Source: Thiobacillus sp. 0-1251 (GTDB lineage Bacteria; Pseudomonadota; Gammaproteobacteria; Burkholderiales; Thiobacillaceae). From it: a stretch of 64,000 nucleotides of DNA. The notes under the pieces are model-generated. The model did no database searches. It was not told where the DNA came from and saw only the letters and a list, made by a program, of their open reading frames with translations. How positions within the stretch are numbered: position 1 is the stretch's first letter; the number at the start of each line of letters is the position of its first letter. The stretch lies in NCBI GenBank assembly GCA_001899305.1, contig MKWL01000011.1:62001-126000 (forward strand), given 5' to 3'. Below are positions 1 to 64,000 of the stretch, piece by piece. The translations under genes and the position numbers were made by a program.

Positions 1-1
1 C

Positions 2-82
2 CGGAAGCATGGTGCGGAGATCGCCTTCCCCACCCGCACCGTGCATCTCGAATCGGCCGCCGAAGAAGCCGCGGCCGACTAG
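2..82 (+). CDS. C-terminal fragment of a likely MscS-family mechanosensitive channel
   Basis: Only the last 26 codons are in the window, ending at a TAG at 80-82. The visible tail contains EIAFPTRTVHL, which resembles the conserved end of the cytoplasmic domain of small-conductance mechanosensitive channels (usually I-x-F-P-x-x-T-V-H). An acidic and alanine-rich tail follows. The family call rests on this one motif, so it is tentative. The start lies outside the window. Confidence 0.5.
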   Translation, partial: RKHGAEIAFPTRTVHLESAAEEAAAD

Positions 83-388
83 CGGCACGCGTCGCTCGCG
101 GCGGCTTTTCCGGGCGGCGAAAGCCATGTGATCGCCTGCAGCCCAGTCCAGCCGCGGAGGCAGTTCGTCCGCCTTGCCAAGACGTGCCCCGCTCCTCATA
201 CTGGCTTGACGAATTGGTCTTTTGGTCAGTCTCCTCCTGCCCCCAGCGGGCACTCTGTCGGCTTTCCTCATTGGCATCATTACCGCGCGCCCGGGCGCGG
301 CTGCCGCAGTTCCACTGCGATCTTTCGCCTATCCACCCATGCCAGCGCACGGCTTCCTCGTGCCTTGGTCATCATGAGGAATCACGCC
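83..388 (+). other. 306-bp gene-free stretch and infA leader
   Basis: No convincing coding frame is seen here. A weak 6-bp hairpin (GGCTTT at 103-108 pairing with AAAGCC at 120-125) follows the upstream gene and could help termination. A GC-rich self-complementary patch lies near 285-300. The rest is pyrimidine-rich and would form an unusually long 5' leader for infA, with a GAGGA ribosome-binding site at 375-379. I do not recognise a riboswitch or a known thermosensor. Confidence 0.4.
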
Positions 389-655
389 ATGGCAAAAGAA
401 GAACTTGTAGAAATGGAAGGCGTCGTCAACGAAGTCCTCCCGCAAACCCGCTTCCGCGTCACGCTGGACAACGGCTTTGAAATCACCGCCTACGCCTCCG
501 GCAAAATGCGCAAGCACCGCATCCGCATCCTGGCCGGCGACAAGGTCACCATCGAAATGTCGCCCTACGACCTCACCAAGGGCCGCATCAATTTCCGCCA
601 CAAGGATAGCCACGTCCAGGCGCCACGGCCGACCGCGCCCAGAAAATTCAACTGA
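389..655 (+). CDS. infA: Translation initiation factor IF-1
   Basis: IF-1 binds the 30S A site and helps IF-2 and IF-3 select the initiator tRNA. The 88-residue product is a single S1/OB-fold domain with the typical opening [17 protein letters not shown] and the core stretch [16 protein letters not shown]. The usual IF-1 is about 72 residues; the extra 16 residues form a basic tail ([14 protein letters not shown]). Such longer copies occur in betaproteobacteria as a second infA outside the ribosomal-protein operon, and no ribosomal genes are seen here. The ATG at 389 has GAGGA upstream. The stop overlaps the next gene's start (TGATG). Confidence 0.93.
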
Positions 656-960
656 TGCAAGGGCTGGCGGGCATGCACGAAACCGATTCGCCTACTGCTC
701 CCGTGCGCGAAGCCGCCAAGCCGCATCCTCTCGGTGTCTGCAAGGCCTGCGGCGCCATCACCTACCGCAAGGAATCCGTCGGCCAGCGCTGCATCCGCAT
801 CCGGCGCGGGACGCGCTGCAGCGGCATCGTCGCCGTCGCCACGCGGGACGCCTGCTGGAAACAATGCGCGAGCTGCAGCGGCACCGGAAAACGCGACAAC
901 ACACCCTGCACCTATTGCCGCGGCATCGGCTGGAACCTGGCCAAACCCTGGAGCCTGTAA
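655..960 (+). CDS. Small Cys-rich protein with DnaJ-type CxxCxGxG motif
   Basis: This 101-residue protein has two paired-cysteine clusters. CKACGAI lies near residues 30-36, and CASCSGTGKR plus CTYCRGIGW lie near residues 71-92; the last two match the CxxCxGxG zinc-binding repeat of the DnaJ central domain. There is no J domain. The ATG at 655 overlaps the infA stop codon, so translation is probably coupled; an internal Met at 673 is an alternative start. It may bind zinc and act on RNA or protein folding, but the function is unknown. Confidence 0.7.
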   Translation: MQGLAGMHETDSPTAPVREAAKPHPLGVCKACGAITYRKESVGQRCIRIRRGTRCSGIVAVATRDACWKQCASCSGTGKRDNTPCTYCRGIGWNLAKPWSL

Positions 961-1086
961 GTCCCAGCGGCCTGACGCCGGGTGGCGCGACCGCATGACA
1001 TAATGTTCCGGCCTTCCACGCCGTAAACCCACTTAACCATGCATGGAAGTCGGGCCATCACTGCGTCCGTCACGAACCCCTATCCG

Positions 1087-2001
1087 ATGCGCTCCATCAC
1101 CCGCCGTATTTTCCTCTGCCTGTTGGCAGGTCTCAGTGTTCCCGTCCTGGCCCAGGATCTGCCGCCCCTCTCCCATGCGGTAACGGGGAGCGACACCGAC
1201 TACACCATCAAGCAAGGCGATTCCCTGACCGCCATCGGCGCCCGCTTCGGCCTGGCGCCCAAACTGCTGGCCCGGCAGAACGGCCTGCCCGTCAACGCCA
1301 GGCTCCACCCCGGCCAGCAGCTGCACGTCCATCATCCCCACATCGTCCCGGCGACGCTCGACGACGGCATCCTCGTCAACTTGCCGCAAAGCATGCTGTT
1401 CAACTTCAGCCAGGGCACGCTGGTTTCCGCCTATCCCGTCGGCCTGGGCAAGCCCAGCTGGCCCACCCCGCAGGGCGAATTCAGGATCGTCAATCGGCAG
1501 GCGAACAAGCCCTGGCTGGTGCCCAAATCGATCCAGGAGGAAATGCGCCGCGAAGGGAAAATCGTGCAGGAGGAAGTGCCCCCCGGCCCCGACAACCCCC
1601 TGGGCAAACACTGGCTCGGCTTGAATCTGTGGGGCTACGGCATCCACGGCACCATCGCGCCGGCGAGCGTCTACCATTTCCAGAGCCATGGCTGCATTCG
1701 TCTGCATCCCGATGATATTGCGGAACTTTTCGACCAGGTGCGGATCGGAACGCAGGGACGTCTCATTTACCAGCCGGTTTTGCTGGCGGTGATCGAAGAC
1801 GGCCGCATCCTGCTCGAAGTCCATCGGGACATCTACAAGAAGGGAATCGATCCCGCGCGAACCGTGCGCGATCTGGCTGCAGCCAACGGCTTGAGCCAGG
1901 CCATCGATTGGCCTAAAGTGGACGCCGTAATCGCCGCTCAGGATGGATTGGCCGAGGAAGTAGGCCATCTGCCAAGCAACGGATTGAAAGGACAACCATG
2001 A
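1087..2001 (+). CDS. L,D-transpeptidase with LysM domain (YkuD family)
   Basis: An exported cell-wall enzyme expected to form 3-3 peptidoglycan crosslinks or attach proteins to peptidoglycan. From the ATG at 1087 it has a signal peptide (MRSITRRIFLCLLAG, cleavage near VLA-QD), then a LysM peptidoglycan-binding domain (YTIKQGDSLTAIGARFGL), then a YkuD catalytic domain. The catalytic motif is present as HGTIAP followed by SHGCIRLHPDD, where His, Ser, Gly, Cys and Arg match the family signature. A longer frame starts at 1039, but that would place 16 polar residues before the signal sequence. Its stop overlaps the start of the DUF882 peptidase gene (ATGA), so the two wall enzymes are probably co-translated. 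Confidence 0.88.
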   Translation: MRSITRRIFLCLLAGLSVPVLAQDLPPLSHAVTGSDTDYTIKQGDSLTAIGARFGLAPKLLARQNGLPVNARLHPGQQLHVHHPHIVPATLDDGILVNLPQSMLFNFSQGTLVSAYPVGLGKPSWPTPQGEFRIVNRQANKPWLVPKSIQEEMRREGKIVQEEVPPGPDNPLGKHWLGLNLWGYGIHGTIAPASVYHFQSHGCIRLHPDDIAELFDQVRIGTQGRLIYQPVLLAVIEDGRILLEVHRDIYKKGIDPARTVRDLAAANGLSQAIDWPKVDAVIAAQDGLAEEVGHLPSNGLKGQP

Positions 2002-2540
2002 AGCACGTCAGCCGACGCAAATTTCTCAAACTGGGCCTGCTGGCCGCCGCGATGCCGCTGCCGGCCTCCGCCAGCGCATGGCTGGCTGCGCCCGAGCGCC
2101 GACTGAGCTTCCACAACCTGCACACCGGCGAGAACCTCGACCTGCCCTACTGGGTGCAGGGCGACTACGTTCCGGACGCGCTCGCCGAAATCAATCACGT
2201 CCTGCGCGACTACCGCACCGACCAGGTCGCCGCCATCGACACCCGCTTGCTGGACCTGCTCGACCGCGTCAAGGCCCAACTCGGTACGTCCAAGCCCTTC
2301 CAGGTCATTTCCGGCTATCGTTCTCCCGCCACCAACCACATGCTGTCGGAACGTTCCTCCGGCGTCGCCAAACACAGCCTGCACATGGAAGGCAAAGCCA
2401 TCGACATCCGCATTCCCGGCGTGGCGCTGGCCGACCTGCGCAAAACCGGGCTCGCGCTGCAAGGCGGCGGCGTCGGCTACTATCCGGCTTCCGACTTCGT
2501 GCATCTGGACGTCGGACGCGTACGGACCTGGGGCGGCTAG
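1998..2540 (+). CDS. Tat-exported DUF882/YcbK (MepK-like) murein peptidase
   Basis: This 180-residue protein starts with a twin-arginine signal (SRRKFLKLGLLAAA) and continues with a peptidase M15-like DUF882 domain. Zinc-site residues are visible in the order H-S-L-H-M-E-G-K-A-I-D-I and later FVHLDVG, as in E. coli MepK, which cuts 3-3 crosslinks. It overlaps the upstream L,D-transpeptidase by four bases (ATGA). This pairs an enzyme that makes 3-3 bonds with one that may cut them. The family call is firm; the substrate is inferred from homologues. Confidence 0.88.
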   Translation: MKHVSRRKFLKLGLLAAAMPLPASASAWLAAPERRLSFHNLHTGENLDLPYWVQGDYVPDALAEINHVLRDYRTDQVAAIDTRLLDLLDRVKAQLGTSKPFQVISGYRSPATNHMLSERSSGVAKHSLHMEGKAIDIRIPGVALADLRKTGLALQGGGVGYYPASDFVHLDVGRVRTWGG

Positions 2541-2708
2541 ACCGCACAACGCCTTTCCGGCCGCAATCGTTCGACGTAGGGCCGGCGAATTGAAGACCGC
2601 TTCATGGGCACCGACGCGTGCCCGACGACATTTTCCTGCACCAGGGTGAAACCCCGTCCCGATCCGACCGGTCGAACCAGTCCCACTTGCATGCCAAGGA
2701 GGACTGTC

Positions 2709-3098
2709 ATGACCCCCTCTCGGGACCCACGTCCGGCGGCCTATCTCATCATTCTGCTCGGACTCGGGCTGGCCGCCGCCGCCGCCCTCGTTCCCTTCTA
2801 CAACGTCGCCTATCTGCTCGAACCCGGCATCCTGCTGGCCGTGCTGATGCCCTTCCTGCTCTATGGCCTGTTCATCGAAAGCCTGCGCGGTTCCTGGCTG
2901 CTCGCCACCGGTCTGCTGCTGCTCGCAGCCAATCTGGTGCTGGTCGCATTCGAACGCTACCTCCGTTACGACAGCTACGCAGACGATTTGATCTACTGGG
3001 TGCCGACACTGGCAGCGGTGGTCGTGCTGCCGATCGCCTATCGGCTGGGCCGACGCGCCGACGAAGCCGATCCATCCGGCACGCCCTCACCCGGCTAG
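2709..3098 (+). CDS. Small multi-pass membrane protein of unknown function
   Basis: The 129-residue product has about four hydrophobic segments between residues 12 and 120 and a short acidic tail rich in Asp, Ser and Pro. The ATG at 2709 is chosen because a strong ribosome-binding site (AAGGAGG, 2697-2703) sits just upstream; a longer open frame from 2604 has no such signal. I recognise no family. It precedes the SHOCT and Spy-like genes on the same strand, separated by about 110 bases, so it may belong to an envelope-stress group. Confidence 0.65.
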   Translation: MTPSRDPRPAAYLIILLGLGLAAAAALVPFYNVAYLLEPGILLAVLMPFLLYGLFIESLRGSWLLATGLLLLAANLVLVAFERYLRYDSYADDLIYWVPTLAAVVVLPIAYRLGRRADEADPSGTPSPG

Positions 3099-3210
3099 GG
3101 GCCGCACCGTTTGTATTCGGGCCATGCGCGACTATATTGAGTTGGCAACCGGCTGAAGCCATCTACCCGGATCACCCGCTTTCCCTGCAACCCAAACGAC
3201 TCAGGACGCC

Positions 3211-3480
3211 ATGTACGGCCCATACAATCACAGTTGGATGTTCGATGGCGGATTCGGCCTGCTGTTCGGTGGCGTGTGGATGCTCCTGATGTGGGGAATT
3301 CCCCTTCTCCTCGTCATCGCCCTGCTGAAATACCTGTTTTTCAGGCCGCACGACAAGCGCAGCCCCGACATCCGGCCAGAGCAGAAAACGCCCCTCGACA
3401 TTCTCAAGGAAAGCTACGCGCGCGGCGACCTCAGCCGCGACGAGTACCTGCAGAAACGCGACGACCTCCTGGAAAAATAG
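3211..3480 (+). CDS. SHOCT-domain small membrane protein
   Basis: This 89-residue protein has one membrane segment (residues 15-45) after an N-terminal stretch rich in Tyr, Phe, Met and Gly. It ends in a SHOCT motif (LDILKESYARGDLSRDEY), a short C-terminal oligomerisation module found in many small bacterial proteins. Similar proteins are common near copper or envelope-stress genes. The next gene downstream encodes a Met/Gly-rich Spy-like protein, which supports a shared envelope or metal-stress role, although that link is inference. Confidence 0.75.
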   Translation: MYGPYNHSWMFDGGFGLLFGGVWMLLMWGIPLLLVIALLKYLFFRPHDKRSPDIRPEQKTPLDILKESYARGDLSRDEYLQKRDDLLEK

Positions 3481-3537
3481 GCAGCACGCACGAATGTCCG
3501 CCCCCTTCCTCGCCCCCTCTCTTGAAAGGAGATTGCC

Positions 3538-4161
3538 ATGAACATCACACGACCCAGCCAGCTTGCCGCCTTCGGACTTGCCGCCCTCTTGAGTGGAACC
3601 GCCCCGGCCCTTCTGGCGGCCGATCCGCCTCCTCCCCCGCAATATGGGCCCGGCATGATGAACGGTTATGGCGGCTATGGAATGGGCCCCGGCATGATGG
3701 GTGGCTATGGCGGCTATGGCATGGGTCCCGGCATGATGGGCGGTGGCTATGGCGGATATGGCATGGGCCCCGGGATGATGGGCGGTTATGGCGGCTACGG
3801 AATGGGTCCCGGCATGATGGGTGGGGGCATGATGGGACCGTATTGGGGTAGCGGGCTCGACCTGACCCCGGACCAGCAAGCCAAGATCAACAAGATCCAG
3901 GACGAGACCCGCAAGGCGCACTGGGCGCTGATGGGCGAGATGATGAACCAGCAGGCCAAGCTGCGCGACCTGAACCTGGCGCCGAAGCGGGACAATGCCG
4001 CAATCGACGCGGCCTACAAGGAATTCGGCAAGCTCCAGCAACAAATGTACGATTCCGCGGTGGCGGCGCACAAACGCATGGAGGCCGTCCTCACCAAGGA
4101 ACAGCAGGAAAAGCTGCGCGATTATTGGCGCAAGGGCTGGACACCCAACCCCGAAAAATGA
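3538..4161 (+). CDS. Spy/CpxP-like periplasmic protein with Met-Gly-Tyr repeats
   Basis: The 207-residue product has a signal peptide ending near LLAADPP. Next come four near-identical GYGGYGMGPGMMG units (about residues 42-93). The C-terminal domain is helical and resembles Spy/CpxP: LTPDQQAKINKIQDETR is an LTxxQ motif, and a related LTKEQQEKLRDYW lies near residue 183. Spy proteins act as ATP-independent periplasmic chaperones and metal or stress sensors. The methionine-rich repeat could bind Cu(I), which is inferred from composition only. A GAAAGGAG ribosome-binding site precedes the ATG. Confidence 0.82.
   Translation: MNITRPSQLAAFGLAALLSGTAPALLAADPPPPPQYGPGMMNGYGGYGMGPGMMGGYGGYGMGPGMMGGGYGGYGMGPGMMGGYGGYGMGPGMMGGGMMGPYWGSGLDLTPDQQAKINKIQDETRKAHWALMGEMMNQQAKLRDLNLAPKRDNAAIDAAYKEFGKLQQQMYDSAVAAHKRMEAVLTKEQQEKLRDYWRKGWTPNPEK
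3655..3830 (+). repeat. In-gene tandem repeat (about 39-42 bp units, four copies)
   Basis: Four direct repeats each encode GYGGYGMGPGMMG, with one-glycine differences between units. They sit inside the Spy-like gene and preserve its frame. Units differ at third codon positions, so they are not freshly duplicated, yet copy number could still change by slippage without breaking the frame. Confidence 0.85.
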
Positions 4162-4189
4162 GCAGGCCGGCCGACTCCCGCCGCACCGA

Positions 4190-4894
4190 TCACCAGGGAA
4201 TCTCGGTGCCGTTGTAGCGGAAGAAACGCCCGTTCAGCGCCATCTGGAAATTGTCCACCAGGGCGCGCATGCCGCGCACGCTCTGTGCCGGGGTGAGCAT
4301 CGCATCCGGGCCACCCATGCGGGTGCCCACCCAGCCCGGATGCAGCAGCAGGACGCCGATGCCCTGTTGCGCCAACGCATGCGACAGTCCCTTCATGGCG
4401 GCATTCAACGCCGCCTTGCTGGAACGGTAGGCATAGTTCCCCGGCGCGCCGATCTCGGTGATGGAGCCCATATGGCTGCTGATCGCCACCACCAGTTTCT
4501 TCTCGCTGCGGGCCAGATGGCCGGCGAAGGCCTCGCTCACCCGCACCGCCCCCAGGGTGTTGACGGCGAACGTGCGCAGCCAGACGTCATAGTCGATGCC
4601 GCCGAACGCATCCATGAACTTGTCCAGATACACGCCCGCATTGTTGAGCAGCACGTCGATGCGGGCGCCCTCCAGGTCGAGCTGCAGCGTGCGCAGCTGC
4701 TCGCCGTCGGTCACGTCGAGCCGATGCACGCTGAGGCGCGGATGCCGGCCGGCCAGGGCCTTGAGTTCGTCGGCCGCCTCGGGATGGCGGCACGTGGCGA
4801 TCACCTGCCAGCCAGCCTCGGCGTACTGCCGCGCCCATTCCAGTCCGAGGCCGCGGTTGGCGCCGGTGATCAGTATGCCGGGGAGCGTGTTCAT
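4190..4894 (-). CDS. Short-chain dehydrogenase/reductase (SDR)
   Basis: A 234-residue classical SDR that should use NAD(P)H on an unknown carbonyl or alcohol substrate. The cofactor motif is TGANRGLG near the N-terminus, NNAG occurs near residue 86, and the catalytic Ser and YxxxK appear as ISS and YRSSK. The start at 4894 is preferred because GGAG precedes it and the Rossmann fold begins at once (ILITGANRGLG). The longer frame to 4972 would run toward the divergent gene's promoter. Overall it looks like the carbonyl reductase or CsgA-type branch of the family. Confidence 0.85.
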   Translation of the reverse strand: MNTLPGILITGANRGLGLEWARQYAEAGWQVIATCRHPEAADELKALAGRHPRLSVHRLDVTDGEQLRTLQLDLEGARIDVLLNNAGVYLDKFMDAFGGIDYDVWLRTFAVNTLGAVRVSEAFAGHLARSEKKLVVAISSHMGSITEIGAPGNYAYRSSKAALNAAMKGLSHALAQQGIGVLLLHPGWVGTRMGGPDAMLTPAQSVRGMRALVDNFQMALNGRFFRYNGTEIPW

Positions 4895-5016
4895 CGGAAG
4901 ATTCTCCAGACCTGTCCTCTTTTGTATAGACGGCAACTGCCCCGTACGGGCGCTTTCCTTTGTCCCTTGCATCGGCTTTACTGGAACGATACGGTCCGGA
5001 AGAAAGCGACTCTGCC

Positions 5017-5634
5017 ATGAAGGAAATCCTGCCCGGCGTATTTCACTGGAAGACCTTCCACGAAGGCATCCAGGCCTACGTCCATTCCTATTACACCAAC
5101 GCCACCGACCCGCCCGTGCTGATCGATCCGCGCGTGCCGGCGCAAGGCATCGAATGGTTCGCGGCGCACGGCGCGCCGCAGCACGTCTACCTGACCAACC
5201 GCCATCACTATCGCCACAGCGACCGCTTCGCCGAACGCTACGGCGCGCAGATCTGGTGCCACAAGGACGGCCTGCACGAATTCACCCACGGCGAAAAAGT
5301 GCGCGGCTTCAGCCACGGCAAGACCCTGCCAGGCGGCGTGCTCGCTCTCAAGGTCGCGGCGCTGTGTCCCGAGGAAACCGCGCTCCATCTGCCCTTGCAC
5401 GGCGGCATCCTGAGCCTCGGCGACGCCATCGTGCGCGAACGGGGCCGGCTCGGTTTCGTGCCGGACGCCTACATGGGCGACGACCCCGAAGGCGTCAAGC
5501 GTGGCCTGCGCAAGGCCTTCCTCAAGCACCTGCGCGAACGCGAGTTCGACCACCTGTTGTTCGCCCACGGTGCACCCTGGATCGGCGGCGCCCGAGCAGG
5601 CTTGCACGCATTCCTCGACAGGCTCGAGCGGTAG
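5017..5634 (+). CDS. Metallo-beta-lactamase-fold protein lacking the HxHxDH motif
   Basis: The 205-residue protein has the layout of an MBL-fold hydrolase: a beta-rich start with VLIDPR, a short motif after VYLTN, and a C-terminal LLFAHGAPW. Where active enzymes carry HxHxDH it reads NRHHYRHSD, so metal binding is probably altered or lost. The ATG at 5017 gives a natural start (MKEILPGVFHW); the upstream Met at 4960 would overlap the divergent SDR promoter. A catalytic role cannot be assumed. Confidence 0.7.
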   Translation: MKEILPGVFHWKTFHEGIQAYVHSYYTNATDPPVLIDPRVPAQGIEWFAAHGAPQHVYLTNRHHYRHSDRFAERYGAQIWCHKDGLHEFTHGEKVRGFSHGKTLPGGVLALKVAALCPEETALHLPLHGGILSLGDAIVRERGRLGFVPDAYMGDDPEGVKRGLRKAFLKHLREREFDHLLFAHGAPWIGGARAGLHAFLDRLER

Positions 5635-5652
5635 CGGACTCGCACAGATATC

Positions 5653-5690
5653 CAAAAAAACAGGGGCCAGGCATGACCTGGCCCCTGTTG
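5653..5690 (-). terminator. Rho-independent terminator, mainly for the minus-strand gene
   Basis: An 11-bp perfect stem (CAGGGGCCAGG at 5661-5671 with its complement at 5677-5687) has a 5-base loop. A run of seven A on the plus strand at 5654-5660 reads as a T-run for transcription coming from the gene at 5706-6194. It can also stall plus-strand transcription from the MBL-like gene, though the T-run there is weak. Confidence 0.8.
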
Positions 5691-5705
5691 CGATGCGCGA
5701 CCCGC

Positions 5706-6194
5706 TTACATGCCGCCGAGGTCGTCGATGGCATCGACCACGATGCTGGTGCCGATCGCGATCATCAGGATATCGCCGGCCACCCGCACATACTTATGGC
5801 CGACAGGCGGCACGCCGAGGCTCACCACGACCCGCGGGGGCAGATCGTAGACCACCACGTCGCGCGGCAACGGCCGGCCGAGCTGCCATTTCCTGGCCTG
5901 GCCGGGCGGCATGCAGCCGTTGTGCTTCTTCGCGAGTCCCGGCGGGCAATGCCCGCGCTTGAAACTGTCCGCGTAATACTCGCGCACGACTTCACGCTGG
6001 CGGTCGCCGAAATGCACGCTCACCCGGACGTCGCCGCGCGATTCCCTGCGGTCGTCGTCATGACCGCCCTTCGCGGCCTTGTCCGGCTTGCCATGACCGG
6101 CCCAGTCCGGTTTGTCGGCCAGGCCCGGGCCGGCAGCGAAAAAGCAGGTCACGAACAGGGCAAGGGCAATGTGCTTTGATAAGGAAACGCGCAT
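5706..6194 (-). CDS. Exported RcnB/CigR-like protein
   Basis: The 162-residue product has a signal peptide (SKHIALALFVTCFFAAG) followed by a charged Lys/Asp/His-rich linker. A C-terminal part has PPGLAKKHNGCMPPGQARKW and a final hydrophobic stretch (ILMIAIGTSIVVDAI). This arrangement resembles RcnB-type and CigR-type periplasmic or inner-membrane proteins. The start at 6194 (Met before the signal) is preferred over the longer frame to 6233. The exact role is unknown. Confidence 0.65.
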   Translation of the reverse strand: MRVSLSKHIALALFVTCFFAAGPGLADKPDWAGHGKPDKAAKGGHDDDRRESRGDVRVSVHFGDRQREVVREYYADSFKRGHCPPGLAKKHNGCMPPGQARKWQLGRPLPRDVVVYDLPPRVVVSLGVPPVGHKYVRVAGDILMIAIGTSIVVDAIDDLGGM

Positions 6195-6314
6195 GGAAAC
6201 TCCAGTCGTCAGGGAAAGGGACTGCGTGCCCAATCTCGTTCGGACACCCAGCGAGAAGATACCCGAATTCCCCCCATCATTCGACCCGCCTGCGGCGGAC
6301 TCTGGCGCCCGCGC

Positions 6315-6566
6315 TTACGGCTTACGTCCGGGCTCGGCGCAGCGGATAATTGCCGCGTTGGTCTTCAGCTTCAGGCAGCGGCGCATGTCGCGTCCCTGCC
6401 GCCGCATCGGTTTGTTCGGCGCCATCTGCGCCGGCGCCTGGACCGTGGCCGGCGCTTCAGCCGTGTCGGCCGGTGCAGCCGCAGCAGCCGGCATGGCGTC
6501 CTGCGCCAGGGCAAGATTGGCCGCGCACAGCAGCGGCAGCGTCATCCATCCGATTGTCCTTTTCAT
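6315..6566 (-). CDS. Small exported Ala/Pro-rich protein
   Basis: This 83-residue protein has a clear signal peptide (MKRTIGWMTLPLLCAANLALA), an Ala/Pro-rich low-complexity middle and a short basic tail with two Cys (RCLKLK and IRCAEPG). Such proteins are usually annotated as hypothetical periplasmic proteins. A GAGGAGG-like ribosome-binding site precedes the start. No function can be assigned. Confidence 0.6.
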   Translation of the reverse strand: MKRTIGWMTLPLLCAANLALAQDAMPAAAAAPADTAEAPATVQAPAQMAPNKPMRRQGRDMRRCLKLKTNAAIIRCAEPGRKP

Positions 6567-6609
6567 AACGACCTCCTCTCATGATTCGTGAACCCGCAGG
6601 CACCCGCGC

Positions 6610-7203
6610 CTACGCCAAACCGGGAATCCCACCAGGATGATCGTCGGCCACTTCGCCCGTCACCGCATCGCCCACCCGAATCGTGCCGCCAACCAGGATA
6701 CGGGCATTCACCCCGCCATGGCCGCGCATCGCGTTGTAGCCGCCCGGTCCCAGCACCGCCTCCATACGCGAACAGGGATCGCAATGCCCCGTCACTTCCA
6801 GCACCACCCCGGCGCCAATGCGCAGCACCAACGGCCGGTCGCGAAACAGCGCATGCGCCGCCAGCAGGTTCAGGCCCGACACCACCAGATTGCGTCGCAG
6901 CCACGCCGCCTCGATCTGCGTCCACCCGGTCAGTGCCGCGATCACCGGCAGATGCTCCGCCTGGATCAGCGTCACCTGCCTTTTGCCGCCCGCCACCCGG
7001 CTGCGCGACGGTTGCGCGTAGTGGTCGCCCTCGACCCCGCAGGCGGCGATCGCTTGTACGGCATCGACCGCAACCACTTCGCCCCGACGCTCGGGCCGAA
7101 TATAAATCGCCTCGATCCGGCCCGGACGGGCAAAGCAGGTCGTCAGGTCGCGCAGGCCGGCGGCGTCCGGGACGACCGCCGGTCGATCCGGTCCCGGACT
7201 CAT
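6610..7203 (-). CDS. MOSC-domain protein
   Basis: The 197-residue protein carries a MOSC domain, the sulfur-carrier fold found in molybdenum cofactor sulfurases and YiiM-type reductases. Visible signals are [11 protein letters not shown] at the N-terminal strand, VEGDHY, and the conserved cysteine in [10 protein letters not shown]. It probably handles sulfur or a molybdenum-cofactor-dependent reaction, with the partner unknown. The ATG at 7203 overlaps the stop of the small upstream gene (ATGA), which supports this start over the longer frame reaching 7485. Confidence 0.85.
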
Positions 7204-7292
7204 GCCAGCAGCCGCTGGAGCCACCACGCCAGCCCGCCCACCACGCTCAGGCAAATCAGGCAGGCCAGCAGGATCTTGACGAATCGAGGCAT
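7200..7292 (-). CDS. 30-residue single-membrane-span protein
   Basis: A short frame from the ATG at 7292 encodes 30 residues: a basic start (MPRFVK), a hydrophobic helix ([18 protein letters not shown]) and a short basic end. Its stop overlaps the MOSC gene start (ATGA), and it lies 20 bases after the nitroreductase stop on the same strand. That position between two tightly packed genes is the main reason to believe it is translated. No family is recognised. Confidence 0.5.
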
Positions 7293-7312
7293 GGGCAAGG
7301 TCGCGTGATTCG

Positions 7313-7930
7313 CTATTTATCGCTGCCGGCCGGATACCCCACCGTTTGCGCAAGCGTGATGCGCTGATGCGGGCCCAGCCCCAGGGCAGCGCCCAGCGCC
7401 GCGCGATCGAGCTGGCCGCGCACCACTCCGGCGAGGCCGGCCGACGCGCAATAGAGATACACATTCTGGGCAATGAAACCGGCATCGGTTGCGCTATAGA
7501 ACGCCGCTTCTTCCGCGCTGGCCTCGCCCGTCCGGTCGAGGTCCGCCACGTACACCAGGTTCAGCGGCGCAGTCGCCACGAAATCCTGCACACCCGCCAG
7601 CGGCCGGAGATCGCCGGCCACCATCCGGGACAAGACATGCGTCGGCGGATCGTAGCGATACGCGCCCTCTGAGGTGATCACGAGCACATCGGTCTCGCGC
7701 CAATCGCGTGCCGACGGCGCCGTGCGCTGCCCCGTGCCCGCCCGGTTCACGCCGTTCGCCGCCCACAGCAGGTTCGACAGCACCTGCAACGGCAACGCCC
7801 TGCCATCGAACTCCCGCGCCGACTGCCGCGCCTTCAATGCCTGCATCAAGGGTATGCCGCCCACCTTTTCGGGCGGGGGCAGCCTGATCGCGCCGGTTTC
7901 CGGTACCTGTCCCGCTTCCATCGTGCTCAT
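7313..7930 (-). CDS. Nitroreductase-family (SagB-like) oxidoreductase
   Basis: A 205-residue flavoprotein of the nitroreductase superfamily. The FMN-contact motif is RQSAREFDG, followed by [13 protein letters not shown] and a C-terminal QTVGYP. It would use NAD(P)H to reduce an unknown acceptor. The ATG at 7930 has GAGGTGGGG upstream; a GTG nine bases earlier is less likely. It appears to head an operon with the 30-residue membrane protein and the MOSC protein. Confidence 0.85.
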
Positions 7931-8033
7931 CGTCCCCACCTCGTCGTGATTGCGTCCTTGCTGTATGGCGCTTATTCCACTCTAGACCGTTTATGCCGTT
8001 CGACCTGCCGAAACAGCAAGGCGTCCGGACGCC

Positions 8034-11000
8034 TCATGTCCGCATGACGGCGAGGCCTTCCCATTCATCGATTGGGATCGGCCTGCAAAACAGGAATCCC
8101 TGGTAGGCCCGGCACTCGTTCTGCAGCAGGAAATCCCGCTGGGCCTGGGTTTCCACTCCTTCCGCAATCACCTGCAAACCCAGCGACCGGCTCATGGCCA
8201 TGATCGCCCGTACGATGGCCACATCGTTCTCGTCCTCAGGCACATCACGGACGAAGGATTGATCGATCTTCACCTGATCGAGCGGCAGGCGCTTGAGATA
8301 GGACAAGGACGAGTAGCCGGTACCGAAATCGTCCAGACAGAAACTCACGCCCAGCGCATTGAGCTGCCGCATCTGGCTGACCACGATGTCGACGTTGTCG
8401 AGCACCACGCTCTCCGTCAGCTCAAGCTTGAGCCGGGACGGATCGATGCCGCTCGCAGCCAGGCTGCGCTGCACCGTGGCGACGAAGTCGGACTGGTGGA
8501 ACTGGCGCGCACTGACATTGACCGCCATCTGCAGGAACCGAGTACGCGGATCGCGTTCCCAATCCTTGATCTGGGCGCAGGCCGTGTCCAGGACCCACTG
8601 CCCGATGGACAGGATGAGCCCGGTCTCCTCGGCCAGCGGGATGAATTCGGCCGGCGAGACCATCCCGCGCTCGGACGGAAACCAGCGCAGCAGAGCCTCC
8701 GCACCGATCAGTTTGCCGTCCTGGTTGACCTGCGGCTGGTAGTAGAGCTGGAATTCGTCCCGCTCCAGCGCCTGGCGCAACGCCGCCTCCGTCTCCATGC
8801 GCGAGTCGATGGCCGCCTGCATGGCCGGATTGAAGAATCGCGCCGTATTGCGGCCCGCTCCCTTGGCCTGATAGAGCGCCACGTCGGCCTGCTTCAGCAG
8901 CATGTCGACCGACGCGCCCTGTCCCTGGAACAGGGTCAGGCCGATGCTCGTCGTGCCCAGATATCGTGCTTCGTTGATACCCAAGGTATAGGGCTGGTTA
9001 AGTTCGAAGCGCACCTTCTCGGCGATGATTTCCGCCTGGTTGGCCGCGTATAGCGCATCCTGGCCCAGGCCTTCCAGCACCACCACGAATTCGTCGCCGC
9101 CCAGGCGGCACACGATATCCTCCTGGCGCATGTGGATGATCAGCCGCTGGGCCACTTCGACCAGTAGGCGGTCGCCGACATCGTGGCCCCGCGTGTCGTT
9201 CAAGGTCTTGAACTGATCCAGGTCCAGGATCAGCAACGCGCCGAATTCGCCGCTGCGATGGCTGGCGCTCAGTGCCTGGGCCAGCCGGTCCATCAGCAGC
9301 CGCCGGTTGGGCAGCCGGGTGAGCGCGTCGAAATAGGCCAGGTTACGGATCTGCTCCTCCACCCCCTTGCGCTCGGTGATGTCGCGCACCAGCCCCAGGA
9401 CATAGGCTTCCCCGGCGTATTCGAAATAGTTGGCATTGATTTCCACCGGAAACGAACGGCCGTCGGCAGCCGTGTGGCGGCTTTCGAAGGTCATCGTCCT
9501 GTGCGCCTTGAGCTGACCCCAGAAGGCCTGCCACTGTTCCGGTTGCGTCACGTCGCCATCGACATCGATCACCCGCAATGCCAGCAGAGCCTCGCGCGTC
9601 TTGCCGAGCGCCCTGCACGCTTCGTCGTTCACATAGTGGAAGCAACCCTGCTCGTCGGCGAGATAGGCCGCTTCCTTCACGTGGTTCAGGGCGAAATCCA
9701 CTAGGGCCAGTTGCTGGCTCGCGCGCTCGCGCTCGGTGATGTCGCGGGCGATACCGAGCACACCGAGTACGTTTCCATGCCGATCGCGCAACGGTGTCTT
9801 CACCGTTTCGAGCAGGGCCCGGCATCCATCGGCGGCGAAAGTCACCCATTCCTCGTTGCGGACCGGTTGTCCAGCCGTCATCGCTTCGCGGTCCTTCTGC
9901 TGGAAAAAACGCGCCAGAGCGGGGTCCACGAAATCGAAATCGGTCTTGCCCACGATGTCCGACTCGCGCGCACCGTACAGGCGTTCGAATGCAGCGTTGC
10001 ACATCCGGAAGCGGCCCTCCGCATCCTTGAGCCACACGAGATCGGGAACCGTCCCCAGAATCAGGTTTTTTTGCTGCTCGCTTTCTTCCAGGTTGCGGGT
10101 GACGGTTTTCAGCAGATCGTGCTCCCGCAGCAGCGTGCTTTGCCTGAACATCGCCAGCATGACGACGATGAACGCATTGACGTCGACGACATTACTGACG
10201 GTTCGGGGCACGCCCAGATGCGGGTCGGCCAGCTTGACCGCCACGCCGGACAGCACCACGGCCGCCAGCGGCAACAGGCGCAGGAAACCTTCATACCAAC
10301 GCTCCAGCGTGGGGTTGTGGGAAGGCTCGACCTTCCAGTACAACATCGCCAACCCCATGCCCATTATTGAAAAGGAGAACAGGCTGTTGAACCAGGCGCC
10401 GTCGAGGGTCGCGCCATCCAGCGCCATCAGGTTCCAGACCATCCAGCAGATCCCCGTGGCGGCAAGGGAAACCAGGAACAGCCCGTAGCTCCAGGACAAT
10501 TTCAAACGCAAGGTCGGGATCGCAATCAGGCCAATGCATGCGGCGCTAAACAGGCTGACCGGATAGGCCACCAGCACGCTCATGGCCAGCCACGTCGTAT
10601 CCCCGCGCTTGGGCAGATACAGCACCAACACCAACGTCAGGGCCGCAATGGCCAGCATTGCGCCATCCAGCACCAGGGTCTTGCGCTGGACGCGGCTGGC
10701 CATGCGGAATGCCTCAAACAGCACCCCTACTCCCACACAGGGCCCCAGCCACAAATAGAACAAATCGGACGGCGACGGAAACCCCCAATAGCCGACAGCC
10801 GCCTGCAGGTCCCAGATCATCTGGCCGGCCGCGTATCCCGTCAGCCCAACCGCAATCCATCGCACGCCCCGGGCGCTTCCCGCACGAACCCTGTGCAACG
10901 CGATCCAGGCCAATATCGCTGCCGTGACCGTACCTGCCGTCCAGTGAAGATTGTCGAAGAAACGTACCCACTGCACATCCTGGGCAAAGCGGATGCCCAG

Positions 11001-11081
11001 AACGCCGGCCAGCAGGCCGCTCAAGCCGGCGAACAACACAAGGCGGACAGGCGGCTGCCCGCCCCGGTTACCCCAATTCAT
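8034..11081 (-). CDS. Membrane PAS-PAS-GGDEF-EAL cyclic-di-GMP protein
   Basis: The 1015-residue protein has about eight membrane segments (residues 10-320), two PAS domains (about 340-450 and 455-570), a GGDEF domain (motif near residue 660) and a C-terminal EAL domain. GGDEF is intact and preceded by RQED five residues upstream, the layout of a product-inhibition I-site. The EAL part has GAEALLRW and DDFGTGYSSL, so both synthesis and breakdown of c-di-GMP look possible. The start at 11081 is set by GGAGG eight bases upstream. The PAS domains probably sense redox, oxygen or a small ligand. Confidence 0.93.
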   Translation of the reverse strand: MNWGNRGGQPPVRLVLFAGLSGLLAGVLGIRFAQDVQWVRFFDNLHWTAGTVTAAILAWIALHRVRAGSARGVRWIAVGLTGYAAGQMIWDLQAAVGYWGFPSPSDLFYLWLGPCVGVGVLFEAFRMASRVQRKTLVLDGAMLAIAALTLVLVLYLPKRGDTTWLAMSVLVAYPVSLFSAACIGLIAIPTLRLKLSWSYGLFLVSLAATGICWMVWNLMALDGATLDGAWFNSLFSFSIMGMGLAMLYWKVEPSHNPTLERWYEGFLRLLPLAAVVLSGVAVKLADPHLGVPRTVSNVVDVNAFIVVMLAMFRQSTLLREHDLLKTVTRNLEESEQQKNLILGTVPDLVWLKDAEGRFRMCNAAFERLYGARESDIVGKTDFDFVDPALARFFQQKDREAMTAGQPVRNEEWVTFAADGCRALLETVKTPLRDRHGNVLGVLGIARDITERERASQQLALVDFALNHVKEAAYLADEQGCFHYVNDEACRALGKTREALLALRVIDVDGDVTQPEQWQAFWGQLKAHRTMTFESRHTAADGRSFPVEINANYFEYAGEAYVLGLVRDITERKGVEEQIRNLAYFDALTRLPNRRLLMDRLAQALSASHRSGEFGALLILDLDQFKTLNDTRGHDVGDRLLVEVAQRLIIHMRQEDIVCRLGGDEFVVVLEGLGQDALYAANQAEIIAEKVRFELNQPYTLGINEARYLGTTSIGLTLFQGQGASVDMLLKQADVALYQAKGAGRNTARFFNPAMQAAIDSRMETEAALRQALERDEFQLYYQPQVNQDGKLIGAEALLRWFPSERGMVSPAEFIPLAEETGLILSIGQWVLDTACAQIKDWERDPRTRFLQMAVNVSARQFHQSDFVATVQRSLAASGIDPSRLKLELTESVVLDNVDIVVSQMRQLNALGVSFCLDDFGTGYSSLSYLKRLPLDQVKIDQSFVRDVPEDENDVAIVRAIMAMSRSLGLQVIAEGVETQAQRDFLLQNECRAYQGFLFCRPIPIDEWEGLAVMRT

Positions 11082-11343
11082 CGCTGGAACCTCCGCCCGA
11101 GGCGGTCGCTTCCTCACCACCCATGTTCATCCGCATCGTAATTCCCCGCAGTGTCTTTTTTCTTGTCCCTGTGGAGACGTCCTGCCTCTATCCGGCTATC
11201 GCGTCGCACAGCCGGACACAAGATTACCGGACAAACCATTCCATGAGCATGGTAATTGTGAATCTCCCCGGGCGGGCAGGGATGCGGGCCGGCAAGACCG
11301 GCAATCGGATGGGGGACCCCGGCGCCCCGCTGGAACCGGGAGA

Positions 11344-12180
11344 TCAGAGCGGCCGCGAGCCCCGGCAATCCGGATAGCGGATACAGCCCCAGAACACCTG
11401 GCCCGCGCGGCTGCCCCGCTTGGCCTTGCGCTTCACCATCCGGCTCTGGCATTCGGGGCAGAACGGTGCGCCGTTCGTCGTGATGCTGAGCGGATCCCGG
11501 AAGAACCGGGGCGGCGCGGTCACGCCACTGATCAGCGCGTGCAGCGCCTTGCCGTCCATCAATTCGATGTTCTTGCCCTTGGCAAACGCCAGCGCCTCGT
11601 CCGTGAACACGCCGGAGGTCACCACGAAACCGCCGGCTGCGCCCCGGGCTGCCATCACCCCGTAGAGTTCGCGCACGATGCTCACGCCCACGCGGATCGC
11701 CCGCCACTGCTTGCATTGCACCAGGAAAAGCTCGCCGCCCTTCTTCAAGGCCAGGTCGACCCCGCCATCGGGGCCATCGCCGCCGGTCGCCGTCACCGAA
11801 TAGCCCTTGCGCCGGAACGCCTCGCCCACCAGCGCCTCGAACTTCTTCCAGCTCATGTCATTCAGTGCGGCGTGATCCGGGCTCGTGGCCACCGTCTGAT
11901 GCAAGGTGCGCCGCGTGTAGCGGCCATAGGCGGACAGGCCCGCCCCCGCCAGGAACACGGCGGGCAGCAGATACTGCCCCACGCCGGCCAGCGTCCTGAA
12001 CATTGTCTGGTTGACGAAATCGCCCATCTTTCCGGGCGGGACGACTGCCGTCACTTCGCGGATCGCAAGGCTGTGCAGTCCGACATACGCCACCAGCGCG
12101 AGCGCCACGCCCCCCCACCAGGGGAGCTTGCCGGTGATCTCGATCAGGTCTTCAACGGGGCTTTGTTTGCGACGCGCCAT
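11344..12180 (-). CDS. Mrr-like restriction endonuclease with zinc ribbon
   Basis: This 278-residue protein has two N-terminal hydrophobic segments (about residues 20-40 and 65-85). A restriction-endonuclease-fold domain follows with DGGVDLALKK and FLVQCKQW, giving the D...QxK catalytic set of Mrr-type nucleases. The C-terminus is a topoisomerase-type zinc finger (CPECQ ... CIRYPDC). Mrr proteins cut modified DNA, but membrane-anchored versions like this one are poorly studied. It stands alone, facing away from lexA. Confidence 0.85.
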   Translation of the reverse strand: MARRKQSPVEDLIEITGKLPWWGGVALALVAYVGLHSLAIREVTAVVPPGKMGDFVNQTMFRTLAGVGQYLLPAVFLAGAGLSAYGRYTRRTLHQTVATSPDHAALNDMSWKKFEALVGEAFRRKGYSVTATGGDGPDGGVDLALKKGGELFLVQCKQWRAIRVGVSIVRELYGVMAARGAAGGFVVTSGVFTDEALAFAKGKNIELMDGKALHALISGVTAPPRFFRDPLSITTNGAPFCPECQSRMVKRKAKRGSRAGQVFWGCIRYPDCRGSRPL

Positions 12181-12389
12181 GATTTTGATTAGGTGTGTAA
12201 CGGACCCTGGATCCCTACAGCGCGAATCCGCCGACTGTATTCCTGGCCCGGAAACGCATCCGGACCGAGCGATTTTTATTGTGTCGTGCGAGAGATTACC
12301 AGCGCTTATTCAAGCCCGGTATACCGGGCGCGGCGGCTACGGCGTGAACGGCGACAGGCCGCCTTCCCCATTCGCGCCATGGATCGCGA

Positions 12390-12992
12390 TCACAAGCCAT
12401 GCCCGTTGCGGATCACGCCGACCGCGATGCCTTCGATGACCAGTTCCTGGCGGGTAAGGTCGACGACGATCGGCTCGAAATCGGGGTTTTCCGGCAGCAG
12501 CCGCACCGTGTTGCCGCGTTTCTGGAAGCGCTTTACCGTGACCTCGTCGCCGATCCGCGCCACCACGACCTGCCCCGCCCTGGGCTCGGTGTTGCGGTGC
12601 ACCGCGAGCAGGTCGCCGTCCAGGATGCCGATGTCCTTCATGCTCATGCCGCGCACCTTGAGCAGGTAGTCCGCGCGCGGATTGAACATCGCGGCATCGA
12701 ACTGGTAGTGCCGCTCGATGTTTTCCTGCGCCAGGATCGGGCTGCCCGCAGCCACCTGGCCCACGAGCGGCACCCCGCCATCACCCTTGAGCCGGATGCC
12801 GCGCGACGTCCCCGGCACCAGATCCAGCACGCCTTTCTTCGCCAGCACCTTGAGGTGCTGCTCGGCCGCATTCGGCGAACTGAAGCCGAAGTGCTGCGCA
12901 ATCTCGGCGCGCGTCGGCGGCAGGCCGGTGGTCTCCATCCACTCACGAATCAGGTTCAGGATTTCTTCCTGGCGACGGGTCAGATCTCGCAT
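12390..12992 (-). CDS. lexA: LexA repressor of the SOS response
   Basis: The 200-residue protein has the LexA winged helix-turn-helix ([20 protein letters not shown], residues 27-46) and an S24 self-cleavage domain. The cleavage pair is Ala82-Gly83; the catalytic Ser and Lys are at Ser117 (GMSMKD) and Lys154 (EVTVKRF). It represses SOS genes until RecA filaments trigger cleavage. The ATG at 12992 is used because residues before it in the longer frame are encoded by the operator region. Two perfect LexA boxes lie 18-57 bases upstream, so the gene is autoregulated. Confidence 0.97.
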
Positions 12993-13009
12993 GAGGCTTC
13001 CTCCGGATA

Positions 13010-13025
13010 CTGTATACATGTACAG
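13010..13025. promoter_or_regulatory. LexA (SOS) box 1
   Basis: CTGTATACATGTACAG matches the CTGT-N8-ACAG consensus exactly and is nearly a perfect palindrome. It lies 18 bases upstream of the lexA start. Confidence 0.95.
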
Positions 13026-13033
13026 TATAGTTA

Positions 13034-13049
13034 CTGTATGCTTGTACAG
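13034..13049. promoter_or_regulatory. LexA (SOS) box 2
   Basis: CTGTATGCTTGTACAG also fits CTGT-N8-ACAG. Its start is 24 bases from that of box 1. Together the two sites can control lexA leftward and the small gene at 13118 rightward. Confidence 0.93.
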
Positions 13050-13117
13050 TATAAAGACTGAACTCGTAAAACGCCAATGCGCGGGCCGCACCCGCTCAGG
13101 CAAGCAGGAGAATCCTC

Positions 13118-13372
13118 ATGATGAAACTCGGAAAGATCAGCGCCCTCGCCTTCAGCCACATGAAGCGGCGCGGGATTTCCATCGACGCCCTCAACGACCT
13201 GCTCGCCAACGGACAGGTCGAAAGGCAGTTCGACGGCGCGCAGGTCATCTACCTGGACAGCCCCACCCCCGGCCCGTCCTGGGCCGGCCGGCCGACGCCC
13301 CGGCTGTATGCGGTGGTCGATGCGGCGGGCGAGGTGCTGACGGTGGAGAAGCGAGTGCGAATACGGGCATGA
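13118..13372 (+). CDS. DUF4258-like small protein, divergent from lexA
   Basis: This 84-residue protein has the pattern of DUF4258: FSHMKRRGIS, then NGQVERQFDGAQVIY, then RLYAVVDAAGEVLTVEKR. DUF4258 proteins resemble the RelE/BrnT toxin fold and are usually unassigned. CAGGAG precedes the ATG at 13118 at good spacing. The only promoter space upstream holds both LexA boxes, so SOS control is likely. A toxin role is possible but no antitoxin is visible directly beside it. Confidence 0.72.
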   Translation: MMKLGKISALAFSHMKRRGISIDALNDLLANGQVERQFDGAQVIYLDSPTPGPSWAGRPTPRLYAVVDAAGEVLTVEKRVRIRA

Positions 13373-13422
13373 GCCGATCGCCTAATGAAGCAGGAGATGG
13401 TCAATTCGCCGGCACCGTGCTA

Positions 13423-13447
13423 TATTCTGGCCAGACTAGCCAGAATA
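13423..13447. promoter_or_regulatory. Inverted-repeat operator of the vapBC-type pair
   Basis: TATTCTGGC (13423-13431) and its complement GCCAGAATA (13439-13447) form a 9-bp inverted repeat with a 7-base spacer. It overlaps a TATATT -10-like box (13421-13426) and ends 15 bases before the antitoxin start. This is the expected layout for toxin-antitoxin autorepression. Confidence 0.75.
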
Positions 13448-13461
13448 AGCAGGAGTTCATC

Positions 13462-13716
13462 ATGAACCGCGAATGGCAATTGCAGGAAGCGAAAAACAAC
13501 CTGAGCCAGCTCATCAAGGATGCCGCAAGCGGCGTCGCCCAGGTCGTCACCGTGCACGGCAAGCCGACGGCTGTGGTGGTGTCGGCGGAAGCCTACGCAA
13601 AGCTCACCCGCCCGCGTCGAGGCAAGCTCTCCGCCGCGCTGTTGCAGCCCGACCTCGCAGGCAAGGACCTGGACTTCACTCGCAGCCCGGACACTGGTCG
13701 CAACGTCGAGCTATGA
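13462..13716 (+). CDS. Phd/YefM-type antitoxin
   Basis: The 84-residue protein starts with WQLQEAKNNLSQLIKDAASG and continues with VVTVHGKPTAVVVSAEAY, the signature of Phd/YefM DNA-binding antitoxins. Its C-terminal tail should bind and neutralise the PIN toxin encoded next. CAGGAG precedes the ATG. The stop overlaps the toxin start (ATGA). The inverted repeat just upstream is the likely binding site. Confidence 0.9.
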   Translation: MNREWQLQEAKNNLSQLIKDAASGVAQVVTVHGKPTAVVVSAEAYAKLTRPRRGKLSAALLQPDLAGKDLDFTRSPDTGRNVEL

Positions 13717-14135
13717 GCTGGCTGCTGGACACCTGCGTCCTCTCCGAATACATCAGGAAATCGCCCGCGCCGCAGGTCATCGCCTGGCTGGACGAGCAGG
13801 ACGAAACCAGCCTCCATCTCAGCGTCATCACCCTGGGCGAAATCGAGAAGGGCATCCTCAAGTTGCGCACCACCGACCCTCGCCGCAGCCAGAAACTCAC
13901 CGCATGGCTGGGCAAGGTGGAACAGCGCTTCGCCGACCGCATCCTGCCCCTCGACGCCGCTGCCTTGCACGGCTGGGCGCAACTCGCCGCCCAGTCCGAA
14001 CTGGCTGGGCGCCCCCTGCCGGTGATGGATGGCCTGATCATGGCCACCGCCCAGTGCCACGGCCTCACCGTAGTCACGCGCAACGTACAGGATTTCGGCC
14101 TGCTTCCGCAGGTATTCAATCCCTGGGCCCTGTAA
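13713..14135 (+). CDS. vapC: VapC-type PIN-domain ribonuclease toxin
   Basis: This 140-residue PIN protein carries the acidic metal-binding residues Asp6 (LLDTCVLSEY), Glu43 (LGEIEKG), Asp106 (VMDGLIMATA) and Asp127 (TRNVQDF). VapC toxins cut tRNA or rRNA when released from the antitoxin. The ATG overlaps the antitoxin stop codon, giving coupled translation. It closely resembles the FitB/VapC branch that pairs with Phd-type antitoxins. Confidence 0.92.
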   Translation: MSWLLDTCVLSEYIRKSPAPQVIAWLDEQDETSLHLSVITLGEIEKGILKLRTTDPRRSQKLTAWLGKVEQRFADRILPLDAAALHGWAQLAAQSELAGRPLPVMDGLIMATAQCHGLTVVTRNVQDFGLLPQVFNPWAL

Positions 14136-14153
14136 GCGGCGCATCGGTATTTA

Positions 14154-14201
14154 CCCTCGCTTGTTATTCCGAGGGTTGGACCAGGACGCCCCCGCTTGTT
14201 G
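14154..14201 (+). repeat. Copy A of a ~50-bp sequence also found near 24725
   Basis: This stretch starts CCCTCGCTTGTTATTCCG and aligns in the same orientation with 24727-24781 over about 48 positions, at roughly three quarters identity by eye. The first 18 bases differ at one position. The two copies sit near the edges of the accessory region. It could be a mobile-element or recombination remnant, or chance plus weak similarity. Confidence 0.4.
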
Positions 14202-14293
14202 ACTCCACCCTATCCACCCGGATTTGATGCGCAGGCAGGTACTATTACACTTCTGCCTCGCAGCGAGCCCGCGCTCGCAACGCCCCCGTGCCG

Positions 14294-16189
14294 ATGAACC
14301 GACCGCTTCAGGAACGCCGATCCCGCTCCATGCCGTCTCCCGACTTCACGCCCGCCACGCCGGCCCTGCAGGGTTGCATCGCGTGTTATTCCGGCGCGAT
14401 TCCCGCTCTGGCCGAACTCGGCAAGCGTCTTGCCGCCACCCGTGACGCCGATGCGCTGATCGACCTCTACGAACAGTGCTACCCCTTGCTGGAACAAGCC
14501 ATGTGGGCCGACGGCGCGGACTTCCACCCGCTGCTGGCGAGCTACCAGGCCCTGTTCCGCGAACAGGAGGCGCTGATTGCCCAACGCTGCAAGCATGGTC
14601 AAGTCAGCGACGACCGCCACCGCTTCATCCTCAGCATCCCGGTGGCGGATCGCCCGTCGCACCTGCGCGCCTGCCTCGAAAGCATCGTCCAGGTGTGCAC
14701 GCTGTTCGACTACGGCGGCCACACGTCCGGCCAGTGGGACAAGCTCCAGATCGTCGTCAGCGAAGACAGCCGCGACGAAGCCAACATCCGCCGCCATATC
14801 GAGCTGGTCGACGAATACCGGCGGAAAGGCCTGCAGGTCATCCACTTCGGCCTCGCCGAGCAATACGACCTGCTGCACGCGCTGCCGCCGCAGACGCGTG
14901 AACGGCTGGGCACGCTGCTCACCACCCAGCCGCGCGACCGGTTCTGGCTCAAGGGCCAGGCCGCCAACCGCAACCTCAGCTACCTCAAGTGCCTGCAGCT
15001 CACCGAAGACAGGCGCAACACGCTCTACTACCTGATCGACAGCGACCAATCGCTGTGCGTGAACCGGCAGACCGCCGCCGGTGAGGAGGCGGTCTACGCG
15101 CTGAACTACTTTCACGCCATCGACAAGATCTTCCGCAGCACCGACACCCTCATGCTCACCGGCAAGATGGTCGGCGACCCGCCCGTGTCGCCTGCGGTGA
15201 TGGCCGCGAATTTCCTCGACGACGTGACCGCCTTCTTCACCCGCCTGGCCACCCTGTCCGCCGACGAAGCCTGCCAGTTTCACGACCTGCCCACGCAGCC
15301 GGTGGGCGACGCCGCCTATCACGACATGGCCAAGCTGTTCGGATTCGAGAACCAGCCGGCGACCTTCCCCTATGCCTGCCGCCTCGCCGGCGCGCACGAT
15401 CACGTCGCCTGCCTCGCGGATTTTGCCCAGCGGCTCAACGCCTTCTTCTTCGGCGAGCACCTCACGCGCAAGACGGGGTTTGCCTACGGCAGCGGCTTCA
15501 CGCAGCTTGCGCCTGCGCGCACGGTCTATCCCGGCAACTACATCGTCAACTACGCCGGGCTCAAATACGTCATCCCCTTCGGCCACCTGCGCCTGCGCAT
15601 GTCCGGCCCCACCGCCGGACGGCTGATCGCCGCCGAAATCGGCCCCCGCTTCGCCTCCTTCAACATGCCCAACCTGCACCGCCGCACCACCAAGGCGGGC
15701 CTCGGCGACGACTTCCGTCCCGGCGTGGAACTGGGCGAGGCGAGCGTGGACGTCTCCAACGAATTCGAGCGCCAGTTCTTCGGCGACCTGATGCTGTTTT
15801 CCACCGAGGAACTGGTGAAGCGCGCCGACGTGACCCGCCCCTTTGCCCAGGACGCGATCGAAGCCGTCGTCGCGCAGAAGGAAGCCGAACTGCTCGCGCT
15901 ATACCAGCAGAAGCACGACACCATCGCCGCGCGCAACCGACAGCTGGACGACCTCGTCTTCCGCGCCGGCCATTGGTGGCTGCAGGCCGCCGAACAGGCG
16001 CCCGCCCTCGCCCATGCGCTGCGGCAGGTGCGCGCCTTCATCGACAACATCGACCGCAACTTCGGCGAGCAGGCGCTGGCCTGGCGCCAGATCCAGTCCG
16101 CCGAGCATCGCGCCGAACGCAAGCGGCAGATCGTCGAGGCCTTGATGAACTACCGCGCCGAGCGGGATGCGTGGGACAGCCTGTTCTGA
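14294..16189 (+). CDS. Large GT-A-like (glycosyltransferase-type) protein, unassigned
   Basis: A soluble 631-residue protein with no signal or membrane segment. Its middle looks like a GT-A fold: RFILSIPVADRPSHLRACLE resembles the start of family 2 transferases, IVVSEDSRDEANIRRHIE follows, and YYLIDSDQSL offers a DxD-type metal site. The C-terminal third is helical. It could glycosylate a surface molecule, and the sulfotransferase-like gene nearby would suit that, but the substrate is unknown. The longer frame begins at a GTG (14288), so the ATG at 14294 is used; Met at 14330 is also possible. Confidence 0.6.
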   Translation: MNRPLQERRSRSMPSPDFTPATPALQGCIACYSGAIPALAELGKRLAATRDADALIDLYEQCYPLLEQAMWADGADFHPLLASYQALFREQEALIAQRCKHGQVSDDRHRFILSIPVADRPSHLRACLESIVQVCTLFDYGGHTSGQWDKLQIVVSEDSRDEANIRRHIELVDEYRRKGLQVIHFGLAEQYDLLHALPPQTRERLGTLLTTQPRDRFWLKGQAANRNLSYLKCLQLTEDRRNTLYYLIDSDQSLCVNRQTAAGEEAVYALNYFHAIDKIFRSTDTLMLTGKMVGDPPVSPAVMAANFLDDVTAFFTRLATLSADEACQFHDLPTQPVGDAAYHDMAKLFGFENQPATFPYACRLAGAHDHVACLADFAQRLNAFFFGEHLTRKTGFAYGSGFTQLAPARTVYPGNYIVNYAGLKYVIPFGHLRLRMSGPTAGRLIAAEIGPRFASFNMPNLHRRTTKAGLGDDFRPGVELGEASVDVSNEFERQFFGDLMLFSTEELVKRADVTRPFAQDAIEAVVAQKEAELLALYQQKHDTIAARNRQLDDLVFRAGHWWLQAAEQAPALAHALRQVRAFIDNIDRNFGEQALAWRQIQSAEHRAERKRQIVEALMNYRAERDAWDSLF

Positions 16190-16195
16190 CACCGG

Positions 16196-16640
16196 CTTGT
16201 CCTTCGACAGGCCCCCTTCGACAAGCTTGTCCTGAGCGAAGCCATAGGGCATATGCGGAATCCATCCCTTGCCGTTCGCCCTGAGCTCGTCGAAGGGCTG
16301 CCGTGAATCGTCGAATCGGGGCTGCTCCGCGATTGGCCCCTGACATGGCCAGAATGTGGTTCGACAGGCCTGTCCTGAGCTGCGTCGAAGGGCTCACCAC
16401 GAATGGCACTACTGTCAGCACCCGGCACTCAGCACACCAACGAACTCACCAAGGCACCCCAACTAAGCCCGTTCACCCTGAGCCCTTCGGCTTCGCTCAG
16501 GACAGGCTTGTCTAAGGACATGAGCGGAATCAATCTCTTGCCGTTCGTCCTGATCTCAGCGATTCCTTTTCTTGCCGTTCGTCCTGAACCTTAGCGATTC
16601 CTTTTCTTGCCGTTCGTCCTGAGCCTGTCGAAGGACTTGT
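16196..16640. repeat. Field of REP-like repeats (CTTCGACAGG/CCTGAGC type)
   Basis: This gene-free 445-bp stretch is packed with fragments of one palindromic repeat, containing variants of CCTTCGACAGGC, GTCCTGAGC, CGTCGAAGGG and CCGTTCGTCCTGA in both orientations. At 16537, 16571 and 16606 the motif CTTGCCGTTCGTCCTGA recurs at 34-35 base spacing, forming a short tandem array. Such extragenic repeats are common in betaproteobacteria and may stabilise mRNA ends or attract RAYT transposases. More copies lie at 32310-32450. Confidence 0.85.
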
Positions 16641-17399
16641 TCAGCAATTCCTTGTTGTTTCTTCAAGACAAACCGAATCCGCCGCCCCCGCAATCATCTG
16701 CGCCCGGCATTCCCGGTAAACCTCCCGTGCCCCTTCCAGCACGTCCTCCGGAATCGCCACCTCCGAGTAATCGCTGCGGGTCCGATCGATTCGCCCGCTG
16801 CGCAGCCGCGTCGACGAATCCCCCCGGCGCGCCTTCCCCGTCTGGCCGAATACCGCGTACCGCTCACTCAAGGTCGGCTCCAGCTGCAGCCACGCCGTCA
16901 GCCGGGGCAGCAGCCGCTCCGGCGCGCGCTGCCACAGCTCCGCATCGAAATAGAAATAAGGCCGATCGGCCGTGCGGCAGAAATCCGCAATCGCCCGCAC
17001 CCGTTCCACGTAGTACCTGGCCGCCTCCACCGGCGAGGCGTACAGGTCCGGGTCGGGCTTTTGCCGGAACAGATGCACGATGCTGCGGATCGTGTGCGCC
17101 GGCTCCGCCAGGGCGACGAGGATCTTGAGCTCGGCCGCGCCCAGCCGCTCGGGCTTCAGCACATAGTCGTTGTGCAGCAGCTTGTCGAACAGGTAACGGC
17201 TCCCCGGCTTTAGCACCTCGTCCTGTCGAAACGCCTCCAGCTGCCTGTCCAGCGCGGCGGCATCCTCATAGCTGAGATGCATTTCGTAATAGCCGTTGAT
17301 CTGCGGATGCGAGCCGAGGATATGCCCCGCCAGACTGGTGTAAGCGCGCATGTGGCTCAGCAGGAAGATGCGGGCGGAGAGGTCAAACGAAGCGCTCAT
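16641..17399 (-). CDS. Sulfotransferase-like protein
   Basis: From the Met at 17399 the protein is 252 residues. It opens with IFLLSHMRAYTSLAGHILGS followed by HPQINGYYEMH, a PAPS-binding-like start (family form: S-x-R-S-G-S-T-L-x-x-x-L-x-x-H-P). Residues AARYYVERVRAIADFC and the late FDAEL fit the same fold. The usual RSGST is altered to HMRAYTS, so activity is uncertain. The open frame continues upstream without a stop to 17594 through an antitoxin-like segment; I treat that as a separate remnant. No strong ribosome-binding site was seen at 17399. Confidence 0.62.
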   Translation of the reverse strand: MSASFDLSARIFLLSHMRAYTSLAGHILGSHPQINGYYEMHLSYEDAAALDRQLEAFRQDEVLKPGSRYLFDKLLHNDYVLKPERLGAAELKILVALAEPAHTIRSIVHLFRQKPDPDLYASPVEAARYYVERVRAIADFCRTADRPYFYFDAELWQRAPERLLPRLTAWLQLEPTLSERYAVFGQTGKARRGDSSTRLRSGRIDRTRSDYSEVAIPEDVLEGAREVYRECRAQMIAGAADSVCLEETTRNC

Positions 17400-17594
17400 T
17401 GTTTCAATTCGTTGTGGTCGGCCGGGAAGGTAGATGTCACTTTCCGGGACTGATACTTGGACACACTGCTGTTCCATCAGCGTTTTTGCCTGCGCCTTTG
17501 TCTTCTTGGATGCATCAAACCTGCAGTCTTCGATCCGCATCGAGGTTTCAACGGCCTTGATGACTTTCTTGTTGATAATGGCTGTGGTCTTCAC
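17400..17594 (-). pseudogene. Remnant resembling a small Fic-type antitoxin, in frame with the sulfotransferase
   Basis: From a GTG at 17594 the frame encodes KTTAIINKKVIKAVETSMRI then EDCRF and a Lys-rich helix (SKKTKAQAKTLMEQQ). The stretch SMRIE fits the S/T-x-x-x-E inhibition motif of small Fic antitoxins (VbhA/YhfG type), where E is normally followed by G or N; here it is D. It starts in a GTGA overlap with an upstream broken frame. No Fic toxin is nearby. It runs directly into the sulfotransferase frame, so it is either a decayed antitoxin or part of a fusion. Confidence 0.4.
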
Positions 17595-17734
17595 GCTTCC
17601 CCCCAAGAATTGATCCGCCGCTTGAACTGCTCGACGATATAGCTCACCTCGTCCTAATCGATCCGCTCACCCCCGAACTTCCCGAGCCGGTCCAGGATAT
17701 TTAGTCCAGCAAGGATTTCGCCTAATCCGAGCAT
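17591..17734 (-). pseudogene. Broken 47-codon frame upstream of the antitoxin remnant
   Basis: From ATG 17734 the frame reads MLGLGEILAGLNILDRLGKF then GGERID, hits a TAG at 17656-17654, and continues in frame with DEVSYIVEQFKRRINSWGEA to a TGA that overlaps the next frame's GTG. One base change (CAG to TAG) would explain the stop. It looks like a former small gene co-translated with the antitoxin-like frame. The family is not recognised. Confidence 0.35.
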
Positions 17735-17750
17735 ATTGCCGTCACCAACG

Positions 17751-19952
17751 TCAATTCAGAAGTAACTGCGTTTGATGAGTCGTGCGAGGCAAGCGGCCAC
17801 GGGGAATAAGACCATTCTGGCGCAGCCAGCCTAGCCATTTACGCAGAAGGGCCGGCGTAAATCGCCCCTTCTTCTCGTGCCAGTTCTCTCGCACTTCGCA
17901 AACGATTTCATCGTCACTGGGCTCATGGCCGTCGATCAAAAAGTCATTCCAGGCTGCAAACAGGGTGGCGATGATCTCCGCCTCTTCGGTCGTCCTGTCC
18001 GTGAACAAAGTGAGCAGCCGGTCGAATTCCTTGCGCTGGTCGGCGGTGAATGCACGTTCTGCTTGCGCGGACTGTTCCGCAAGCGCTCGACCGGGTCGGT
18101 ATTCGATCTTTTTCTTGCCACCGGCAGTCGTGCTATCGACGACCTTGAACCATGCTTCCCGCTCGCCCTGTTCTTCAAAGCGATAAAGCCAGGAATCGAA
18201 CGGGCCGGCAGCCTCGCGCATAGGCTTGAGTCCAAGCTCCAGGCCCACATGCGCCTGCGCCAGATAAAGCACTTTCATCGCGGCGGTTCGACCGAAGTAG
18301 CGCTTGCCTTGCATCTTGCTGATGGCGTAGCAGCCGACTGCAGCGCGGTAACTGGCAAGGTCAATGATCTCGGCAGTCGGGTTCAACAACTCATGAATGA
18401 CGGCATCGAGCAGTGCTACGCTCTTGATCCTGGCTTCGGCAAGTTTGGTCTCCAACCGGTCCACCAAAGCCATGAGTTGATCGACCTTGGCGACGATGCG
18501 GCGTTGTTCGGCTAGGGGTGGAATGGGCACAGCAAGCCGACGGATTGGTTCGATAAATATGTTTGCTTGAGCGGATTGCTTTGAACTGCGTTGAATCTGC
18601 CGTTGAAGATCGGGGGAGCGGAGCGCCAGCGCAAGATACGACGAATCAACGTTCGCCTTTGAGTGCTTGATTAGTGCAGCACTGCGCACCATCGAATATT
18701 TATTATCTGCGTCTACTATGGCTACACGGCCAACGCTACCAGAACAAGATAGAAGAATGTCACCCGCATCTGGGTCGCAACGCTTACGAATTCGCTCGAA
18801 CTCCTCATGCCCAACATAATCGACGTCTCCCACATCAATAAAGCCGTCGCGGACATTGCGTGCAGATAACAGGAAATAGCCGTGTTCTTCGCGTTTCGGT
18901 GTGGCGTGCTCGCCATCAGTGATTTTCTTGGCGATGTCATCCAAACGGCAGAACTCCCACTTCGGTGGCAATTCGATTACCTCATCTGGAATTCCATTTC
19001 CACTCAATGCCTTTGGCCGCTTTACAAGCCCCTGTTTTATCAGATCTTCCCTTTCCGCTTGCGCACGGGCGATGAGCGCCGCCGCAGGTTCATCGCTTGG
19101 GTCTTGCGGGACAAGTTTGCCTTGGACCGCGAGGGTGAGAATGGATTTGCGGAGGTCGGCGGGGGTGATGGGGTAGGACTGGTGAAAAAGAAAGTCGAGG
19201 TTGGCCGGGGTGGGGGCTTCGGCGAAGCGGGAAAGCGACGCGCGGGCGAGCGCGGCGTGGCGGGTATCGCGTTCCTGCTGCTGCGCCTCCAGCCGATCAC
19301 ACAAAGCCATCAACTCATCCACCTTTGCCACGATCCGCTTTTGCTCGGCGAGGCGTGGGAGTGGGATGGTCTGTTTCTTGAGTGTGTCGGTGTTGACTGC
19401 TGCTTGGTTAATCCAGCGCGTGCAAAGGCGTGCGAAGTAGCCGCTGTTTCGGAGCAGCGTGAAATAGAAGACAACAAATCCGGGATAGATGCCGTCTTTG
19501 AGTCGAAGCCGGGTGAGGTGATTGCTGAATCCGTAGTCATAGTCTTGATCGACCAAGCACGTCTTGCCGACAAGCTCCTGACTATTCGTGTTGTTGAAGA
19601 GGATGTCTCCGCGGCGAATCGATGATTTCTGCGGATCAACCTTGTTCGGGTCGATTTGCACCAGCAGATCGAAATTCAGCGTTCCGAGCGTCGAGATATT
19701 GTGTGTACGGAGGTGAACATGGCCACCCTCAACTTGATGGCTTCTCGAACACGCGAACCCCGGGGTAATCGACAAACATATTGATTCGATTGTCTGCGCC
19801 TCCCATCCAGAAGGCAGACCCTTGTCGTCGGGGCTTTTTCCAGAGAGACCACCGGAGAATGCGAGTCGGAGCACCAACTCGCGCATCTTAGCCACTGCAT
19901 TCGGCGCACCCGCTAACAGCGCGAACTTCTCAAAAAACGTCTCCAGCCTCAT
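17751..19952 (-). CDS. hsdS: Type I restriction-modification specificity subunit with C-terminal extension
   Basis: HsdS sets the DNA target of the type I complex. The 733-residue protein has TRD1 (from about residue 47, LPSGWEAQTIESI), a helical spacer (LAEQKRIVAKVDELMALCDR), TRD2 (from about 322, LPPKWEFCRLDDIA) and a second spacer (LAEQRRIVAKVDQLMALVDR). About 210 more residues (about 525-733) follow, including YFGRTAAMKVLYLAQAHVGL, which is not part of a standard HsdS of 400-500 residues. The start overlaps the hsdM stop (ATGA). The extension recurs, as I recall, in some other HsdS proteins; its role is unknown. Confidence 0.92.
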   Translation of the reverse strand: MRLETFFEKFALLAGAPNAVAKMRELVLRLAFSGGLSGKSPDDKGLPSGWEAQTIESICLSITPGFACSRSHQVEGGHVHLRTHNISTLGTLNFDLLVQIDPNKVDPQKSSIRRGDILFNNTNSQELVGKTCLVDQDYDYGFSNHLTRLRLKDGIYPGFVVFYFTLLRNSGYFARLCTRWINQAAVNTDTLKKQTIPLPRLAEQKRIVAKVDELMALCDRLEAQQQERDTRHAALARASLSRFAEAPTPANLDFLFHQSYPITPADLRKSILTLAVQGKLVPQDPSDEPAAALIARAQAEREDLIKQGLVKRPKALSGNGIPDEVIELPPKWEFCRLDDIAKKITDGEHATPKREEHGYFLLSARNVRDGFIDVGDVDYVGHEEFERIRKRCDPDAGDILLSCSGSVGRVAIVDADNKYSMVRSAALIKHSKANVDSSYLALALRSPDLQRQIQRSSKQSAQANIFIEPIRRLAVPIPPLAEQRRIVAKVDQLMALVDRLETKLAEARIKSVALLDAVIHELLNPTAEIIDLASYRAAVGCYAISKMQGKRYFGRTAAMKVLYLAQAHVGLELGLKPMREAAGPFDSWLYRFEEQGEREAWFKVVDSTTAGGKKKIEYRPGRALAEQSAQAERAFTADQRKEFDRLLTLFTDRTTEEAEIIATLFAAWNDFLIDGHEPSDDEIVCEVRENWHEKKGRFTPALLRKWLGWLRQNGLIPRGRLPRTTHQTQLLLN

Positions 19953-21430
19953 GCGTCGGTTCCGGCTCGGCTGGTCAGGGCGTGGTGCAGTTCCTTTTTC
20001 AGCGCGGCGCGGGTGTCGGCAATCTGGGCCAGCAGCTTCTCGTACTCCGGCAGCAGGTGGTCGACGTCGCCGGGGCCTTCGTCGCTGCAGTGCGGGTTCT
20101 TCAGGTCCAGGTTGAAGTTGCCGGCCTTGATGGTGTCGATGGAGACGCGCCAGGCCTGTTCGTTTTCCACCCGGCCGGCGAAGCCCTTCGATTCATCGCC
20201 CCACCAGGCGCGTTCCGGCTCGAACTCCTCGATTCGGATCGGTTTGCCCTTGTTGTAACTCTTGGCGGCTGGCGGATAGGGGTGCTCGTAGTACCACACC
20301 TCGGTGGTAGGCTGGCCCTTGGTGAAGAACAGCAGGTTGGTGCGGATGCCGGTGTAGGGGTTGAACACGCCGTTGGGCAGCCGCACGATTGTGTGCAGGT
20401 TGCACTCGGTGAGCAGGGCTTCCTTGATGCGGGTTTTGACGCCTTCGCCGAACAGCGTGCCGTCGGGCAGCACCAGGCCGGCGCGGCCGCCCGGCTTGAG
20501 CAGCTTCATGATCAGCACCAGGAACAGGTCGGCGGTTTCCCGGGTGCGGAACTCAGACGGAAAGTTGGCCTCGATGCCGTCTTCCTCCATGCCGCCGAAG
20601 GGCGGGTTGGTAACGATGACATCCACCCGTTCCTTGGGCGACCAGTCGCGCAACGGCCGCGCCAGCGTGTTGTCGTGGCGCACGTTAGACGGCACGTCGA
20701 TGCCGTGCAGCAGCAGGTTGGTCATGCACAGCACGTGCGGCAGGTGTTTTTTCTCGATGCCGTGAAAGCATTCCTGAATGAACTGCTCGTCAGCTTCGGT
20801 CTTGGCCTGCTTGCGCAGATGTTCGATGGCGCAGGTGAGAAAGCCGCCGGTGCCGCAGGCGGGGTCGAGGAGGCTTTCGCGTTTTTTCAGGCTGGGGTTG
20901 ACCTGCTCGACGATAAACTGGGTGACGGCGCGCGGGGTGTAGAACTCGCCCGCATTGCCGGCAGACTGGAGGTCCTTGAGGATTTTCTCGTAGATGTCGC
21001 CGAACATGTGGAGGTCATCGGAGGCGTTGAAGTCGATGCCGTTGATCTTGTTGATCACCTGCCGCATCAGGGTGCCGTTCTTCATGTAGTTGTTGGCATC
21101 GTCGAACGCGGTGCGCACCAGCACGGCAATCTTGTCGGCGCCGCCGGGCAGCGTCTTCAGCTTGGGCAGCAGCGTGTTGTTGACGAAGGCGAGCAAGGGT
21201 TCGCCGGTGATGCCCTCCTCGTCCGTGGCCCAGTTGCACCAGCGGAGGTGCTGGGGCAGCGGCGATTTGTAGTGATCGCGCAGGAGTTCCAGCTCCTTTT
21301 CGCGGTCGTCGAAGATTTTCAGAAAGAACATCCAGCCGAGTTGCTCCAGGCGCTGGGCGTCGCCGTAGGTGCCGGCGTCCTTGCGCATGATGTCCTGGAT
21401 GGATTTGACGATGTTTGAAACGTTGGGCAT
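19949..21430 (-). CDS. hsdM: Type I DNA adenine methyltransferase subunit
   Basis: HsdM methylates adenine in the site chosen by HsdS and protects the host DNA. The 493-residue protein has a helical N-terminal HsdM domain (IVKSIQDIMRKDAGTYGDAQ), the SAM-binding motif DPACGTGGFLT and the catalytic NPPFGG. Both are intact and the length is normal. It lies three bases downstream of the KilA-N gene and overlaps hsdS by four bases, so all are probably one transcript. Confidence 0.96.
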   Translation of the reverse strand: MPNVSNIVKSIQDIMRKDAGTYGDAQRLEQLGWMFFLKIFDDREKELELLRDHYKSPLPQHLRWCNWATDEEGITGEPLLAFVNNTLLPKLKTLPGGADKIAVLVRTAFDDANNYMKNGTLMRQVINKINGIDFNASDDLHMFGDIYEKILKDLQSAGNAGEFYTPRAVTQFIVEQVNPSLKKRESLLDPACGTGGFLTCAIEHLRKQAKTEADEQFIQECFHGIEKKHLPHVLCMTNLLLHGIDVPSNVRHDNTLARPLRDWSPKERVDVIVTNPPFGGMEEDGIEANFPSEFRTRETADLFLVLIMKLLKPGGRAGLVLPDGTLFGEGVKTRIKEALLTECNLHTIVRLPNGVFNPYTGIRTNLLFFTKGQPTTEVWYYEHPYPPAAKSYNKGKPIRIEEFEPERAWWGDESKGFAGRVENEQAWRVSIDTIKAGNFNLDLKNPHCSDEGPGDVDHLLPEYEKLLAQIADTRAALKKELHHALTSRAGTDA

Positions 21431-21433
21431 GGC

Positions 21434-22276
21434 TTATCTGGATTTTTTGCTAGGGGCTGGCAACAACGGTGCGGCGTTGCCAGCGGTGAGAACATGCATC
21501 TGCCGGATGGCGATGGCGTTGAGTTTGGTGAGGCGTTCGCCCTGGGGCAAAGCCATGTGAATGAATTCGGCGTTCATGGCTTCGATGTTGGCGAGGACGA
21601 GCAACTGCTCGATGCTGGCGTATTCGCGCATGTTGCCTTCGAGCTTGGGGTTGGCATCGCGCCACTGTTTGGCAGTCTGGCCGAACAACGCCACGTTGAG
21701 CAGATCGGCCTCAGTGGCGTAGGTCATGGCGGCCTGGGCCGGGGTCACGGCGGCGGGAATGAGGTTGGCCTTGATGGCATCGGTGTGGATGCGGTAGTTG
21801 AGCTTGGACAGGGTGCGGTTGAGGTTCCAGGACAGCGAAAGGCGGCGGTTTTCGTCGTCCTTCAGGCGCTGGAATTCCTTGATCAGGTAGATCTTGAATT
21901 CGGGGCTGATCCACATGCCGAATTCAAAGGCGATGTCCTTGTGGGCGTAGGTGCCGCCGTATCGTCCCGTGCTGGCCTTCAAGCCGATGGCCCCGGTTTT
22001 CTCCGTCCACTCCTTTACGCTGAGCTTGTAGCTGTTGAGGCCCGCCTGGCTTTTAATTATGGCGAATTCGCCGTAATTAAAAACGGGGTTGTGGACCGAC
22101 TCCCAAATGCCGAGGAATTCGACGGTGTTGCGGTTTCTGAGCCAGTCGGAAATGAAAAAGTCCCCGTCCTTGGCTTTGAGCATGTCGGTCAGGGAAATGA
22201 AATCCCCATCCTGACCGCTGAGAACGGTCACGTCCGTTCCCCGGACGTCGATGGTCGTTTTCTTGGGCTTGGTCAT
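21434..22276 (-). CDS. KilA-N domain protein within the type I RM operon
   Basis: The 280-residue protein has an N-terminal KilA-N-like fold: DFISLTDMLKAKDGDFFISD, WLRNRNTVEFLGIWE, then GRYGGTYAHKDIAFEFGMWI. KilA-N is a DNA-binding domain of phage and large-virus origin. The gene sits two bases after hsdR and three before hsdM, so it is a fixed member of this operon. Similar proteins occur beside other type I systems, where they may regulate or assist, but no role is established as far as I know. Confidence 0.88.
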   Translation of the reverse strand: MTKPKKTTIDVRGTDVTVLSGQDGDFISLTDMLKAKDGDFFISDWLRNRNTVEFLGIWESVHNPVFNYGEFAIIKSQAGLNSYKLSVKEWTEKTGAIGLKASTGRYGGTYAHKDIAFEFGMWISPEFKIYLIKEFQRLKDDENRRLSLSWNLNRTLSKLNYRIHTDAIKANLIPAAVTPAQAAMTYATEADLLNVALFGQTAKQWRDANPKLEGNMREYASIEQLLVLANIEAMNAEFIHMALPQGERLTKLNAIAIRQMHVLTAGNAAPLLPAPSKKSR

Positions 22277-22278
22277 GG

Positions 22279-24642
22279 TCAGGCCGCCTTCCAGTAAAGC
22301 TCGGTTTCCAGTTCCCGTATCGCGGCAAGGTAGCTCTGCTTGCCGCCGAAGAGCTTGACGATTTCGACCGGTGTGCCGAAGGCCGTCAGCGGGTCAACCT
22401 TGAGGATGTCGAGCGACTCGACGCTCTTGATGCCGCCGTCGGCGTATTTCTCCAACAGCGCATCGAGCACGGCGCGGGTCCGGTCGCCGTATTTGGCAAA
22501 GACATGGCGTTTTTTAACCTGTGCGGCCCGCTCGCGCCGGGTCAGGGGCGGCTGATCGAAGGCGACGTGGCAGACGAGGTCGAAGGCGTCGTAGTCGCGG
22601 CCGACCTGTTCGGCGAGTTCATCGAGAAAAACGCCGTGGGTGGCCAGCTCGTCGATGATGGCCTGCTTGCGGTCGGCATCGTTCCAGGCGTTGAGGAAGG
22701 CTTTGAGCGAGGCGTAGGCCTTGCGTACCGTGTTGCGGGTGTAATCCTTGAGCGATTCGGTAATGAGCTTGCCCTGCTCGTCCAGGTACTGGACGCGCTC
22801 GGTGGCGACGCGGACTTCGACGTCGTCGACGTAGTATTTTCTGGGGGGTTCGCCCGTGACGGGCGGTTCGATGGGATCGGCGGGCTCGTAGATCACCTCG
22901 CCCGTCTCGTCTTCGGTGCCCGGTACTTCGTCAGGCGGGACCGGCGGCTCGCCGGGGCCGGGTTCGTAAATCTGCACCGGCTCGCCATCGAAGGCCGGGT
23001 CCGCGAACAACGCGGTGGCCCGCTTGAAATCCATGATGGTGAAGAAGAACTTGTTGTAATCCTCGTTGATGCGCGTGCCGCGGCCGATGATCTGCTTGAA
23101 CTCGGTCATGGAGTTGATGCGCTTGTCGAGCACGATGAGATGGCAGGTCTGGGCGTCGACACCGGTGGACATCAGTTGCGAGGTGGTGGCGATGACCGGA
23201 AAGGTGGATTCGGGGTCGATGAAGTTGTCGAGCTGGGCCTTGCCTTCATCGTTGTCGCCAGTGATGCGCATGACGTAGCGCTTGTTGGCGGCGGCGAGGT
23301 CGGCATTGGCGTTGACCAGGGCCTGACGCATGCGCTCGGCGTGATCGATGTTCTCGCAGAAGACGATGGTCTTGGCGAAGCGGTCGGTGGCCTTGAGAAA
23401 TTCGGTGACCTTGGCGGCGACGACCTGGGTACGTTTTTCCAGGATCAGGTTACGGTCAAAGTCGGTTTCGTTGTATTCGCGGTCTTCGATTTCACGGCCG
23501 TACTTGTCGATTTTTCCCTTCTCCGGCCGCCAGCCGTCCAGGTCCTTGTCGAGGCCGATGCGCACCACTTTATAGGGCGCGAGAAAGCCGTCGGAGATGC
23601 CCTGCCGAAGGGAATAGGTGTAGATCGGGTCGCCGAAATAATGGATGTTGGAGACTTCCTTCGTCTCTTTTGGCGTGGCGGTGAGGCCAATCTGGGTGGC
23701 CGATGAGAAATACGTCAGCACATCGTGCCAGGCCGCGTCCTCTGCCGCGCTGCCCCGGTGACACTCGTCGACGATGATGAGGTCGAAGAAGTCGGGCGAG
23801 AACTGCTTGTAGATGTTGCGCTCTTCCTCGGTCCCGGTAACGGCCTGGTACAGAGACAGATAAATCTCGAAGGACTTGTCGACCGAGCGGTTGGTGATTT
23901 TGGTCATCGCCTGCCCAAAGGGTTTGAAGTCGTTGGTCTTGGTCTGGTCAGCCAGGATGTTGCGATCGACGAGGAAGAGGATGCGTTTTTTGGCGCCCGA
24001 TTTCCAGAGTCGCCAGATGATCTGGAAAGCGGTGTAGGTCTTACCGGTTCCGGTCGCCATAACCAGCAGGAGCCGATCCTCGCCACGCGCAATGGCATCG
24101 ACCGTGCGGTTGATGGCGTTGAGCTGGTAGTAGCGCGGCATCTTGCCGGAACCGTCGTCGTAGTAATCCTGGATGGCGATGGTTTCCTGTTCGAGGCTGT
24201 AGCCTTTGGCCTGACGGTAACGTGCCCAAAGTTCCTCAGGCGTGGGGAACTGATCGAGCGGGATTTCGCGTTCGACGACGCCGTTGGCACCTGTACGGTC
24301 GTGCTCCAGAAAGGCGTCGCCATTGCAGCTATAGGCAAACGGCACATCGAGAATCTCGGCGTATTCCAGTGCCTGCTGCATCCCGGCGCCAACGCTGTGA
24401 TTGTTGTCCTTTGCCTCGACTACCGCGATGGGAATGTTCGGCTTGTAATACAGGAGGTAGTCGGCCTTTTTGGCTTCGCCGCGCTTCACTGTTTTGCCGC
24501 GAACGATAACGCGGCCCTTGGTGAAGTAGATTTCCTCACGAAGCTGAGTCATCACGTCCCATTTCTCACCGTTGTCGCCGACGATGGCGGGCGTGATGAA
24601 TTTGGTGCGGATGTCTGTTTCGGTGAGGTCTTTTTTATTCAT
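22279..24642 (-). CDS. hsdR: Type I restriction endonuclease/translocase subunit
   Basis: HsdR translocates and cuts DNA lacking the host methylation. The 787-residue protein begins with a nuclease domain (KKADYLLYYKPNIPIAVVEA then K, the D...ExK set). An SF2 helicase follows with Walker A MATGTGKTYTAF, DECHRG, and later SQLMSTGVDAQTC and QIIGRGTRI. A helical C-terminal domain should contact HsdM. The layout matches the EcoEI-type R subunit. It is the first gene of the operon. Confidence 0.95.
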   Translation of the reverse strand: MNKKDLTETDIRTKFITPAIVGDNGEKWDVMTQLREEIYFTKGRVIVRGKTVKRGEAKKADYLLYYKPNIPIAVVEAKDNNHSVGAGMQQALEYAEILDVPFAYSCNGDAFLEHDRTGANGVVEREIPLDQFPTPEELWARYRQAKGYSLEQETIAIQDYYDDGSGKMPRYYQLNAINRTVDAIARGEDRLLLVMATGTGKTYTAFQIIWRLWKSGAKKRILFLVDRNILADQTKTNDFKPFGQAMTKITNRSVDKSFEIYLSLYQAVTGTEEERNIYKQFSPDFFDLIIVDECHRGSAAEDAAWHDVLTYFSSATQIGLTATPKETKEVSNIHYFGDPIYTYSLRQGISDGFLAPYKVVRIGLDKDLDGWRPEKGKIDKYGREIEDREYNETDFDRNLILEKRTQVVAAKVTEFLKATDRFAKTIVFCENIDHAERMRQALVNANADLAAANKRYVMRITGDNDEGKAQLDNFIDPESTFPVIATTSQLMSTGVDAQTCHLIVLDKRINSMTEFKQIIGRGTRINEDYNKFFFTIMDFKRATALFADPAFDGEPVQIYEPGPGEPPVPPDEVPGTEDETGEVIYEPADPIEPPVTGEPPRKYYVDDVEVRVATERVQYLDEQGKLITESLKDYTRNTVRKAYASLKAFLNAWNDADRKQAIIDELATHGVFLDELAEQVGRDYDAFDLVCHVAFDQPPLTRRERAAQVKKRHVFAKYGDRTRAVLDALLEKYADGGIKSVESLDILKVDPLTAFGTPVEIVKLFGGKQSYLAAIRELETELYWKAA

Positions 24643-24724
24643 GTGGCCAACCTATCAGGCATGCGACGTGGCAGCGGCGGTCGCAGACGTGCCAGCCGGC
24701 CACCTCCAGCAGCCTGTCGATATT

Positions 24725-24783
24725 CCCCCTCGCTTGTTGTTCCGGCTGTGGAGCCAAGACACCCCCTGTGTTTGTTATGAGGG
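24725..24783 (+). repeat. Copy B of the ~50-bp sequence seen at 14154
   Basis: This copy starts CCCCCTCGCTTGTTGTTCCG and ends with GAGGGGGATT, so its ends can also pair (CCCCCTC with GAGGGGG). It lies between hsdR and sohB. It has the same orientation as copy A, 10.6 kb away. The short core match alone would not be significant in 64 kb; position and the longer alignment make it worth recording. Confidence 0.4.
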
Positions 24784-24829
24784 GGATTTTCGCATAGCTC
24801 GGTGGTTAATCGCGTTACCGATGGCTGGA

Positions 24830-25831
24830 TCAACCCAACGGACCCGGCGGCTGCCATATCCCATCCCAAGCCGCCTGCGCCGACATCCTCACCCGCTCCG
24901 GCAGCGTCATCTTCCGCTGGTAGCTCACCTGCAGCACCCTGCCCCGCTGGCAGGCGCGGCGGATGACGTCGTCGCTGGTGGCGAGTTCGTCGACCAGGCC
25001 CAGCTCCAGCGCCTGGCTGCCAAGCCAGGCTTCGCCGGTGCCGACCTTGTCCATGTCGAGCTGGCGGCGCTCGTGCACGAAGTCGCGGAAGCGCGCGTGG
25101 ATTGCCTCCAGTTCCTCGCGCAGTTTGGCGCGGCCAGCTTCGGTGTTTTCGCCGAACACGGTGACGGTGCGCTTGTATTGGCCGGCGGTGAACTGTTCCC
25201 AGTCGATGTCGCGCGCCTGCAGCCAGCGGTGGAAGTTGGGAATCTGCGCGACGACGCCGATGGAGCCGACCAGCGCAAATGGCGAGGCGACGATCTTGTC
25301 GGCAGCGGCGGCCATGAGGTAGCCGCCGCTGGCGGCGACGCTGTCGACCATGGCGGTGAGCGGCAGTTTGGCGTCGCGCAGCCGCAGCAGCTGGGCGGCG
25401 GCGAGGCCGTAGCGGTTGACCATGCCGCCGGGGCTTTCCAGCCGCAGCAGCACGGCGTCGCCGGGCTGGGCCACCTGCAGGATGGCGCTGATTTCCTCGC
25501 GCAGCGCCGCCACGGCCGAGGCGCGGATGTCGCCCTTGAAGTCGATGAGGTAGGTACAGGGCCCGGCTTCGGCCTGCTGCCGCCGCGCCTTGCGTTCGGC
25601 CTTGCGCTGCTTGAGCAGCGTCTTGTGCGCCTTCTTCGGCAGGCGCAGGGCGTCGAGGGCGTCGCCGGCGGCTTCGAGCTGGCGGTTGACGTCGCTCACC
25701 TCGACATGGCCGGCATGCCTGGCCTTGCGGCGCGACAGCAGGACCAGCCCGGCGGCGATGGCGAGGATCACCCCCACAACGGTGACGGCTTCGGCGAGAA
25801 ACAGGGCGTAGTGCGAGGCGAAACTGTTCAT
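24830..25831 (-). CDS. sohB: S49-family inner-membrane protease
   Basis: The 333-residue protein has an N-terminal membrane segment (ALFLAEAVTVVGVILAIAAG) and a basic coiled region. The S49 core includes LRLESPGGMV and the nucleophile region DSVAASGGYLMA, followed by IVASPFALVGSIGV. SohB belongs to the signal-peptide-peptidase A group and probably clears membrane or exported fragments. The length fits short single-domain SohB. Nothing suggests that it belongs to the adjacent restriction operon. Confidence 0.9.
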   Translation of the reverse strand: MNSFASHYALFLAEAVTVVGVILAIAAGLVLLSRRKARHAGHVEVSDVNRQLEAAGDALDALRLPKKAHKTLLKQRKAERKARRQQAEAGPCTYLIDFKGDIRASAVAALREEISAILQVAQPGDAVLLRLESPGGMVNRYGLAAAQLLRLRDAKLPLTAMVDSVAASGGYLMAAAADKIVASPFALVGSIGVVAQIPNFHRWLQARDIDWEQFTAGQYKRTVTVFGENTEAGRAKLREELEAIHARFRDFVHERRQLDMDKVGTGEAWLGSQALELGLVDELATSDDVIRRACQRGRVLQVSYQRKMTLPERVRMSAQAAWDGIWQPPGPLG

Positions 25832-26219
25832 CTTGAGAGGCCCCCCCGGCGGGAATGGGAGGCGGCCGGGATGAGGCTGGGCGGGATGTTCATGGGGGGC
25901 TGCTCGTTCGTGCGTTGTCGGGAAAAATCAGTGTAGCAATGGAATTGCACGAAAGCGCATCGATAGACTACGCGCTGGCTGGTCTGCTGAGAGGGCGGGA
26001 CATTCTCTTGCATGGGATTGGCGGACGCTTCGCCTTTCCGGCGATTGTTCGACTGGAGCAGCGCAAGGTCGTTTTGGCTGCTCGCAATGACGGGACACCA
26101 GCAGCGTTCGCGACGCCAAACCCTTTCCGTTTCCCCCGGCTTCGCCAACCTGCTCTAATACCGAAAAATCAATAAAGGAACACCGGGAGCGGAGCCGGCT
26201 ATCTGCACAAGGGGGAAGC
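25832..26219. other. 388-bp gene-free stretch with REP-like sequence
   Basis: No convincing gene is seen. Around 26075-26100, CTGCTCGCAATGACGGGAC, read on the other strand, resembles the GTCATTGCGAG repeat common in proteobacterial intergenic DNA. The stretch from 26015 on also contains related fragments (GGCGGACGCTTCG). The last 40 bases should hold the promoter of the patatin-like gene, with GGGGGAAGC just before its ATG. Confidence 0.5.
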
Positions 26220-29126
26220 ATGGATACGAATACGGATACGCCCGGCGACGCGTTTTCCAGGGTGTTGCGCGACGAGATCGCGCAGTTGCGGCCGCAGGCG
26301 AACGATCCGCAGCAAAGCGCCGAGGCGTGCGCGGATCGGGCGCAGCTGGTGGGGCTGGCCTTTTCCGGCGGGGGAATCCGCAGCGCGACGTTTTGCCTGG
26401 GGGTGATCCAGGCGCTGGCGCGGCTGCGGCTGTTGCGCGCGTTCGACTATCTGTCGACGGTGTCGGGTGGCGGCTATATCGGGGCCTGGCTGTCGACGCT
26501 GATTTTTCGCAGCCGTAAGCCGGGGCAGTCGGTGGCGGATGCACTGGCGGCGGTGGAGCTCGAACTGGCCGGCGAATCGCGGCCCTGGTGCGCGGCGGGC
26601 ACGATCGCGTCGGATTGCCCGCCGGAGCATCCGTCGCTGCGCTTTCTGCGCCGCTACAGCAATTACCTCACGCCCAGGCTGGGGCTGTTCTCGGGCGATT
26701 CGCTGGCGGCGATCTCGACCTATCTGCGCAATCTGCTGCTGAACCAATTGGTCCTGGTGGCCTTCTTCGGCGCGGTGTTGACACTGCCGTATGGATTGCT
26801 GAACGGGAGCCGCTGGCTGGCCAATCCGCTGGGGTTCGCGCTGGCCACGCCGCTGGCCGACACCGGGCTGCCCGTGCTGTTCGGGATGGCGATCGGGCCG
26901 CTGCTGGTGGCGATCGGCGCCTGCGCGATGAGCCTGATGCGCTTCAACAAGGGCGACCGGTTCAATTCGACCGGGCCGGGCTTCATCATCGGCCTGATCG
27001 TGGTGCCGTCGCTGGTCTCGGCGTGGCTGTTCGCGCTGGCGCTGCAGGCGCATGCCCCGGCCGCCGACTATTCGCTGCAGGACTGGGTGAAGTGGACGAT
27101 GCTGGGGTATCTGGCGCCCTGGCTGGTGGTGTTCTGGGTCAAGAGCGGCGGCAGCAATATCGCGCTGACCGCGCTGAACAAGCTGATGGCGCTGTGGGCG
27201 GCGCGCAACGATTCCGCGCGTCTGCGCGAGGCACTGGAGGATCTGTTCGAGTGGGGCGCGGGGCTGGCCCGTTTCGCCTGGCAGTTGCCGTGGACGCTGC
27301 TGGCGGGCGCGCTGGGCGGGGTGCTGTTCTACAGCCTGCGCCGGGGCGCTGCGGATCTGCCCGAGGTGGGCGGCGTGGCCTATGCGACCACGTTCGGCAC
27401 GCCGCTGGTGCTGCTGAGCTTTTCGACGGTGGTAACGCTGCACATCGGGATGATGAAGCGGCTGTACACGGACCAGAATCGCGAATGGTGGGCGCGCCTG
27501 GGCGGCTTCATCCTGCTGGCGGCGCTGGCCTGGCTGGGCCTGTTTGCAGTCACGCTGTATGCCGCGCCACTGGTGAAATGGCTGGCGGGGCTGGCGCTGG
27601 CGGGCGGCCTAGCCTGGGCGGCCACCAGCATCGGCGGGGTGTTGCTGGGCAAGAGTTCGCTCACCGGAAGCCGCAGCAAGTCCGGCAACGGCAAGGCCGT
27701 GTTGAACAAGATCGTAGTGGCCGCGCCGTATGTGTTCATTGTCGGTCTGGCGATCGGACTGTCGAGCGTGCTGAACGCGGTGCTGGCCAGCCCCGAGCGG
27801 CTGTGCGACGCCTGCGTGCCGATCGCGGCGGCAGGGCCGTTCGGACCCATCCTGCATGCGTCGCTGCTCAATCTCGGCCGGGTGGACATGGGCAATGTGC
27901 TGTGGGTGGGCGGCGTCTGCGCGGCGGTGTTCGGCCTGCTGGGCTGGCGGATCGACATCAACCTGTTCTCGCTCAACGGCTTCTACCGCAACCGCCTGAC
28001 GCGCTGTTATCTGGGCGCCACACGCGTGGGGCAAACGCTGCCGACCAAGATCGTGCGCAAGCCCCATCCGTTCACCGGCTTCGATCCCGGCGACGACCTG
28101 CCGCTGTCAGTGCTGGGCAACCAGCGGCCCTTCCCCATCGTGAATGCGGCGATGAACCTGAACGGCGGCGAGGACCTGGCCTGGCAGACGCGCCGGGCCG
28201 CCGCCTTCGCCTTCACGCCCTTCCACACCGGGTTCGAGTTCTGGGATTCGGAAGGCGACCGCATCGGCGCCTATCGCCTCACCGAGGAATACGCGGCCAA
28301 CCAGTTTTCCTTTTTCAATCCGCCCGGCGGCATCCTGCTGGGCAATGTGATCGCCACCTCGGGCGCGGCGGCCAATCCCAACATGGGTTACCACACGTCG
28401 GCGGCGCTGTCGGCGCTGCTGAGCGTGTTCAACGTCCGCCTGGGACGCTGGTGCGGCAATCCGCGCCATCCCAAGGCCTGGCGCAAGGCGAGTCCGCGTT
28501 TCGGTGGCCAGGCGCTGCTCAAGGAAGTGTTCGGCATGCTGGACAGCTGCGCCAGTTTCCTCAACGTGTCGGACGGCGGACACTTCGAAAACCTGGGCAT
28601 CTACGAACTGGTGCGCCGGCGCTGCCACGTCGTGGTGGCGGTGGACGCCGGCTGCGACCCGGACTACCAGTTCGAGGACCTGGCCAACGCCATCCGCAAA
28701 TGCTCAGCGGATTTCGGGGTGGGAATCGAGATCGACCTGGCGGCGCTGCGGCCGCCCAAGGGCAAGCGCAAGCACTGCCCGGCGCATTTCGCGGTCGGCT
28801 GCATCCGCTATCCGAACGGCGCGCAGCCGGGCATCCTGATCTACATCAAGGCTTCGCAGAGCGGCGACGAATCAAGCGACGTGCGCGAATATGCCGACTG
28901 CCACCGCAGCTTTCCCCACGAGTCGACGAGCGACCAGTTCTTCGACGAGAACCAGTTCGAGAGCTACCGCAAGCTGGGCCGGCATGTCGGGCTCAAGGTC
29001 TTCGCGCCGCTGTTCTCGCCCCTGATCAACACCTCGGCCCACGACATGACGCCGGAACAGATTCGCGACGCGCTGCCCGAGCGGCTGCCCGACCATCCGG
29101 ACCTGCAGGCGCGTCAGCGCATGTAG
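26220..29126 (+). CDS. Large membrane patatin-like phospholipase
   Basis: The 968-residue protein has its lipase core split around a membrane block. Near residues 45-55 is FSGGGIRSATF (oxyanion loop, G-G-G-x-R). Near residues 80-90 is YLSTVSGGGYIGAW with the presumed nucleophile Ser. Near residue 785 is VSDGGHFENLGIYELVRRR with the catalytic Asp of D-G-G. Roughly ten hydrophobic segments lie between residues 180 and 600. The nucleophile elbow lacks the first Gly of G-x-S-x-G. It probably acts on membrane lipids; the 3' end overlaps the convergent DsrE-like gene by 13 bases. Confidence 0.85.
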   Translation: MDTNTDTPGDAFSRVLRDEIAQLRPQANDPQQSAEACADRAQLVGLAFSGGGIRSATFCLGVIQALARLRLLRAFDYLSTVSGGGYIGAWLSTLIFRSRKPGQSVADALAAVELELAGESRPWCAAGTIASDCPPEHPSLRFLRRYSNYLTPRLGLFSGDSLAAISTYLRNLLLNQLVLVAFFGAVLTLPYGLLNGSRWLANPLGFALATPLADTGLPVLFGMAIGPLLVAIGACAMSLMRFNKGDRFNSTGPGFIIGLIVVPSLVSAWLFALALQAHAPAADYSLQDWVKWTMLGYLAPWLVVFWVKSGGSNIALTALNKLMALWAARNDSARLREALEDLFEWGAGLARFAWQLPWTLLAGALGGVLFYSLRRGAADLPEVGGVAYATTFGTPLVLLSFSTVVTLHIGMMKRLYTDQNREWWARLGGFILLAALAWLGLFAVTLYAAPLVKWLAGLALAGGLAWAATSIGGVLLGKSSLTGSRSKSGNGKAVLNKIVVAAPYVFIVGLAIGLSSVLNAVLASPERLCDACVPIAAAGPFGPILHASLLNLGRVDMGNVLWVGGVCAAVFGLLGWRIDINLFSLNGFYRNRLTRCYLGATRVGQTLPTKIVRKPHPFTGFDPGDDLPLSVLGNQRPFPIVNAAMNLNGGEDLAWQTRRAAAFAFTPFHTGFEFWDSEGDRIGAYRLTEEYAANQFSFFNPPGGILLGNVIATSGAAANPNMGYHTSAALSALLSVFNVRLGRWCGNPRHPKAWRKASPRFGGQALLKEVFGMLDSCASFLNVSDGGHFENLGIYELVRRRCHVVVAVDAGCDPDYQFEDLANAIRKCSADFGVGIEIDLAALRPPKGKRKHCPAHFAVGCIRYPNGAQPGILIYIKASQSGDESSDVREYADCHRSFPHESTSDQFFDENQFESYRKLGRHVGLKVFAPLFSPLINTSAHDMTPEQIRDALPERLPDHPDLQARQRM

Positions 29127-29584
29127 GCGTAGCCTTCCTGCTGCAGCCGGACGATCTCGGCGTCGCCCATCGGCACCATGGAGACGAAGCCGTGGATGTC
29201 CTTGGGCTTGAAGCCCTGGCTCTGGGCGGCGAGCTTGCACATCCTGAATTCGATGATGCCGCCCACGGAGAGGCTTTGCGCGCGATCCATCAGCGCCTTG
29301 TATTTGGCGTAGTTCTTGATCGCGAAGAACGGGATGACGTTGCCGTGCAGGACGATGACGATCTTGTTGTCGAAGGGATCGGCGCCGTTGAGCACGCTCA
29401 GGTAGCTGGTGCGGTCGAGTACGCTGGTCAGCCCTTCCACCGAGCCGGTGGTGGTATCGAAGACGACCTTTTGTTTTTCATAGTGGATGTCCAGATCCTT
29501 GGCGCTGCCCCAGGGGGCATTGCTGTCGGCGAGGACAGGCAGGCTGAAGGCGAGTGCGGCGATGACGAGGATGCGTTTGAGCAT
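29114..29584 (-). CDS. Exported DsrE/DsrF-like protein
   Basis: The 156-residue protein has a signal peptide (MLKRILVIAALAFSLPVLA) and a DsrE-type domain: KIVIVLHGNVIPFF, a helix, then IEFRMCKLAAQSQGFK with the single conserved Cys. DsrE-family proteins carry or sense sulfur as persulfides, and exported forms are frequent in sulfur-oxidising bacteria. Cytoplasmic DsrEFH partners are not seen here. The sulfur-trafficking role is inferred from the family and the retained Cys. Confidence 0.82.
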   Translation of the reverse strand: MLKRILVIAALAFSLPVLADSNAPWGSAKDLDIHYEKQKVVFDTTTGSVEGLTSVLDRTSYLSVLNGADPFDNKIVIVLHGNVIPFFAIKNYAKYKALMDRAQSLSVGGIIEFRMCKLAAQSQGFKPKDIHGFVSMVPMGDAEIVRLQQEGYAYMR

Positions 29585-29681
29585 GAGGGTCTCCGGGTGG
29601 GATGAGGATGGGTGCCTGCAAGCTTGGTCCGGGATGCGACCGATTCCTTACAGGGGATGCGGGATCGGTTGCGCGCCGCCG

Positions 29682-30362
29682 TCATAGCAGCTGGGCGACT
29701 TCAAACACGGCATCGATGGTTCGGCCGTTCCAGTTGTATTCCAGATAGGCGGCGTGCTGGCAGTTTTTGACGATGGCCGTGCGCAAGGCCGCCAGGCATT
29801 CACCGCCCGGGTGGCGTACCGAGGGATACAGGATGCCGTGCGCCCCGTCGGCCCGCAGCTGCCGCCCGATGCCCTGGGCATGGCCATAGTCGTCGGGATC
29901 GACGATGCCGGGATCGGCCCGGCTGGCCTTGCGCAGGTCGACCGCCCGGCCTTGGGCGTCCACGCTGTAGAGCCGCATCTGCAGCCGCATGGACGGTTCC
30001 TGGGTGGCCGCCAGGAAGCGCGCCGAATGATGGCGGGTTTCGGCGATGGCGGTGTCGCGCGCGCGGGCGCAATAGAAGACGCCGTAACTGCCATCGCTGA
30101 AGCGGCTGCCCTGCGGGTTGAGATGGGTGAAGGCCGCCATGATGCAGGTGCTGCCGGGGCCGAACAGGCGTTCATCAGGCGGAACCAGGCTGATCTCGCC
30201 GACCTCGTCGCGGATGCGGTCGTTGGTCATGGCTTCCAGCGCGTAGAGGGCGTCGAAATCCTCGGGACTCGCCACGCGCTCGAACAGGCCGACGGATGGA
30301 AAGCGGCTGGGAATCACCCGCCACGCCGGGGTCCACGTCAGGCGTGTGGTCGGGTAGCTCAA
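29682..30362 (-). CDS. RES-domain toxin (NAD+ phosphorylase type)
   Basis: The 226-residue protein fits the RES family: WRVIPSRFPSVGLFERVA at the start, GVFYCARARDTAIAETRHH in the middle and GILYPSVRHPGGEC near the end. RES toxins deplete NAD+ and stop growth. The gene lies 12 bases after an Xre/MbcA-like antitoxin gene on the same strand, the standard order for these systems. Confidence 0.9.
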   Translation of the reverse strand: MSYPTTRLTWTPAWRVIPSRFPSVGLFERVASPEDFDALYALEAMTNDRIRDEVGEISLVPPDERLFGPGSTCIMAAFTHLNPQGSRFSDGSYGVFYCARARDTAIAETRHHSARFLAATQEPSMRLQMRLYSVDAQGRAVDLRKASRADPGIVDPDDYGHAQGIGRQLRADGAHGILYPSVRHPGGECLAALRTAIVKNCQHAAYLEYNWNGRTIDAVFEVAQLL

Positions 30363-30374
30363 GCCCAGCCGCCC

Positions 30375-30791
30375 CTAGGCCCAACCACCACGGCGGGCAT
30401 CCAGGTACTGGCGCACCGCGACCAGGTCGGCGACGTTGCCGCCCAGCATGCGGTCGAGCGCGCTCCTGCCGCCGAAGAGCGGCGCGCTGTTGGGCTTCTT
30501 CACCCAGGCGTCGGCCGCCGCCACGGCTGGCAGCAGGATCTGCAGCGCCTTGTAGATGCCCAGCAGGTAGGACAGGCGCTCGAGGGTGTCGCGCTTGAGG
30601 TCGGCCGCCTCGGGTGCGGACTTCCACTTGAAGAAGGTCGAACGGCCGGGTGCACCCAGCAGCACCATCTGCTCGTCGGTGCTCAAGCCCCAATCGCGCG
30701 CGATGTTGAAGAAGGCGCGCAGGCCAGCGGCTGACAGGTCGCGGCTGCTGGGTTTGGGTGGGGCCTGGCGGGCGGTTGCCGGGTGTTGCAT
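30375..30791 (-). CDS. Xre/MbcA/ParS-family antitoxin
   Basis: The 138-residue protein has an Xre-like helical N-terminal half (WGLSTDEQMVLLGAPGRSTF) and a C-terminal toxin-binding DUF2384 half ending NVADLVAVRQYLDARRGGW. It should bind and block the RES toxin encoded next and repress the shared promoter. An 18-bp palindrome at 30835-30852, 44 bases upstream, is the likely operator. Confidence 0.9.
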   Translation of the reverse strand: MQHPATARQAPPKPSSRDLSAAGLRAFFNIARDWGLSTDEQMVLLGAPGRSTFFKWKSAPEAADLKRDTLERLSYLLGIYKALQILLPAVAAADAWVKKPNSAPLFGGRSALDRMLGGNVADLVAVRQYLDARRGGWA

Positions 30792-30834
30792 CTCTGTCTC
30801 GCGTCAGTATCTTTCTGAACTCACGATACAAGAC

Positions 30835-30852
30835 TAGTCCATAAATGGACTA
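30835..30852. promoter_or_regulatory. Palindromic operator candidate for the Xre/RES pair
   Basis: TAGTCCAT and ATGGACTA form a perfect 8-bp inverted repeat with two bases between. It lies between the antitoxin start and the 3' end of rarA. Position and symmetry fit autoregulation by the Xre-type antitoxin. Confidence 0.7.
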
Positions 30853-30886
30853 TTGGCAATCACGGGCAGCCGGTACGGGACAGGGC

Positions 30887-32218
30887 TTAGTCTTTCCCTG
30901 CCTCTTCGTCCAGCTTCCTCAAATGCGCCAGCTTCTCGGCAATCTTGCCTTCGAGCCCGCGCGGAGTGGGCCGATACCAGGTCTGTTCTTCGATATCGTC
31001 GGGGAAGTAGCGTTCGCCGGCGGCATAGGCTTCGGGCTCGTCGTGGGCGTAGCGGTAGGCGCGGCCGTAGCCGAGTTCCTTCATCAGCTTGGTGGGCGCA
31101 TTGCGCAGGTGGATGGGGACGTCGTTGGAAGGGTTGGACTGCACGAAGGCGCGCGCGGCGTTGTAGGCGACGTAGACGGCGTTGCTCTTGGGCGCGCAGG
31201 CCATGTAGAGGCAGGCTTCGGCCAGCGCGAGCTCGCCCTCGGGCGAGCCCAGCCGCTCGTAGGTTTCGACGGCATCGAGCGCCAGCCGCAAGGCGCGCGG
31301 GTCGGCCAGGCCGATATCCTCGCTCGCCATGCGGATCAGTCGCCGGCCGAGGTAGCGCGGGTCGGCACCGCCGTCGAGCATGCGCACGAACCAGTAGAGC
31401 GAGGCGTCGGGATCGCTGCCGCGCACGCTTTTGTGCAGCGCGGAAATCTGGTCGTAGAAATTCTCGCCGCCCTTGTCGAAGCGGCGCAGCGATTGGGCGA
31501 GCGCGTTTTCGACGAAAGCCGCGTCGACTTCCTTCACTTGGGCGGTGCGCGCGGCGGTGTCGAGCTGTTCCAGCAGGTTCAACAGCTTGCGGGCGTCGCC
31601 ATCGGCGTAGGCGGCCAGCAGCGTGTCGACACCCTCGCCCAGCTTCAGATCGGGCAGTTCGGTCAGCGCGCGCCGCATCAGCTGGCCGAGTTCGTCGGGC
31701 GTGAGCGATTTCAGCACGTAGACCTGGGCGCGCGACAACAGCGCGCCGACGACTTCGAACGAGGGGTTTTCGGTGGTGGCGCCGATGAAGGTGAAGAGTC
31801 CGGATTCCACGTGCGGCAGGAAGGCGTCCTGCTGCGACTTGTTGAAGCGGTGGACTTCGTCGACGAACAGGATGGTGGTACGGCCGAGGGTCTGGTTCAT
31901 GCGCGCGCGCTCGACCGCTTCGCGGATGTCCTTGACGCCCGACAATACGGCCGAGATCGCGATGAAGTCGGCGCCGAAGGCTTGCGCGGTCAGCCGCGCC
32001 AGCGTGGTCTTGCCGACGCCCGGCGGTCCCCACAGGATCATCGAATGCAGCTTGCCGGAATCGAAGGCGAGCCGCAGCGGCTTGCCGGGGCCCAATAAGT
32101 GCGTTTGCCCGACGACGTCGGCCAGGGTATGCGGGCGCAGGCGCTCAGCCAGCGGCGCGTGGGGGTCGTCGCGCGCAGGTTCGGGCGTGTCGGCCTGGAA
32201 AAGGTCTTGGGTGGACAT
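30887..32218 (-). CDS. rarA: Replication-associated recombination protein A (AAA+ ATPase)
   Basis: RarA/MgsA acts at stalled replication forks. The 443-residue protein has LADVVGQTHLLG, Walker A WGPPGVGKTTLA, Walker B ILFVDEVHRF, and sensor IGATTENPSFEV; the C-terminal helical part includes YWFVRMLDGGADPRYLGRRL. All match the family. The ATG at 32218 (MSTQDLF) is preferred to the longer frame. In many proteobacteria rarA lies directly after lolA, as here on the minus strand, with about 250 bases of repeat-rich DNA between. Confidence 0.95.
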   Translation of the reverse strand: MSTQDLFQADTPEPARDDPHAPLAERLRPHTLADVVGQTHLLGPGKPLRLAFDSGKLHSMILWGPPGVGKTTLARLTAQAFGADFIAISAVLSGVKDIREAVERARMNQTLGRTTILFVDEVHRFNKSQQDAFLPHVESGLFTFIGATTENPSFEVVGALLSRAQVYVLKSLTPDELGQLMRRALTELPDLKLGEGVDTLLAAYADGDARKLLNLLEQLDTAARTAQVKEVDAAFVENALAQSLRRFDKGGENFYDQISALHKSVRGSDPDASLYWFVRMLDGGADPRYLGRRLIRMASEDIGLADPRALRLALDAVETYERLGSPEGELALAEACLYMACAPKSNAVYVAYNAARAFVQSNPSNDVPIHLRNAPTKLMKELGYGRAYRYAHDEPEAYAAGERYFPDDIEEQTWYRPTPRGLEGKIAEKLAHLRKLDEEAGKD

Positions 32219-32309
32219 TCGGGAATTGTAACGGGGTGAGCGGGCGAAACCAGCCACCATTCGGGCTGCTAGTGCGCGTGTCGAACGATCGACGCCCCTA
32301 CCTCTTGGT

Positions 32310-32450
32310 TACATGCCCTTCGACAGGCTCAGGGCGAACGGGCTTAAAAACGTATGCTTTGAGTCACCCACACGCTTAACCACCGTTCGGGCTGAGCCTT
32401 TCGAAGCCTGTCCCGAGCCCTTCGACGTTGCTCAGGAGAGCCTTGCCGAA
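32310..32450. repeat. REP-like repeats between lolA and rarA
   Basis: CCCTTCGACAGGCTCAGGGC at 32310-32329 and a second, degraded unit at about 32383-32450 (GGGCTGAGCCTTTCGAAGCC and GAGCCCTTCGACGTTGCTCA) belong to the same family as the field at 16196-16640. They lie in a 256-bp gene-free gap. Confidence 0.8.
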
Positions 32451-32474
32451 GCGGCCCTGCCCTGCCCCGACCAC

Positions 32475-33080
32475 TCACTCCCCAATGACATCCGCCCCCT
32501 TCGGTGGCGTGAACTTGAAACGCGACGGCGCGATGGACGGATTGCGTACGAAGTGCGTCAGCTTGAGCGTGGTGTGCTGACCGAACTGGTCGAACAGTTC
32601 CATCTGCACCAGGGCGTCGCCCTTGAAACCCATGCGGATTCGCTCGAAGGTGGTGTCGCGGTTCTTGGGGGTGGCGTCCAGCCATTCCAGGCCGTCGCTC
32701 TCACCCGCGTTTTTCAGGCTGAAATATTTCTCGATGGCGTTGTCCCCGGCCAGCAGGGCGGCGGGCGTGCCGGCGATGACGTCGCCGAGCGGCTTGACGG
32801 TGACCTGGTCGAGGTCGATGTCGTACAGCCAGAGTTTGGCGCCGTCGCCGACGATCACCTGCTCGTAGGGCGCGTTGTAGTCCCAGCGGAACTTGCCAGG
32901 CCGGGCAAACGCCATCTGGCCGCTGGCCTGCTGGGTGATGCGGCCGTTCTTGTCGGAGACGGTCTGGACGAAATCGGCCTGGGCGGTCCTGGCGCCGGCA
33001 ATGAAGGCTTTCAGGCGGTCGACGCCGCCGGCATGGGCTGCGCTGGCGACCAGCGCAAACAGCAGAAACAATAAACGCAT
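32475..33080 (-). CDS. lolA: Outer-membrane lipoprotein carrier protein
   Basis: LolA carries lipoproteins across the periplasm from LolCDE to LolB. From the Met at 33080 it is 201 residues with a signal peptide ([17 protein letters not shown]), then [30 protein letters not shown] and ALLAGD. These are typical LolA segments, and the length is normal. The gene lies downstream of a terminator hairpin that ends the small DUF2892 gene. Confidence 0.93.
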
Positions 33081-33094
33081 GAAGGCTCCAAAAG

Positions 33095-33119
33095 AAAGTG
33101 CGCCACAAGGGCGCACTTT
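33095..33119 (-). terminator. Hairpin terminator after the DUF2892 gene
   Basis: AAAGTGCGCC (33095-33104) pairs with GGCGCACTTT (33110-33119) around a 5-base loop. A T-rich tract follows on the minus strand. It lies between the DUF2892 gene and lolA. Confidence 0.7.
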
Positions 33120-33145
33120 GCATGACTCTGCAGGATGACGAAAGT

Positions 33146-33352
33146 TTATTTCGTCTTGCAGGTTTTGATGCCAAACGGCAGGTAGGCCGGGCAAAATCCG
33201 AAGATGGCGGTCAACAGGACGACAAAGCCCACGATGCCCGCTGGAACCATCCAGTTCTCGGCGCCCGGCAAATTCGACATCGCATACCCAATGAGCGCGA
33301 TCCCGACCACTGCGCGGACAATACGATCAACTCCACCGACGTTTTTTGCCAT
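33146..33352 (-). CDS. DUF2892 inner-membrane protein
   Basis: The 68-residue protein matches the short YgaP-type DUF2892 unit: [19 protein letters not shown], a second membrane segment ([20 protein letters not shown]) and a short tail with Cys (FGIKTCKTK). In other proteins this unit follows a rhodanese domain, so a link with sulfur handling is possible. Here it is a stand-alone gene. Confidence 0.85.
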
Positions 33353-33447
33353 GCTTCCTCCTTTTGATTAAGTGAACGTGTGCGATTGCTCGCCCTGCCA
33401 TGCCAAATAGACATGGAACTGACACGCAGGGCGAAGCTTAACGTAAT

Positions 33448-35490
33448 TCACCCGATCAGCGGCACGATCAGCAACGCAACGATGTTGATGATCTTGATCA
33501 GCGGGTTGACGGCCGGACCGGCGGTGTCCTTGTAGGGATCGCCCACGGTGTCGCCGGTGACGGCGGCCTTGTGTGCCTCCGACCCTTTACCGCCAAAATT
33601 GCCTTCCTCGATGTACTTCTTGGCGTTGTCCCATGCACCGCCGCCGGTGGTCATGGAAATCGCCACGAAGATGCCGGTGATGATGGTGCCGAGCAGTACG
33701 CCGCCGAGCGCCTTAGGCCCGAGGATCAGGCCGACCAGCACCGGAACCAGCACCGGCAGCAGCGACGGCACGATCATTTCCTTGATCGCCGCCTTGGTCA
33801 GCATGTCGACCGCACGCGAATAATCGGGCTTGGCCGTGCCCGCCATGATGCCGGGGATTTCCTTGAACTGGCGGCGCACTTCGACCACCACCGAACCAGC
33901 TGCGCGGCCAACCGCTTCCATGCCCATCGCACCGAACAGATAGGGCACCATGCCGCCGATGAAGAGGCCGATGATGACCATGTGGTCGGACAGGTCGAAC
34001 AGCGTGACGCCGCCGGTCTTGGCTTGCAACGCATGGGTGTAGTCGGCGAACAGCACCAGGGCGGCGAGACCGGCGGAGCCGATGGCGTAGCCCTTGGTGA
34101 CGGCCTTGGTGGTGTTGCCCACGGCGTCGAGCGGATCGGTGATGTTGCGGATGCTCTCCGGCAAGCCGGCCATTTCGGCGATGCCGCCGGCGTTATCGGT
34201 GACCGGGCCGTAGGCGTCGAGCGCGACGATGATGCCGGTCATCGACAGCATGGCGGTCGCGGCGATGGCGATGCCGTACAGGCCAGCCAGCGCATAGGCG
34301 CCATAGATCGCCAGGCACACGGCCAGCACCGGTGCTGCGGTGGACTTCATCGACACGCCGAGACCGGCGATGATGTTGGTGCCGTGGCCGGTGGTCGAGG
34401 CCTGCGCGATGTGACGTACCGGCGCGTATTCGGTCGCGGTGTAGTACTCGGTGATGACGACCATCGCGGCGGTGAGTGCGAGGCCGATCAACGCGGCGTA
34501 ATACAGGTTCATCGATGCGATCACCGAGCCGTCGTTCATCTGCAGGCCGTCGCCGATCAGCATCTGCGTCACCGGATAGAAGGCGATCAGCGAGAGTCCG
34601 CCCGCCACCGCGAGGCCACGATACAGTGCGTTCATGATCTTGCCGCCCTCACGCGCGGTGACGAAGAACGAACCGACGATGGAGGCGATGATCGACACCG
34701 CGCCCAGCGCCAGCGGATAGATCACCGCACCGCTGCCGGCCTGGCTCGCCATCAGCACGCCCAGCAGCATGGTGGCGATCAGGGTCACCGCATAGGTCTC
34801 GAACAGGTCGGCTGCCATGCCGGCGCAGTCGCCGACGTTGTCGCCGACGTTGTCGGCAATCACCGCCGGGTTGCGCGGATCGTCCTCGGGAATGCCGGCT
34901 TCGACCTTGCCCACCAGGTCGGCGCCGACGTCCGCGCCCTTGGTGAAGATGCCGCCGCCGAGACGCGCGAAGATGGAGATCAGCGAGCCGCCGAAGCCGA
35001 GGCCGACCAGCGAGTGGATCGCGCCTTCAGACGTCGCGCCCATCGCGGTCAGCACGGCGTAGTAGCCGGCCACGCCCAACAGGCCCAGCCCGACCACCAG
35101 CATGCCGGTGATGGCACCGCCCTTGAACGCGACGTTGAGCGCCGCATTGAGGCCGTGCGAAGCCGCTTCGGCGGTACGGACGTTGGCACGCACCGACACG
35201 TTCATGCCGATGAAGCCCGCCGCGCCCGAGAGCACCGCGCCGATCAGGAAACCGATCGCGGTGTGCGCCCCGAGTGCCAGCCACAGTGCGACGAACAGCA
35301 CCGCGCCGACCATGGCAATGGTGGTGTATTGACGGTTGAGGTACGCTTGCGCGCCCTGCTGTACCGCCAACGCGATTTCCTGCATGCGTGCATTCCCGGC
35401 CGGCTTTTTCAGAATCCAGCCGATCGATATCACGCCATATACCAAAGCCAGCACTGCGCTGGCCAAGATCCACATCAACTGCGTCTCCAT
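33448..35490 (-). CDS. hppA: Proton-translocating membrane pyrophosphatase
   Basis: HppA couples PPi hydrolysis to H+ export across the membrane. The 680-residue, roughly 16-span protein has the substrate motifs [20 protein letters not shown] then [18 protein letters not shown]. The loop DAVGNTTKA carries Lys at the position that separates K+-independent (Lys) from K+-dependent (Ala) enzymes, so it is probably K+-independent. It shares the strand with the PPi-dependent phosphofructokinase gene, separated by one small gene and a terminator hairpin. The Met at 35490 (METQLMW) is used as start. Confidence 0.97.
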
Positions 35491-35528
35491 CACAACTCCT
35501 TTATCGTTTTACTACGCACCAAAACAAA

Positions 35529-35548
35529 ACGGCAGCTTGCGCTGCCGT
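35529..35548 (-). terminator. Hairpin terminator between the 81-codon gene and hppA
   Basis: ACGGCAGC (35529-35536) pairs with GCTGCCGT (35541-35548) around TTGC, followed on the minus strand by a T-rich run. It may only partly stop transcription into hppA. Confidence 0.7.
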
Positions 35549-35552
35549 CGAC

Positions 35553-35765
35553 CTATTTACCCATTGCCAGCCCACCCTCGAACCGTGTACCGGGCTCGAA
35601 CCCGAAGATCCGGTCAAGCTCAAGGTCCCGGATGAGCTGATCGACCGCCTCCTGCCCATGCTCACGCTGCACCTCGGACAAGATCAGCTTGGCCGAATTG
35701 CCGTTGTAGAAGCCGCCGAAATCGGCCTGTACCTTGAGCAGTTGTTTTGCGCGGTCGAGTGTCAT
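35553..35765 (-). CDS. Small conserved-looking protein between PPi-PFK and hppA
   Basis: From the Met at 35765 the product is 70 residues (MTLDRAKQLLKVQADFGGFY onwards), mostly helical with acidic and basic patches and no membrane segment. GFYNGNSAKLILSEVQREHG and DLELDRIFGFEPGT are the main features. I do not recognise it. It lies between two PPi-metabolism genes, which suggests a related or regulatory role. The longer start at 35798 is less likely. Confidence 0.7.
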   Translation of the reverse strand: MTLDRAKQLLKVQADFGGFYNGNSAKLILSEVQREHGQEAVDQLIRDLELDRIFGFEPGTRFEGGLAMGK

Positions 35766-35847
35766 GTTTGTGGGTGAGGGGTTAGGCATGAGGCGCATAC
35801 CGCAGCAATGCTGGCTTTGCTCCTCACCTCTCCCTCCTCACCGCCTA

Positions 35848-37104
35848 TCAGAGTTTGAACGTGGGCAGCTTCTTCGCCACCGCAATGTTCTTCAGCGTCA
35901 CATACACCGGCAGGCCATCCTTGTATTTCGGATAGTCCTCGCCCTGGATCAGCGGCGTCAGATAGCGCTTGCACTTGGGCGTGATACCGAAGCCATCCTT
36001 GGTGATGAAGTCGCGCGGCATGAACTTCTCGACGTTGGCGACCTTGGACAGCGGCGCCATGCCGATCTTGTACTTGTAGGGGCTGTCGGACAGGCGGTCG
36101 ACCGTCGGCATCACCGAGTTGTGGCCCTTGACCGCGAGTTCGACCGCCTTCTTGCCGAGTTCGTAGGCCTGCTTGACGTCAGTCTTCGAGGCGATGTGGC
36201 GCGCAGCGCGCTGCAGGTAGTCGGCGACGGCCCAGTGGAACTTGTGGCCGAGCGCGTCCTTGATCATGTTGGCGACCACCGGGGCGGCGCCGCCCAGCTG
36301 GGCATGGCCGAAGGCGTCACGCGTGCCCTGCTCGGCGAGGAACTTGCCGTCCGGGTAGTGGCAGCCTTCGGACACCACCACGGTGCAGTAGCCGTGCTCC
36401 TTCACCAGCTTGTCGACGCGGGCGAGGAATTTCTTCTGGTCGAATTCGATCTCGGGGAACAGGATCACGACCGGAATGCCGTGGTCCTCGACCAGGCCAC
36501 CGGCGGCGGCAATCCAGCCGGCGTGGCGGCCCATGACTTCAATCACGAACACCTTGGTCGAGGTCTTGGCCATCGAGCGCACGTCGTAGCTGGCTTCCAA
36601 CGTGGACACGGCGATGTACTTGGCGACCGAGCCGAAGCCGGGGCAGCAGTCGGTGATCGGCAGGTCGTTGTCGACGGTCTTCGGCACATGGATCGCCTGG
36701 ATCGGGTAGCCCATCGCCTCGGACAGCTGGCTGACCTTGAAGCAGGTGTCGGCCGAATCGCCGCCGCCGTTGTAGAAGAAGTAGCCGATGTTGTGCGCCT
36801 TGAACACCTCGATCAGGCGCTCGTATTCGCGCTTGTTGGCTTCCAGCGACTTGAGCTTGAAGCGGCAGGAGCCGAACGCGCCCGACGGCGTGGTGCGCAG
36901 CGCGGCGATCGCGGTGGCGGATTCCTTGGTGGTGTCGATCAGGTCTTCGGTCAGCGCGCCGATGATGCCGTTGCGGCCGGCGTAGACCTTGCCGATCTTG
37001 TCCTTGTGCTTGCGCGCGGTTTCGATCACGCCGCAGGCCGACGCGTTGATGACCGCGGTGACGCCGCCGGACTGTGCGTAAAAGGCGTTCATTTTTTTCG
37101 CCAT
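35848..37104 (-). CDS. pfp: PPi-dependent 6-phosphofructokinase
   Basis: This 418-residue enzyme interconverts fructose 6-phosphate and fructose 1,6-bisphosphate with PPi as phosphoryl donor, so it works in both directions. PPi preference is indicated by Asp116 in YNGGGDSADT and by Lys in PKTVDNDLPI (residues 141-150); ATP enzymes have Gly at both positions. MGRHAGWIAAA is the sugar-phosphate loop. In methylotrophs and ammonia oxidisers such enzymes also act on sedoheptulose bisphosphate and are encoded with hppA, as here. The call as PPi-type is firm from these residues. Confidence 0.95.
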   Translation of the reverse strand: MAKKMNAFYAQSGGVTAVINASACGVIETARKHKDKIGKVYAGRNGIIGALTEDLIDTTKESATAIAALRTTPSGAFGSCRFKLKSLEANKREYERLIEVFKAHNIGYFFYNGGGDSADTCFKVSQLSEAMGYPIQAIHVPKTVDNDLPITDCCPGFGSVAKYIAVSTLEASYDVRSMAKTSTKVFVIEVMGRHAGWIAAAGGLVEDHGIPVVILFPEIEFDQKKFLARVDKLVKEHGYCTVVVSEGCHYPDGKFLAEQGTRDAFGHAQLGGAAPVVANMIKDALGHKFHWAVADYLQRAARHIASKTDVKQAYELGKKAVELAVKGHNSVMPTVDRLSDSPYKYKIGMAPLSKVANVEKFMPRDFITKDGFGITPKCKRYLTPLIQGEDYPKYKDGLPVYVTLKNIAVAKKLPTFKL

Positions 37105-37151
37105 GATGGGTGCTTCTCCTCGTTATTTCTGGTGGTCATTTGCAAAACAAA

Positions 37152-37188
37152 AAGCCAGCACTGTGTTAATTGAAAACAGTGCTGGCTT
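37152..37188 (-). terminator. Strong hairpin terminator between the 121-codon gene and pfp
   Basis: A 13-bp perfect stem (AAGCCAGCACTGT at 37152-37164 with its complement at 37176-37188) is followed on the minus strand by TTTTGTTTTG. It should end the adk transcript, so pfp probably has its own promoter in 37105-37150. Confidence 0.85.
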
Positions 37189-37192
37189 AGTT

Positions 37193-37558
37193 TTAACTAT
37201 TGCCGGACGCTTCGCCCTCGGCCAGGCGCTTGGCTTCTTCATCGGCCTGCATTTTCAGCAGTGTGGTGACGCAGTCGCCGATGTCGTCGTATTCCTCGCG
37301 TCCGGTGCTGAAGCGGTCGCGGATGCGATAGAAGAACATGCTGCGATAGCGCGAATCGCCGGTCTTCGACAACACGAAGTGGCAGCCGTGCTCGTTCCAG
37401 TAGAAGCCTGGGCACAGCGTCAGTTCGCGGTCGTCGATGTGCAGGCGGATCTCGGTTTCTACGTCCTGGATGACGACGTCGCGGCCATAACGCTCCTTCA
37501 CGGCGCTGGAAACAATCCAGCGCTCGGTGTCGGTCAGCGGGTGAATCTGTTGTGGCAT
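37193..37558 (-). CDS. Conserved hypothetical protein downstream of adk
   Basis: The 121-residue product starts MPQQIHPLTDTERWIVSSAV and has no signal or membrane segment. It contains VVIQDVETEIRLHIDDRELT and a tract rich in Tyr, Phe and Arg (RYRSMFFYRIRDRF). It starts seven bases after adk, so the two are probably co-transcribed. No function can be assigned. A longer frame (to 37624) would overlap adk. Confidence 0.75.
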   Translation of the reverse strand: MPQQIHPLTDTERWIVSSAVKERYGRDVVIQDVETEIRLHIDDRELTLCPGFYWNEHGCHFVLSKTGDSRYRSMFFYRIRDRFSTGREEYDDIGDCVTTLLKMQADEEAKRLAEGEASGNS

Positions 37559-37565
37559 CGTCGCC

Positions 37566-38234
<669 letters not shown>

Positions 38235-38321
38235 TTATGGATATGTCAAAACCGCACTAGCCTAAGGCAAGCGCGGTTCGAGCAACACTTAAAATTTTTT
38301 ATTGCGGGATTCAAGAGGCTG

Positions 38322-39080
38322 CTATGCAGCCTGAAACAGGGCCCGCACCCGCGCCAGGTCTTCCGGCGTATCCACGCCCGGGGCGGGCGCGATCGGCGTC
38401 ACGCCGAGGCTGATGCGGTGGCCGTGCCACAACACCCGCAATTGTTCGAGCATCTCGTAGCGTTCCAGCGGTGAACTGGCCAGGCTGGCGTAAGTACGCA
38501 GGAAGCCGACGCGGTACGCATACAGGCCGATGTGCCGCAAGGCGCCGAATTCGTGTGGCATCGGCTGCTGCGTGGCAAAGGCATCGCGCGGCCAGGGAAT
38601 GGGCGCGCGGCTGAAATACAGCGCGTAGCCGGCCTCGTCGGCCACCACCTTGACGACGTTGGGATTGACGAAATCGGCATGGTCGTGGATCGGATGCGCC
38701 AGCGTGGCCATCACCGCATCGTCGTGCAGCACCAGCTGGCGCGCGGCTTCGCGGATCAACGCCGGGTCGATCAGCGGCTCGTCGCCCTGCACGTTCACTA
38801 CCAGCGTGCCGTCCGGCCAGCCCAGGGTTTCGGCGACTTCCACCAGGCGCTCGGTGCCGGACTGGTGATCCGGCGAGGTCATCAGGGCCTGGTGGCCGGC
38901 GGCTTCGACGGCCTGCCGCACCCGCACATCGTCGGTGGCGACCACCACCGATTCGGCGCCCGCCTGCAGGGCGCGGTCCAGTACATGCAGCACCATGGGC
39001 CGCCCGCCGATATCCGCCAGCGGTTTGCCCGGCAGGCGGCTCGACGCGTAACGGGCGGGAATGACGACGCGGAAATGCAT
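38322..39080 (-). CDS. kdsB: CMP-KDO synthetase
   Basis: KdsB activates KDO with CTP for lipid A core assembly. The 252-residue protein begins [20 protein letters not shown] (nucleotide-binding loop). It also has [31 protein letters not shown] and YRVGFL, all family signatures. It follows the YcaR-like gene and lpxK, grouping lipid A functions. Confidence 0.97.
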
Positions 39081-39098
39081 GTCGGAGCGTCGTCGTGA

Positions 39099-39284
39099 CT
39101 ACTTGGCGTGGATTTCGTCGGGCGACAGCGCGCGCGCCTCTTCCGGCAACATCACCGGAATATCGTCGCGGATGGGATAGGCCAGGCGGCAGGCGCGGCA
39201 CACCAGTTCGCTCGCCGGTTTTTTCCAGTCGAGCGGGCCCTTGCAGACCGGACAGACGAGGATTTCAAGAAGCTTGGGGTTCAT
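39099..39284 (-). CDS. ycaR: YcaR/Trm112-like zinc-binding protein
   Basis: The 61-residue protein has [16 protein letters not shown] and [20 protein letters not shown], with two CxxC pairs as in Trm112 and YcaR. Trm112 supports methyltransferases in eukaryotes; bacterial YcaR is unassigned but regularly lies between lpxK and kdsB. Its start lies 20 bases inside the end of the upstream diguanylate cyclase gene. Confidence 0.9.
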
Positions 39285-40374
39285 CGATCAGTATCCTGTT
39301 GAATGGGGACAAAGCGACCGACTCGGGCCGCTTCGACTTGCTTTGGTAAAGATGGATGTCGGCGACCGACAGCAAAGTCATCAGGTCGTGGCCGTCGCGC
39401 GGGGCATGGCTGACGCCCAGGCTCACTGCCATCGGCAGGCCGTTGCTGGTGCTCCAGGCTTCGGTACGGGCCTCGATGCGCTCGAAAATCTGCTGGATGG
39501 CGGCCTCGTCGCGTTGCGGCAGGAGCGCGACGAACTCGTCGCCTCCCCAGCGTCCGCACACACCCATTTCGGCCGATTCGTTGAAGATCTGCGCAAATTC
39601 GGCCAGCACGCGGTCACCCACGCCATGGCCGTAGCGGTCGTTGACCGCCTTGAACTGGTTCAGGTCGGCAAATAGCACCGTGGCCGGCGTACCTGCATTC
39701 GTCTTGTCGAAAATGGTGTCTGCCGCAGCCAAAAGACCGTGGCGGTTGAGCAGTCCGGTCAGCGTGTCGAAGCGGCTGCGGTAGTCGAGCTGGCGGCGCT
39801 GCGCTTCGATGTGCCCCATCAGGATGTAGGCATACAAGGCCAGGGTGACCCAGAACACGCCGAAGAACACGTCACCCGCATTGACCTCGAATCCGCCCAC
39901 CCGATACCGGAAGGCAAAGGCGATCGCCATGCCGAGGAATGCGCCGCCCAGCACTTCGGCGAACAGCCGCATGCCATAGCGCATGCCGTTGCCCAGCAGC
40001 ACCATCAGAAAGGCCAGCGCGGAAGGCGGAATCGGATTGGGATCGTGGATCACGCACAAGGTGACGATGATCAGGTCGGCACTCATGGCGCTGCGGATCT
40101 TCAGCAGCGTGACGCCTTGCAGCGCCTGCCGGAAGAACCAGCTGTTGATGAAGAAATAAACGCCCAAGGCAACCAGCAGCTGCTCGATGCTAAACAGCAC
40201 CGGCCGGACACTCTCCAGCGTGGAGAAATAGATGACCGCCAGCGAGAAAAACAGGTAGCGGGTGAAAAACTGGGTGACGATCTCGGAACGGTCGGGCACC
40301 CAGAAGCCGGCGTCATCGCTTTCGGCTTCCCAATGGCAGGGGTGGCGGCGATCGCTCCAGTCCGAACTTTTCAT
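39265..40374 (-). CDS. Membrane diguanylate cyclase (GGDEF)
   Basis: From the Met at 40374 this protein is 369 residues. About six membrane segments (residues 35-190) are followed by a GGDEF domain starting at [12 protein letters not shown] (about 202). The active site is [10 protein letters not shown] (about 276). No RxxD inhibitory site lies five residues upstream (SAEMGVCGR instead), so product inhibition there is unlikely. GGAGG lies at good spacing for this start. The gene sits between lpxK and ycaR, which are usually adjacent. Confidence 0.92.
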
Positions 40375-40419
40375 GCCCATACCTCCCTCCCTCAGATGCG
40401 CACGCATGGGCGAGCGCAA

Positions 40420-41409
40420 TTATTGTTTGAGGCGTGCGCCCAGCCAGCGAACAAATCCATTTTCCAGGGTGACCTCCAGCTCCACTGCCCACCAGTCCAG
40501 CCCTGCGAATTCCCGGCATTTTACCGCGTCTTTTTCGGTCATCAGCACCGCCCCACCCGCGGGGAGGTCCGTTGGTCGGAAAACATGGTGATCGGGGAAG
40601 GCTTGCGGGCGATAGTGCAGGCCGTGTCGGTCGAGCATGGCGAAGAATCCCTGCGGTCGGCCTATCCCGGTCGCGGCAAGCCAGTCGTGCGGCGGCAGGT
40701 CGCGTAGCGCCAGCTTTTCCTGTGGGGCGCACAAGCGATAAGCGCGTCCCGCACTGTAGTCGGCCCGCCAGCCTGTGACCGAGCGATAGGTGCGCGGCTC
40801 GGCAGTACCGCGCACCACCTGGACGACCGCATCGACGCTGGCCAGCCGGGCAGCGGGTTCGCGCAGCGGCCCCGCCGGCAACGGCCAGCCATTGCCCAGT
40901 CCGGTCGTCGCATCGATGACGGCCAGTTCGATGTCGCGACGCAGACGGTAATGCTGCAGGCCGTCGTCGGACACGATCACATCCACGTCCGAATGGCATT
41001 CGAGCAGCATGCGCGCCGCCGCCACCCGGTCGCGTCCGACCACGACCGGCGCGTCCGTCTTGAGTCGGATCAGCACGGGTTCATCGCCCACCTGCGCCGG
41101 CGGGCTATCGGCCTGCACCTCGACACAACCGCGTGCCGTCCCACCATAGCCGCGGCTGACGACCCCGGGACGATAGCCCTGGCTGCGCAGCCAGTTCACC
41201 AGCCAGATCACCAGCGGCGTCTTGCCGCTGCCGCCGGCAGTGATGTTGCCGACCACGATCACCGGCACACCGACCGATACCGCATGCAGCCAGCCGCGCC
41301 GATACGCCAGGCGCCGCCCTCCAGACATGACGGCAAACAGCATGGCGAGCGGCAGGAGCAGCACGGCGAGCACGCCCGTGCGTGCCCAGACATGCTGTAG
41401 CGAAAACAT
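40420..41409 (-). CDS. lpxK: Tetraacyldisaccharide 4'-kinase
   Basis: LpxK adds the 4'-phosphate to the lipid A precursor. The 329-residue protein has an N-terminal membrane anchor (VLAVLLLPLAMLFAVMSGGR), the P-loop VGNITAGGSGKTPLVIWLV, RGYGGTARG and DVIVSDDGLQHYRL. All are family hallmarks. It follows exbB and exbD closely, the common betaproteobacterial order. Confidence 0.97.
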   Translation of the reverse strand: MFSLQHVWARTGVLAVLLLPLAMLFAVMSGGRRLAYRRGWLHAVSVGVPVIVVGNITAGGSGKTPLVIWLVNWLRSQGYRPGVVSRGYGGTARGCVEVQADSPPAQVGDEPVLIRLKTDAPVVVGRDRVAAARMLLECHSDVDVIVSDDGLQHYRLRRDIELAVIDATTGLGNGWPLPAGPLREPAARLASVDAVVQVVRGTAEPRTYRSVTGWRADYSAGRAYRLCAPQEKLALRDLPPHDWLAATGIGRPQGFFAMLDRHGLHYRPQAFPDHHVFRPTDLPAGGAVLMTEKDAVKCREFAGLDWWAVELEVTLENGFVRWLGARLKQ

Positions 41410-41417
41410 GAGCCCGC

Positions 41418-41834
41418 TTAGGGGTTGGTTTGCGTGGCGAAGGTAATGCGGGTCAGCCCCTCGCGGCGCGCCGCTTCCATCACGTTCACCACGGATTGAT
41501 GGGTGGCACGCGCATCGGCGTTGATCACCACGACCGGCTCGTTCTCGTTGGAGGCGGCTTTCTTCAGTGCGGCGGCCAGGCCATCGATCGAGGCATCGCC
41601 CACGACCGTGCTGTCGATCTCGTAGCGGCCATCCTCGGAAACGGCCACCTCGATCTGCTTGGGCGGGTTGGGCGTCTGGGCGGCGCTGCTGGTCGGCAGG
41701 TTGATCTTGAGTTCGGCGAAACGCGCGTAGGTCGTGGTCACCGCAAGAAAGATCACGATGACGAGCAGGATGTCGATGAACGGAATCAGGTTGATTTCCG
41801 GGTAGTCCTCGCGGCGGCCTTTTCTGAAATCCAT
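41418..41834 (-). CDS. exbD: ExbD/TolR-family energy transducer
   Basis: The 138-residue protein has one membrane helix (EINLIPFIDILLVIVIFLAV) whose Asp is the proton-coupling residue of ExbD/TolR. A periplasmic domain follows with ATHQSVVNVMEAARREGLTR. It works with the ExbB encoded eight bases upstream to power TonB or Tol. No tonB is next to it. Confidence 0.94.
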   Translation of the reverse strand: MDFRKGRREDYPEINLIPFIDILLVIVIFLAVTTTYARFAELKINLPTSSAAQTPNPPKQIEVAVSEDGRYEIDSTVVGDASIDGLAAALKKAASNENEPVVVINADARATHQSVVNVMEAARREGLTRITFATQTNP

Positions 41835-41842
41835 AGCTGCCT

Positions 41843-42448
41843 TTATTTCCGGTCGCCGTGGACGATTTCCACCAGCTTGATCGCCTGCTGCTCCATGTCG
41901 ACCACCAGCGATTCCACTTTGGCCCGGAAGTAGCGATAGAAAATCATCGCCGGGATCGCCACGATCAGACCGAACGCAGTGTTGTAGAGCGCGATCGAAA
42001 TACCGTGCGCCAGTTGGCCGGGATTGGTGCCGCCGCCGGTCTGCGCGCCGAAGATCTCGATCATGCCGATCACCGTGCCGAGCAGTCCGAGTAGGGGTGC
42101 CATGCTGGCGACGGTGCCGAGCGAGGTCAGGAAGCGATCGAGTTCATGGGTCACGGCGCGTCCGGACTCCTCGATGGACTCCTTCATGATCTCGCGCGAG
42201 TTGTGGGCGTTCTTCAGCGCGGTCGCGAAGATCCGTCCCAGCGGCGAGCCATCGGCCAGATGCGTGACCAGTTCCTGCGTCACGCCGCGTTCCTGATAAA
42301 TCTTGATTGTCTCCAGCAACAGGCCCGCAGGGGCGACCTCCTGGCTGCGCAAGCTGTAAGCACGTTCGATGATGATGGCCACGGCGAGAACCGACGCCAA
42401 TATCAACGGCCAGACCGGCCAACCGGCCGCCTCGATGATGGCAAGCAC
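41843..42448 (-). CDS. exbB: ExbB/TolQ/MotA-family proton channel
   Basis: The product has three membrane helices, including SMAPLLGLLGTVIGMIEIF and NTAFGLIVAIPAMIFYRYF, the typical ExbB pair. I start it at the GTG at 42448 (read as MLAIIEAAGWPVWPLI), because GGGAGT lies upstream and the sequence then matches the family N-terminus. That gives 201 residues; a longer frame starts at a GTG at 42493. It forms the channel for ExbD. Confidence 0.93.
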   Translation of the reverse strand: MLAIIEAAGWPVWPLILASVLAVAIIIERAYSLRSQEVAPAGLLLETIKIYQERGVTQELVTHLADGSPLGRIFATALKNAHNSREIMKESIEESGRAVTHELDRFLTSLGTVASMAPLLGLLGTVIGMIEIFGAQTGGGTNPGQLAHGISIALYNTAFGLIVAIPAMIFYRYFRAKVESLVVDMEQQAIKLVEIVHGDRK

Positions 42449-42784
42449 TGAATACCACTCCCAATAAAACAACAGGCGAAATGTAGCGCTCACGCGCCGG
42501 TTTCGGCAAGCACCAATTTTAGACCGACGGCATTTTCAATCGGAGCCCGAGTTCTCCACAATTGATGTGGATAAGTCTGTGAAGAACGCCCTGCCGGATT
42601 CCCTAAGCGCCCGCCCACAAAGGAAAAAGTGGTTTGGCCCAAAAAGTAGACAATAAGCTTATCCTTTTAAAATCAAGAATTTACAAAAAGACAACTATCG
42701 TCAATAGGGTTATCCAATTTTTTTTATGATCGTTTGGTGACTGTGCATGAACCGTGCCGAGCCCAAGCCGTTATCCTGCACGCC
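42449..42784. other. AT-rich intergenic region between exbB and xseA
   Basis: This 336-bp divergent promoter region includes a strikingly AT-rich part (about 42620-42725) in a GC-rich chromosome. It contains DnaA-box-like sites: TTCTCCACA, TGTGGATAA (a perfect box), and weaker TTATCCTTT and TTATCCAAT. It should also hold the promoters of exbB and xseA. Confidence 0.55.
42552..42574. promoter_or_regulatory. Inverted pair of DnaA-box-like sites
   Basis: TTCTCCACA (42552-42560, one mismatch to TTATCCACA) and TGTGGATAA (42566-42574, exact reverse box) face each other across five bases. More distant weak boxes start at 42659 and 42710. Confidence 0.5.
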
Positions 42785-44140
42785 ATGGATCTCCAGGACG
42801 ACTTTCCCGACAACGCGCCCGCCCTGCCTGTGCTCACCGTCAGCGAACTCAATCGCATGGCGCGCCGCGCGCTGGAGTCGCAACTCCCATTGCTCTGGGT
42901 GGAGGGCGAAGTCTCCAACTTTACCCGTGCCGCCTCCGGCCACTGGTATTTTTCCCTGAAGGATGTGAACGCACAGGTGCGCTGCGTGATGTTCCGTGGG
43001 CGCAACCAGTTTGCCGATTTCACCCCCGCCAACGGCGACCACGTCGAGATCCGCGCCCTGCCTTCGCTGTACGAAGCGCGCGGCGAATTCCAGCTGGGCG
43101 CCGAAGCGATCCGCCGCGCCGGTGCCGGGCGGCTGTATGAAGCTTTTTTGAAACTGAAGGCCAAGCTGGAAGCCGAAGGCCTGTTCGACCCGATGACGAA
43201 ACGCGCCTTGCCGCGCTTCCCACGCACAGTGGGCGTCGTCACCTCGCCGCAGGCCGCCGCCCTGCACGATGTGCTGACCGCACTGGCGCGCCGCATGCCG
43301 GGCCTGCCGGTGATCCTCTACCCGACCCCGGTGCAGGGCGCGGGCGCCGGCGCACAGATCGCCGCCGCCATCCGCACGGCCGGCGAACGCGACGAATGCG
43401 ACGTGCTGCTGGTGTGCCGCGGCGGCGGTTCGCTGGAGGATTTGTGGGCGTTCAATGACGAGGCGGTGGCGCGCGCGATCGCCGCCAGCCCGATGCCGGT
43501 GGTGAGCGGCGTCGGTCACGAAACCGATTTCACCCTGGCCGACTTCGCCGCCGACCTGCGCGCGCCAACGCCCACGGCCGCGGCCGAACTCGCCAGCCCG
43601 GTGCGCCAGGAGCTATTGCAGCAACTGGATCACCTGGCCCGCCAACTCCACCATCATCACGCGCGCAGGCAGCACAGCGAGATGCAGCGGCTGGATTACC
43701 TGGCGCGGCGGCTGGTCCACCCGGCCGAGCAGTTGCGCCGCCGCCAGACCGAACTGAACCAATTGGCGCAGCGTCTCCACCACGCCAGCGGCACGCGCCT
43801 GACGCGCGAACAATTGCGCATCGCGCGCCTGAGTCAGCGGCTGGTCACGCCGCGCCATGTCATCCAGCGCGAACAACAGCGCCTGGGCGCGCTGGGGCTG
43901 CGCGCGCAACGCGCGGTTCAGGGCAGTTTCGGTCAGCACCGGCTCACTCTTGCACGGCTGGCCAGCAGCCTCGCCCACCTCAACCCCGAAGGCGTGCTGG
44001 CGCGCGGCTACAGCATCGTCCAGCGGGAAAACGGCAGCGTGGTCCAGGATGCCGCGGTGCTCGATGCCGGTGAAAAAATCGGCATCCGCCTGCACCGCGG
44101 GCAGGTCCGTGCCACGGTCGATTCCACCCGCGAGGACTGA
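42785..44140 (+). CDS. xseA: Exodeoxyribonuclease VII large subunit
   Basis: XseA with XseB degrades single-stranded DNA and acts in repair. The 451-residue protein has an N-terminal OB-fold ([28 protein letters not shown]) and a catalytic part with [35 protein letters not shown] and [19 protein letters not shown], then a coiled-coil and [10 protein letters not shown]. The ATG at 42785 is used because earlier codons in the frame have no family match. It converges on miaA with only five bases between. Confidence 0.96.
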
Positions 44141-44145
44141 GCGGC

Positions 44146-45087
44146 TTACGACCTTAAATGGCGGGCCACGAGGTCCATCGCCTGCGTGCCCAGATCGTCC
44201 ACGAGACAATCCAGCTCCACCACGTCAGGCCACGAGCGCAGCCAGGTCAGCTGGCGCTTGGCGAGCTGGCGGGTGGCGGCGATGCCCTGCTCGCGCAAGT
44301 CTTTCAGATCGATTTCGCCGTCGAGATAGGCCCAGGCCTGGCGGTAGCCGACTGCACGCATGGACGGCAGATCGGCGTTGAGCGCGTAACGGCGGCGCAG
44401 GGTGTCCACTTCGTCGATCAGGCCTTCGGCGAGCATGGCGTCGAAGCGCGCGGCGATGCGCTGGTGCAGCACCGCGCGGTCGGACGGGATCAAGGCCAGT
44501 TGCAAGACGCGATACGGCAGTTCGGATTGCACACGGTCGAGCAGCGCCGACATCGGGGTGCCGCTGAGCCGGAAAACCTCCAACGCACGGCCGATGCGCT
44601 GCGAATCGTTCGGTGCCAGCCGCGCCGCAGTCGCCGGATCGACTACGGCCAGCTCGGCGTGCAGCGCCGGCCAGCCGCGCGCGGCCGCCTCCGCCTCCAG
44701 CTCCTTTCGCAGCGCCGCATCGGCGCGCGGCAGATCATCCAGTCCCTGCAGCAGCGCGCGGAAATACAGCATGGTGCCGCCGACCAGCAGCGGCACCATG
44801 CCGCGCGCGGCGATGTCGGCCATCAGCCGCCTCGCATCGTCGCAAAAGGCGGCGGCAGAATAGGTTTCGGTGGGATCACGGATATCGAGCAGGTGGTGCG
44901 GCGCACGGGCGAGCGTGGCGGCATCGGGCTTGGCGGTGCCGATATCCATGCCGCGATACACCAGCGCCGAGTCGACGCTGATGATCTCGAGTGGGAAGCG
45001 CTCGACCAGGCTGACCGCCAGCGCGGTCTTGCCCGAGGCGGTCGGACCCATGAGAAAAATGGCGGGCGGAGGGCTGGATGCAGGCAT
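44146..45087 (-). CDS. miaA: tRNA dimethylallyltransferase
   Basis: MiaA adds an isopentenyl group to A37 of tRNAs reading UNN codons. The 313-residue protein has P-loop [52 protein letters not shown] and [19 protein letters not shown]. All are family signatures. In many proteobacteria miaA follows mutL and precedes hfq; here mutL lies 2.3 kb away and hfq is 17 kb away. Confidence 0.97.
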
Positions 45088-45245
45088 GGAGGGCGATTAT
45101 CCCCCAGCTTGCCGTCGCGGCCGGCTCCCGTGTATGCGGAAAGTCCCCATGGAGCGCAGCCATATAAGGTCTAGAGTGAGAGACAGCAGGCAGGATGCCT
45201 GCCTGAAATCCGATGCGCTTATCCCATCCGGAGGGCCGTAAGTCC

Positions 45246-46268
45246 ATGAATACCGACGAACTCAGATCCGTGGCGAATGCCATCGTCGCACGGCAGAAAG
45301 GCGTGCTGGCAGCAGACGAAAGCAATCCCACCATCAAGAAGCGCCTCGATTCGATCCAGGTGGAGTCCACCGAGGAAAATCGCCGCCGCTACCGTGAAAT
45401 CCTGTTCACCACCGAAGGGATCGAGCGCACCCTCGGCGGCGTCATCCTGTTCGATGAAACCCTGCGCCAGCATACTCGCGACGGCATTCCTTTCCCCAGG
45501 CTGCTGGCAGACCGCGGCATCGTCCCGGGCATCAAGGTCGACCAGGGTGCCAAGGCGCTGGCAGGCCGCCCCGGCGAGAAGGTGACCGAGGGACTGGATG
45601 GCTTGCGCGACCGGCTTGCCGAATACAAGCAGTTGGGCGCGCAGTTTGCCAAGTGGCGAGCCGTGATCGAGATCGACGAACGTGCTATCCCGTCCGCTTT
45701 CGGCCTCCGCGCCAATGCCCACGCGTTGGCGCGATATGCCGCGCTGTGCCAAGAGGCCGGGCTGGCGCCGATCGTCGAACCGGAAGTACTGATGGACGGC
45801 GCCCACGGCATCGAACGCTGCGAGGCAGTGACGGCACAGGCACTGCAGGCCGTGTTCGCCGAACTCGACGCCCATGGCGTGCTGTTCGAGGGAATGCTGC
45901 TGAAACCGAACATGGTGATCGCCGGCAAGAAGTGCGCACACCAGGCCGGCGTAGAGGCGGTGGCCAAAGCTACGCTACGCTGCCTCAGGCGCTATGTGCC
46001 GGCCGCGGTGCCGGGGATCGTGTTCCTGTCCGGCGGGCAGAGCGCGGAAGACGCGACCGAGCATCTCAATGCCATGAATGCGCTGGGACCGCAACCATGG
46101 CAGGTCAGCTTTTCCTATGGACGGGCACTGCAGGCACCGGTGCTGGCCGCCTGGCAAGGTCGGGAAGACCGGGTCGCCGCTGCGCAACAGGCACTGCTCA
46201 AACGTTGCAACCTCAATGGCCTGGCCCGCGACGGACAATACGTGCGCGCCATGGAAAGCGCAGCCTGA
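45246..46268 (+). CDS. Class I fructose-bisphosphate aldolase
   Basis: The 340-residue enzyme is a Schiff-base aldolase: KGVLAADESNPTIKKRL, VILFDETLRQ, GIVPGIKVDQGAK and GMLLKPNMVIAGKK with the active-site Lys; FLSGGQSAEDATEHLN is the phosphate-site region. It cleaves or forms fructose 1,6-bisphosphate in glycolysis or the Calvin cycle. GGAGG precedes the ATG at 45246. An 8-bp hairpin at 45187-45205 lies in the leader. It complements the PPi-PFK encoded 8 kb away. Confidence 0.93.
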   Translation: MNTDELRSVANAIVARQKGVLAADESNPTIKKRLDSIQVESTEENRRRYREILFTTEGIERTLGGVILFDETLRQHTRDGIPFPRLLADRGIVPGIKVDQGAKALAGRPGEKVTEGLDGLRDRLAEYKQLGAQFAKWRAVIEIDERAIPSAFGLRANAHALARYAALCQEAGLAPIVEPEVLMDGAHGIERCEAVTAQALQAVFAELDAHGVLFEGMLLKPNMVIAGKKCAHQAGVEAVAKATLRCLRRYVPAAVPGIVFLSGGQSAEDATEHLNAMNALGPQPWQVSFSYGRALQAPVLAAWQGREDRVAAAQQALLKRCNLNGLARDGQYVRAMESAA

Positions 46269-46317
46269 TCCCGGCCACTTGGCCACGTATGACGGCACGG
46301 TAGAACGTGCCATAAAA

Positions 46318-46343
46318 AAGCGGCAGGGTTTCCCCTGCCGCTT
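46318..46343 (-). terminator. Hairpin terminator between the convergent aldolase and SOR-like genes
   Basis: AAGCGGCAGGG (46318-46328) pairs with CCCTGCCGCTT (46333-46343) around a 4-base loop. The A-run at 46314-46319 is a T-run for minus-strand transcription, so it mainly ends the SOR-like gene. Confidence 0.85.
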
Positions 46344-46364
46344 CGACTGCCGGTGCCCGAGACG

Positions 46365-46820
46365 TCAGGCCGCGTGCGCGTACTGCGTCTTGGCCTTGCG
46401 GGCCGCCCCGATTTCCTCGGGGCCGTAGGCCTTGCCGGACCACAGCATTTCGTAGGCGATCTCCTCGTTGCCGTTTTCACAGAGATCCAGCACTTTCTGG
46501 AACAGCGGCTGGAAGGTTTCGGAACGATGCGATCTCTCGTGGTTCTCGAAATCGGTCCAGAACGTCACGATCAAGGCTTCCTTGCCTTTCATCGGGCTTT
46601 CGACAGCCTGGCCGATGGTCGAGCCTTCATTCGACACTTGGCCGGAATTCAGGGCGACGAAACCGCCGACGAAACCGGTATCGGAATGGTAGGTTTTGAC
46701 GTTCTCACACAAAAACGCCACCCGTTCCTGCAAGTCGTCCACCGTGTATTCCGGTTTCAGAACCACCCGGTTGACTGTCACGATACCGTCGGTCGGAAAA
46801 TTAGCGATCAATCCACTCAT
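46365..46820 (-). CDS. Short sulfur oxygenase reductase (SOR)-like protein
   Basis: The 151-residue cytoplasmic protein resembles the first half of sulfur oxygenase reductase. GFVGGF follows Cys38 by about ten residues, as GFVGF follows Cys31 in the archaeal enzyme. VTFWTDFENHERSH gives His94 and His98, matching the YTFWxxxxDHxxxH iron ligands. Glu120 or Glu124 lies near the distance of the third ligand. Cys-to-His spacing is 56 here and 55 in SOR as I recall it. True SOR is about 310 residues, so this is half-length and perhaps dimeric. AGGAG precedes the ATG. A general ABM-type dimeric barrel is the alternative. Confidence 0.65.
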   Translation of the reverse strand: MSGLIANFPTDGIVTVNRVVLKPEYTVDDLQERVAFLCENVKTYHSDTGFVGGFVALNSGQVSNEGSTIGQAVESPMKGKEALIVTFWTDFENHERSHRSETFQPLFQKVLDLCENGNEEIAYEMLWSGKAYGPEEIGAARKAKTQYAHAA

Positions 46821-46968
46821 GGTTTTTCTCCTGTTGTAGAAGGGAAGTACTACGACTCCAGTCTACATACCTGAGTAATTTAGTCAACTAATTTATTTAA
46901 TTTATCTATGTGCCAATCATAATTTCTGATAATGATGCCCGGCCAGGCTGACCCTATGGATCAACAAA

Positions 46969-47331
46969 TCATATATATCTTTTTTGTTCTCTCCGCCTAC
47001 CGGGGCGCTTCTTCATGATCACCACGCCCTTGGCGACGTCGATATCGGCAACCGGAATGTTCTCGTACAGGGGATTGAGCGGCTTCAGCATCCAGCCGTC
47101 GTCCCGCTTCACGATCTGGCGGAAGATGTATTCCTCATTCACGTAGGCCACCACATAGGAGCCGTCCCTGACCAGGCCGGACGGCTCGACCACGATGATT
47201 TCGCCTTCCTCGAATTCCGGCATCATCGAATCGCCCAGCACCATCAACGCGTAGGGTTCGGCGCTGGCGCAGTTGCTGGCCTCGTTGACCTCCTGGATGG
47301 GAATGGTTTTGCGTTCGGTACGTTCGTTCAT
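46969..47331 (-). CDS. S24/LexA-type C-terminal domain protein lacking HTH and catalytic Lys
   Basis: The 120-residue protein is an S24 domain: VLGDSMMPEFEEGEIIVVEP contains Ser35 at the usual nucleophile site, followed by GSYVVAYVNEEYIFRQI. In LexA a Lys lies about 37 residues later (TVKR); here this region reads YIFRQ with no aligned Lys. There is no DNA-binding domain and no cleavage Ala-Gly seen. It may act as a signal-peptidase-fold regulator rather than a protease. It is the next gene upstream of the SOR-like gene on the same strand, 148 bases away. Confidence 0.8.
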   Translation of the reverse strand: MNERTERKTIPIQEVNEASNCASAEPYALMVLGDSMMPEFEEGEIIVVEPSGLVRDGSYVVAYVNEEYIFRQIVKRDDGWMLKPLNPLYENIPVADIDVAKGVVIMKKRPGRRREQKRYI

Positions 47332-47393
47332 GATGGGCTCGCTTCGCCAAATTAATTAGCCAAAGCTTATATATAAACGCGCCAGTCGCAAAA

Positions 47394-49160
47394 TCAACGG
47401 CCGCGCATGAACATGGCGTCGAGTTCCCCGAGGCTGACCTGGAACCAGGTCGGGCGGCCGTGGTTGCACTGCCCGGCCCGTTCGGTGGCCTCCATTTCGC
47501 GCAGCAGCGCGTTCATCTCAGGCAGCGTCAGGCGGCGGTTGGCGCGCACCGCACCGTGGCAGGAGAGTGTCGCCAGCAATTCATTGCGCCGCTCGGCGAG
47601 CAGACGCGCCACGCCGAATTCGGCAATTTCGGCCAGCACGGCGCGGGTCAACTCGACCGGGTCGGCGTCCTTCAGCAGCCACGGCACCGAACGCACCGCC
47701 ACCGAGGTCGGCGAGGTCACCGACAACTCGAAGCCGATCCCGGCCAGCTGATCCAGGTGCGGGCTGATTTCCGCCACGTCGCGGGCGTCGACCGCCAGTG
47801 CGACCGGGATCAGCAGGGTTTGCGCCGGCACGGCGCGCGCATCCAGCGCAGTCTTGAGTTTTTCGTAGACGACGCGTTCATGTGCGGCGTGCATGTCGAC
47901 CAGTACCATCCCCTGCGCGTTCTGTGCCAGCACGTACACGCCGTGCAGTTGGCCCAGCGCATAGCCGAGCGGCGGCGCATCGGCCCCGTCATCCGGCACG
48001 AGACGCATCGACGGTACCCCCTCCGAATCCTGCACCCGGGTCCCCTGGTCCAAAGGCGCATAGAACGCCATCGCTTCGTTCACCTGCAGCGGCATCGCCG
48101 TTTGCCGGGGCGCGGCCCAGCCCGGCTGCGGGGAAGCCTGCGACGCCCCCGATGCGGCCACGGCGACATCCGCCGCCACCGGCGCCGACAGCATGCGCTC
48201 GACCGCATGGAACAGGAACTGGTGCACACCGCGGCTGTCGCGGAACCGGATCTCGGTCTTGGCCGGATGCACGTTGACGTCGACCAGATCCGGCGGCAAT
48301 TCGATGAACAGGCAATACGCCGGATTCAGCTGGTGATGCAGGACGTCGCGGTAGGCCTCCTTCAACGCGTGGACGATCAGCTTGTCGCGCACATAGCGGC
48401 CATTGACGAATACATGCTGGCTGTCGCGGCTGCCCGTGGCGGCGCTGGGACGGATCACCCAGCCGGACACCCGCAGCACGCCGGCCGCAGCCTCGACTGC
48501 GATGCTGTTCTGCTCGAACGCCTCGCCCAGCACCTGCCGGACTCGCGCAGAGGCAGGCTCGGCATTGAGGCGCAACTGTGTCCGGCCGTTGTGGCTCAGC
48601 GTGAATGACACCTGCGGGTTCGCCAGGGCCAACCGCCGCACGGTCTCGGCGCAGTGGGCGTATTCGGTGGCTTCGGTCTTGAGGAACTTGCGCCGCGCCG
48701 GGGTACTGAAAAACAGGTCCTGGATGTCGATCGTGGTGCCTGTGGCGCGCGCGGCGGGCGCCGGTACGTCGAGGCGGCCGCCTTCAGCCTGTACCGCCCA
48801 GGCGTGCTCCGCATCTGCATTGCGGCTGATGAGCTGAACCCGCGCGATGGCGGCAATCGAAGCCAAGGCCTCGCCGCGGAACCCCAGACTCGCGACCCGC
48901 TCCAGGTCGGCCAGACTGGCGATCTTGCTAGTGGCATGACGGGTCAAGGCAAGCGCCAATTCATCGTGCGCGATGCCGCCGCCGTTGTCGGCAACACGAA
49001 TGCGTTTGATGCCGCCCTGTTCCAGATCGATCTGGATGTCGGTGGCCCCGGCATCGAGGCTGTTTTCCAGGATCTCCTTGAGCGCCGCGGCCGGACGTTC
49101 GACCACCTCGCCCGCTGCGATCTGCGAAATCAGCACATCGGGCAGAACACGGATGGTCAT
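47394..49160 (-). CDS. mutL: DNA mismatch repair protein MutL
   Basis: MutL couples MutS recognition to downstream repair. The 588-residue protein has the GHKL ATPase (EILENSLDAGATDIQIDL, DNGGGI, GFRGEALASI). The C-terminal endonuclease motif DMHAAHERVVYE fits D-x-H-A-x2-E-x4-E, and CNHGRP near the end is a metal-site motif, so this is a nicking MutL as in bacteria without MutH. Its start overlaps the hemerythrin gene stop (ATGA). Confidence 0.97.
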   Translation of the reverse strand: MTIRVLPDVLISQIAAGEVVERPAAALKEILENSLDAGATDIQIDLEQGGIKRIRVADNGGGIAHDELALALTRHATSKIASLADLERVASLGFRGEALASIAAIARVQLISRNADAEHAWAVQAEGGRLDVPAPAARATGTTIDIQDLFFSTPARRKFLKTEATEYAHCAETVRRLALANPQVSFTLSHNGRTQLRLNAEPASARVRQVLGEAFEQNSIAVEAAAGVLRVSGWVIRPSAATGSRDSQHVFVNGRYVRDKLIVHALKEAYRDVLHHQLNPAYCLFIELPPDLVDVNVHPAKTEIRFRDSRGVHQFLFHAVERMLSAPVAADVAVAASGASQASPQPGWAAPRQTAMPLQVNEAMAFYAPLDQGTRVQDSEGVPSMRLVPDDGADAPPLGYALGQLHGVYVLAQNAQGMVLVDMHAAHERVVYEKLKTALDARAVPAQTLLIPVALAVDARDVAEISPHLDQLAGIGFELSVTSPTSVAVRSVPWLLKDADPVELTRAVLAEIAEFGVARLLAERRNELLATLSCHGAVRANRRLTLPEMNALLREMEATERAGQCNHGRPTWFQVSLGELDAMFMRGR

Positions 49161-49696
49161 AGCGAGCCTGCAAACGCGACGCCCCGCCGGGCAGCCATGG
49201 CACGCCCCAGACGCTCGATGGCGGCAGCGTCCAGAACCTGCCGTGCCAGCGGCAGCACATGGGTGTTCTCGAATTCGAGATGGCTGCGATTGAGTGCGAC
49301 GAAACGATGCGTCAACGCCTCATCCAGCGTGGCGGCCGAGCCGGCTTCGATCTGCTGCAGCTGGCCGCGCAGCCGTCGCCACAACAGCGCCAGTTCGTCG
49401 TGTTCCAGGGTCAGGGTTTCGACCAGATCACAGGCGCCCGGCGCGCCGGCCTGTTCGAGCAGCGGAAACAGGTTGCGCTCCTCGTCGTCGTGGTGATGCA
49501 CCGCAGCCGTATCGAAATAGGTCAGGATCGCGCCCGCCGCCTGCTGTGCCTGGGCATCCGCACCATGTGCCGGCAGATGCGCCAGCAGTTTGCCGAGGGT
49601 ATCGCACTGCCGGGCTATGCGGCCGTGACACGCTTCCAGCACATCGAGCGGCCGGTCGAATCCAGGGGCCGCCGCACCGAGCAGGCTCACGGTCAT
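49157..49696 (-). CDS. Hemerythrin/HHE-domain protein
   Basis: The 179-residue helical protein has spaced metal ligands: EACHGRI, AAVHHHDDEERNLFP, LEHDEL and HLEFENTHVLP. These fit an HHE di-iron site that binds oxygen or handles iron or reactive oxygen or nitrogen species. It is wedged between amiC and mutL with four-base overlaps on both sides, so it is an insertion into the usual amiC-mutL order rather than a separate unit. Confidence 0.9.
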   Translation of the reverse strand: MTVSLLGAAAPGFDRPLDVLEACHGRIARQCDTLGKLLAHLPAHGADAQAQQAAGAILTYFDTAAVHHHDDEERNLFPLLEQAGAPGACDLVETLTLEHDELALLWRRLRGQLQQIEAGSAATLDEALTHRFVALNRSHLEFENTHVLPLARQVLDAAAIERLGRAMAARRGVAFAGSL

Positions 49697-50901
49697 GGGT
49701 TGCGCGTCAGCCGCGACGGCGCAGTCAACGGATGCTTGGCGAAGTAATCCTTGACGCCATCGACGATGGCATCCACCAGCTTGTCCTGGTAGCCGGGGTC
49801 GTTGAGGCGTTTTTCTTCTTCAGGGTTGGAGATGAACGCGGTCTCGATCAGGATCGAAGGAATGTCGGGCGCCTTCAGTACGGCAAAGCCCGCCTGCTCC
49901 ACCTCGCCCTTGTGCAGCGTATTGACGCCGCCGATTTCCTTCAGCACCGCCCGCCCCAGCTTCAGGCTGTCGTTGATGGTGGCGGTCTGCGACAGATCGA
50001 TGAGCGTGCGCTTGAGGAAGGGATCCTTGACGTCGACGTTGACGCCGCCGATCAGGTCGGCGTCGTTTTCGCGCTTGGCCAGCCAGCGCGCGGCGACCGA
50101 GGTCGCGCCGTTCTCGGACAGTGCAAACACCGACGAGCCACGCGCGTGCGGCTTGATGAAGGCATCGGCATGGATCGACATGAACAGGTCGGCCTTCAGC
50201 GCACGCGCCTTGACGACCCGCTGCCCGAGCGGCACGAAATAATCGCCGTCGCGGATCAGGACGGCATGCATATTTTCCTGGGCGTCGATTTTCTGTTTGA
50301 GCTTCTTGGCCAGCGCCAGCGTGATGTCCTTCTCGTGCGAGCCGTTCGCCCCGCTGGCACCGGGATCCTCGCCGCCATGGCCGGCATCGACCGCCACCGT
50401 GATCAGTCGCGTGTATTGTGGCACTTCCGGTTTGGCTGGCGTGGCCACTGCAGGCTGCGAGGTCGCGGCCGGGTCGCTTGCCACCGTATCACCCGCCTGG
50501 GCCGGGTAGAGATCCACCACCAGACGATGCGCATACTGTCCCAGCGGCTGCAGCTGGAATACGGAAGGCTTGACGGCTGTTTTCAGGTCCAGCACCAGGC
50601 GCATCACCCCCGGGCGGTTGAGTCCCACGCGGATCGCGCCGATGTAGGGATCGTCCGGGCTGAGTTGTCCGGCCAGCGCGTCAAGCGCCGCACCCGCCTC
50701 CACGCCCTCTAGGTCGACCACCAGCCGCTGCGGGTTCGACAGCATGAAGTATTTGTACGCGACCGGTTGTGGCGCCTCCAGGGTGATCCGCGTGTAGTCG
50801 GACGACGGCCACAGACGGGTGGCGCTGAGTTGCAGCGCCTGGGCCCAGCCCGACGCAAGCAAACCGCACAACAGGAAAATTCTCAACAAGGCGTGCAACA
50901 T
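49693..50901 (-). CDS. amiC: N-acetylmuramoyl-L-alanine amidase with AMIN domain
   Basis: This periplasmic amidase splits septal peptidoglycan. The 402-residue protein has a signal peptide (ILLRI-FLLCGLLASG region), an AMIN septum-targeting domain (LVVDLEGVEAGAALDAL), and an Amidase_3 domain with VDAGHGGEDPGASG, MSIHADAF and ILIETAFISNPEEE as zinc and catalytic residues. It overlaps tsaE by 19 bases and the hemerythrin gene by four. Confidence 0.95.
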   Translation of the reverse strand: MLHALLRIFLLCGLLASGWAQALQLSATRLWPSSDYTRITLEAPQPVAYKYFMLSNPQRLVVDLEGVEAGAALDALAGQLSPDDPYIGAIRVGLNRPGVMRLVLDLKTAVKPSVFQLQPLGQYAHRLVVDLYPAQAGDTVASDPAATSQPAVATPAKPEVPQYTRLITVAVDAGHGGEDPGASGANGSHEKDITLALAKKLKQKIDAQENMHAVLIRDGDYFVPLGQRVVKARALKADLFMSIHADAFIKPHARGSSVFALSENGATSVAARWLAKRENDADLIGGVNVDVKDPFLKRTLIDLSQTATINDSLKLGRAVLKEIGGVNTLHKGEVEQAGFAVLKAPDIPSILIETAFISNPEEEKRLNDPGYQDKLVDAIVDGVKDYFAKHPLTAPSRLTRNP

Positions 50902-51368
50902 GTCTCCAGATAGTGGGCGCCACGCGGGCTCGCCGCTTCACATTCAATTTCGCGCGCATCGTCGGCGATTGTCAACCGAATGACCACATCCGGGGCAGGC
51001 AACCAGCCGGCAGCCTTGTCCGGCCATTCGATCAAGCTGACCACCCGGCCATCGCTCACGTCGCGAAACCCAGCGTCAAGCCACTCGCGCGGATCATGCA
51101 TACGATATAGATCAAAATGATACAGTTCAAATGCGGGCAGGTTGTAGCTTTCTACCAGCGTATAGGTCGGACTCTTCACCCGACCGCCATAACCCAGCGC
51201 GCGCAGCACCCCGCGCACCAGTGTCGTCTTGCCGGCGCCGAGATCGCCTTCCAGATAAAAAGTCAGCCCCGCCGTCATTCCCTGCGCCAGCTGCGCGCCG
51301 AATGCCAGCGTCGCGGCCTCGTCGGCCAGATGACGGCGGCAGTGCACGGTATCATCGGTCTTATGCAT
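50883..51368 (-). CDS. tsaE: tRNA threonylcarbamoyladenosine biosynthesis ATPase TsaE
   Basis: TsaE is the ATPase helping TsaB and TsaD make t6A37 in tRNA. The 161-residue protein has Walker A EGDLGAGKTTLVRGVLRALG, SPTYTLVESYNLP and FDLYRMHDPREW. Its start codon is part of an ATGCAT shared with queG on the other strand. It heads the tsaE-amiC-hemerythrin-mutL run. Confidence 0.95.
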   Translation of the reverse strand: MHKTDDTVHCRRHLADEAATLAFGAQLAQGMTAGLTFYLEGDLGAGKTTLVRGVLRALGYGGRVKSPTYTLVESYNLPAFELYHFDLYRMHDPREWLDAGFRDVSDGRVVSLIEWPDKAAGWLPAPDVVIRLTIADDAREIECEAASPRGAHYLETCCTPC

Positions 51369-52421
51369 GAGCGGGATTTAACTCGACTGGCGCAGCAAAT
51401 CAAGCGATGGGGGCGCGAGCTCGGCTTTGCCGCGGTGGGCATTGCGGACGGCGAGCTGAGCGCCGCGGAGGCAGGCTTGCAGGCATGGCTGGATCGGGGC
51501 TTTCATGGCGAGATGGATTATATGGCGGCGCACGGCACGAAGCGCAGCCGCCCGGCCGAACTGGTACCCGGAACCGTCCGTGTCATCAGCGCACGGCTGG
51601 ACTATTTTCCGCCGGCGTCGACCGATCCGCATGCGGTACTGAATGACACGGACGCTGCCTATGTCTCCCGCTATGCGCTGGGCCGCGACTACCACAAGGT
51701 GTTGCGCAACCGGCTGCAAAGCCTGGCCGAAAAGATCAGCACAGAAATCGGCGACCATCATTTCCGGGTCTTCACCGACAGCGCGCCGGTGATGGAAGTC
51801 GAACTCGCCACGAAATCCGGCCTCGGCTGGCGCGGCAAGCACACCCTGCTGCTGAACCGGCAGCACGGCTCGTGGTTCTTCCTCGGCGAGATCTATACCG
51901 ACCTGCCGCTGCCGGTGGATGTGCCGGAAGCCGAGCACTGTGGCACCTGCCAGGCCTGCATCGACATCTGCCCCACGCAGGCCATCGTCGCGCCCTATTC
52001 GCTCGACGCACGGCGCTGCATTTCCTACCTCACCATCGAACTCAAGGGCAGCATTCCGGTTGAATTACGCCCGCTCATCGGCAACCGCATCTACGGCTGC
52101 GACGATTGCCAACTGGTATGCCCGTGGAACCGCTTTGCGCAGACCGCCGCGCTGCCCGATTTTAGAGTTCGGAACGGGCTCGACAGCGCGCGGCTGGTCG
52201 AACTGTTCACCTGGAGCGAGATGGACTTCAACGACCGTCTGGCCGGCTCAGCTATCCGCCGCATCGGGCATGAACGCTGGCTGCGCAATATCGCCGTCGC
52301 GCTGGGCAACGCGCCCGCTTCGCCTGAAATCAAAGCTGCGCTTGCTGCACAACTCGCACACCCGTCCGAACTGGTGCGCGAGCATGTCGCGTGGGCCCTG
52401 GCGCGCCAGGAAATAGTTTAG
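51363..52421 (+). CDS. queG: Epoxyqueuosine reductase
   Basis: QueG reduces epoxyqueuosine to queuosine in tRNA using cobalamin and two [4Fe-4S] clusters. The 352-residue protein has KRWGRELGFAAVGIADGELS, VFTDSAPVMEVELATKSGLG, GEIYTDLPL, then CGTCQACIDICPTQAI and CDDCQLVCPWNRF for the clusters. The ATG at 51363 overlaps the divergent tsaE start. Gene and length are typical. Confidence 0.96.
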   Translation: MHERDLTRLAQQIKRWGRELGFAAVGIADGELSAAEAGLQAWLDRGFHGEMDYMAAHGTKRSRPAELVPGTVRVISARLDYFPPASTDPHAVLNDTDAAYVSRYALGRDYHKVLRNRLQSLAEKISTEIGDHHFRVFTDSAPVMEVELATKSGLGWRGKHTLLLNRQHGSWFFLGEIYTDLPLPVDVPEAEHCGTCQACIDICPTQAIVAPYSLDARRCISYLTIELKGSIPVELRPLIGNRIYGCDDCQLVCPWNRFAQTAALPDFRVRNGLDSARLVELFTWSEMDFNDRLAGSAIRRIGHERWLRNIAVALGNAPASPEIKAALAAQLAHPSELVREHVAWALARQEIV

Positions 52422-52450
52422 ACCGCCTGTAATTCCTGCTTGACGCTGTT

Positions 52451-53065
52451 TTAATTCACGCGCAACTCGCGCTGCGCATGCCGGATAACTGACGCGCCCG
52501 AACTCAACGCCAACCCCGCCAGCACCAGCGCCACCGCGATATCCGGCCAACCATGCGCGGTCACCCACACCCCAGCTGCCGCTCCCATCACCGCCAGGTT
52601 GCCCAGCGCGTCGTTGCGCGAACACAGCCACACCGAGCGCGCCTGCGCGTCGCCCTGGCGATACGCATACAGCAGCGCGGCGACACCGACGTTGATCGCC
52701 AGCGCCAACAGGCTCACCCAACCCATGATGAACGGTTCCGGCACCACGCCCGCCGACCACTGCCAGGCCGACTTGCCGAGCACGAACACACCGTAGCCGA
52801 CCATCAGCCATCCTTTCCACAGCGCGGTACGCGAACGCCACACCGGCGCCAGCCCGAGGACGAACAGCGCCACGCCGTAGTTTCCCGCGTCGCCGAGGAA
52901 ATCGACCGCGTCAGCCAGTAGCGACACCGACTGTGCCACCAGGCTGGCAACGATTTCGACGCCGAACATCAGCGCGTTCAGCACCAGTGCAATCCACAGC
53001 GCACGCCGGTAGCCTGGATCGGGCGGCGGCGCGTCGCACGCCGAATCGCAAGCGCAGCCGCTCAT
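52451..53065 (-). CDS. CDF-like cation transporter lacking the cytoplasmic domain
   Basis: From the Met at 53065 the protein is 204 residues with a Cys-rich start (SGCACDSACD) and five to six membrane segments. SVSLLADAVDFLGDAGNYG keeps the acidic motif of cation diffusion facilitators in helix 2. NDALGNLAVMGAAAGVW is the second, helix-5 motif (usually HxxxD, here NDALGN). The usual C-terminal metal-sensing domain is missing. Zinc, cobalt or similar export is likely but the altered second motif adds doubt. Confidence 0.75.
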   Translation of the reverse strand: MSGCACDSACDAPPPDPGYRRALWIALVLNALMFGVEIVASLVAQSVSLLADAVDFLGDAGNYGVALFVLGLAPVWRSRTALWKGWLMVGYGVFVLGKSAWQWSAGVVPEPFIMGWVSLLALAINVGVAALLYAYRQGDAQARSVWLCSRNDALGNLAVMGAAAGVWVTAHGWPDIAVALVLAGLALSSGASVIRHAQRELRVN

Positions 53066-53133
53066 GCCGGATGCCGCCACAGGCGGCCCTGAAGGTAGAA
53101 TGCGTGTGTTTTCATCCCGTCATGCTGCCACCC

Positions 53134-53931
53134 ATGTCCACGAATGCACATTCCCCCATTGGCGTATTCGATTCCGGCATCGGCGGCCTGACCGTGGTGC
53201 GCGCCCTAATGGAGCGCCTGCCCTACGAGAACATCGTCTACTTCGGCGACACCGCGCGCGTGCCCTACGGCGTGAAGTCGGTCGAGACCATTGCCCACTT
53301 CACCACCCAGATCGCCCAGTTCCTGCTGGAAAAGGACGTCAAGCTGCTGGTCATCGCCTGCAACACCATGGCGGCGGTGGCGGCGCAGGTGGTCAAGGAC
53401 CTGTCGCCGGTGCCGGTGCTCGACGTCATCGACGCCGGCGCGGTGTCGGCGCGAGGCGGCAGGAAAATCGGCGTCATCGGCACCCCCACCACCATCAACA
53501 GCAACGCCTACGCGCGCGCCATCCACGACTATGCGCCCGACTCACGCATCCATTCGCAGGCCTGCGCGCTGTTCGTGCCGCTGGTGGAGGAAGGCTGGCT
53601 CGACCACGAAGTCACGCGATTGGCGGCACAGGACTACCTGAAACCGCTGCTGGCCGAACACATCGACACCCTGGTGCTGGGCTGCACGCATTACCCGCTG
53701 CTGAAGCCGCTGCTGCGCCAGGTGGTCGGCGACGAAGTCGCGCTGGTCGATTCTGCCGAAGCCATGGCCGAACAGGTCGCGGCCGTCCTGGCGGAGAAGC
53801 ATCTCGCCAATCCCAGCCACGCCCAGCCGCGCTACGATTTCTACGTCACCGACGTGCCGCTGCGCTTCCAGACCATTGGCGAACGCTTTCTGGGCCGCAC
53901 ACTCAACAACGTGCACGTGGTGAAGTGGTGA
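53134..53931 (+). CDS. murI: Glutamate racemase
   Basis: MurI makes D-glutamate for peptidoglycan. The 265-residue protein has PIGVFDSGIGGLTVVRAL, YFGDTARVPYG, the first catalytic Cys in VIACNTMAAVA and the second in VLGCTHYPLL. The ATG at 53134 gives the usual N-terminus; Met at 53122 is also possible. It lies 16 bases before arfB. Confidence 0.95.
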   Translation: MSTNAHSPIGVFDSGIGGLTVVRALMERLPYENIVYFGDTARVPYGVKSVETIAHFTTQIAQFLLEKDVKLLVIACNTMAAVAAQVVKDLSPVPVLDVIDAGAVSARGGRKIGVIGTPTTINSNAYARAIHDYAPDSRIHSQACALFVPLVEEGWLDHEVTRLAAQDYLKPLLAEHIDTLVLGCTHYPLLKPLLRQVVGDEVALVDSAEAMAEQVAAVLAEKHLANPSHAQPRYDFYVTDVPLRFQTIGERFLGRTLNNVHVVKW

Positions 53932-53947
53932 TCGAAACACGACGGCC

Positions 53948-54373
53948 ATGATCCGGGTCAACGCCCAGATCGAGCTCGACGAGCGCGAAATCCAGGAAGA
54001 CTTCGTGCGCGCCTCGGGCCCCGGCGGGCAAAACGTCAACAAGGTGTCGACCGCCGTGCAACTGCGCTTCGACGTCGCCCATTCCCCCTCGCTGCCCGAG
54101 CCGGTTCGCGTCCGCCTGATGGCCCTCGCGGGCCGCCGCCTCACCCAGGACGGGATCCTGATCCTCGAAGCCGAGCGTTATCGGAGCCAGCGGCGCAACC
54201 GTGACGATGCGCTGGAACGGCTGCTCGCACTGATTCGCGAAGCCTGCGAAGTGGAAACGCCGCGCCGTCCGACCCGTCCCACACTGGCGTCAAAAAAACG
54301 GCGTCTGGACAGCAAGCAGCGGCGGGGCGAGACCAAGAAACTGCGTGGCTTGAAACCTGGAACCGAGCATTGA
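53948..54373 (+). CDS. arfB: Alternative ribosome-rescue peptidyl-tRNA hydrolase ArfB
   Basis: ArfB releases peptides from ribosomes stalled without a stop codon. The 141-residue protein has the catalytic GGQ in RASGPGGQNVNKVSTAVQ and a basic C-terminal tail (KKRRLDSKQRRGETKKLRGL) that enters the mRNA channel. Both parts are intact. Confidence 0.95.
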   Translation: MIRVNAQIELDEREIQEDFVRASGPGGQNVNKVSTAVQLRFDVAHSPSLPEPVRVRLMALAGRRLTQDGILILEAERYRSQRRNRDDALERLLALIREACEVETPRRPTRPTLASKKRRLDSKQRRGETKKLRGLKPGTEH

Positions 54374-54404
54374 TCGGATCAAGCTTACGGATAGCGCGTC
54401 CGCT

Positions 54405-54716
54405 TCATTTCCACATCACGTCGACCTTTTGCCGCGCGGCAGCCGTAAGCAACTCGATCAGGGGCAAGGCCCGGTGCGCCAGACTGACAGGCGGCTCGTC
54501 GGAATCGTCACCCCTGCTCTCCGATGCATCGTGCGGCGCAGCCGCCTTGGCCGTTTCGACCGCGCGCTTCAAACGATCCAGCGCCGCAGGCACATCCTCG
54601 GCCAGAATCGCGCCGGGAACCGTTTCGCTGTGTCCCATCATTCTCAACATGCCTAATGCGACATCACCGAACATGGTAATGTCCGCATAGGCTTTGCACG
54701 TAAACGTCACCAGCAC
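54405..54716 (-). CDS. DUF1840-family protein
   Basis: This 103-residue protein begins MLVTFTCKAYADITMFGDVA and has IPGAIL-like and VSLAHRALPLIELL segments, as in DUF1840, a family common in betaproteobacteria with no known role. It converges with arfB. No signal or membrane segment is seen. Confidence 0.85.
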   Translation of the reverse strand: MLVTFTCKAYADITMFGDVALGMLRMMGHSETVPGAILAEDVPAALDRLKRAVETAKAAAPHDASESRGDDSDEPPVSLAHRALPLIELLTAAARQKVDVMWK

Positions 54717-54758
54717 GCCAACACCTTCCGTCTACTCTTTATCGATCGTTCGTTCGGG

Positions 54759-55418
54759 TCACCGGTGATCCGGACCGCGCCCTTCGTTTCTCTTCCCCTG
54801 CCCTTGTTGCCCGGATGGGCCGCGCTGCATCTGATAATGCTGCTGTGTCACGGGCTCGCGCGGCTGGTAACGGTAGCGTTCGGAACGAATCGTATGCTGA
54901 CGTTCCTGCTCGCGCGGATAGCGATCTCCCGAATAATTCCGCTGATAGGACGGCAACGGTGCGGGGCGGGGGGCGGAACGGCGGTCCCATTGGTCCCACC
55001 CGCCTCGACGCTGTTCCCACTCGCGGCCCCAGTGCTCGCCCCAGCGCGGCGGCGCGTCGGCGCGCCAGCCATGGAAATAGGGCGGCGGACGACGGTAGTA
55101 GCGCACCGGGATACGCAGGATATACAGCGGCACGTCATAGTAATCCACCAAATCCCACGGCCCGTTATACCAGCTGCTCACATACCAGTTGTCCCCAATA
55201 AATACCCAGTACAGTCCGTCATAAAAGAAGAAATTCAAATCCACGCGCGGATCGTAGTAGACCGGATAGCCTGGCACCCGAACGAGCCGCGGATAGGCCG
55301 GCATGTTGATCCCGATGCTGACGCCGGGCACGCTGATGCCGACGCCGACACTGACGTCCGCACGCACCGTCGTTAATGGGACAAACAGCATCGACAACAC
55401 AATAAGCAGGTAGCGCAT
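54759..55418 (-). CDS. Exported aromatic- and proline-rich protein
   Basis: From the Met at 55418 the product is 219 residues with a signal peptide (MRYLLIVLSMLFVPLTTVRA). A Gly/Val repeat follows (VSVGVGISVPGVSIGI), then a Tyr/Trp-rich part (FFFYDGLYWVFIGDNWYVSS) and a Gln/Arg-rich tail. It resembles periplasmic YXWGXW-type proteins often seen in betaproteobacteria. AGGAG at proper spacing supports this start. The role is unknown. Confidence 0.75.
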   Translation of the reverse strand: MRYLLIVLSMLFVPLTTVRADVSVGVGISVPGVSIGINMPAYPRLVRVPGYPVYYDPRVDLNFFFYDGLYWVFIGDNWYVSSWYNGPWDLVDYYDVPLYILRIPVRYYRRPPPYFHGWRADAPPRWGEHWGREWEQRRGGWDQWDRRSAPRPAPLPSYQRNYSGDRYPREQERQHTIRSERYRYQPREPVTQQHYQMQRGPSGQQGQGKRNEGRGPDHR

Positions 55419-55440
55419 TTCCATTCTCCTGTTGAATTGT

Positions 55441-55719
55441 TCAGTCCCTGAATATCCGACGCCCGATCTGCCATCCTGCCCACAGGTATCGGGGCCATTT
55501 GCCCGCGCGTCCCCGCCGCAGGCGTGCGAACACAAGTGCAGCCCCTAGCAACAGGGCCGGATGCCGTCTGACGGTGCGAAGTGCCGCCAAGCCCTGATCC
55601 GCCAATGCCAACGGTGCATGCCAGGGTGCAACGGTTTGCGCCAATGCGCGCCGTTGCGCTGCAGCCTGCGCCACCAGGTTCTCACGGTGTTCGGCCAGAC
55701 GGTTCGAAGTATTGCTCAT
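55441..55719 (-). CDS. YqjK-like protein
   Basis: The 92-residue protein has RLAEHRENLVAQAAAQRRAL and RRHPALLLGAALVFARL, like YqjK, which follows yqjD and yqjE in enterobacteria. It overlaps the YqjE-like gene by four bases and is probably the last gene of a three-gene run. No function is known. Confidence 0.75.
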   Translation of the reverse strand: MSNTSNRLAEHRENLVAQAAAQRRALAQTVAPWHAPLALADQGLAALRTVRRHPALLLGAALVFARLRRGRAGKWPRYLWAGWQIGRRIFRD

Positions 55720-56108
55720 GATCGTTGCACCAAGTGCTCTCGGTCCTTCGATAACTCGGCCAGGCTTGCGGCGAACAGCTTCGGTTTAGTTCTGAGTCGG
55801 TGCCGGGCGAAACCAATCGCCGTCGCACCGCCCACCAGGAAAAATGCCGTCAGTCCCGCCAGTGCCAGAAGGCGATGGCTCTCCCAGAAGGCGACCACGA
55901 TCAGGAAAACGAGCAGCACCACACCGATACCGATACAGAACAGCGCCACAAACAGCATCACCAGCACTGAGGCCAGCCGCGCCCGCTCTTCTTCCAGTTC
56001 CGTCGACAGCAGGTCGAGCCGGGTGTGCACGATAGCGATGAGACTTGCGGCGAGCCCCTTCAGGGAATCGAACAACCCCCCGCTTCCACCTGGTTTGGGG
56101 TCACTCAT
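55716..56108 (-). CDS. YqjE/holin-like two-helix membrane protein
   Basis: The 130-residue protein starts with GLFDSLKGLAASLIAIVHTR followed by LDLLSTELEEERAR, then two adjacent membrane helices. This is the YqjE (DUF1469/phage holin-like) layout. It overlaps the YqjK-like gene and lies nine bases after the DUF883 gene, as in E. coli yqjDEK. Confidence 0.85.
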   Translation of the reverse strand: MSDPKPGGSGGLFDSLKGLAASLIAIVHTRLDLLSTELEEERARLASVLVMLFVALFCIGIGVVLLVFLIVVAFWESHRLLALAGLTAFFLVGGATAIGFARHRLRTKPKLFAASLAELSKDREHLVQRS

Positions 56109-56117
56109 GAGATGTCG

Positions 56118-56453
56118 CTAGCGGCGCCCCATGATGAAACCGACAAGCAGCGCGATACTGGCGGAAATGCCGATTGCTTTCCACGGATTCTCGTGAACGT
56201 AGGCATCCGTCGCCTTGGCAGCCGCCTTGGCCCGCACCAGCAGCGCAGCTTCGGCATCAGCCATCTGTGCTTTCGCCTTGGCAAGCGACGCTTCGGCCTT
56301 GGCGCGCACCGAAGCCAGTGCCTCGCCGCCCTGGTTGGCCGTCGCCTTGATCAAAGCCTCGGCATCCGATATGACCGTCTTGAAATCAGCAATAAGCTGC
56401 TCTTTCGTTACGTCGGGAACATCCGATTCGCCAGATACGTTTTGCGTGCTCAT
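56118..56453 (-). CDS. YqjD/ElaB-like DUF883 ribosome-anchoring-type protein
   Basis: This 111-residue protein is a long helix (LIADFKTVISDAEALIKATA, then an Ala/Lys/Glu-rich segment) ending with the DUF883 motif AYVHENPWKAIGISASIALL and GFIMGRR. The family anchors ribosomes to the inner membrane in stationary phase in E. coli. It is first in the run YqjD-YqjE-YqjK. Confidence 0.9.
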   Translation of the reverse strand: MSTQNVSGESDVPDVTKEQLIADFKTVISDAEALIKATANQGGEALASVRAKAEASLAKAKAQMADAEAALLVRAKAAAKATDAYVHENPWKAIGISASIALLVGFIMGRR

Positions 56454-56680
56454 TGCCTATTCCTCCATTAAATGCCGATGCTCAAAGGCCAACCTGTCTC
56501 TGGCCTGTCTCACGATCAATACTCTTGCACCCTCATTTATATTTATAGGCCAATTTCCCTGCGCAGTCTGCGTGCGGGCGCACGACGCATCACATTGCAG
56601 GCGATCGAGCGTTAGCCAGGCAATGCAGCCGGAACGAACGACGAGCTCAAACCGGATAGGATCCCTGTCTGTACCAGCGC

Positions 56681-57886
56681 TCAATAACCGAACGTCAGCC
56701 CCATCGACTCCCGCACGTCGCGCATGGTGTCGCGCGCCAACTCCTGCGCCTTCTCGCAACCGTCGGCGAGGATGTTGCGCACCTGGTCGGGATTGTCTTC
56801 GTAATACACCGCACGCTCGCGGATCGGCGCGAGTTCGGCCAGCACGGCGTCGATGACCGGCTGCTTGCATTCGAGGCAGCCGATGCCGGCGCTGGTGCAG
56901 CCCGCCGTGGCCCATTGCCGGGTCGCGTCGTCGGAATACACCAGATGGAACTGCCACACCGGACAGTTGGCCGGATTGCCGGGGTCGGTACGGCGGACAC
57001 GCGCAGGGTCGGTCGGCATCGTGCGGATCTTCTTGGTAACCGTCTCGGGATCCTCGCGCAAGGCAATCGTATTGCCATAGGACTTGGACATCTTCTGCCC
57101 GTCCAGCCCCGGCATTTTCGAGGCCTCGGTCAGCAGGGCCTCGGGCTCGACGAGGATCATCTTGCCGGAGCCCTCGAGATAGCCGAACAGACGTTCGCGA
57201 TCGTTCATCGACAGGTTCTGTGCGTCATTCAACAGTGCCTTGGCTGACTCCAGCGCCTCGTCGTCGCCCTTCTCCTGGTAGGCGGTGCGGCATTCCTCGT
57301 AGAGCCGGGCCTTCTTCGAGCCGAGCTTCTTGACCGCGGCGCGCGCCTTGTCCTCGAACCCCGGCTCGCGTCCATACATGTGGTTGAAGCGGCGTGCCAG
57401 TTCGCGGGTGAATTCGATATGCGGAATCTGATCTTCACCGACCGGCACGCGGTTGGCACGATAGATCAGGATGTCGGCGCTCATCAGCAACGGATAACCG
57501 AGAAAGCCGTAGGTCGAGAGATCCTTGTTGGCCAGCTTTTCCTGCTGGTCCTTGTAGGTGGGCACGCGTTCCAGCCAGCCCAGCGGCGTCATCATCGACA
57601 GCAGCAGATGCAGTTCGGCGTGTTCGATTACGCGCGACTGAACGAACAGCGTCGCCTGCGCCGGATCGACGCCTGCCGCGAGCCAGTCCACCACCATGTC
57701 GCGCACGTTCTCGTCGATCCCCTGCGGCGTGTCGTAGTGCGTGGTCAGCGCGTGCCAGTCGGCGACGAAAAACAGGCACTGGTATTCGTTCTGCAGGCGC
57801 AACCAGTTTTTCAGGACGCCGTGATAGTGGCCAAGATGCAAGCGCCCGGTGGGGCGCATGCCGGAGAGAACGCGATCGGAATACAT
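56681..57886 (-). CDS. trpS: Tryptophanyl-tRNA synthetase
   Basis: TrpS charges tRNA-Trp. The 401-residue protein has MRPTGRLHLGHYHGVLKNWL (HIGH-type signature) and LDGQKMSKSYGN (KMSKS), with GIGCLECKQPVI near the end. It is longer than the 334 residues of E. coli TrpS through a C-terminal insertion typical of some bacteria. The start is the ATG at 57886. The leader lacks a purine-rich ribosome-binding site and is made of heptamer repeats. Confidence 0.96.
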   Translation of the reverse strand: MYSDRVLSGMRPTGRLHLGHYHGVLKNWLRLQNEYQCLFFVADWHALTTHYDTPQGIDENVRDMVVDWLAAGVDPAQATLFVQSRVIEHAELHLLLSMMTPLGWLERVPTYKDQQEKLANKDLSTYGFLGYPLLMSADILIYRANRVPVGEDQIPHIEFTRELARRFNHMYGREPGFEDKARAAVKKLGSKKARLYEECRTAYQEKGDDEALESAKALLNDAQNLSMNDRERLFGYLEGSGKMILVEPEALLTEASKMPGLDGQKMSKSYGNTIALREDPETVTKKIRTMPTDPARVRRTDPGNPANCPVWQFHLVYSDDATRQWATAGCTSAGIGCLECKQPVIDAVLAELAPIRERAVYYEDNPDQVRNILADGCEKAQELARDTMRDVRESMGLTFGY

Positions 57887-57889
57887 GGT

Positions 57890-57931
57890 TGGTGAGTGGC
57901 AAGTGGTGAGTGGTGAGTGGTGAGTGGTGGC
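57890..57931. repeat. Heptanucleotide repeat in the trpS leader
   Basis: On the plus strand TGGTGAG occurs at 57890, 57904, 57911 and 57918, with variant units TGGCAAG at 57897 and TGGTGGC at 57925, making six 7-bp units. It fills almost the whole gap between the M50 protease stop and the trpS ATG. On the mRNA strand it reads CCACTCA repeats. Confidence 0.9.
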
Positions 57932-57933
57932 GG

Positions 57934-58653
57934 TCAGGACAGCACGAGCTGGATCAGGCCGACCAGCTGGGCGGGCTCGAGCCCGGTGACCAGCGCGGTC
58001 AGGCCGATGAACACGCTGATGAGCGGCCACAGGACGAAGCCCAGGATAGTCGTGCCGCCGATTGGCACGAACATCAGGCCGAGCAGGATGAACAGGCCAT
58101 ACGGCTCCAGCCGCGCGAACTGCATGGCCTGCTTCACCGGCAGCAGACTGACGGCGATGCGGCCGCCGTCGAGCGGCGGCAGCGGGATCAGGTTCAGCGC
58201 CATCAGGATGACATTGATGAATACGCCCGCCGCCCCCATCAGCATCAACGGCGCGCTGACAAAACTGCTGCCGAGGGCATGCCCGAGCTGGATCATCAGC
58301 GCCCAGAACACGGCCATGATGAAGTTCATGCCGGGCCCGGCAAGGGCCACCCACAACATGTCCTGCTTGGGGCGACGCAAGCGACCGAAGTTGACCGGCA
58401 CCGGCTTGGCCCAGCCGAACAGGATCATCCCGCCGCCCAGCAGCTTGCTGGTCAGCAGGATCACCAGGGGCACCAGGATGGTTCCCACCAGATCGATGTG
58501 CTTGAGCGGATTGGCGGTGATGCGGCCTGCCGCCGCTGCGGTCATGTCGCCGAAGAAACGCGCCACATAGCCGTGCGCGGCTTCATGCAGGGTGATCGCA
58601 AAGATGACCGGCAGGGCGAACACCACGATTTTCTGGATCAGCGTGAGTTCCAT
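57934..58653 (-). CDS. M50-family site-2-type membrane protease
   Basis: The 239-residue protein has TLHEAAHGYVARFFGD (zinc HExxH site) in its first helix region, a conserved N in GMNFIMAVFWALMI, and IPLPPLDGGRI with the third ligand (LDG). Five to six membrane segments fit the short YwhC/RseP-like M50 branch. It precedes trpS on the strand, with the heptamer repeat between. Confidence 0.93.
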   Translation of the reverse strand: MELTLIQKIVVFALPVIFAITLHEAAHGYVARFFGDMTAAAAGRITANPLKHIDLVGTILVPLVILLTSKLLGGGMILFGWAKPVPVNFGRLRRPKQDMLWVALAGPGMNFIMAVFWALMIQLGHALGSSFVSAPLMLMGAAGVFINVILMALNLIPLPPLDGGRIAVSLLPVKQAMQFARLEPYGLFILLGLMFVPIGGTTILGFVLWPLISVFIGLTALVTGLEPAQLVGLIQLVLS

Positions 58654-58659
58654 GCGCGA

Positions 58660-59283
58660 TCAGCCTTCGAAATCCGCCGTGTCGCCCTTGCCGAAACGCA
58701 GCACGGACGGCGTGTCGGTCGTGAGATCGACGACGGTGGTCGGCGTCAGGCCACAGGCGCCGCCGTCGATGACCAGGTCGACGAGGTGTTCCAGGCGTTC
58801 GCGGATTTCCCACGGCTCAGTCAGCGGCACGTCTTCTCCATACAGCAGCAGCGTGGATGACAGGATGGGTTCGCCGAGTTCGGCCAGCAGCGCCTGCACG
58901 ATGGGATGCGCGGGAACCCGCAGTCCGATGGTGTCGTGCTTCTTGTGCAGCAGACGCTTCGGCACTTCACGGGTACCGCGCAGGATGAAGGTATAGGCGC
59001 CCGGGGTATGTGCCTTCAGGAAACGGAACTGGGTGTTGCCGACCTGGGCGTAGCGTCCGAGTTCGGACAGGTCGCGGCAGATCAGCGTGAGGTCGTGTCC
59101 GGTATCGAGTCCGCGTACCGACAGCAGCCGCATCGCCGCCTCCTTGTCGCCGATATGGCAGCCCAATGCGTAGCAGGAATCGGTTGGATAGACGATCACG
59201 CCCCCGCGCTTGAGGATGTCGACCGCCTGCTGGATCAGGCGAGGTTGCGGGTTTTCTGCGTGGATATTGAAAAATTGCGCCAT
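58660..59283 (-). CDS. YciO/Sua5-type threonylcarbamoyl-AMP synthase-like protein
   Basis: The 207-residue protein has the Sua5/YciO fold: GGVIVYPTDSCYALGC near the start, LTLICRDLSEL, PGAYTFILRGTREVPKR, and IGLRVPAHPIVQALL. It is closer to YciO than to TsaC. YciO-type proteins may make threonylcarbamoyl-AMP at low activity. It lies next to an M50 protease and a PHP protein, the usual betaproteobacterial neighbourhood. Confidence 0.9.
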   Translation of the reverse strand: MAQFFNIHAENPQPRLIQQAVDILKRGGVIVYPTDSCYALGCHIGDKEAAMRLLSVRGLDTGHDLTLICRDLSELGRYAQVGNTQFRFLKAHTPGAYTFILRGTREVPKRLLHKKHDTIGLRVPAHPIVQALLAELGEPILSSTLLLYGEDVPLTEPWEIRERLEHLVDLVIDGGACGLTPTTVVDLTTDTPSVLRFGKGDTADFEG

Positions 59284-59289
59284 AAATCG

Positions 59290-60153
59290 TCAGGTCGGGG
59301 AAAGGGAAAAGTGCGCTTCAAGCTCCGGCCAGCCTTGCCAGACCGGCTGGCAGTAGTGCGGCAGTGCGGGCAGCCGGCCGATATCGATGCCCTCGCCCGG
59401 CGCATGAAAATCCGCCCCGCGCGAAGCCTTGAGGCCGAATGCACGAGCCAGGTCGGCAAACTTGCCGTATTCGGATGGATGGTGGCTGCCGGTGATGACC
59501 TCGATGCCTTCGCCGCCCAGCGCGCGGAAGGCGTCCAGCAGCAGGTGCAGTTCGCGCGCATTGAAAGCGTAGCGCCCCGGGTGCGCGATCACGGCCATGC
59601 CGCCGCTGGCACGAATCCAGCCGACGGCATTTTCCAGCGTGGTCCACTGGTGCTCGACATAGCCGGGATTGCCGCGCGTCAGGAAGCGCCGGAACGCGCC
59701 GCGCATGTCGGGCGCATGGCCCTGCGCCACCAGCCAGCGGGCGAAATGCGTGCGGCCGACCATTTGCTTGTTGGCGGCAAAGTCATAGGCGCCTTCATAC
59801 GCACCGACGATGCCGGATCGCGCCAAGTCGTCCCCCATGCGTTGCGCACGCTCGATACGGCCCATGCGGATGTTGTGCAGGCCGGCCGCCAGTTCCGGAT
59901 GAACAGGATCGATGCGCAGGCCGACGATGTGGACCGTCTGTCCGCTCCAGGTCACCGAGATCTCGACGCCCGGGATCAGCGCCAGCTCCGTGCCCTCGGT
60001 CGCCGCCTGCGCAGCAGCAAGCCCTGCCACGTCGTCGTGGTCGGTCAGCGCGAGCGCATGCACGCCGTTCGCGGCTGCGCGCGCAACGACTTCGGCGGGC
60101 GGCAATACGCCGTCTGACACGTTGGAATGGCAATGCAGATCGATATTAAGCAT
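59290..60153 (-). CDS. PHP-domain phosphoesterase (YciV/RNase AM-like)
   Basis: The 287-residue protein opens with NIDLHCHSNVSDGVLPPAEV and has ALTDHDDVAGLAAA, IPGVEISVTW and MAVIAHPGRY, the four PHP metal motifs. E. coli YciV (RNase AM) is a 5'-3' exonuclease acting on RNA ends and 5S rRNA; the same role is inferred. It lies six bases from the YciO-like gene. Confidence 0.92.
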   Translation of the reverse strand: MLNIDLHCHSNVSDGVLPPAEVVARAAANGVHALALTDHDDVAGLAAAQAATEGTELALIPGVEISVTWSGQTVHIVGLRIDPVHPELAAGLHNIRMGRIERAQRMGDDLARSGIVGAYEGAYDFAANKQMVGRTHFARWLVAQGHAPDMRGAFRRFLTRGNPGYVEHQWTTLENAVGWIRASGGMAVIAHPGRYAFNARELHLLLDAFRALGGEGIEVITGSHHPSEYGKFADLARAFGLKASRGADFHAPGEGIDIGRLPALPHYCQPVWQGWPELEAHFSLSPT

Positions 60154-60260
60154 CGATGATCGGGTCTGGCGACCAGCGCCAAAAGCGCTTGGTCAGGAGG
60201 GGGAATCATAGCAAAATAAGAAATCGCCCGAATTACGGCTGACTGCGCGGCCCCACCATA

Positions 60261-60893
60261 ATGAAAAAACTGCTGTTCGACCTCTTCCCCATCATCGTCT
60301 TTTTCATCGCCTACAAGCTGGGCGACGCCAACGCCGACGCCACGCGTACCTTGCTGGCCGGTCTCGGCTTGCCCCAACCGACAGGCGTGGGCGAGAAGCC
60401 CGGCATCTACCTCGCTACGCTGGTCGCCATCGTCGCCAGCGTCGGGCAGATCGCCTGGGTCAAGCTGCGCGGCCACAAGGCCGACACCATGATGTGGGTC
60501 AGCCTTGGCATCATCGTGCTGTTCGGCGGCGCCACACTGTGGCTGCACGACGAAAGCTTCATCAAATGGAAGCCGACCGTGCTTTACTGGATTTTCACCG
60601 GCATCATTTTCGGGGCCGCCGCCTTCGGCCGCAATGTCATCAAAAGCGTCATGAACGAACAGATGGAACTTCCTGACGTCGCATGGGGTCGGTTGAACGC
60701 GAGCTGGGGTGGATTTTTTGCCTTCATGGGGGTTGCAAATCTGTTTGTCGCCTTCAACTTCTCGACGGATACCTGGGTGGATTTCAAGCTGTTCGGCAGT
60801 CTGGGGTTGATGCTGGTGTTCGTAATCGGCCAAAGCATGATGCTGACCCGGTATTTGGATAAAGAATCGTTCGACAAGGAAGAAAAGCAATAA
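60261..60893 (+). CDS. yciB: Inner-membrane septation protein YciB/IspZ
   Basis: The 210-residue protein has five membrane helices and family segments [45 protein letters not shown] and [16 protein letters not shown]. YciB affects envelope synthesis and septation. Its last base overlaps the start of the YciI-like gene, so the run yciB-yciI-bolA-ppiC is probably one transcript. Confidence 0.95.
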
Positions 60894-61195
60894 TGTTCTA
60901 TGCCATCGTCGGCCAGGATACGGCCGACAGCCTCGATCGGCGACTGGCCGCCCGCCCCGCCCATGTGGAACGTCTGCATGCCTTGCAGCATGCCGGACGG
61001 TTGTTGCTGGCCGGCCCGTTCCCGGCCATTGACAGCAATGACCCAGGCGCTGCAGGGTTCACCGGTAGCTTGATCGTCGCCGAATTCGACACGCTCGCCG
61101 ACGCACAGGCATGGGCCGAGGCCGATCCCTATGTCACGGCGGGCGTCTATGCCGGCGTCAGCGTCAAACCCTTCAGGAAAACCCTGCCCGCATGA
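60893..61195 (+). CDS. yciI: YciI-like protein
   Basis: This 100-residue dimeric alpha-beta protein matches Yci[41 protein letters not shown] and [19 protein letters not shown]. The His in HVERL is the family's conserved one. The role is not known; it overlaps yciB and bolA. Confidence 0.93.
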
Positions 61196-61455
61196 GCACG
61201 CCCGACCTGATCCGCCAGCGCCTTGCCGCGCTGGAGCCCGAAACCTACACGCTGGAAGACGAAAGCGCCCAGCACCGAGGCCACGCCGGGGCAGCCTCGG
61301 GTGGCGGGCACTTCCGTCTCACCTTGGTGTCACATAAATTTCGTAATCTTTCCACCCTCGCCCGCCACCGACTGGTATACGAAGCCATGGGCGAGCTCAT
61401 GCAACGCGAGATTCATGCGTTGTCGATCACTGCTTTAACCCCGGAAGAACTCTGA
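61192..61455 (+). CDS. bolA: BolA-family protein
   Basis: The 87-residue protein has [20 protein letters not shown] and [20 protein letters not shown], followed by [10 protein letters not shown], the BolA/IbaG pattern. BolA proteins work with monothiol glutaredoxins in iron-sulfur handling and also affect cell shape. It overlaps the yciI stop (ATGA). Confidence 0.93.
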
Positions 61456-61466
61456 AAGGAATCCGA

Positions 61467-62285
61467 ATGCGTCTTGCCCTTCTCCCCGCCCTGATCATGC
61501 TGGCGTTCACCCCGCTGGCACAGGCGCAAACACCCGCGCCTGCGACCCCCACTCCGGCCGCGGCCGCCGACAAGCCGCTGGCTGTGGTCAACGGCAAGGC
61601 AATTCCCGCCCTGTACGGCGACCTGGTCAAGCGCGAAATGGCCCAGGGCCAGCCCGACTCCCCGCAACTGGATGCCCGCGTACGCGAGTCCCTGATCAAT
61701 CTTGAACTGCTGTCGCGCGCCGCGCTCGACAAGGGACTCGACAAGGAACCGCATCTGGCCGCGGCACTGGATATCCGCCGCAAGGATCAGCTTGCCAAGG
61801 CCTACCTGGAGGATTACGTCAAGGCCCACCCGGTCACCGACGCCGAAATCCAGGCGATGTACGACAAAGCCAAAACGGAGCCGATGGAGCCGGAATACCA
61901 GGCCCACCACATTCTGGTGAAAACCGAGGCCGAAGCGAAGAAACTGATCGCCGAGTTGGGCAGCAAGAAGGCCAAATTCGAAGATCTGGCGAAGAAATAT
62001 TCCAAGGATCCCGGCTCCGCCAAGAACGGCGGCGCACTGGACTGGTCCGACCGGCGTGCCTTCGTGCCCGAATTCTCCGACGCGCTGGCTGGCCTGAAAA
62101 AAGGCGAAATCACCAAAACCCCGGTGAAGACGCAATTCGGCTACCACATCATCCGTCTCGACGATACGCGTACGCCCAAGCTGCCGCCGCTGGATGCCGT
62201 GCGGAGTGAAATCGTCAAGCAGCTGCAGCAACAGCGCATCCGCGACGCCATCACGGCAGCGCGCGCCGATGCAAAAATCGAGTAA
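61467..62285 (+). CDS. Exported parvulin-type peptidyl-prolyl isomerase
   Basis: The 272-residue protein has a signal peptide (LPALIMLAFTPLAQAQ), a SurA-type helical N-terminal part and a parvulin domain (YQAHHILVKTEAEAKKLIAE, AKKYSKDPGSAKNGGALDW, FGYHIIRLDDTR). It probably helps outer-membrane proteins fold. It is the last of the yciB run. Confidence 0.94.
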   Translation: MRLALLPALIMLAFTPLAQAQTPAPATPTPAAAADKPLAVVNGKAIPALYGDLVKREMAQGQPDSPQLDARVRESLINLELLSRAALDKGLDKEPHLAAALDIRRKDQLAKAYLEDYVKAHPVTDAEIQAMYDKAKTEPMEPEYQAHHILVKTEAEAKKLIAELGSKKAKFEDLAKKYSKDPGSAKNGGALDWSDRRAFVPEFSDALAGLKKGEITKTPVKTQFGYHIIRLDDTRTPKLPPLDAVRSEIVKQLQQQRIRDAITAARADAKIE

Positions 62286-62302
62286 TCCGCTAATAATATT
62301 AA

Positions 62303-62319
62303 ACGGGGCTTCGCCCCGT
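62303..62319 (+). terminator. Short hairpin between the isomerase gene and hfq
   Basis: ACGGGGC (62303-62309) pairs with GCCCCGT (62313-62319) around TTC. No long T-run follows (CTTCACC), so termination may be partial. Confidence 0.6.
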
Positions 62320-62342
62320 CTTCACCTGATAGGGAGCCGATC

Positions 62343-62588
62343 ATGGCCAGCAAAGAATACAACCACCTGCAAGACGTTTTCCTCAACACCCTGCGCAAGG
62401 AACGCATCCCGGTTTCAGTGTTTCTCGTGAACGGGATCAAGCTCATGGGACGAATCGAATCGTTCGACCAGTTTGTGGTACTGCTGAAAGGTCAGGATCA
62501 GGCCGCCCAGATGATCTTCAAGCACGCCATCTCGACCATTTCGCCCTCGCGCGAAGTGGTCCTGCCGCAACGCGACGCCGAGGCCTGA
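62343..62588 (+). CDS. hfq: Hfq RNA chaperone, atypical
   Basis: The 81-residue protein is clearly Hfq: [40 protein letters not shown] and [11 protein letters not shown]. It differs from the usual form: the stretch after FVVLL (KGQDQAAQM) is two residues longer than the common KNTVSQM, and the Sm2 motif reads FKHA instead of YKHA. It does not follow miaA, the usual neighbour. It could be a second Hfq or a divergent single copy. A GGGAG ribosome-binding site precedes it. Confidence 0.9.
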
Positions 62589-62594
62589 GTCGCC

Positions 62595-64000
62595 TTATTC
62601 AGTCGGGGCGGCCAGTAGTGCGGCCGCCGTTTGTGCGTTCACCAGGACTGCGCCGCCGCCGCGGTAGGGCTGCTTGTAGCGCGCCGAAACCCCGGTCAAC
62701 TGACGGCTATTGTCCAGATACACCACGGCATAGCCTTCCGGATGGGTGGCCAGCCAATGCGCCGCGCTGGCCCCGGTCACTTCGGCCAAGGGCGTTTCCA
62801 GCCTGCCGAGAAACTGGTATTGCGCATGGTAGGTCGCGATATTCGCCACCGGCCGTCCTTCATCCTGTACCTGTTTGATCGCCTGTGCCATCGACTTGAC
62901 GTCGTACATGGGCTCGATCGAATGCATCGCAGCGATTTGCACCAGCGCCATCAGGGCCGCGCCGAGCAGGGCCAGATTCGGTATCGGCGCCACACCGCGC
63001 CGGCCCGCCACCCACGCGGCAAAAGCCAGCACAATCAGGACCCAACCCGGCCAGGCCGGCGGCAATGCCGTCACCTGACGATGCAAGGCTGCAATATGTC
63101 CTGTGGCAGCCAGGACCAGCACACCCCCAAGCACCGCCGCCAGCAAGGCCGGCAGCCCGACGCGCGCGTCCGCACGTCCCGCCATCAGCCGTGCCGTCAG
63201 CAAGGCGAAAGCGGGAAACAGGGGAACCAGATAATGCGGCTGCTTGCCGCTGATGAAGCAAAAAGCCACGAACACCGGCAGCATCCACGCCAGGCAGAAG
63301 CGAGAACCGCGATCCAGGCCCTCGCGACGCTGCTGGACCAGCGCCTTCCACCAGGCCGGCCAAACGAACCAGGGGAACAGCAACAAGGGCAGCAGGGGCA
63401 CATACCACCAGAACGGCCGCCGGTGCGCGAAGGACTCGACCATGCGGTTGGCGGTCTGACCCCAGAAAATCGCATTGCGATACGCCTCGCCCCCTGAAAA
63501 CCCGGCCGGCAGCGCCCACGCCAGCGCGATGGCCGCGCCCAGCAGTACTGCCATCAGCGTGCCGCCGAACCAGCGTTTCCACTTCAGGCCCGGATTCCAC
63601 CACGGCGTCAGCGCAACGACGGGCAGCAGATGCAGCAGGATGACCGGTCCCTTGGTCAGTACGCCCAGGCCGATCGCCACCCCCAGCATGACAAAGCCGC
63701 GGCGCTTTCCATCGGTGGCCGCCAACACGCCGTGGAGACCAATCAGTACCCAGAAGGTCAGCATCACGTCGAACATGACCGATGTGGAAAAGACGATCCA
63801 CAGCAAGGCGCTCACCAGCACCAGTGCGGCCCGTCCGCCGAGGCTTGCATGCTGGGGCCATAGGCGGGGGGCAAGTCGATAGGTCAGGAACAGTCCGCCG
63901 GCAGAAAACAAGGGGAGCACCAAGCGCGGCCACCAGTTATTGACGCCAAACAGCGCCCAGCCGGCCTGGAACATCCAGAACATGAACGGCGGCTTGTCGC
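62595..64000 (-). CDS. ArnT/PMT-family membrane glycosyltransferase (start outside the window)
   Basis: This multi-pass protein runs off the window. Just before the first internal Met the frame reads DKPPFMFW, the D-K-P-P signature of ArnT-like transferases that use polyprenyl-linked sugars. Later segments include VMFDVMLTFWVLIGLHGV and several membrane helices, ending with a periplasmic part (QFLGRLETPLAEVTG). About 468 residues are present. The substrate may be lipid A or another polymer. It converges on hfq with six bases between. Confidence 0.85.
   Translation of the reverse strand, partial: DKPPFMFWMFQAGWALFGVNNWWPRLVLPLFSAGGLFLTYRLAPRLWPQHASLGGRAALVLVSALLWIVFSTSVMFDVMLTFWVLIGLHGVLAATDGKRRGFVMLGVAIGLGVLTKGPVILLHLLPVVALTPWWNPGLKWKRWFGGTLMAVLLGAAIALAWALPAGFSGGEAYRNAIFWGQTANRMVESFAHRRPFWWYVPLLPLLLFPWFVWPAWWKALVQQRREGLDRGSRFCLAWMLPVFVAFCFISGKQPHYLVPLFPAFALLTARLMAGRADARVGLPALLAAVLGGVLVLAATGHIAALHRQVTALPPAWPGWVLIVLAFAAWVAGRRGVAPIPNLALLGAALMALVQIAAMHSIEPMYDVKSMAQAIKQVQDEGRPVANIATYHAQYQFLGRLETPLAEVTGASAAHWLATHPEGYAVVYLDNSRQLTGVSARYKQPYRGGGAVLVNAQTAAALLAAPTE

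Follow-up and report, generated by a model that had tools for sequence, protein, structure and literature searches.

A half-length, remote relative of sulfur oxygenase reductase with a putative IscR-type promoter site in sulfur-oxidizing bacteria

The window analysed here, a 64,000-nucleotide stretch of Thiobacillus DNA, encodes a 151-residue protein that is, as judged from sequence, a remote relative of sulfur oxygenase reductase (SOR) with a single repeat. SOR has ~310 residues in two ferredoxin-like repeats and assembles into a 24-subunit hollow sphere with both sulfur oxygenase and reductase activity. Because the residues that matter in SOR are kept, the half-length protein may well work in the same manner, and we tentatively propose that it is a homodimeric mononuclear-iron sulfur (persulfide) oxygenase belonging to an iron-sulfur stress regulon. 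The open reading frame given for it in a preliminary description of the window is exact (ATG start, 151 aa, stop included), and the motifs listed there are present: Cys38, GFVGG (residues 49-53), TFW (86-88), His94 and His98, and a Glu-rich end (Glu119, Glu120 and Glu124). The features of the gene and its promoter region are as follows.

46365..46820, minus strand: half-length SOR-like gene, 151 aa; remote match to SOR (Pfam, NCBIfam, PDB sequences)
46461..46463, minus strand: Glu120 codon; aligned with SOR iron ligand Glu114, invariant in 154/154
46527..46529, minus strand: His98 codon; aligned with SOR iron ligand His90, invariant in 154/154
46539..46541, minus strand: His94 codon; aligned with SOR iron ligand His86, invariant in 154/154
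46707..46709, minus strand: Cys38 codon; aligned with the essential SOR Cys31
46828..46832, minus strand: ribosome-binding site AGGAG, from sequence reading
46860..46865, minus strand: -10-like TAGACT, inferred from sequence, 16 bases after the -35-like hexamer
46867..46891, minus strand: IscR type-1-like site TTAGTTGACTAAATTACTCAGGTAT, 2 mismatches to the published consensus
46882..46887, minus strand: -35-like TTGACT, inferred from sequence

The family was present in 55/274 genomes drawn evenly from the class and comprises two subfamilies that are only ~31-38% identical to each other. Subfamily A (68-100% identical to the window protein) was detected in 40/274 of these genomes, two of the 40 being counted from fragments, and subfamily B (34-41% identical) in 18/274; three genomes contained both. 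SOR ranked first among the families matching the window protein, both in Pfam (E 0.048; 12.9 bits, cut-off 25) and in NCBIfam (SulOxRed, NF047630; E 0.0041; 16.2 bits, cut-off 400), where residues 13-120 matched positions 5-107 of 308, the N-terminal third of the model. In this search against SOR models, as suggested in the preliminary description, both curated cut-offs were missed. Since these cut-offs are failed and one repeat is missing, the protein is by membership not an SOR. Among 49 family members, SOR matched 38 in Pfam and 31 in NCBIfam at E <= 1, with best values of 1.1e-4 and 1.4e-5, respectively. When the 274 genomes were scanned with PF07682, a single half-length gene was recovered at E <= 0.001 (G314; 17.1 bits, below the cut-off).

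Of the profiles tried against SOR chains in the PDB, only the pooled one (49 rows: 33 subfamily A and 15 subfamily B sequences plus the window protein, hand-picked from the retrieved relatives) was clear of noise. It matched SOR 6m35 at E 4.5e-6 with two stretches summed; the better single stretch reached 2.3e-4 and the next unrelated match 0.01. The window protein alone found SOR only at E 1.3, ranked fifth, and the subfamily A profile found it at 0.0029, not far from the 0.019 of a spurious triosephosphate isomerase match, while the subfamily B profile gave no SOR match at E <= 1. Alignment of the family profile with hhalign gave a probability of 83 (E 8.5e-6) for the SOR N-half and of 1.4 for the C-half, a preference for the iron-binding half. 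Taking the first rank of SOR in Pfam and NCBIfam with the member and profile matches, the likeness lies beyond chance; these remote matches, plus the kept order and spacing of motifs, bear out the original observation. In a tree of 77 thinned rows, a very long branch separated half-length proteins from SOR N-halves, a situation about which the program warns, and subfamily B shared one branch with viral copies of the gene (support 100/100). The SOR halves aligned were those of eight of the nine full-length SORs found, L223 being left out.

Cys38, His94, His98 and Glu120 are invariant in all 154 distinct half-length proteins (121 non-viral, 33 viral), and the quartet is included in the 22 invariant columns of an alignment of 33 subfamily A and 15 subfamily B proteins with the window protein. 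The iron of Sulfurisphaera SOR (StSOR) is held by His86, His90 and Glu114, and activity was abolished in each of the variants H86A, H90A, E114A and C31A (PMC7398979). In the same work the SOR cysteines lie 9.5-13 A from the iron. In a joint MAFFT alignment, 8/8 SOR N-halves have Cys, His, His and Glu at the quartet positions, a count that leans to agreement because the SOR rows were aligned together with the family; by alignment, the ligand set His86/His90/Glu114 is matched by His94/His98/Glu120 in 154/154 half-length proteins. Run separately, hhalign paired Cys38 with the SOR cysteine and both histidines with the SOR histidines, and HMMER paired both histidines and Glu120 with their SOR counterparts, placing the cysteine one residue out of register. 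The like order and nearly like spacing claimed previously hold up, with residues at +56/+60/+82 from Cys38 in 106/154 half-length proteins (+50/+54/+75 in 28/154) against +54 or +55 / +58 or +59 / +82 or +83 in the SOR N-halves (8/8). Both Glu120 and Glu124 had been named as candidate ligands; Glu120 aligns with SOR Glu114, whereas Glu124 is variable. Cys114 was put on SOR Cys101 by hhalign and MAFFT, although its distance to the Glu ligand is 6 as against 13, and SOR Cys104 has no counterpart in the half-length proteins of the joint alignment.

The 151-residue chain was predicted to fold (pLDDT 91.2) as a single beta-alpha-beta-beta-alpha-beta ferredoxin-like unit, as in the alpha+beta barrel superfamily, in agreement with the earlier claim of a single repeat. 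In this model C38 lies in helix 1, H94 and H98 in helix 2 and E120 on beta-4. A fold search with the model retrieved ABM-type barrels as the nearest solved structures, headed by SnoaB (3kg0, titled as a cofactor-independent oxygenase), and matched SOR on its C-terminal half. In its predicted fold the protein shows a generic unit of alpha+beta barrels and comes nearer to ABM-type structures than to SOR. One alternative is that the protein is a plain ABM-type dimeric barrel, acting as an oxygenase or hydrolase on an organic substrate, and that its likeness to SOR reflects common superfamily membership only. We consider this improbable. In the comparison with ABM families proposed in the preliminary description, the window protein has no match to Pfam ABM (PF03992) at E <= 10. 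Among family members, ABM matches were fewer and weaker than those of SOR (16 versus 38 of 49 at E <= 1 in Pfam, best 0.005), and the four SOR catalytic positions are invariant across subfamilies that have diverged so far. Other families with member matches were a Monooxy_af470-like barrel family (10/49, best E 9.8e-4) and the haem oxygenase PRK13315 (6/49, best E 0.0044).

Carriers of the gene are sulfur oxidizers. With shared ancestry ignored, dsrA was detected in 49/55 carriers compared to 45/219 non-carriers (Fisher p 2e-21), soxB in 50/55 compared to 63/219 (p 1e-17), and at least one of the two in 55/55 compared to 71/219; the six carriers that lack dsrA all have soxB, and the five that lack soxB all have dsrA. 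These counts rest on 94 dsrA genomes (87 above the cut-off and 7 fragments) and 113 soxB genomes (112 and 1 fragment). As the genomes are related by descent and dsrA commonly comes together with soxB (81/94 dsrA genomes), the association marks "sulfur oxidizers" rather than one pathway, and the family is absent from 45/94 dsrA genomes. All 55 carriers, the only genomes in which it was counted, contain a haem-copper oxidase family gene, which makes the use of oxygen possible. A full-length SOR scored above the cut-off in 9/274 genomes. The search that found these nine detected none in the window's own genome, and 50/55 half-length carriers lack one; since five of the nine (G074, G102, G114, G185, G306) have both, full-length and half-length forms are not simple substitutes.

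In a genus-level survey, 34 of 60 relatives' genomes carried the family, 32 of them among the genus's 36 (own genome included), and a sample of the phylum gave 8/299, five outside the class. A scan of public genomes yielded 373 relatives; the best 80 of the 373 include Thiobacillus, Thioalkalivibrio, Sedimenticola and Chromatiales. Among these 80, the top match with a name is T. thioparus DSM 505 (99% identity to the window protein). Subfamily A is also kept in two genomes of 1.0-1.1 Mb at 96-99% completeness (G201, G314). A public metagenome-assembled genome titled Rhizobium sp., probably a mislabelled bin, holds Thiobacillus-like copies that share 99% and 85% identity with the window protein (L022 and L062; JAIBEL010000045/46). 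Within the window's genome, a second half-length copy, 86% identical, lies at G000:C15:56827-57270 (L166, L217); its upstream differs from that of the window gene and resembles that of the second copy in T. thioparus (L061). With respect to full-length SORs, the one at L223:1246-2400 (PF07682 E 9.5e-134) is preceded in frame by RRKFLKMTAMAAGG, which resembles a Tat export signal, making this SOR possibly an exported one. A divergent full-length set (L224, L225, L226, L227; PF07682 E ~1e-60 to 1e-64) with HExxH and GPEEP motifs comes from four genomes, three of which also have a half-length SOR.

Clustering of open reading frames around 88 loci showed no neighbour common to many genera, and genome context therefore gives no direct tie to sulfur oxidation. 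The largest other clusters were antisense shadow frames of the half-length gene itself, and the best real neighbour, a DegP/HtrA-like protease named by eye, was found 1.5-5.9 kb upstream at 5/25 subfamily A loci. In the window, the adjoining upstream gene on the same strand (46969-47331, minus) encodes a 120-residue S24 peptidase (LexA/UmuD-like, PF00717) with hardly any space for a DNA-binding domain.

The upstream regions share an element over the -35/-10 region that is conserved even between genera and resembles an IscR type-1 site. In the window, the site (46867..46891) spans and overlaps the -35-like and -10-like hexamers of the gene. The first motif pattern was biased, having been cut from the gene's own promoter, and sites were rescored with the published type-1 consensus ATASYYGACTRWWWYAGTCRRSTAT (PMC6599224). 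The element was compared in 164 upstreams and the site scored in 163, which were then thinned to 84 non-redundant subfamily A upstreams by shared 8-mers. At <=5 mismatches, the site was found in 40/84, compared to 1/1680 dinucleotide shuffles, 0/1087 other windows and 2/416 upstreams of other genes at 54 loci; at <=4 mismatches the count was 35/84, against none in any of the three controls. No such site at <=5 mismatches was present in the remaining 44/84, nor was any IscR-like site seen upstream of subfamily B genes (n=15; best 8-10 mismatches), of viral copies (n=39; 6-11 mismatches) or of the second copy in the same genome (upstream comparison and genome-wide consensus scan). From these promoter sequences, it seems that in many bacterial carriers the gene is controlled by IscR, with iron-sulfur cluster supply as the switch.

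Across the whole 3.66 Mb genome, six sites match the published consensus at <=3 mismatches, and none matches the reversed pattern. They precede the half-length gene, a CGFS glutaredoxin gene, an ankyrin-like gene (by eye), a DUF5619 gene, iscR (identified by TIGR02010, with its own type-1-like site) and a cysE-like gene. The DUF5619 protein has 139 residues (L241; site at G000:C1:656179-656203). Sites at folE2 and at a DsrC/TusE-family gene (L231:1573-1902; G000:C15 near 19149) were matched by the biased own-promoter pattern only; the C-terminus of the DsrC/TusE-family protein reads TGCV, and only one cysteine is present in that region.

This regulation can be read in other ways. The main rival, which we regard as unlikely overall, is that the protein is not a sulfur oxygenase at all and instead assists in the assembly or repair of iron-sulfur clusters as a carrier or regulator of iron or persulfide, in which a mononuclear iron site and Cys38 would store iron and sulfur for delivery. 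A small, stand-alone and extremely conserved protein would suit such a role, as would an IscR-like site in common with iscR, the cysE-like gene and the CGFS glutaredoxin gene. Cluster assembly is universal, whereas every one of the 55 carriers has dsrA or soxB, and the closest sequence relative of the protein is a sulfur oxygenase. The cluster-assembly reading accounts for the regulation just as well, yet leaves the confinement to sulfur oxidizers unexplained. Still less probable, and by a wide measure, is a persulfide or iron sensor or storage protein without catalytic turnover. Its small size and IscR-type promoter site would fit, and a sensor had been considered in the preliminary description; yet the predicted fold does not accommodate an additional domain for DNA binding or signalling, no partner gene is widely conserved and the SOR catalytic set is invariant.

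Scanning IMG/VR with the family profile identified 39 contigs with a subfamily-B-like gene, encoding 33 distinct proteins. Because queries with the window protein or with the SOR N-half alignment confirmed no relative in IMG/VR, only the subfamily-B-like form was found in viral contigs. A phage-type neighbour (tail, baseplate wedge, single-strand-binding protein, DnaB-like helicase or an exonuclease cluster) was present in the retrieved stretch of 21/39; the other 18 are taken as viral on their IMG/VR label, with pooled phage matches in addition for L175, L177 and L203. Plasmid and named-phage collections gave no match to the window protein, and named-phage records none to two of the viral copies. 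With neighbour clusters named from checked representatives, a DsrC-like gene occurs within ~4 kb of the viral half-length gene in 9/39 contigs, and other neighbours encode glutaredoxin (4/39), AhpC (3/39) and a Rieske-oxygenase-like protein (9/39). The Rieske/ring-hydroxylating-oxygenase-like gene (L182:6352-7464 and eight further viral contigs) starts ~350-375 bases after the start of the half-length gene in 7/9 contigs. IscA-like (12/39) and IscU-like (4/39) neighbours speak for a role in cluster assembly, although weakly, as iron-sulfur cluster-assembly genes are known from marine viromes generally (PMC8940887). Likewise, putative SUP05 phages carry dsrC and rdsrA (PMC4164917). With both kinds of gene already known from viral contigs or viromes, the viral neighbours are suggestive and unspecific. 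A paper on viruses of green sulfur bacteria reportedly describes dsrC and IscU as well.

Returning to the sulfur oxygenase reading, the 151-residue chains would most likely pair into one alpha+beta barrel, and with two chains per barrel each chain would have one mononuclear iron site. This site would be built by His94, His98 and Glu120, positions given by alignment and invariance, with iron as the presumed metal, and sulfane sulfur would be held on Cys38. Zero-valent sulfur or persulfide would then be oxygenated or otherwise processed, probably to sulfite, without an iron-sulfur cluster. If IscR binds the type-1-like site over the -35/-10 region, its cluster-loaded form should repress the gene, which would be derepressed when iron-sulfur clusters run short. 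The main sulfur-oxidation enzymes, reverse dissimilatory sulfite reductase among others, are rich in clusters. A cluster shortage would make these enzymes limiting, and a mononuclear-iron enzyme could carry or detoxify sulfane sulfur while they stay unmatured. The divergent viral form, which in several contigs has DsrC-, IscU- or IscA-like neighbours, might be used during infection. A more far-reaching version, which we hold to be doubtful as a whole, is an IscR-controlled, cluster-free bypass: a homodimeric "half SOR" with two iron sites and its own viral copies, representing the dimeric state that preceded full-length SOR. When clusters are scarce, persulfide sulfur would be oxidized by this enzyme and not by the cluster-rich reverse sulfite reductase route, and duplication and fusion of such a dimeric ancestor would have made full-length SOR.

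If sulfur oxygenation is true, the half-length protein would, to our knowledge, be unusually small for an SOR-type enzyme. It would also offer a model for the origin of SOR, link cluster homeostasis to sulfur energy metabolism and add a new sulfur gene to those of viral contigs. Since the protein fails SOR models, gene inventories for sulfur oxidation can easily miss it. A survey of 75 Thioalkalivibrio genomes that took a full-length SOR as query, with similarity and coverage as criteria, reported the enzyme in three strains only (PMC6382920); by contrast, Thioalkalivibrio strains are found among the best 80 of the 373 relatives of the half-length protein.

Among the papers listed in full-text searches of the open-licence PMC library, none names a half-length SOR family in its title or abstract opening. 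We know of no SOR-like gene among the members of the IscR regulon, and the site described here is putative. It has two mismatches to the consensus, and in its overlap with -35/-10 it resembles the arrangement at the isc promoter of P. aeruginosa (PMC6599224). The viral contigs resemble those with the sulfur genes of SUP05 phages in having a DsrC-like gene near the half-length gene, and differ in that the words "sulfur oxygenase" are absent from the main text of that report (PMC4164917). Barrels of the ABM/dimeric barrel superfamily (PF03992 and kin; SnoaB 3kg0, PA0709, YgiN) arise by dimerization or by duplication and fusion (PMC4835899); the half-length protein has a similar fold and chain length, but unlike them an invariant SOR-type Cys/His/His/Glu set. 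Its interpretation as half of an SOR is partly supported: the match is remote and scores far below both curated cut-offs of PF07682 and NF047630, and the protein has one repeat in 151 residues rather than ~310, without the C-terminal half or Cys104. What it has in common with the N-terminal half of SOR are the aligned His, His and Glu ligands and the essential cysteine, a GF motif and T-x-W, all arranged in one order and at similar spacing, and a ferredoxin-like unit, which in the half-length protein is predicted.
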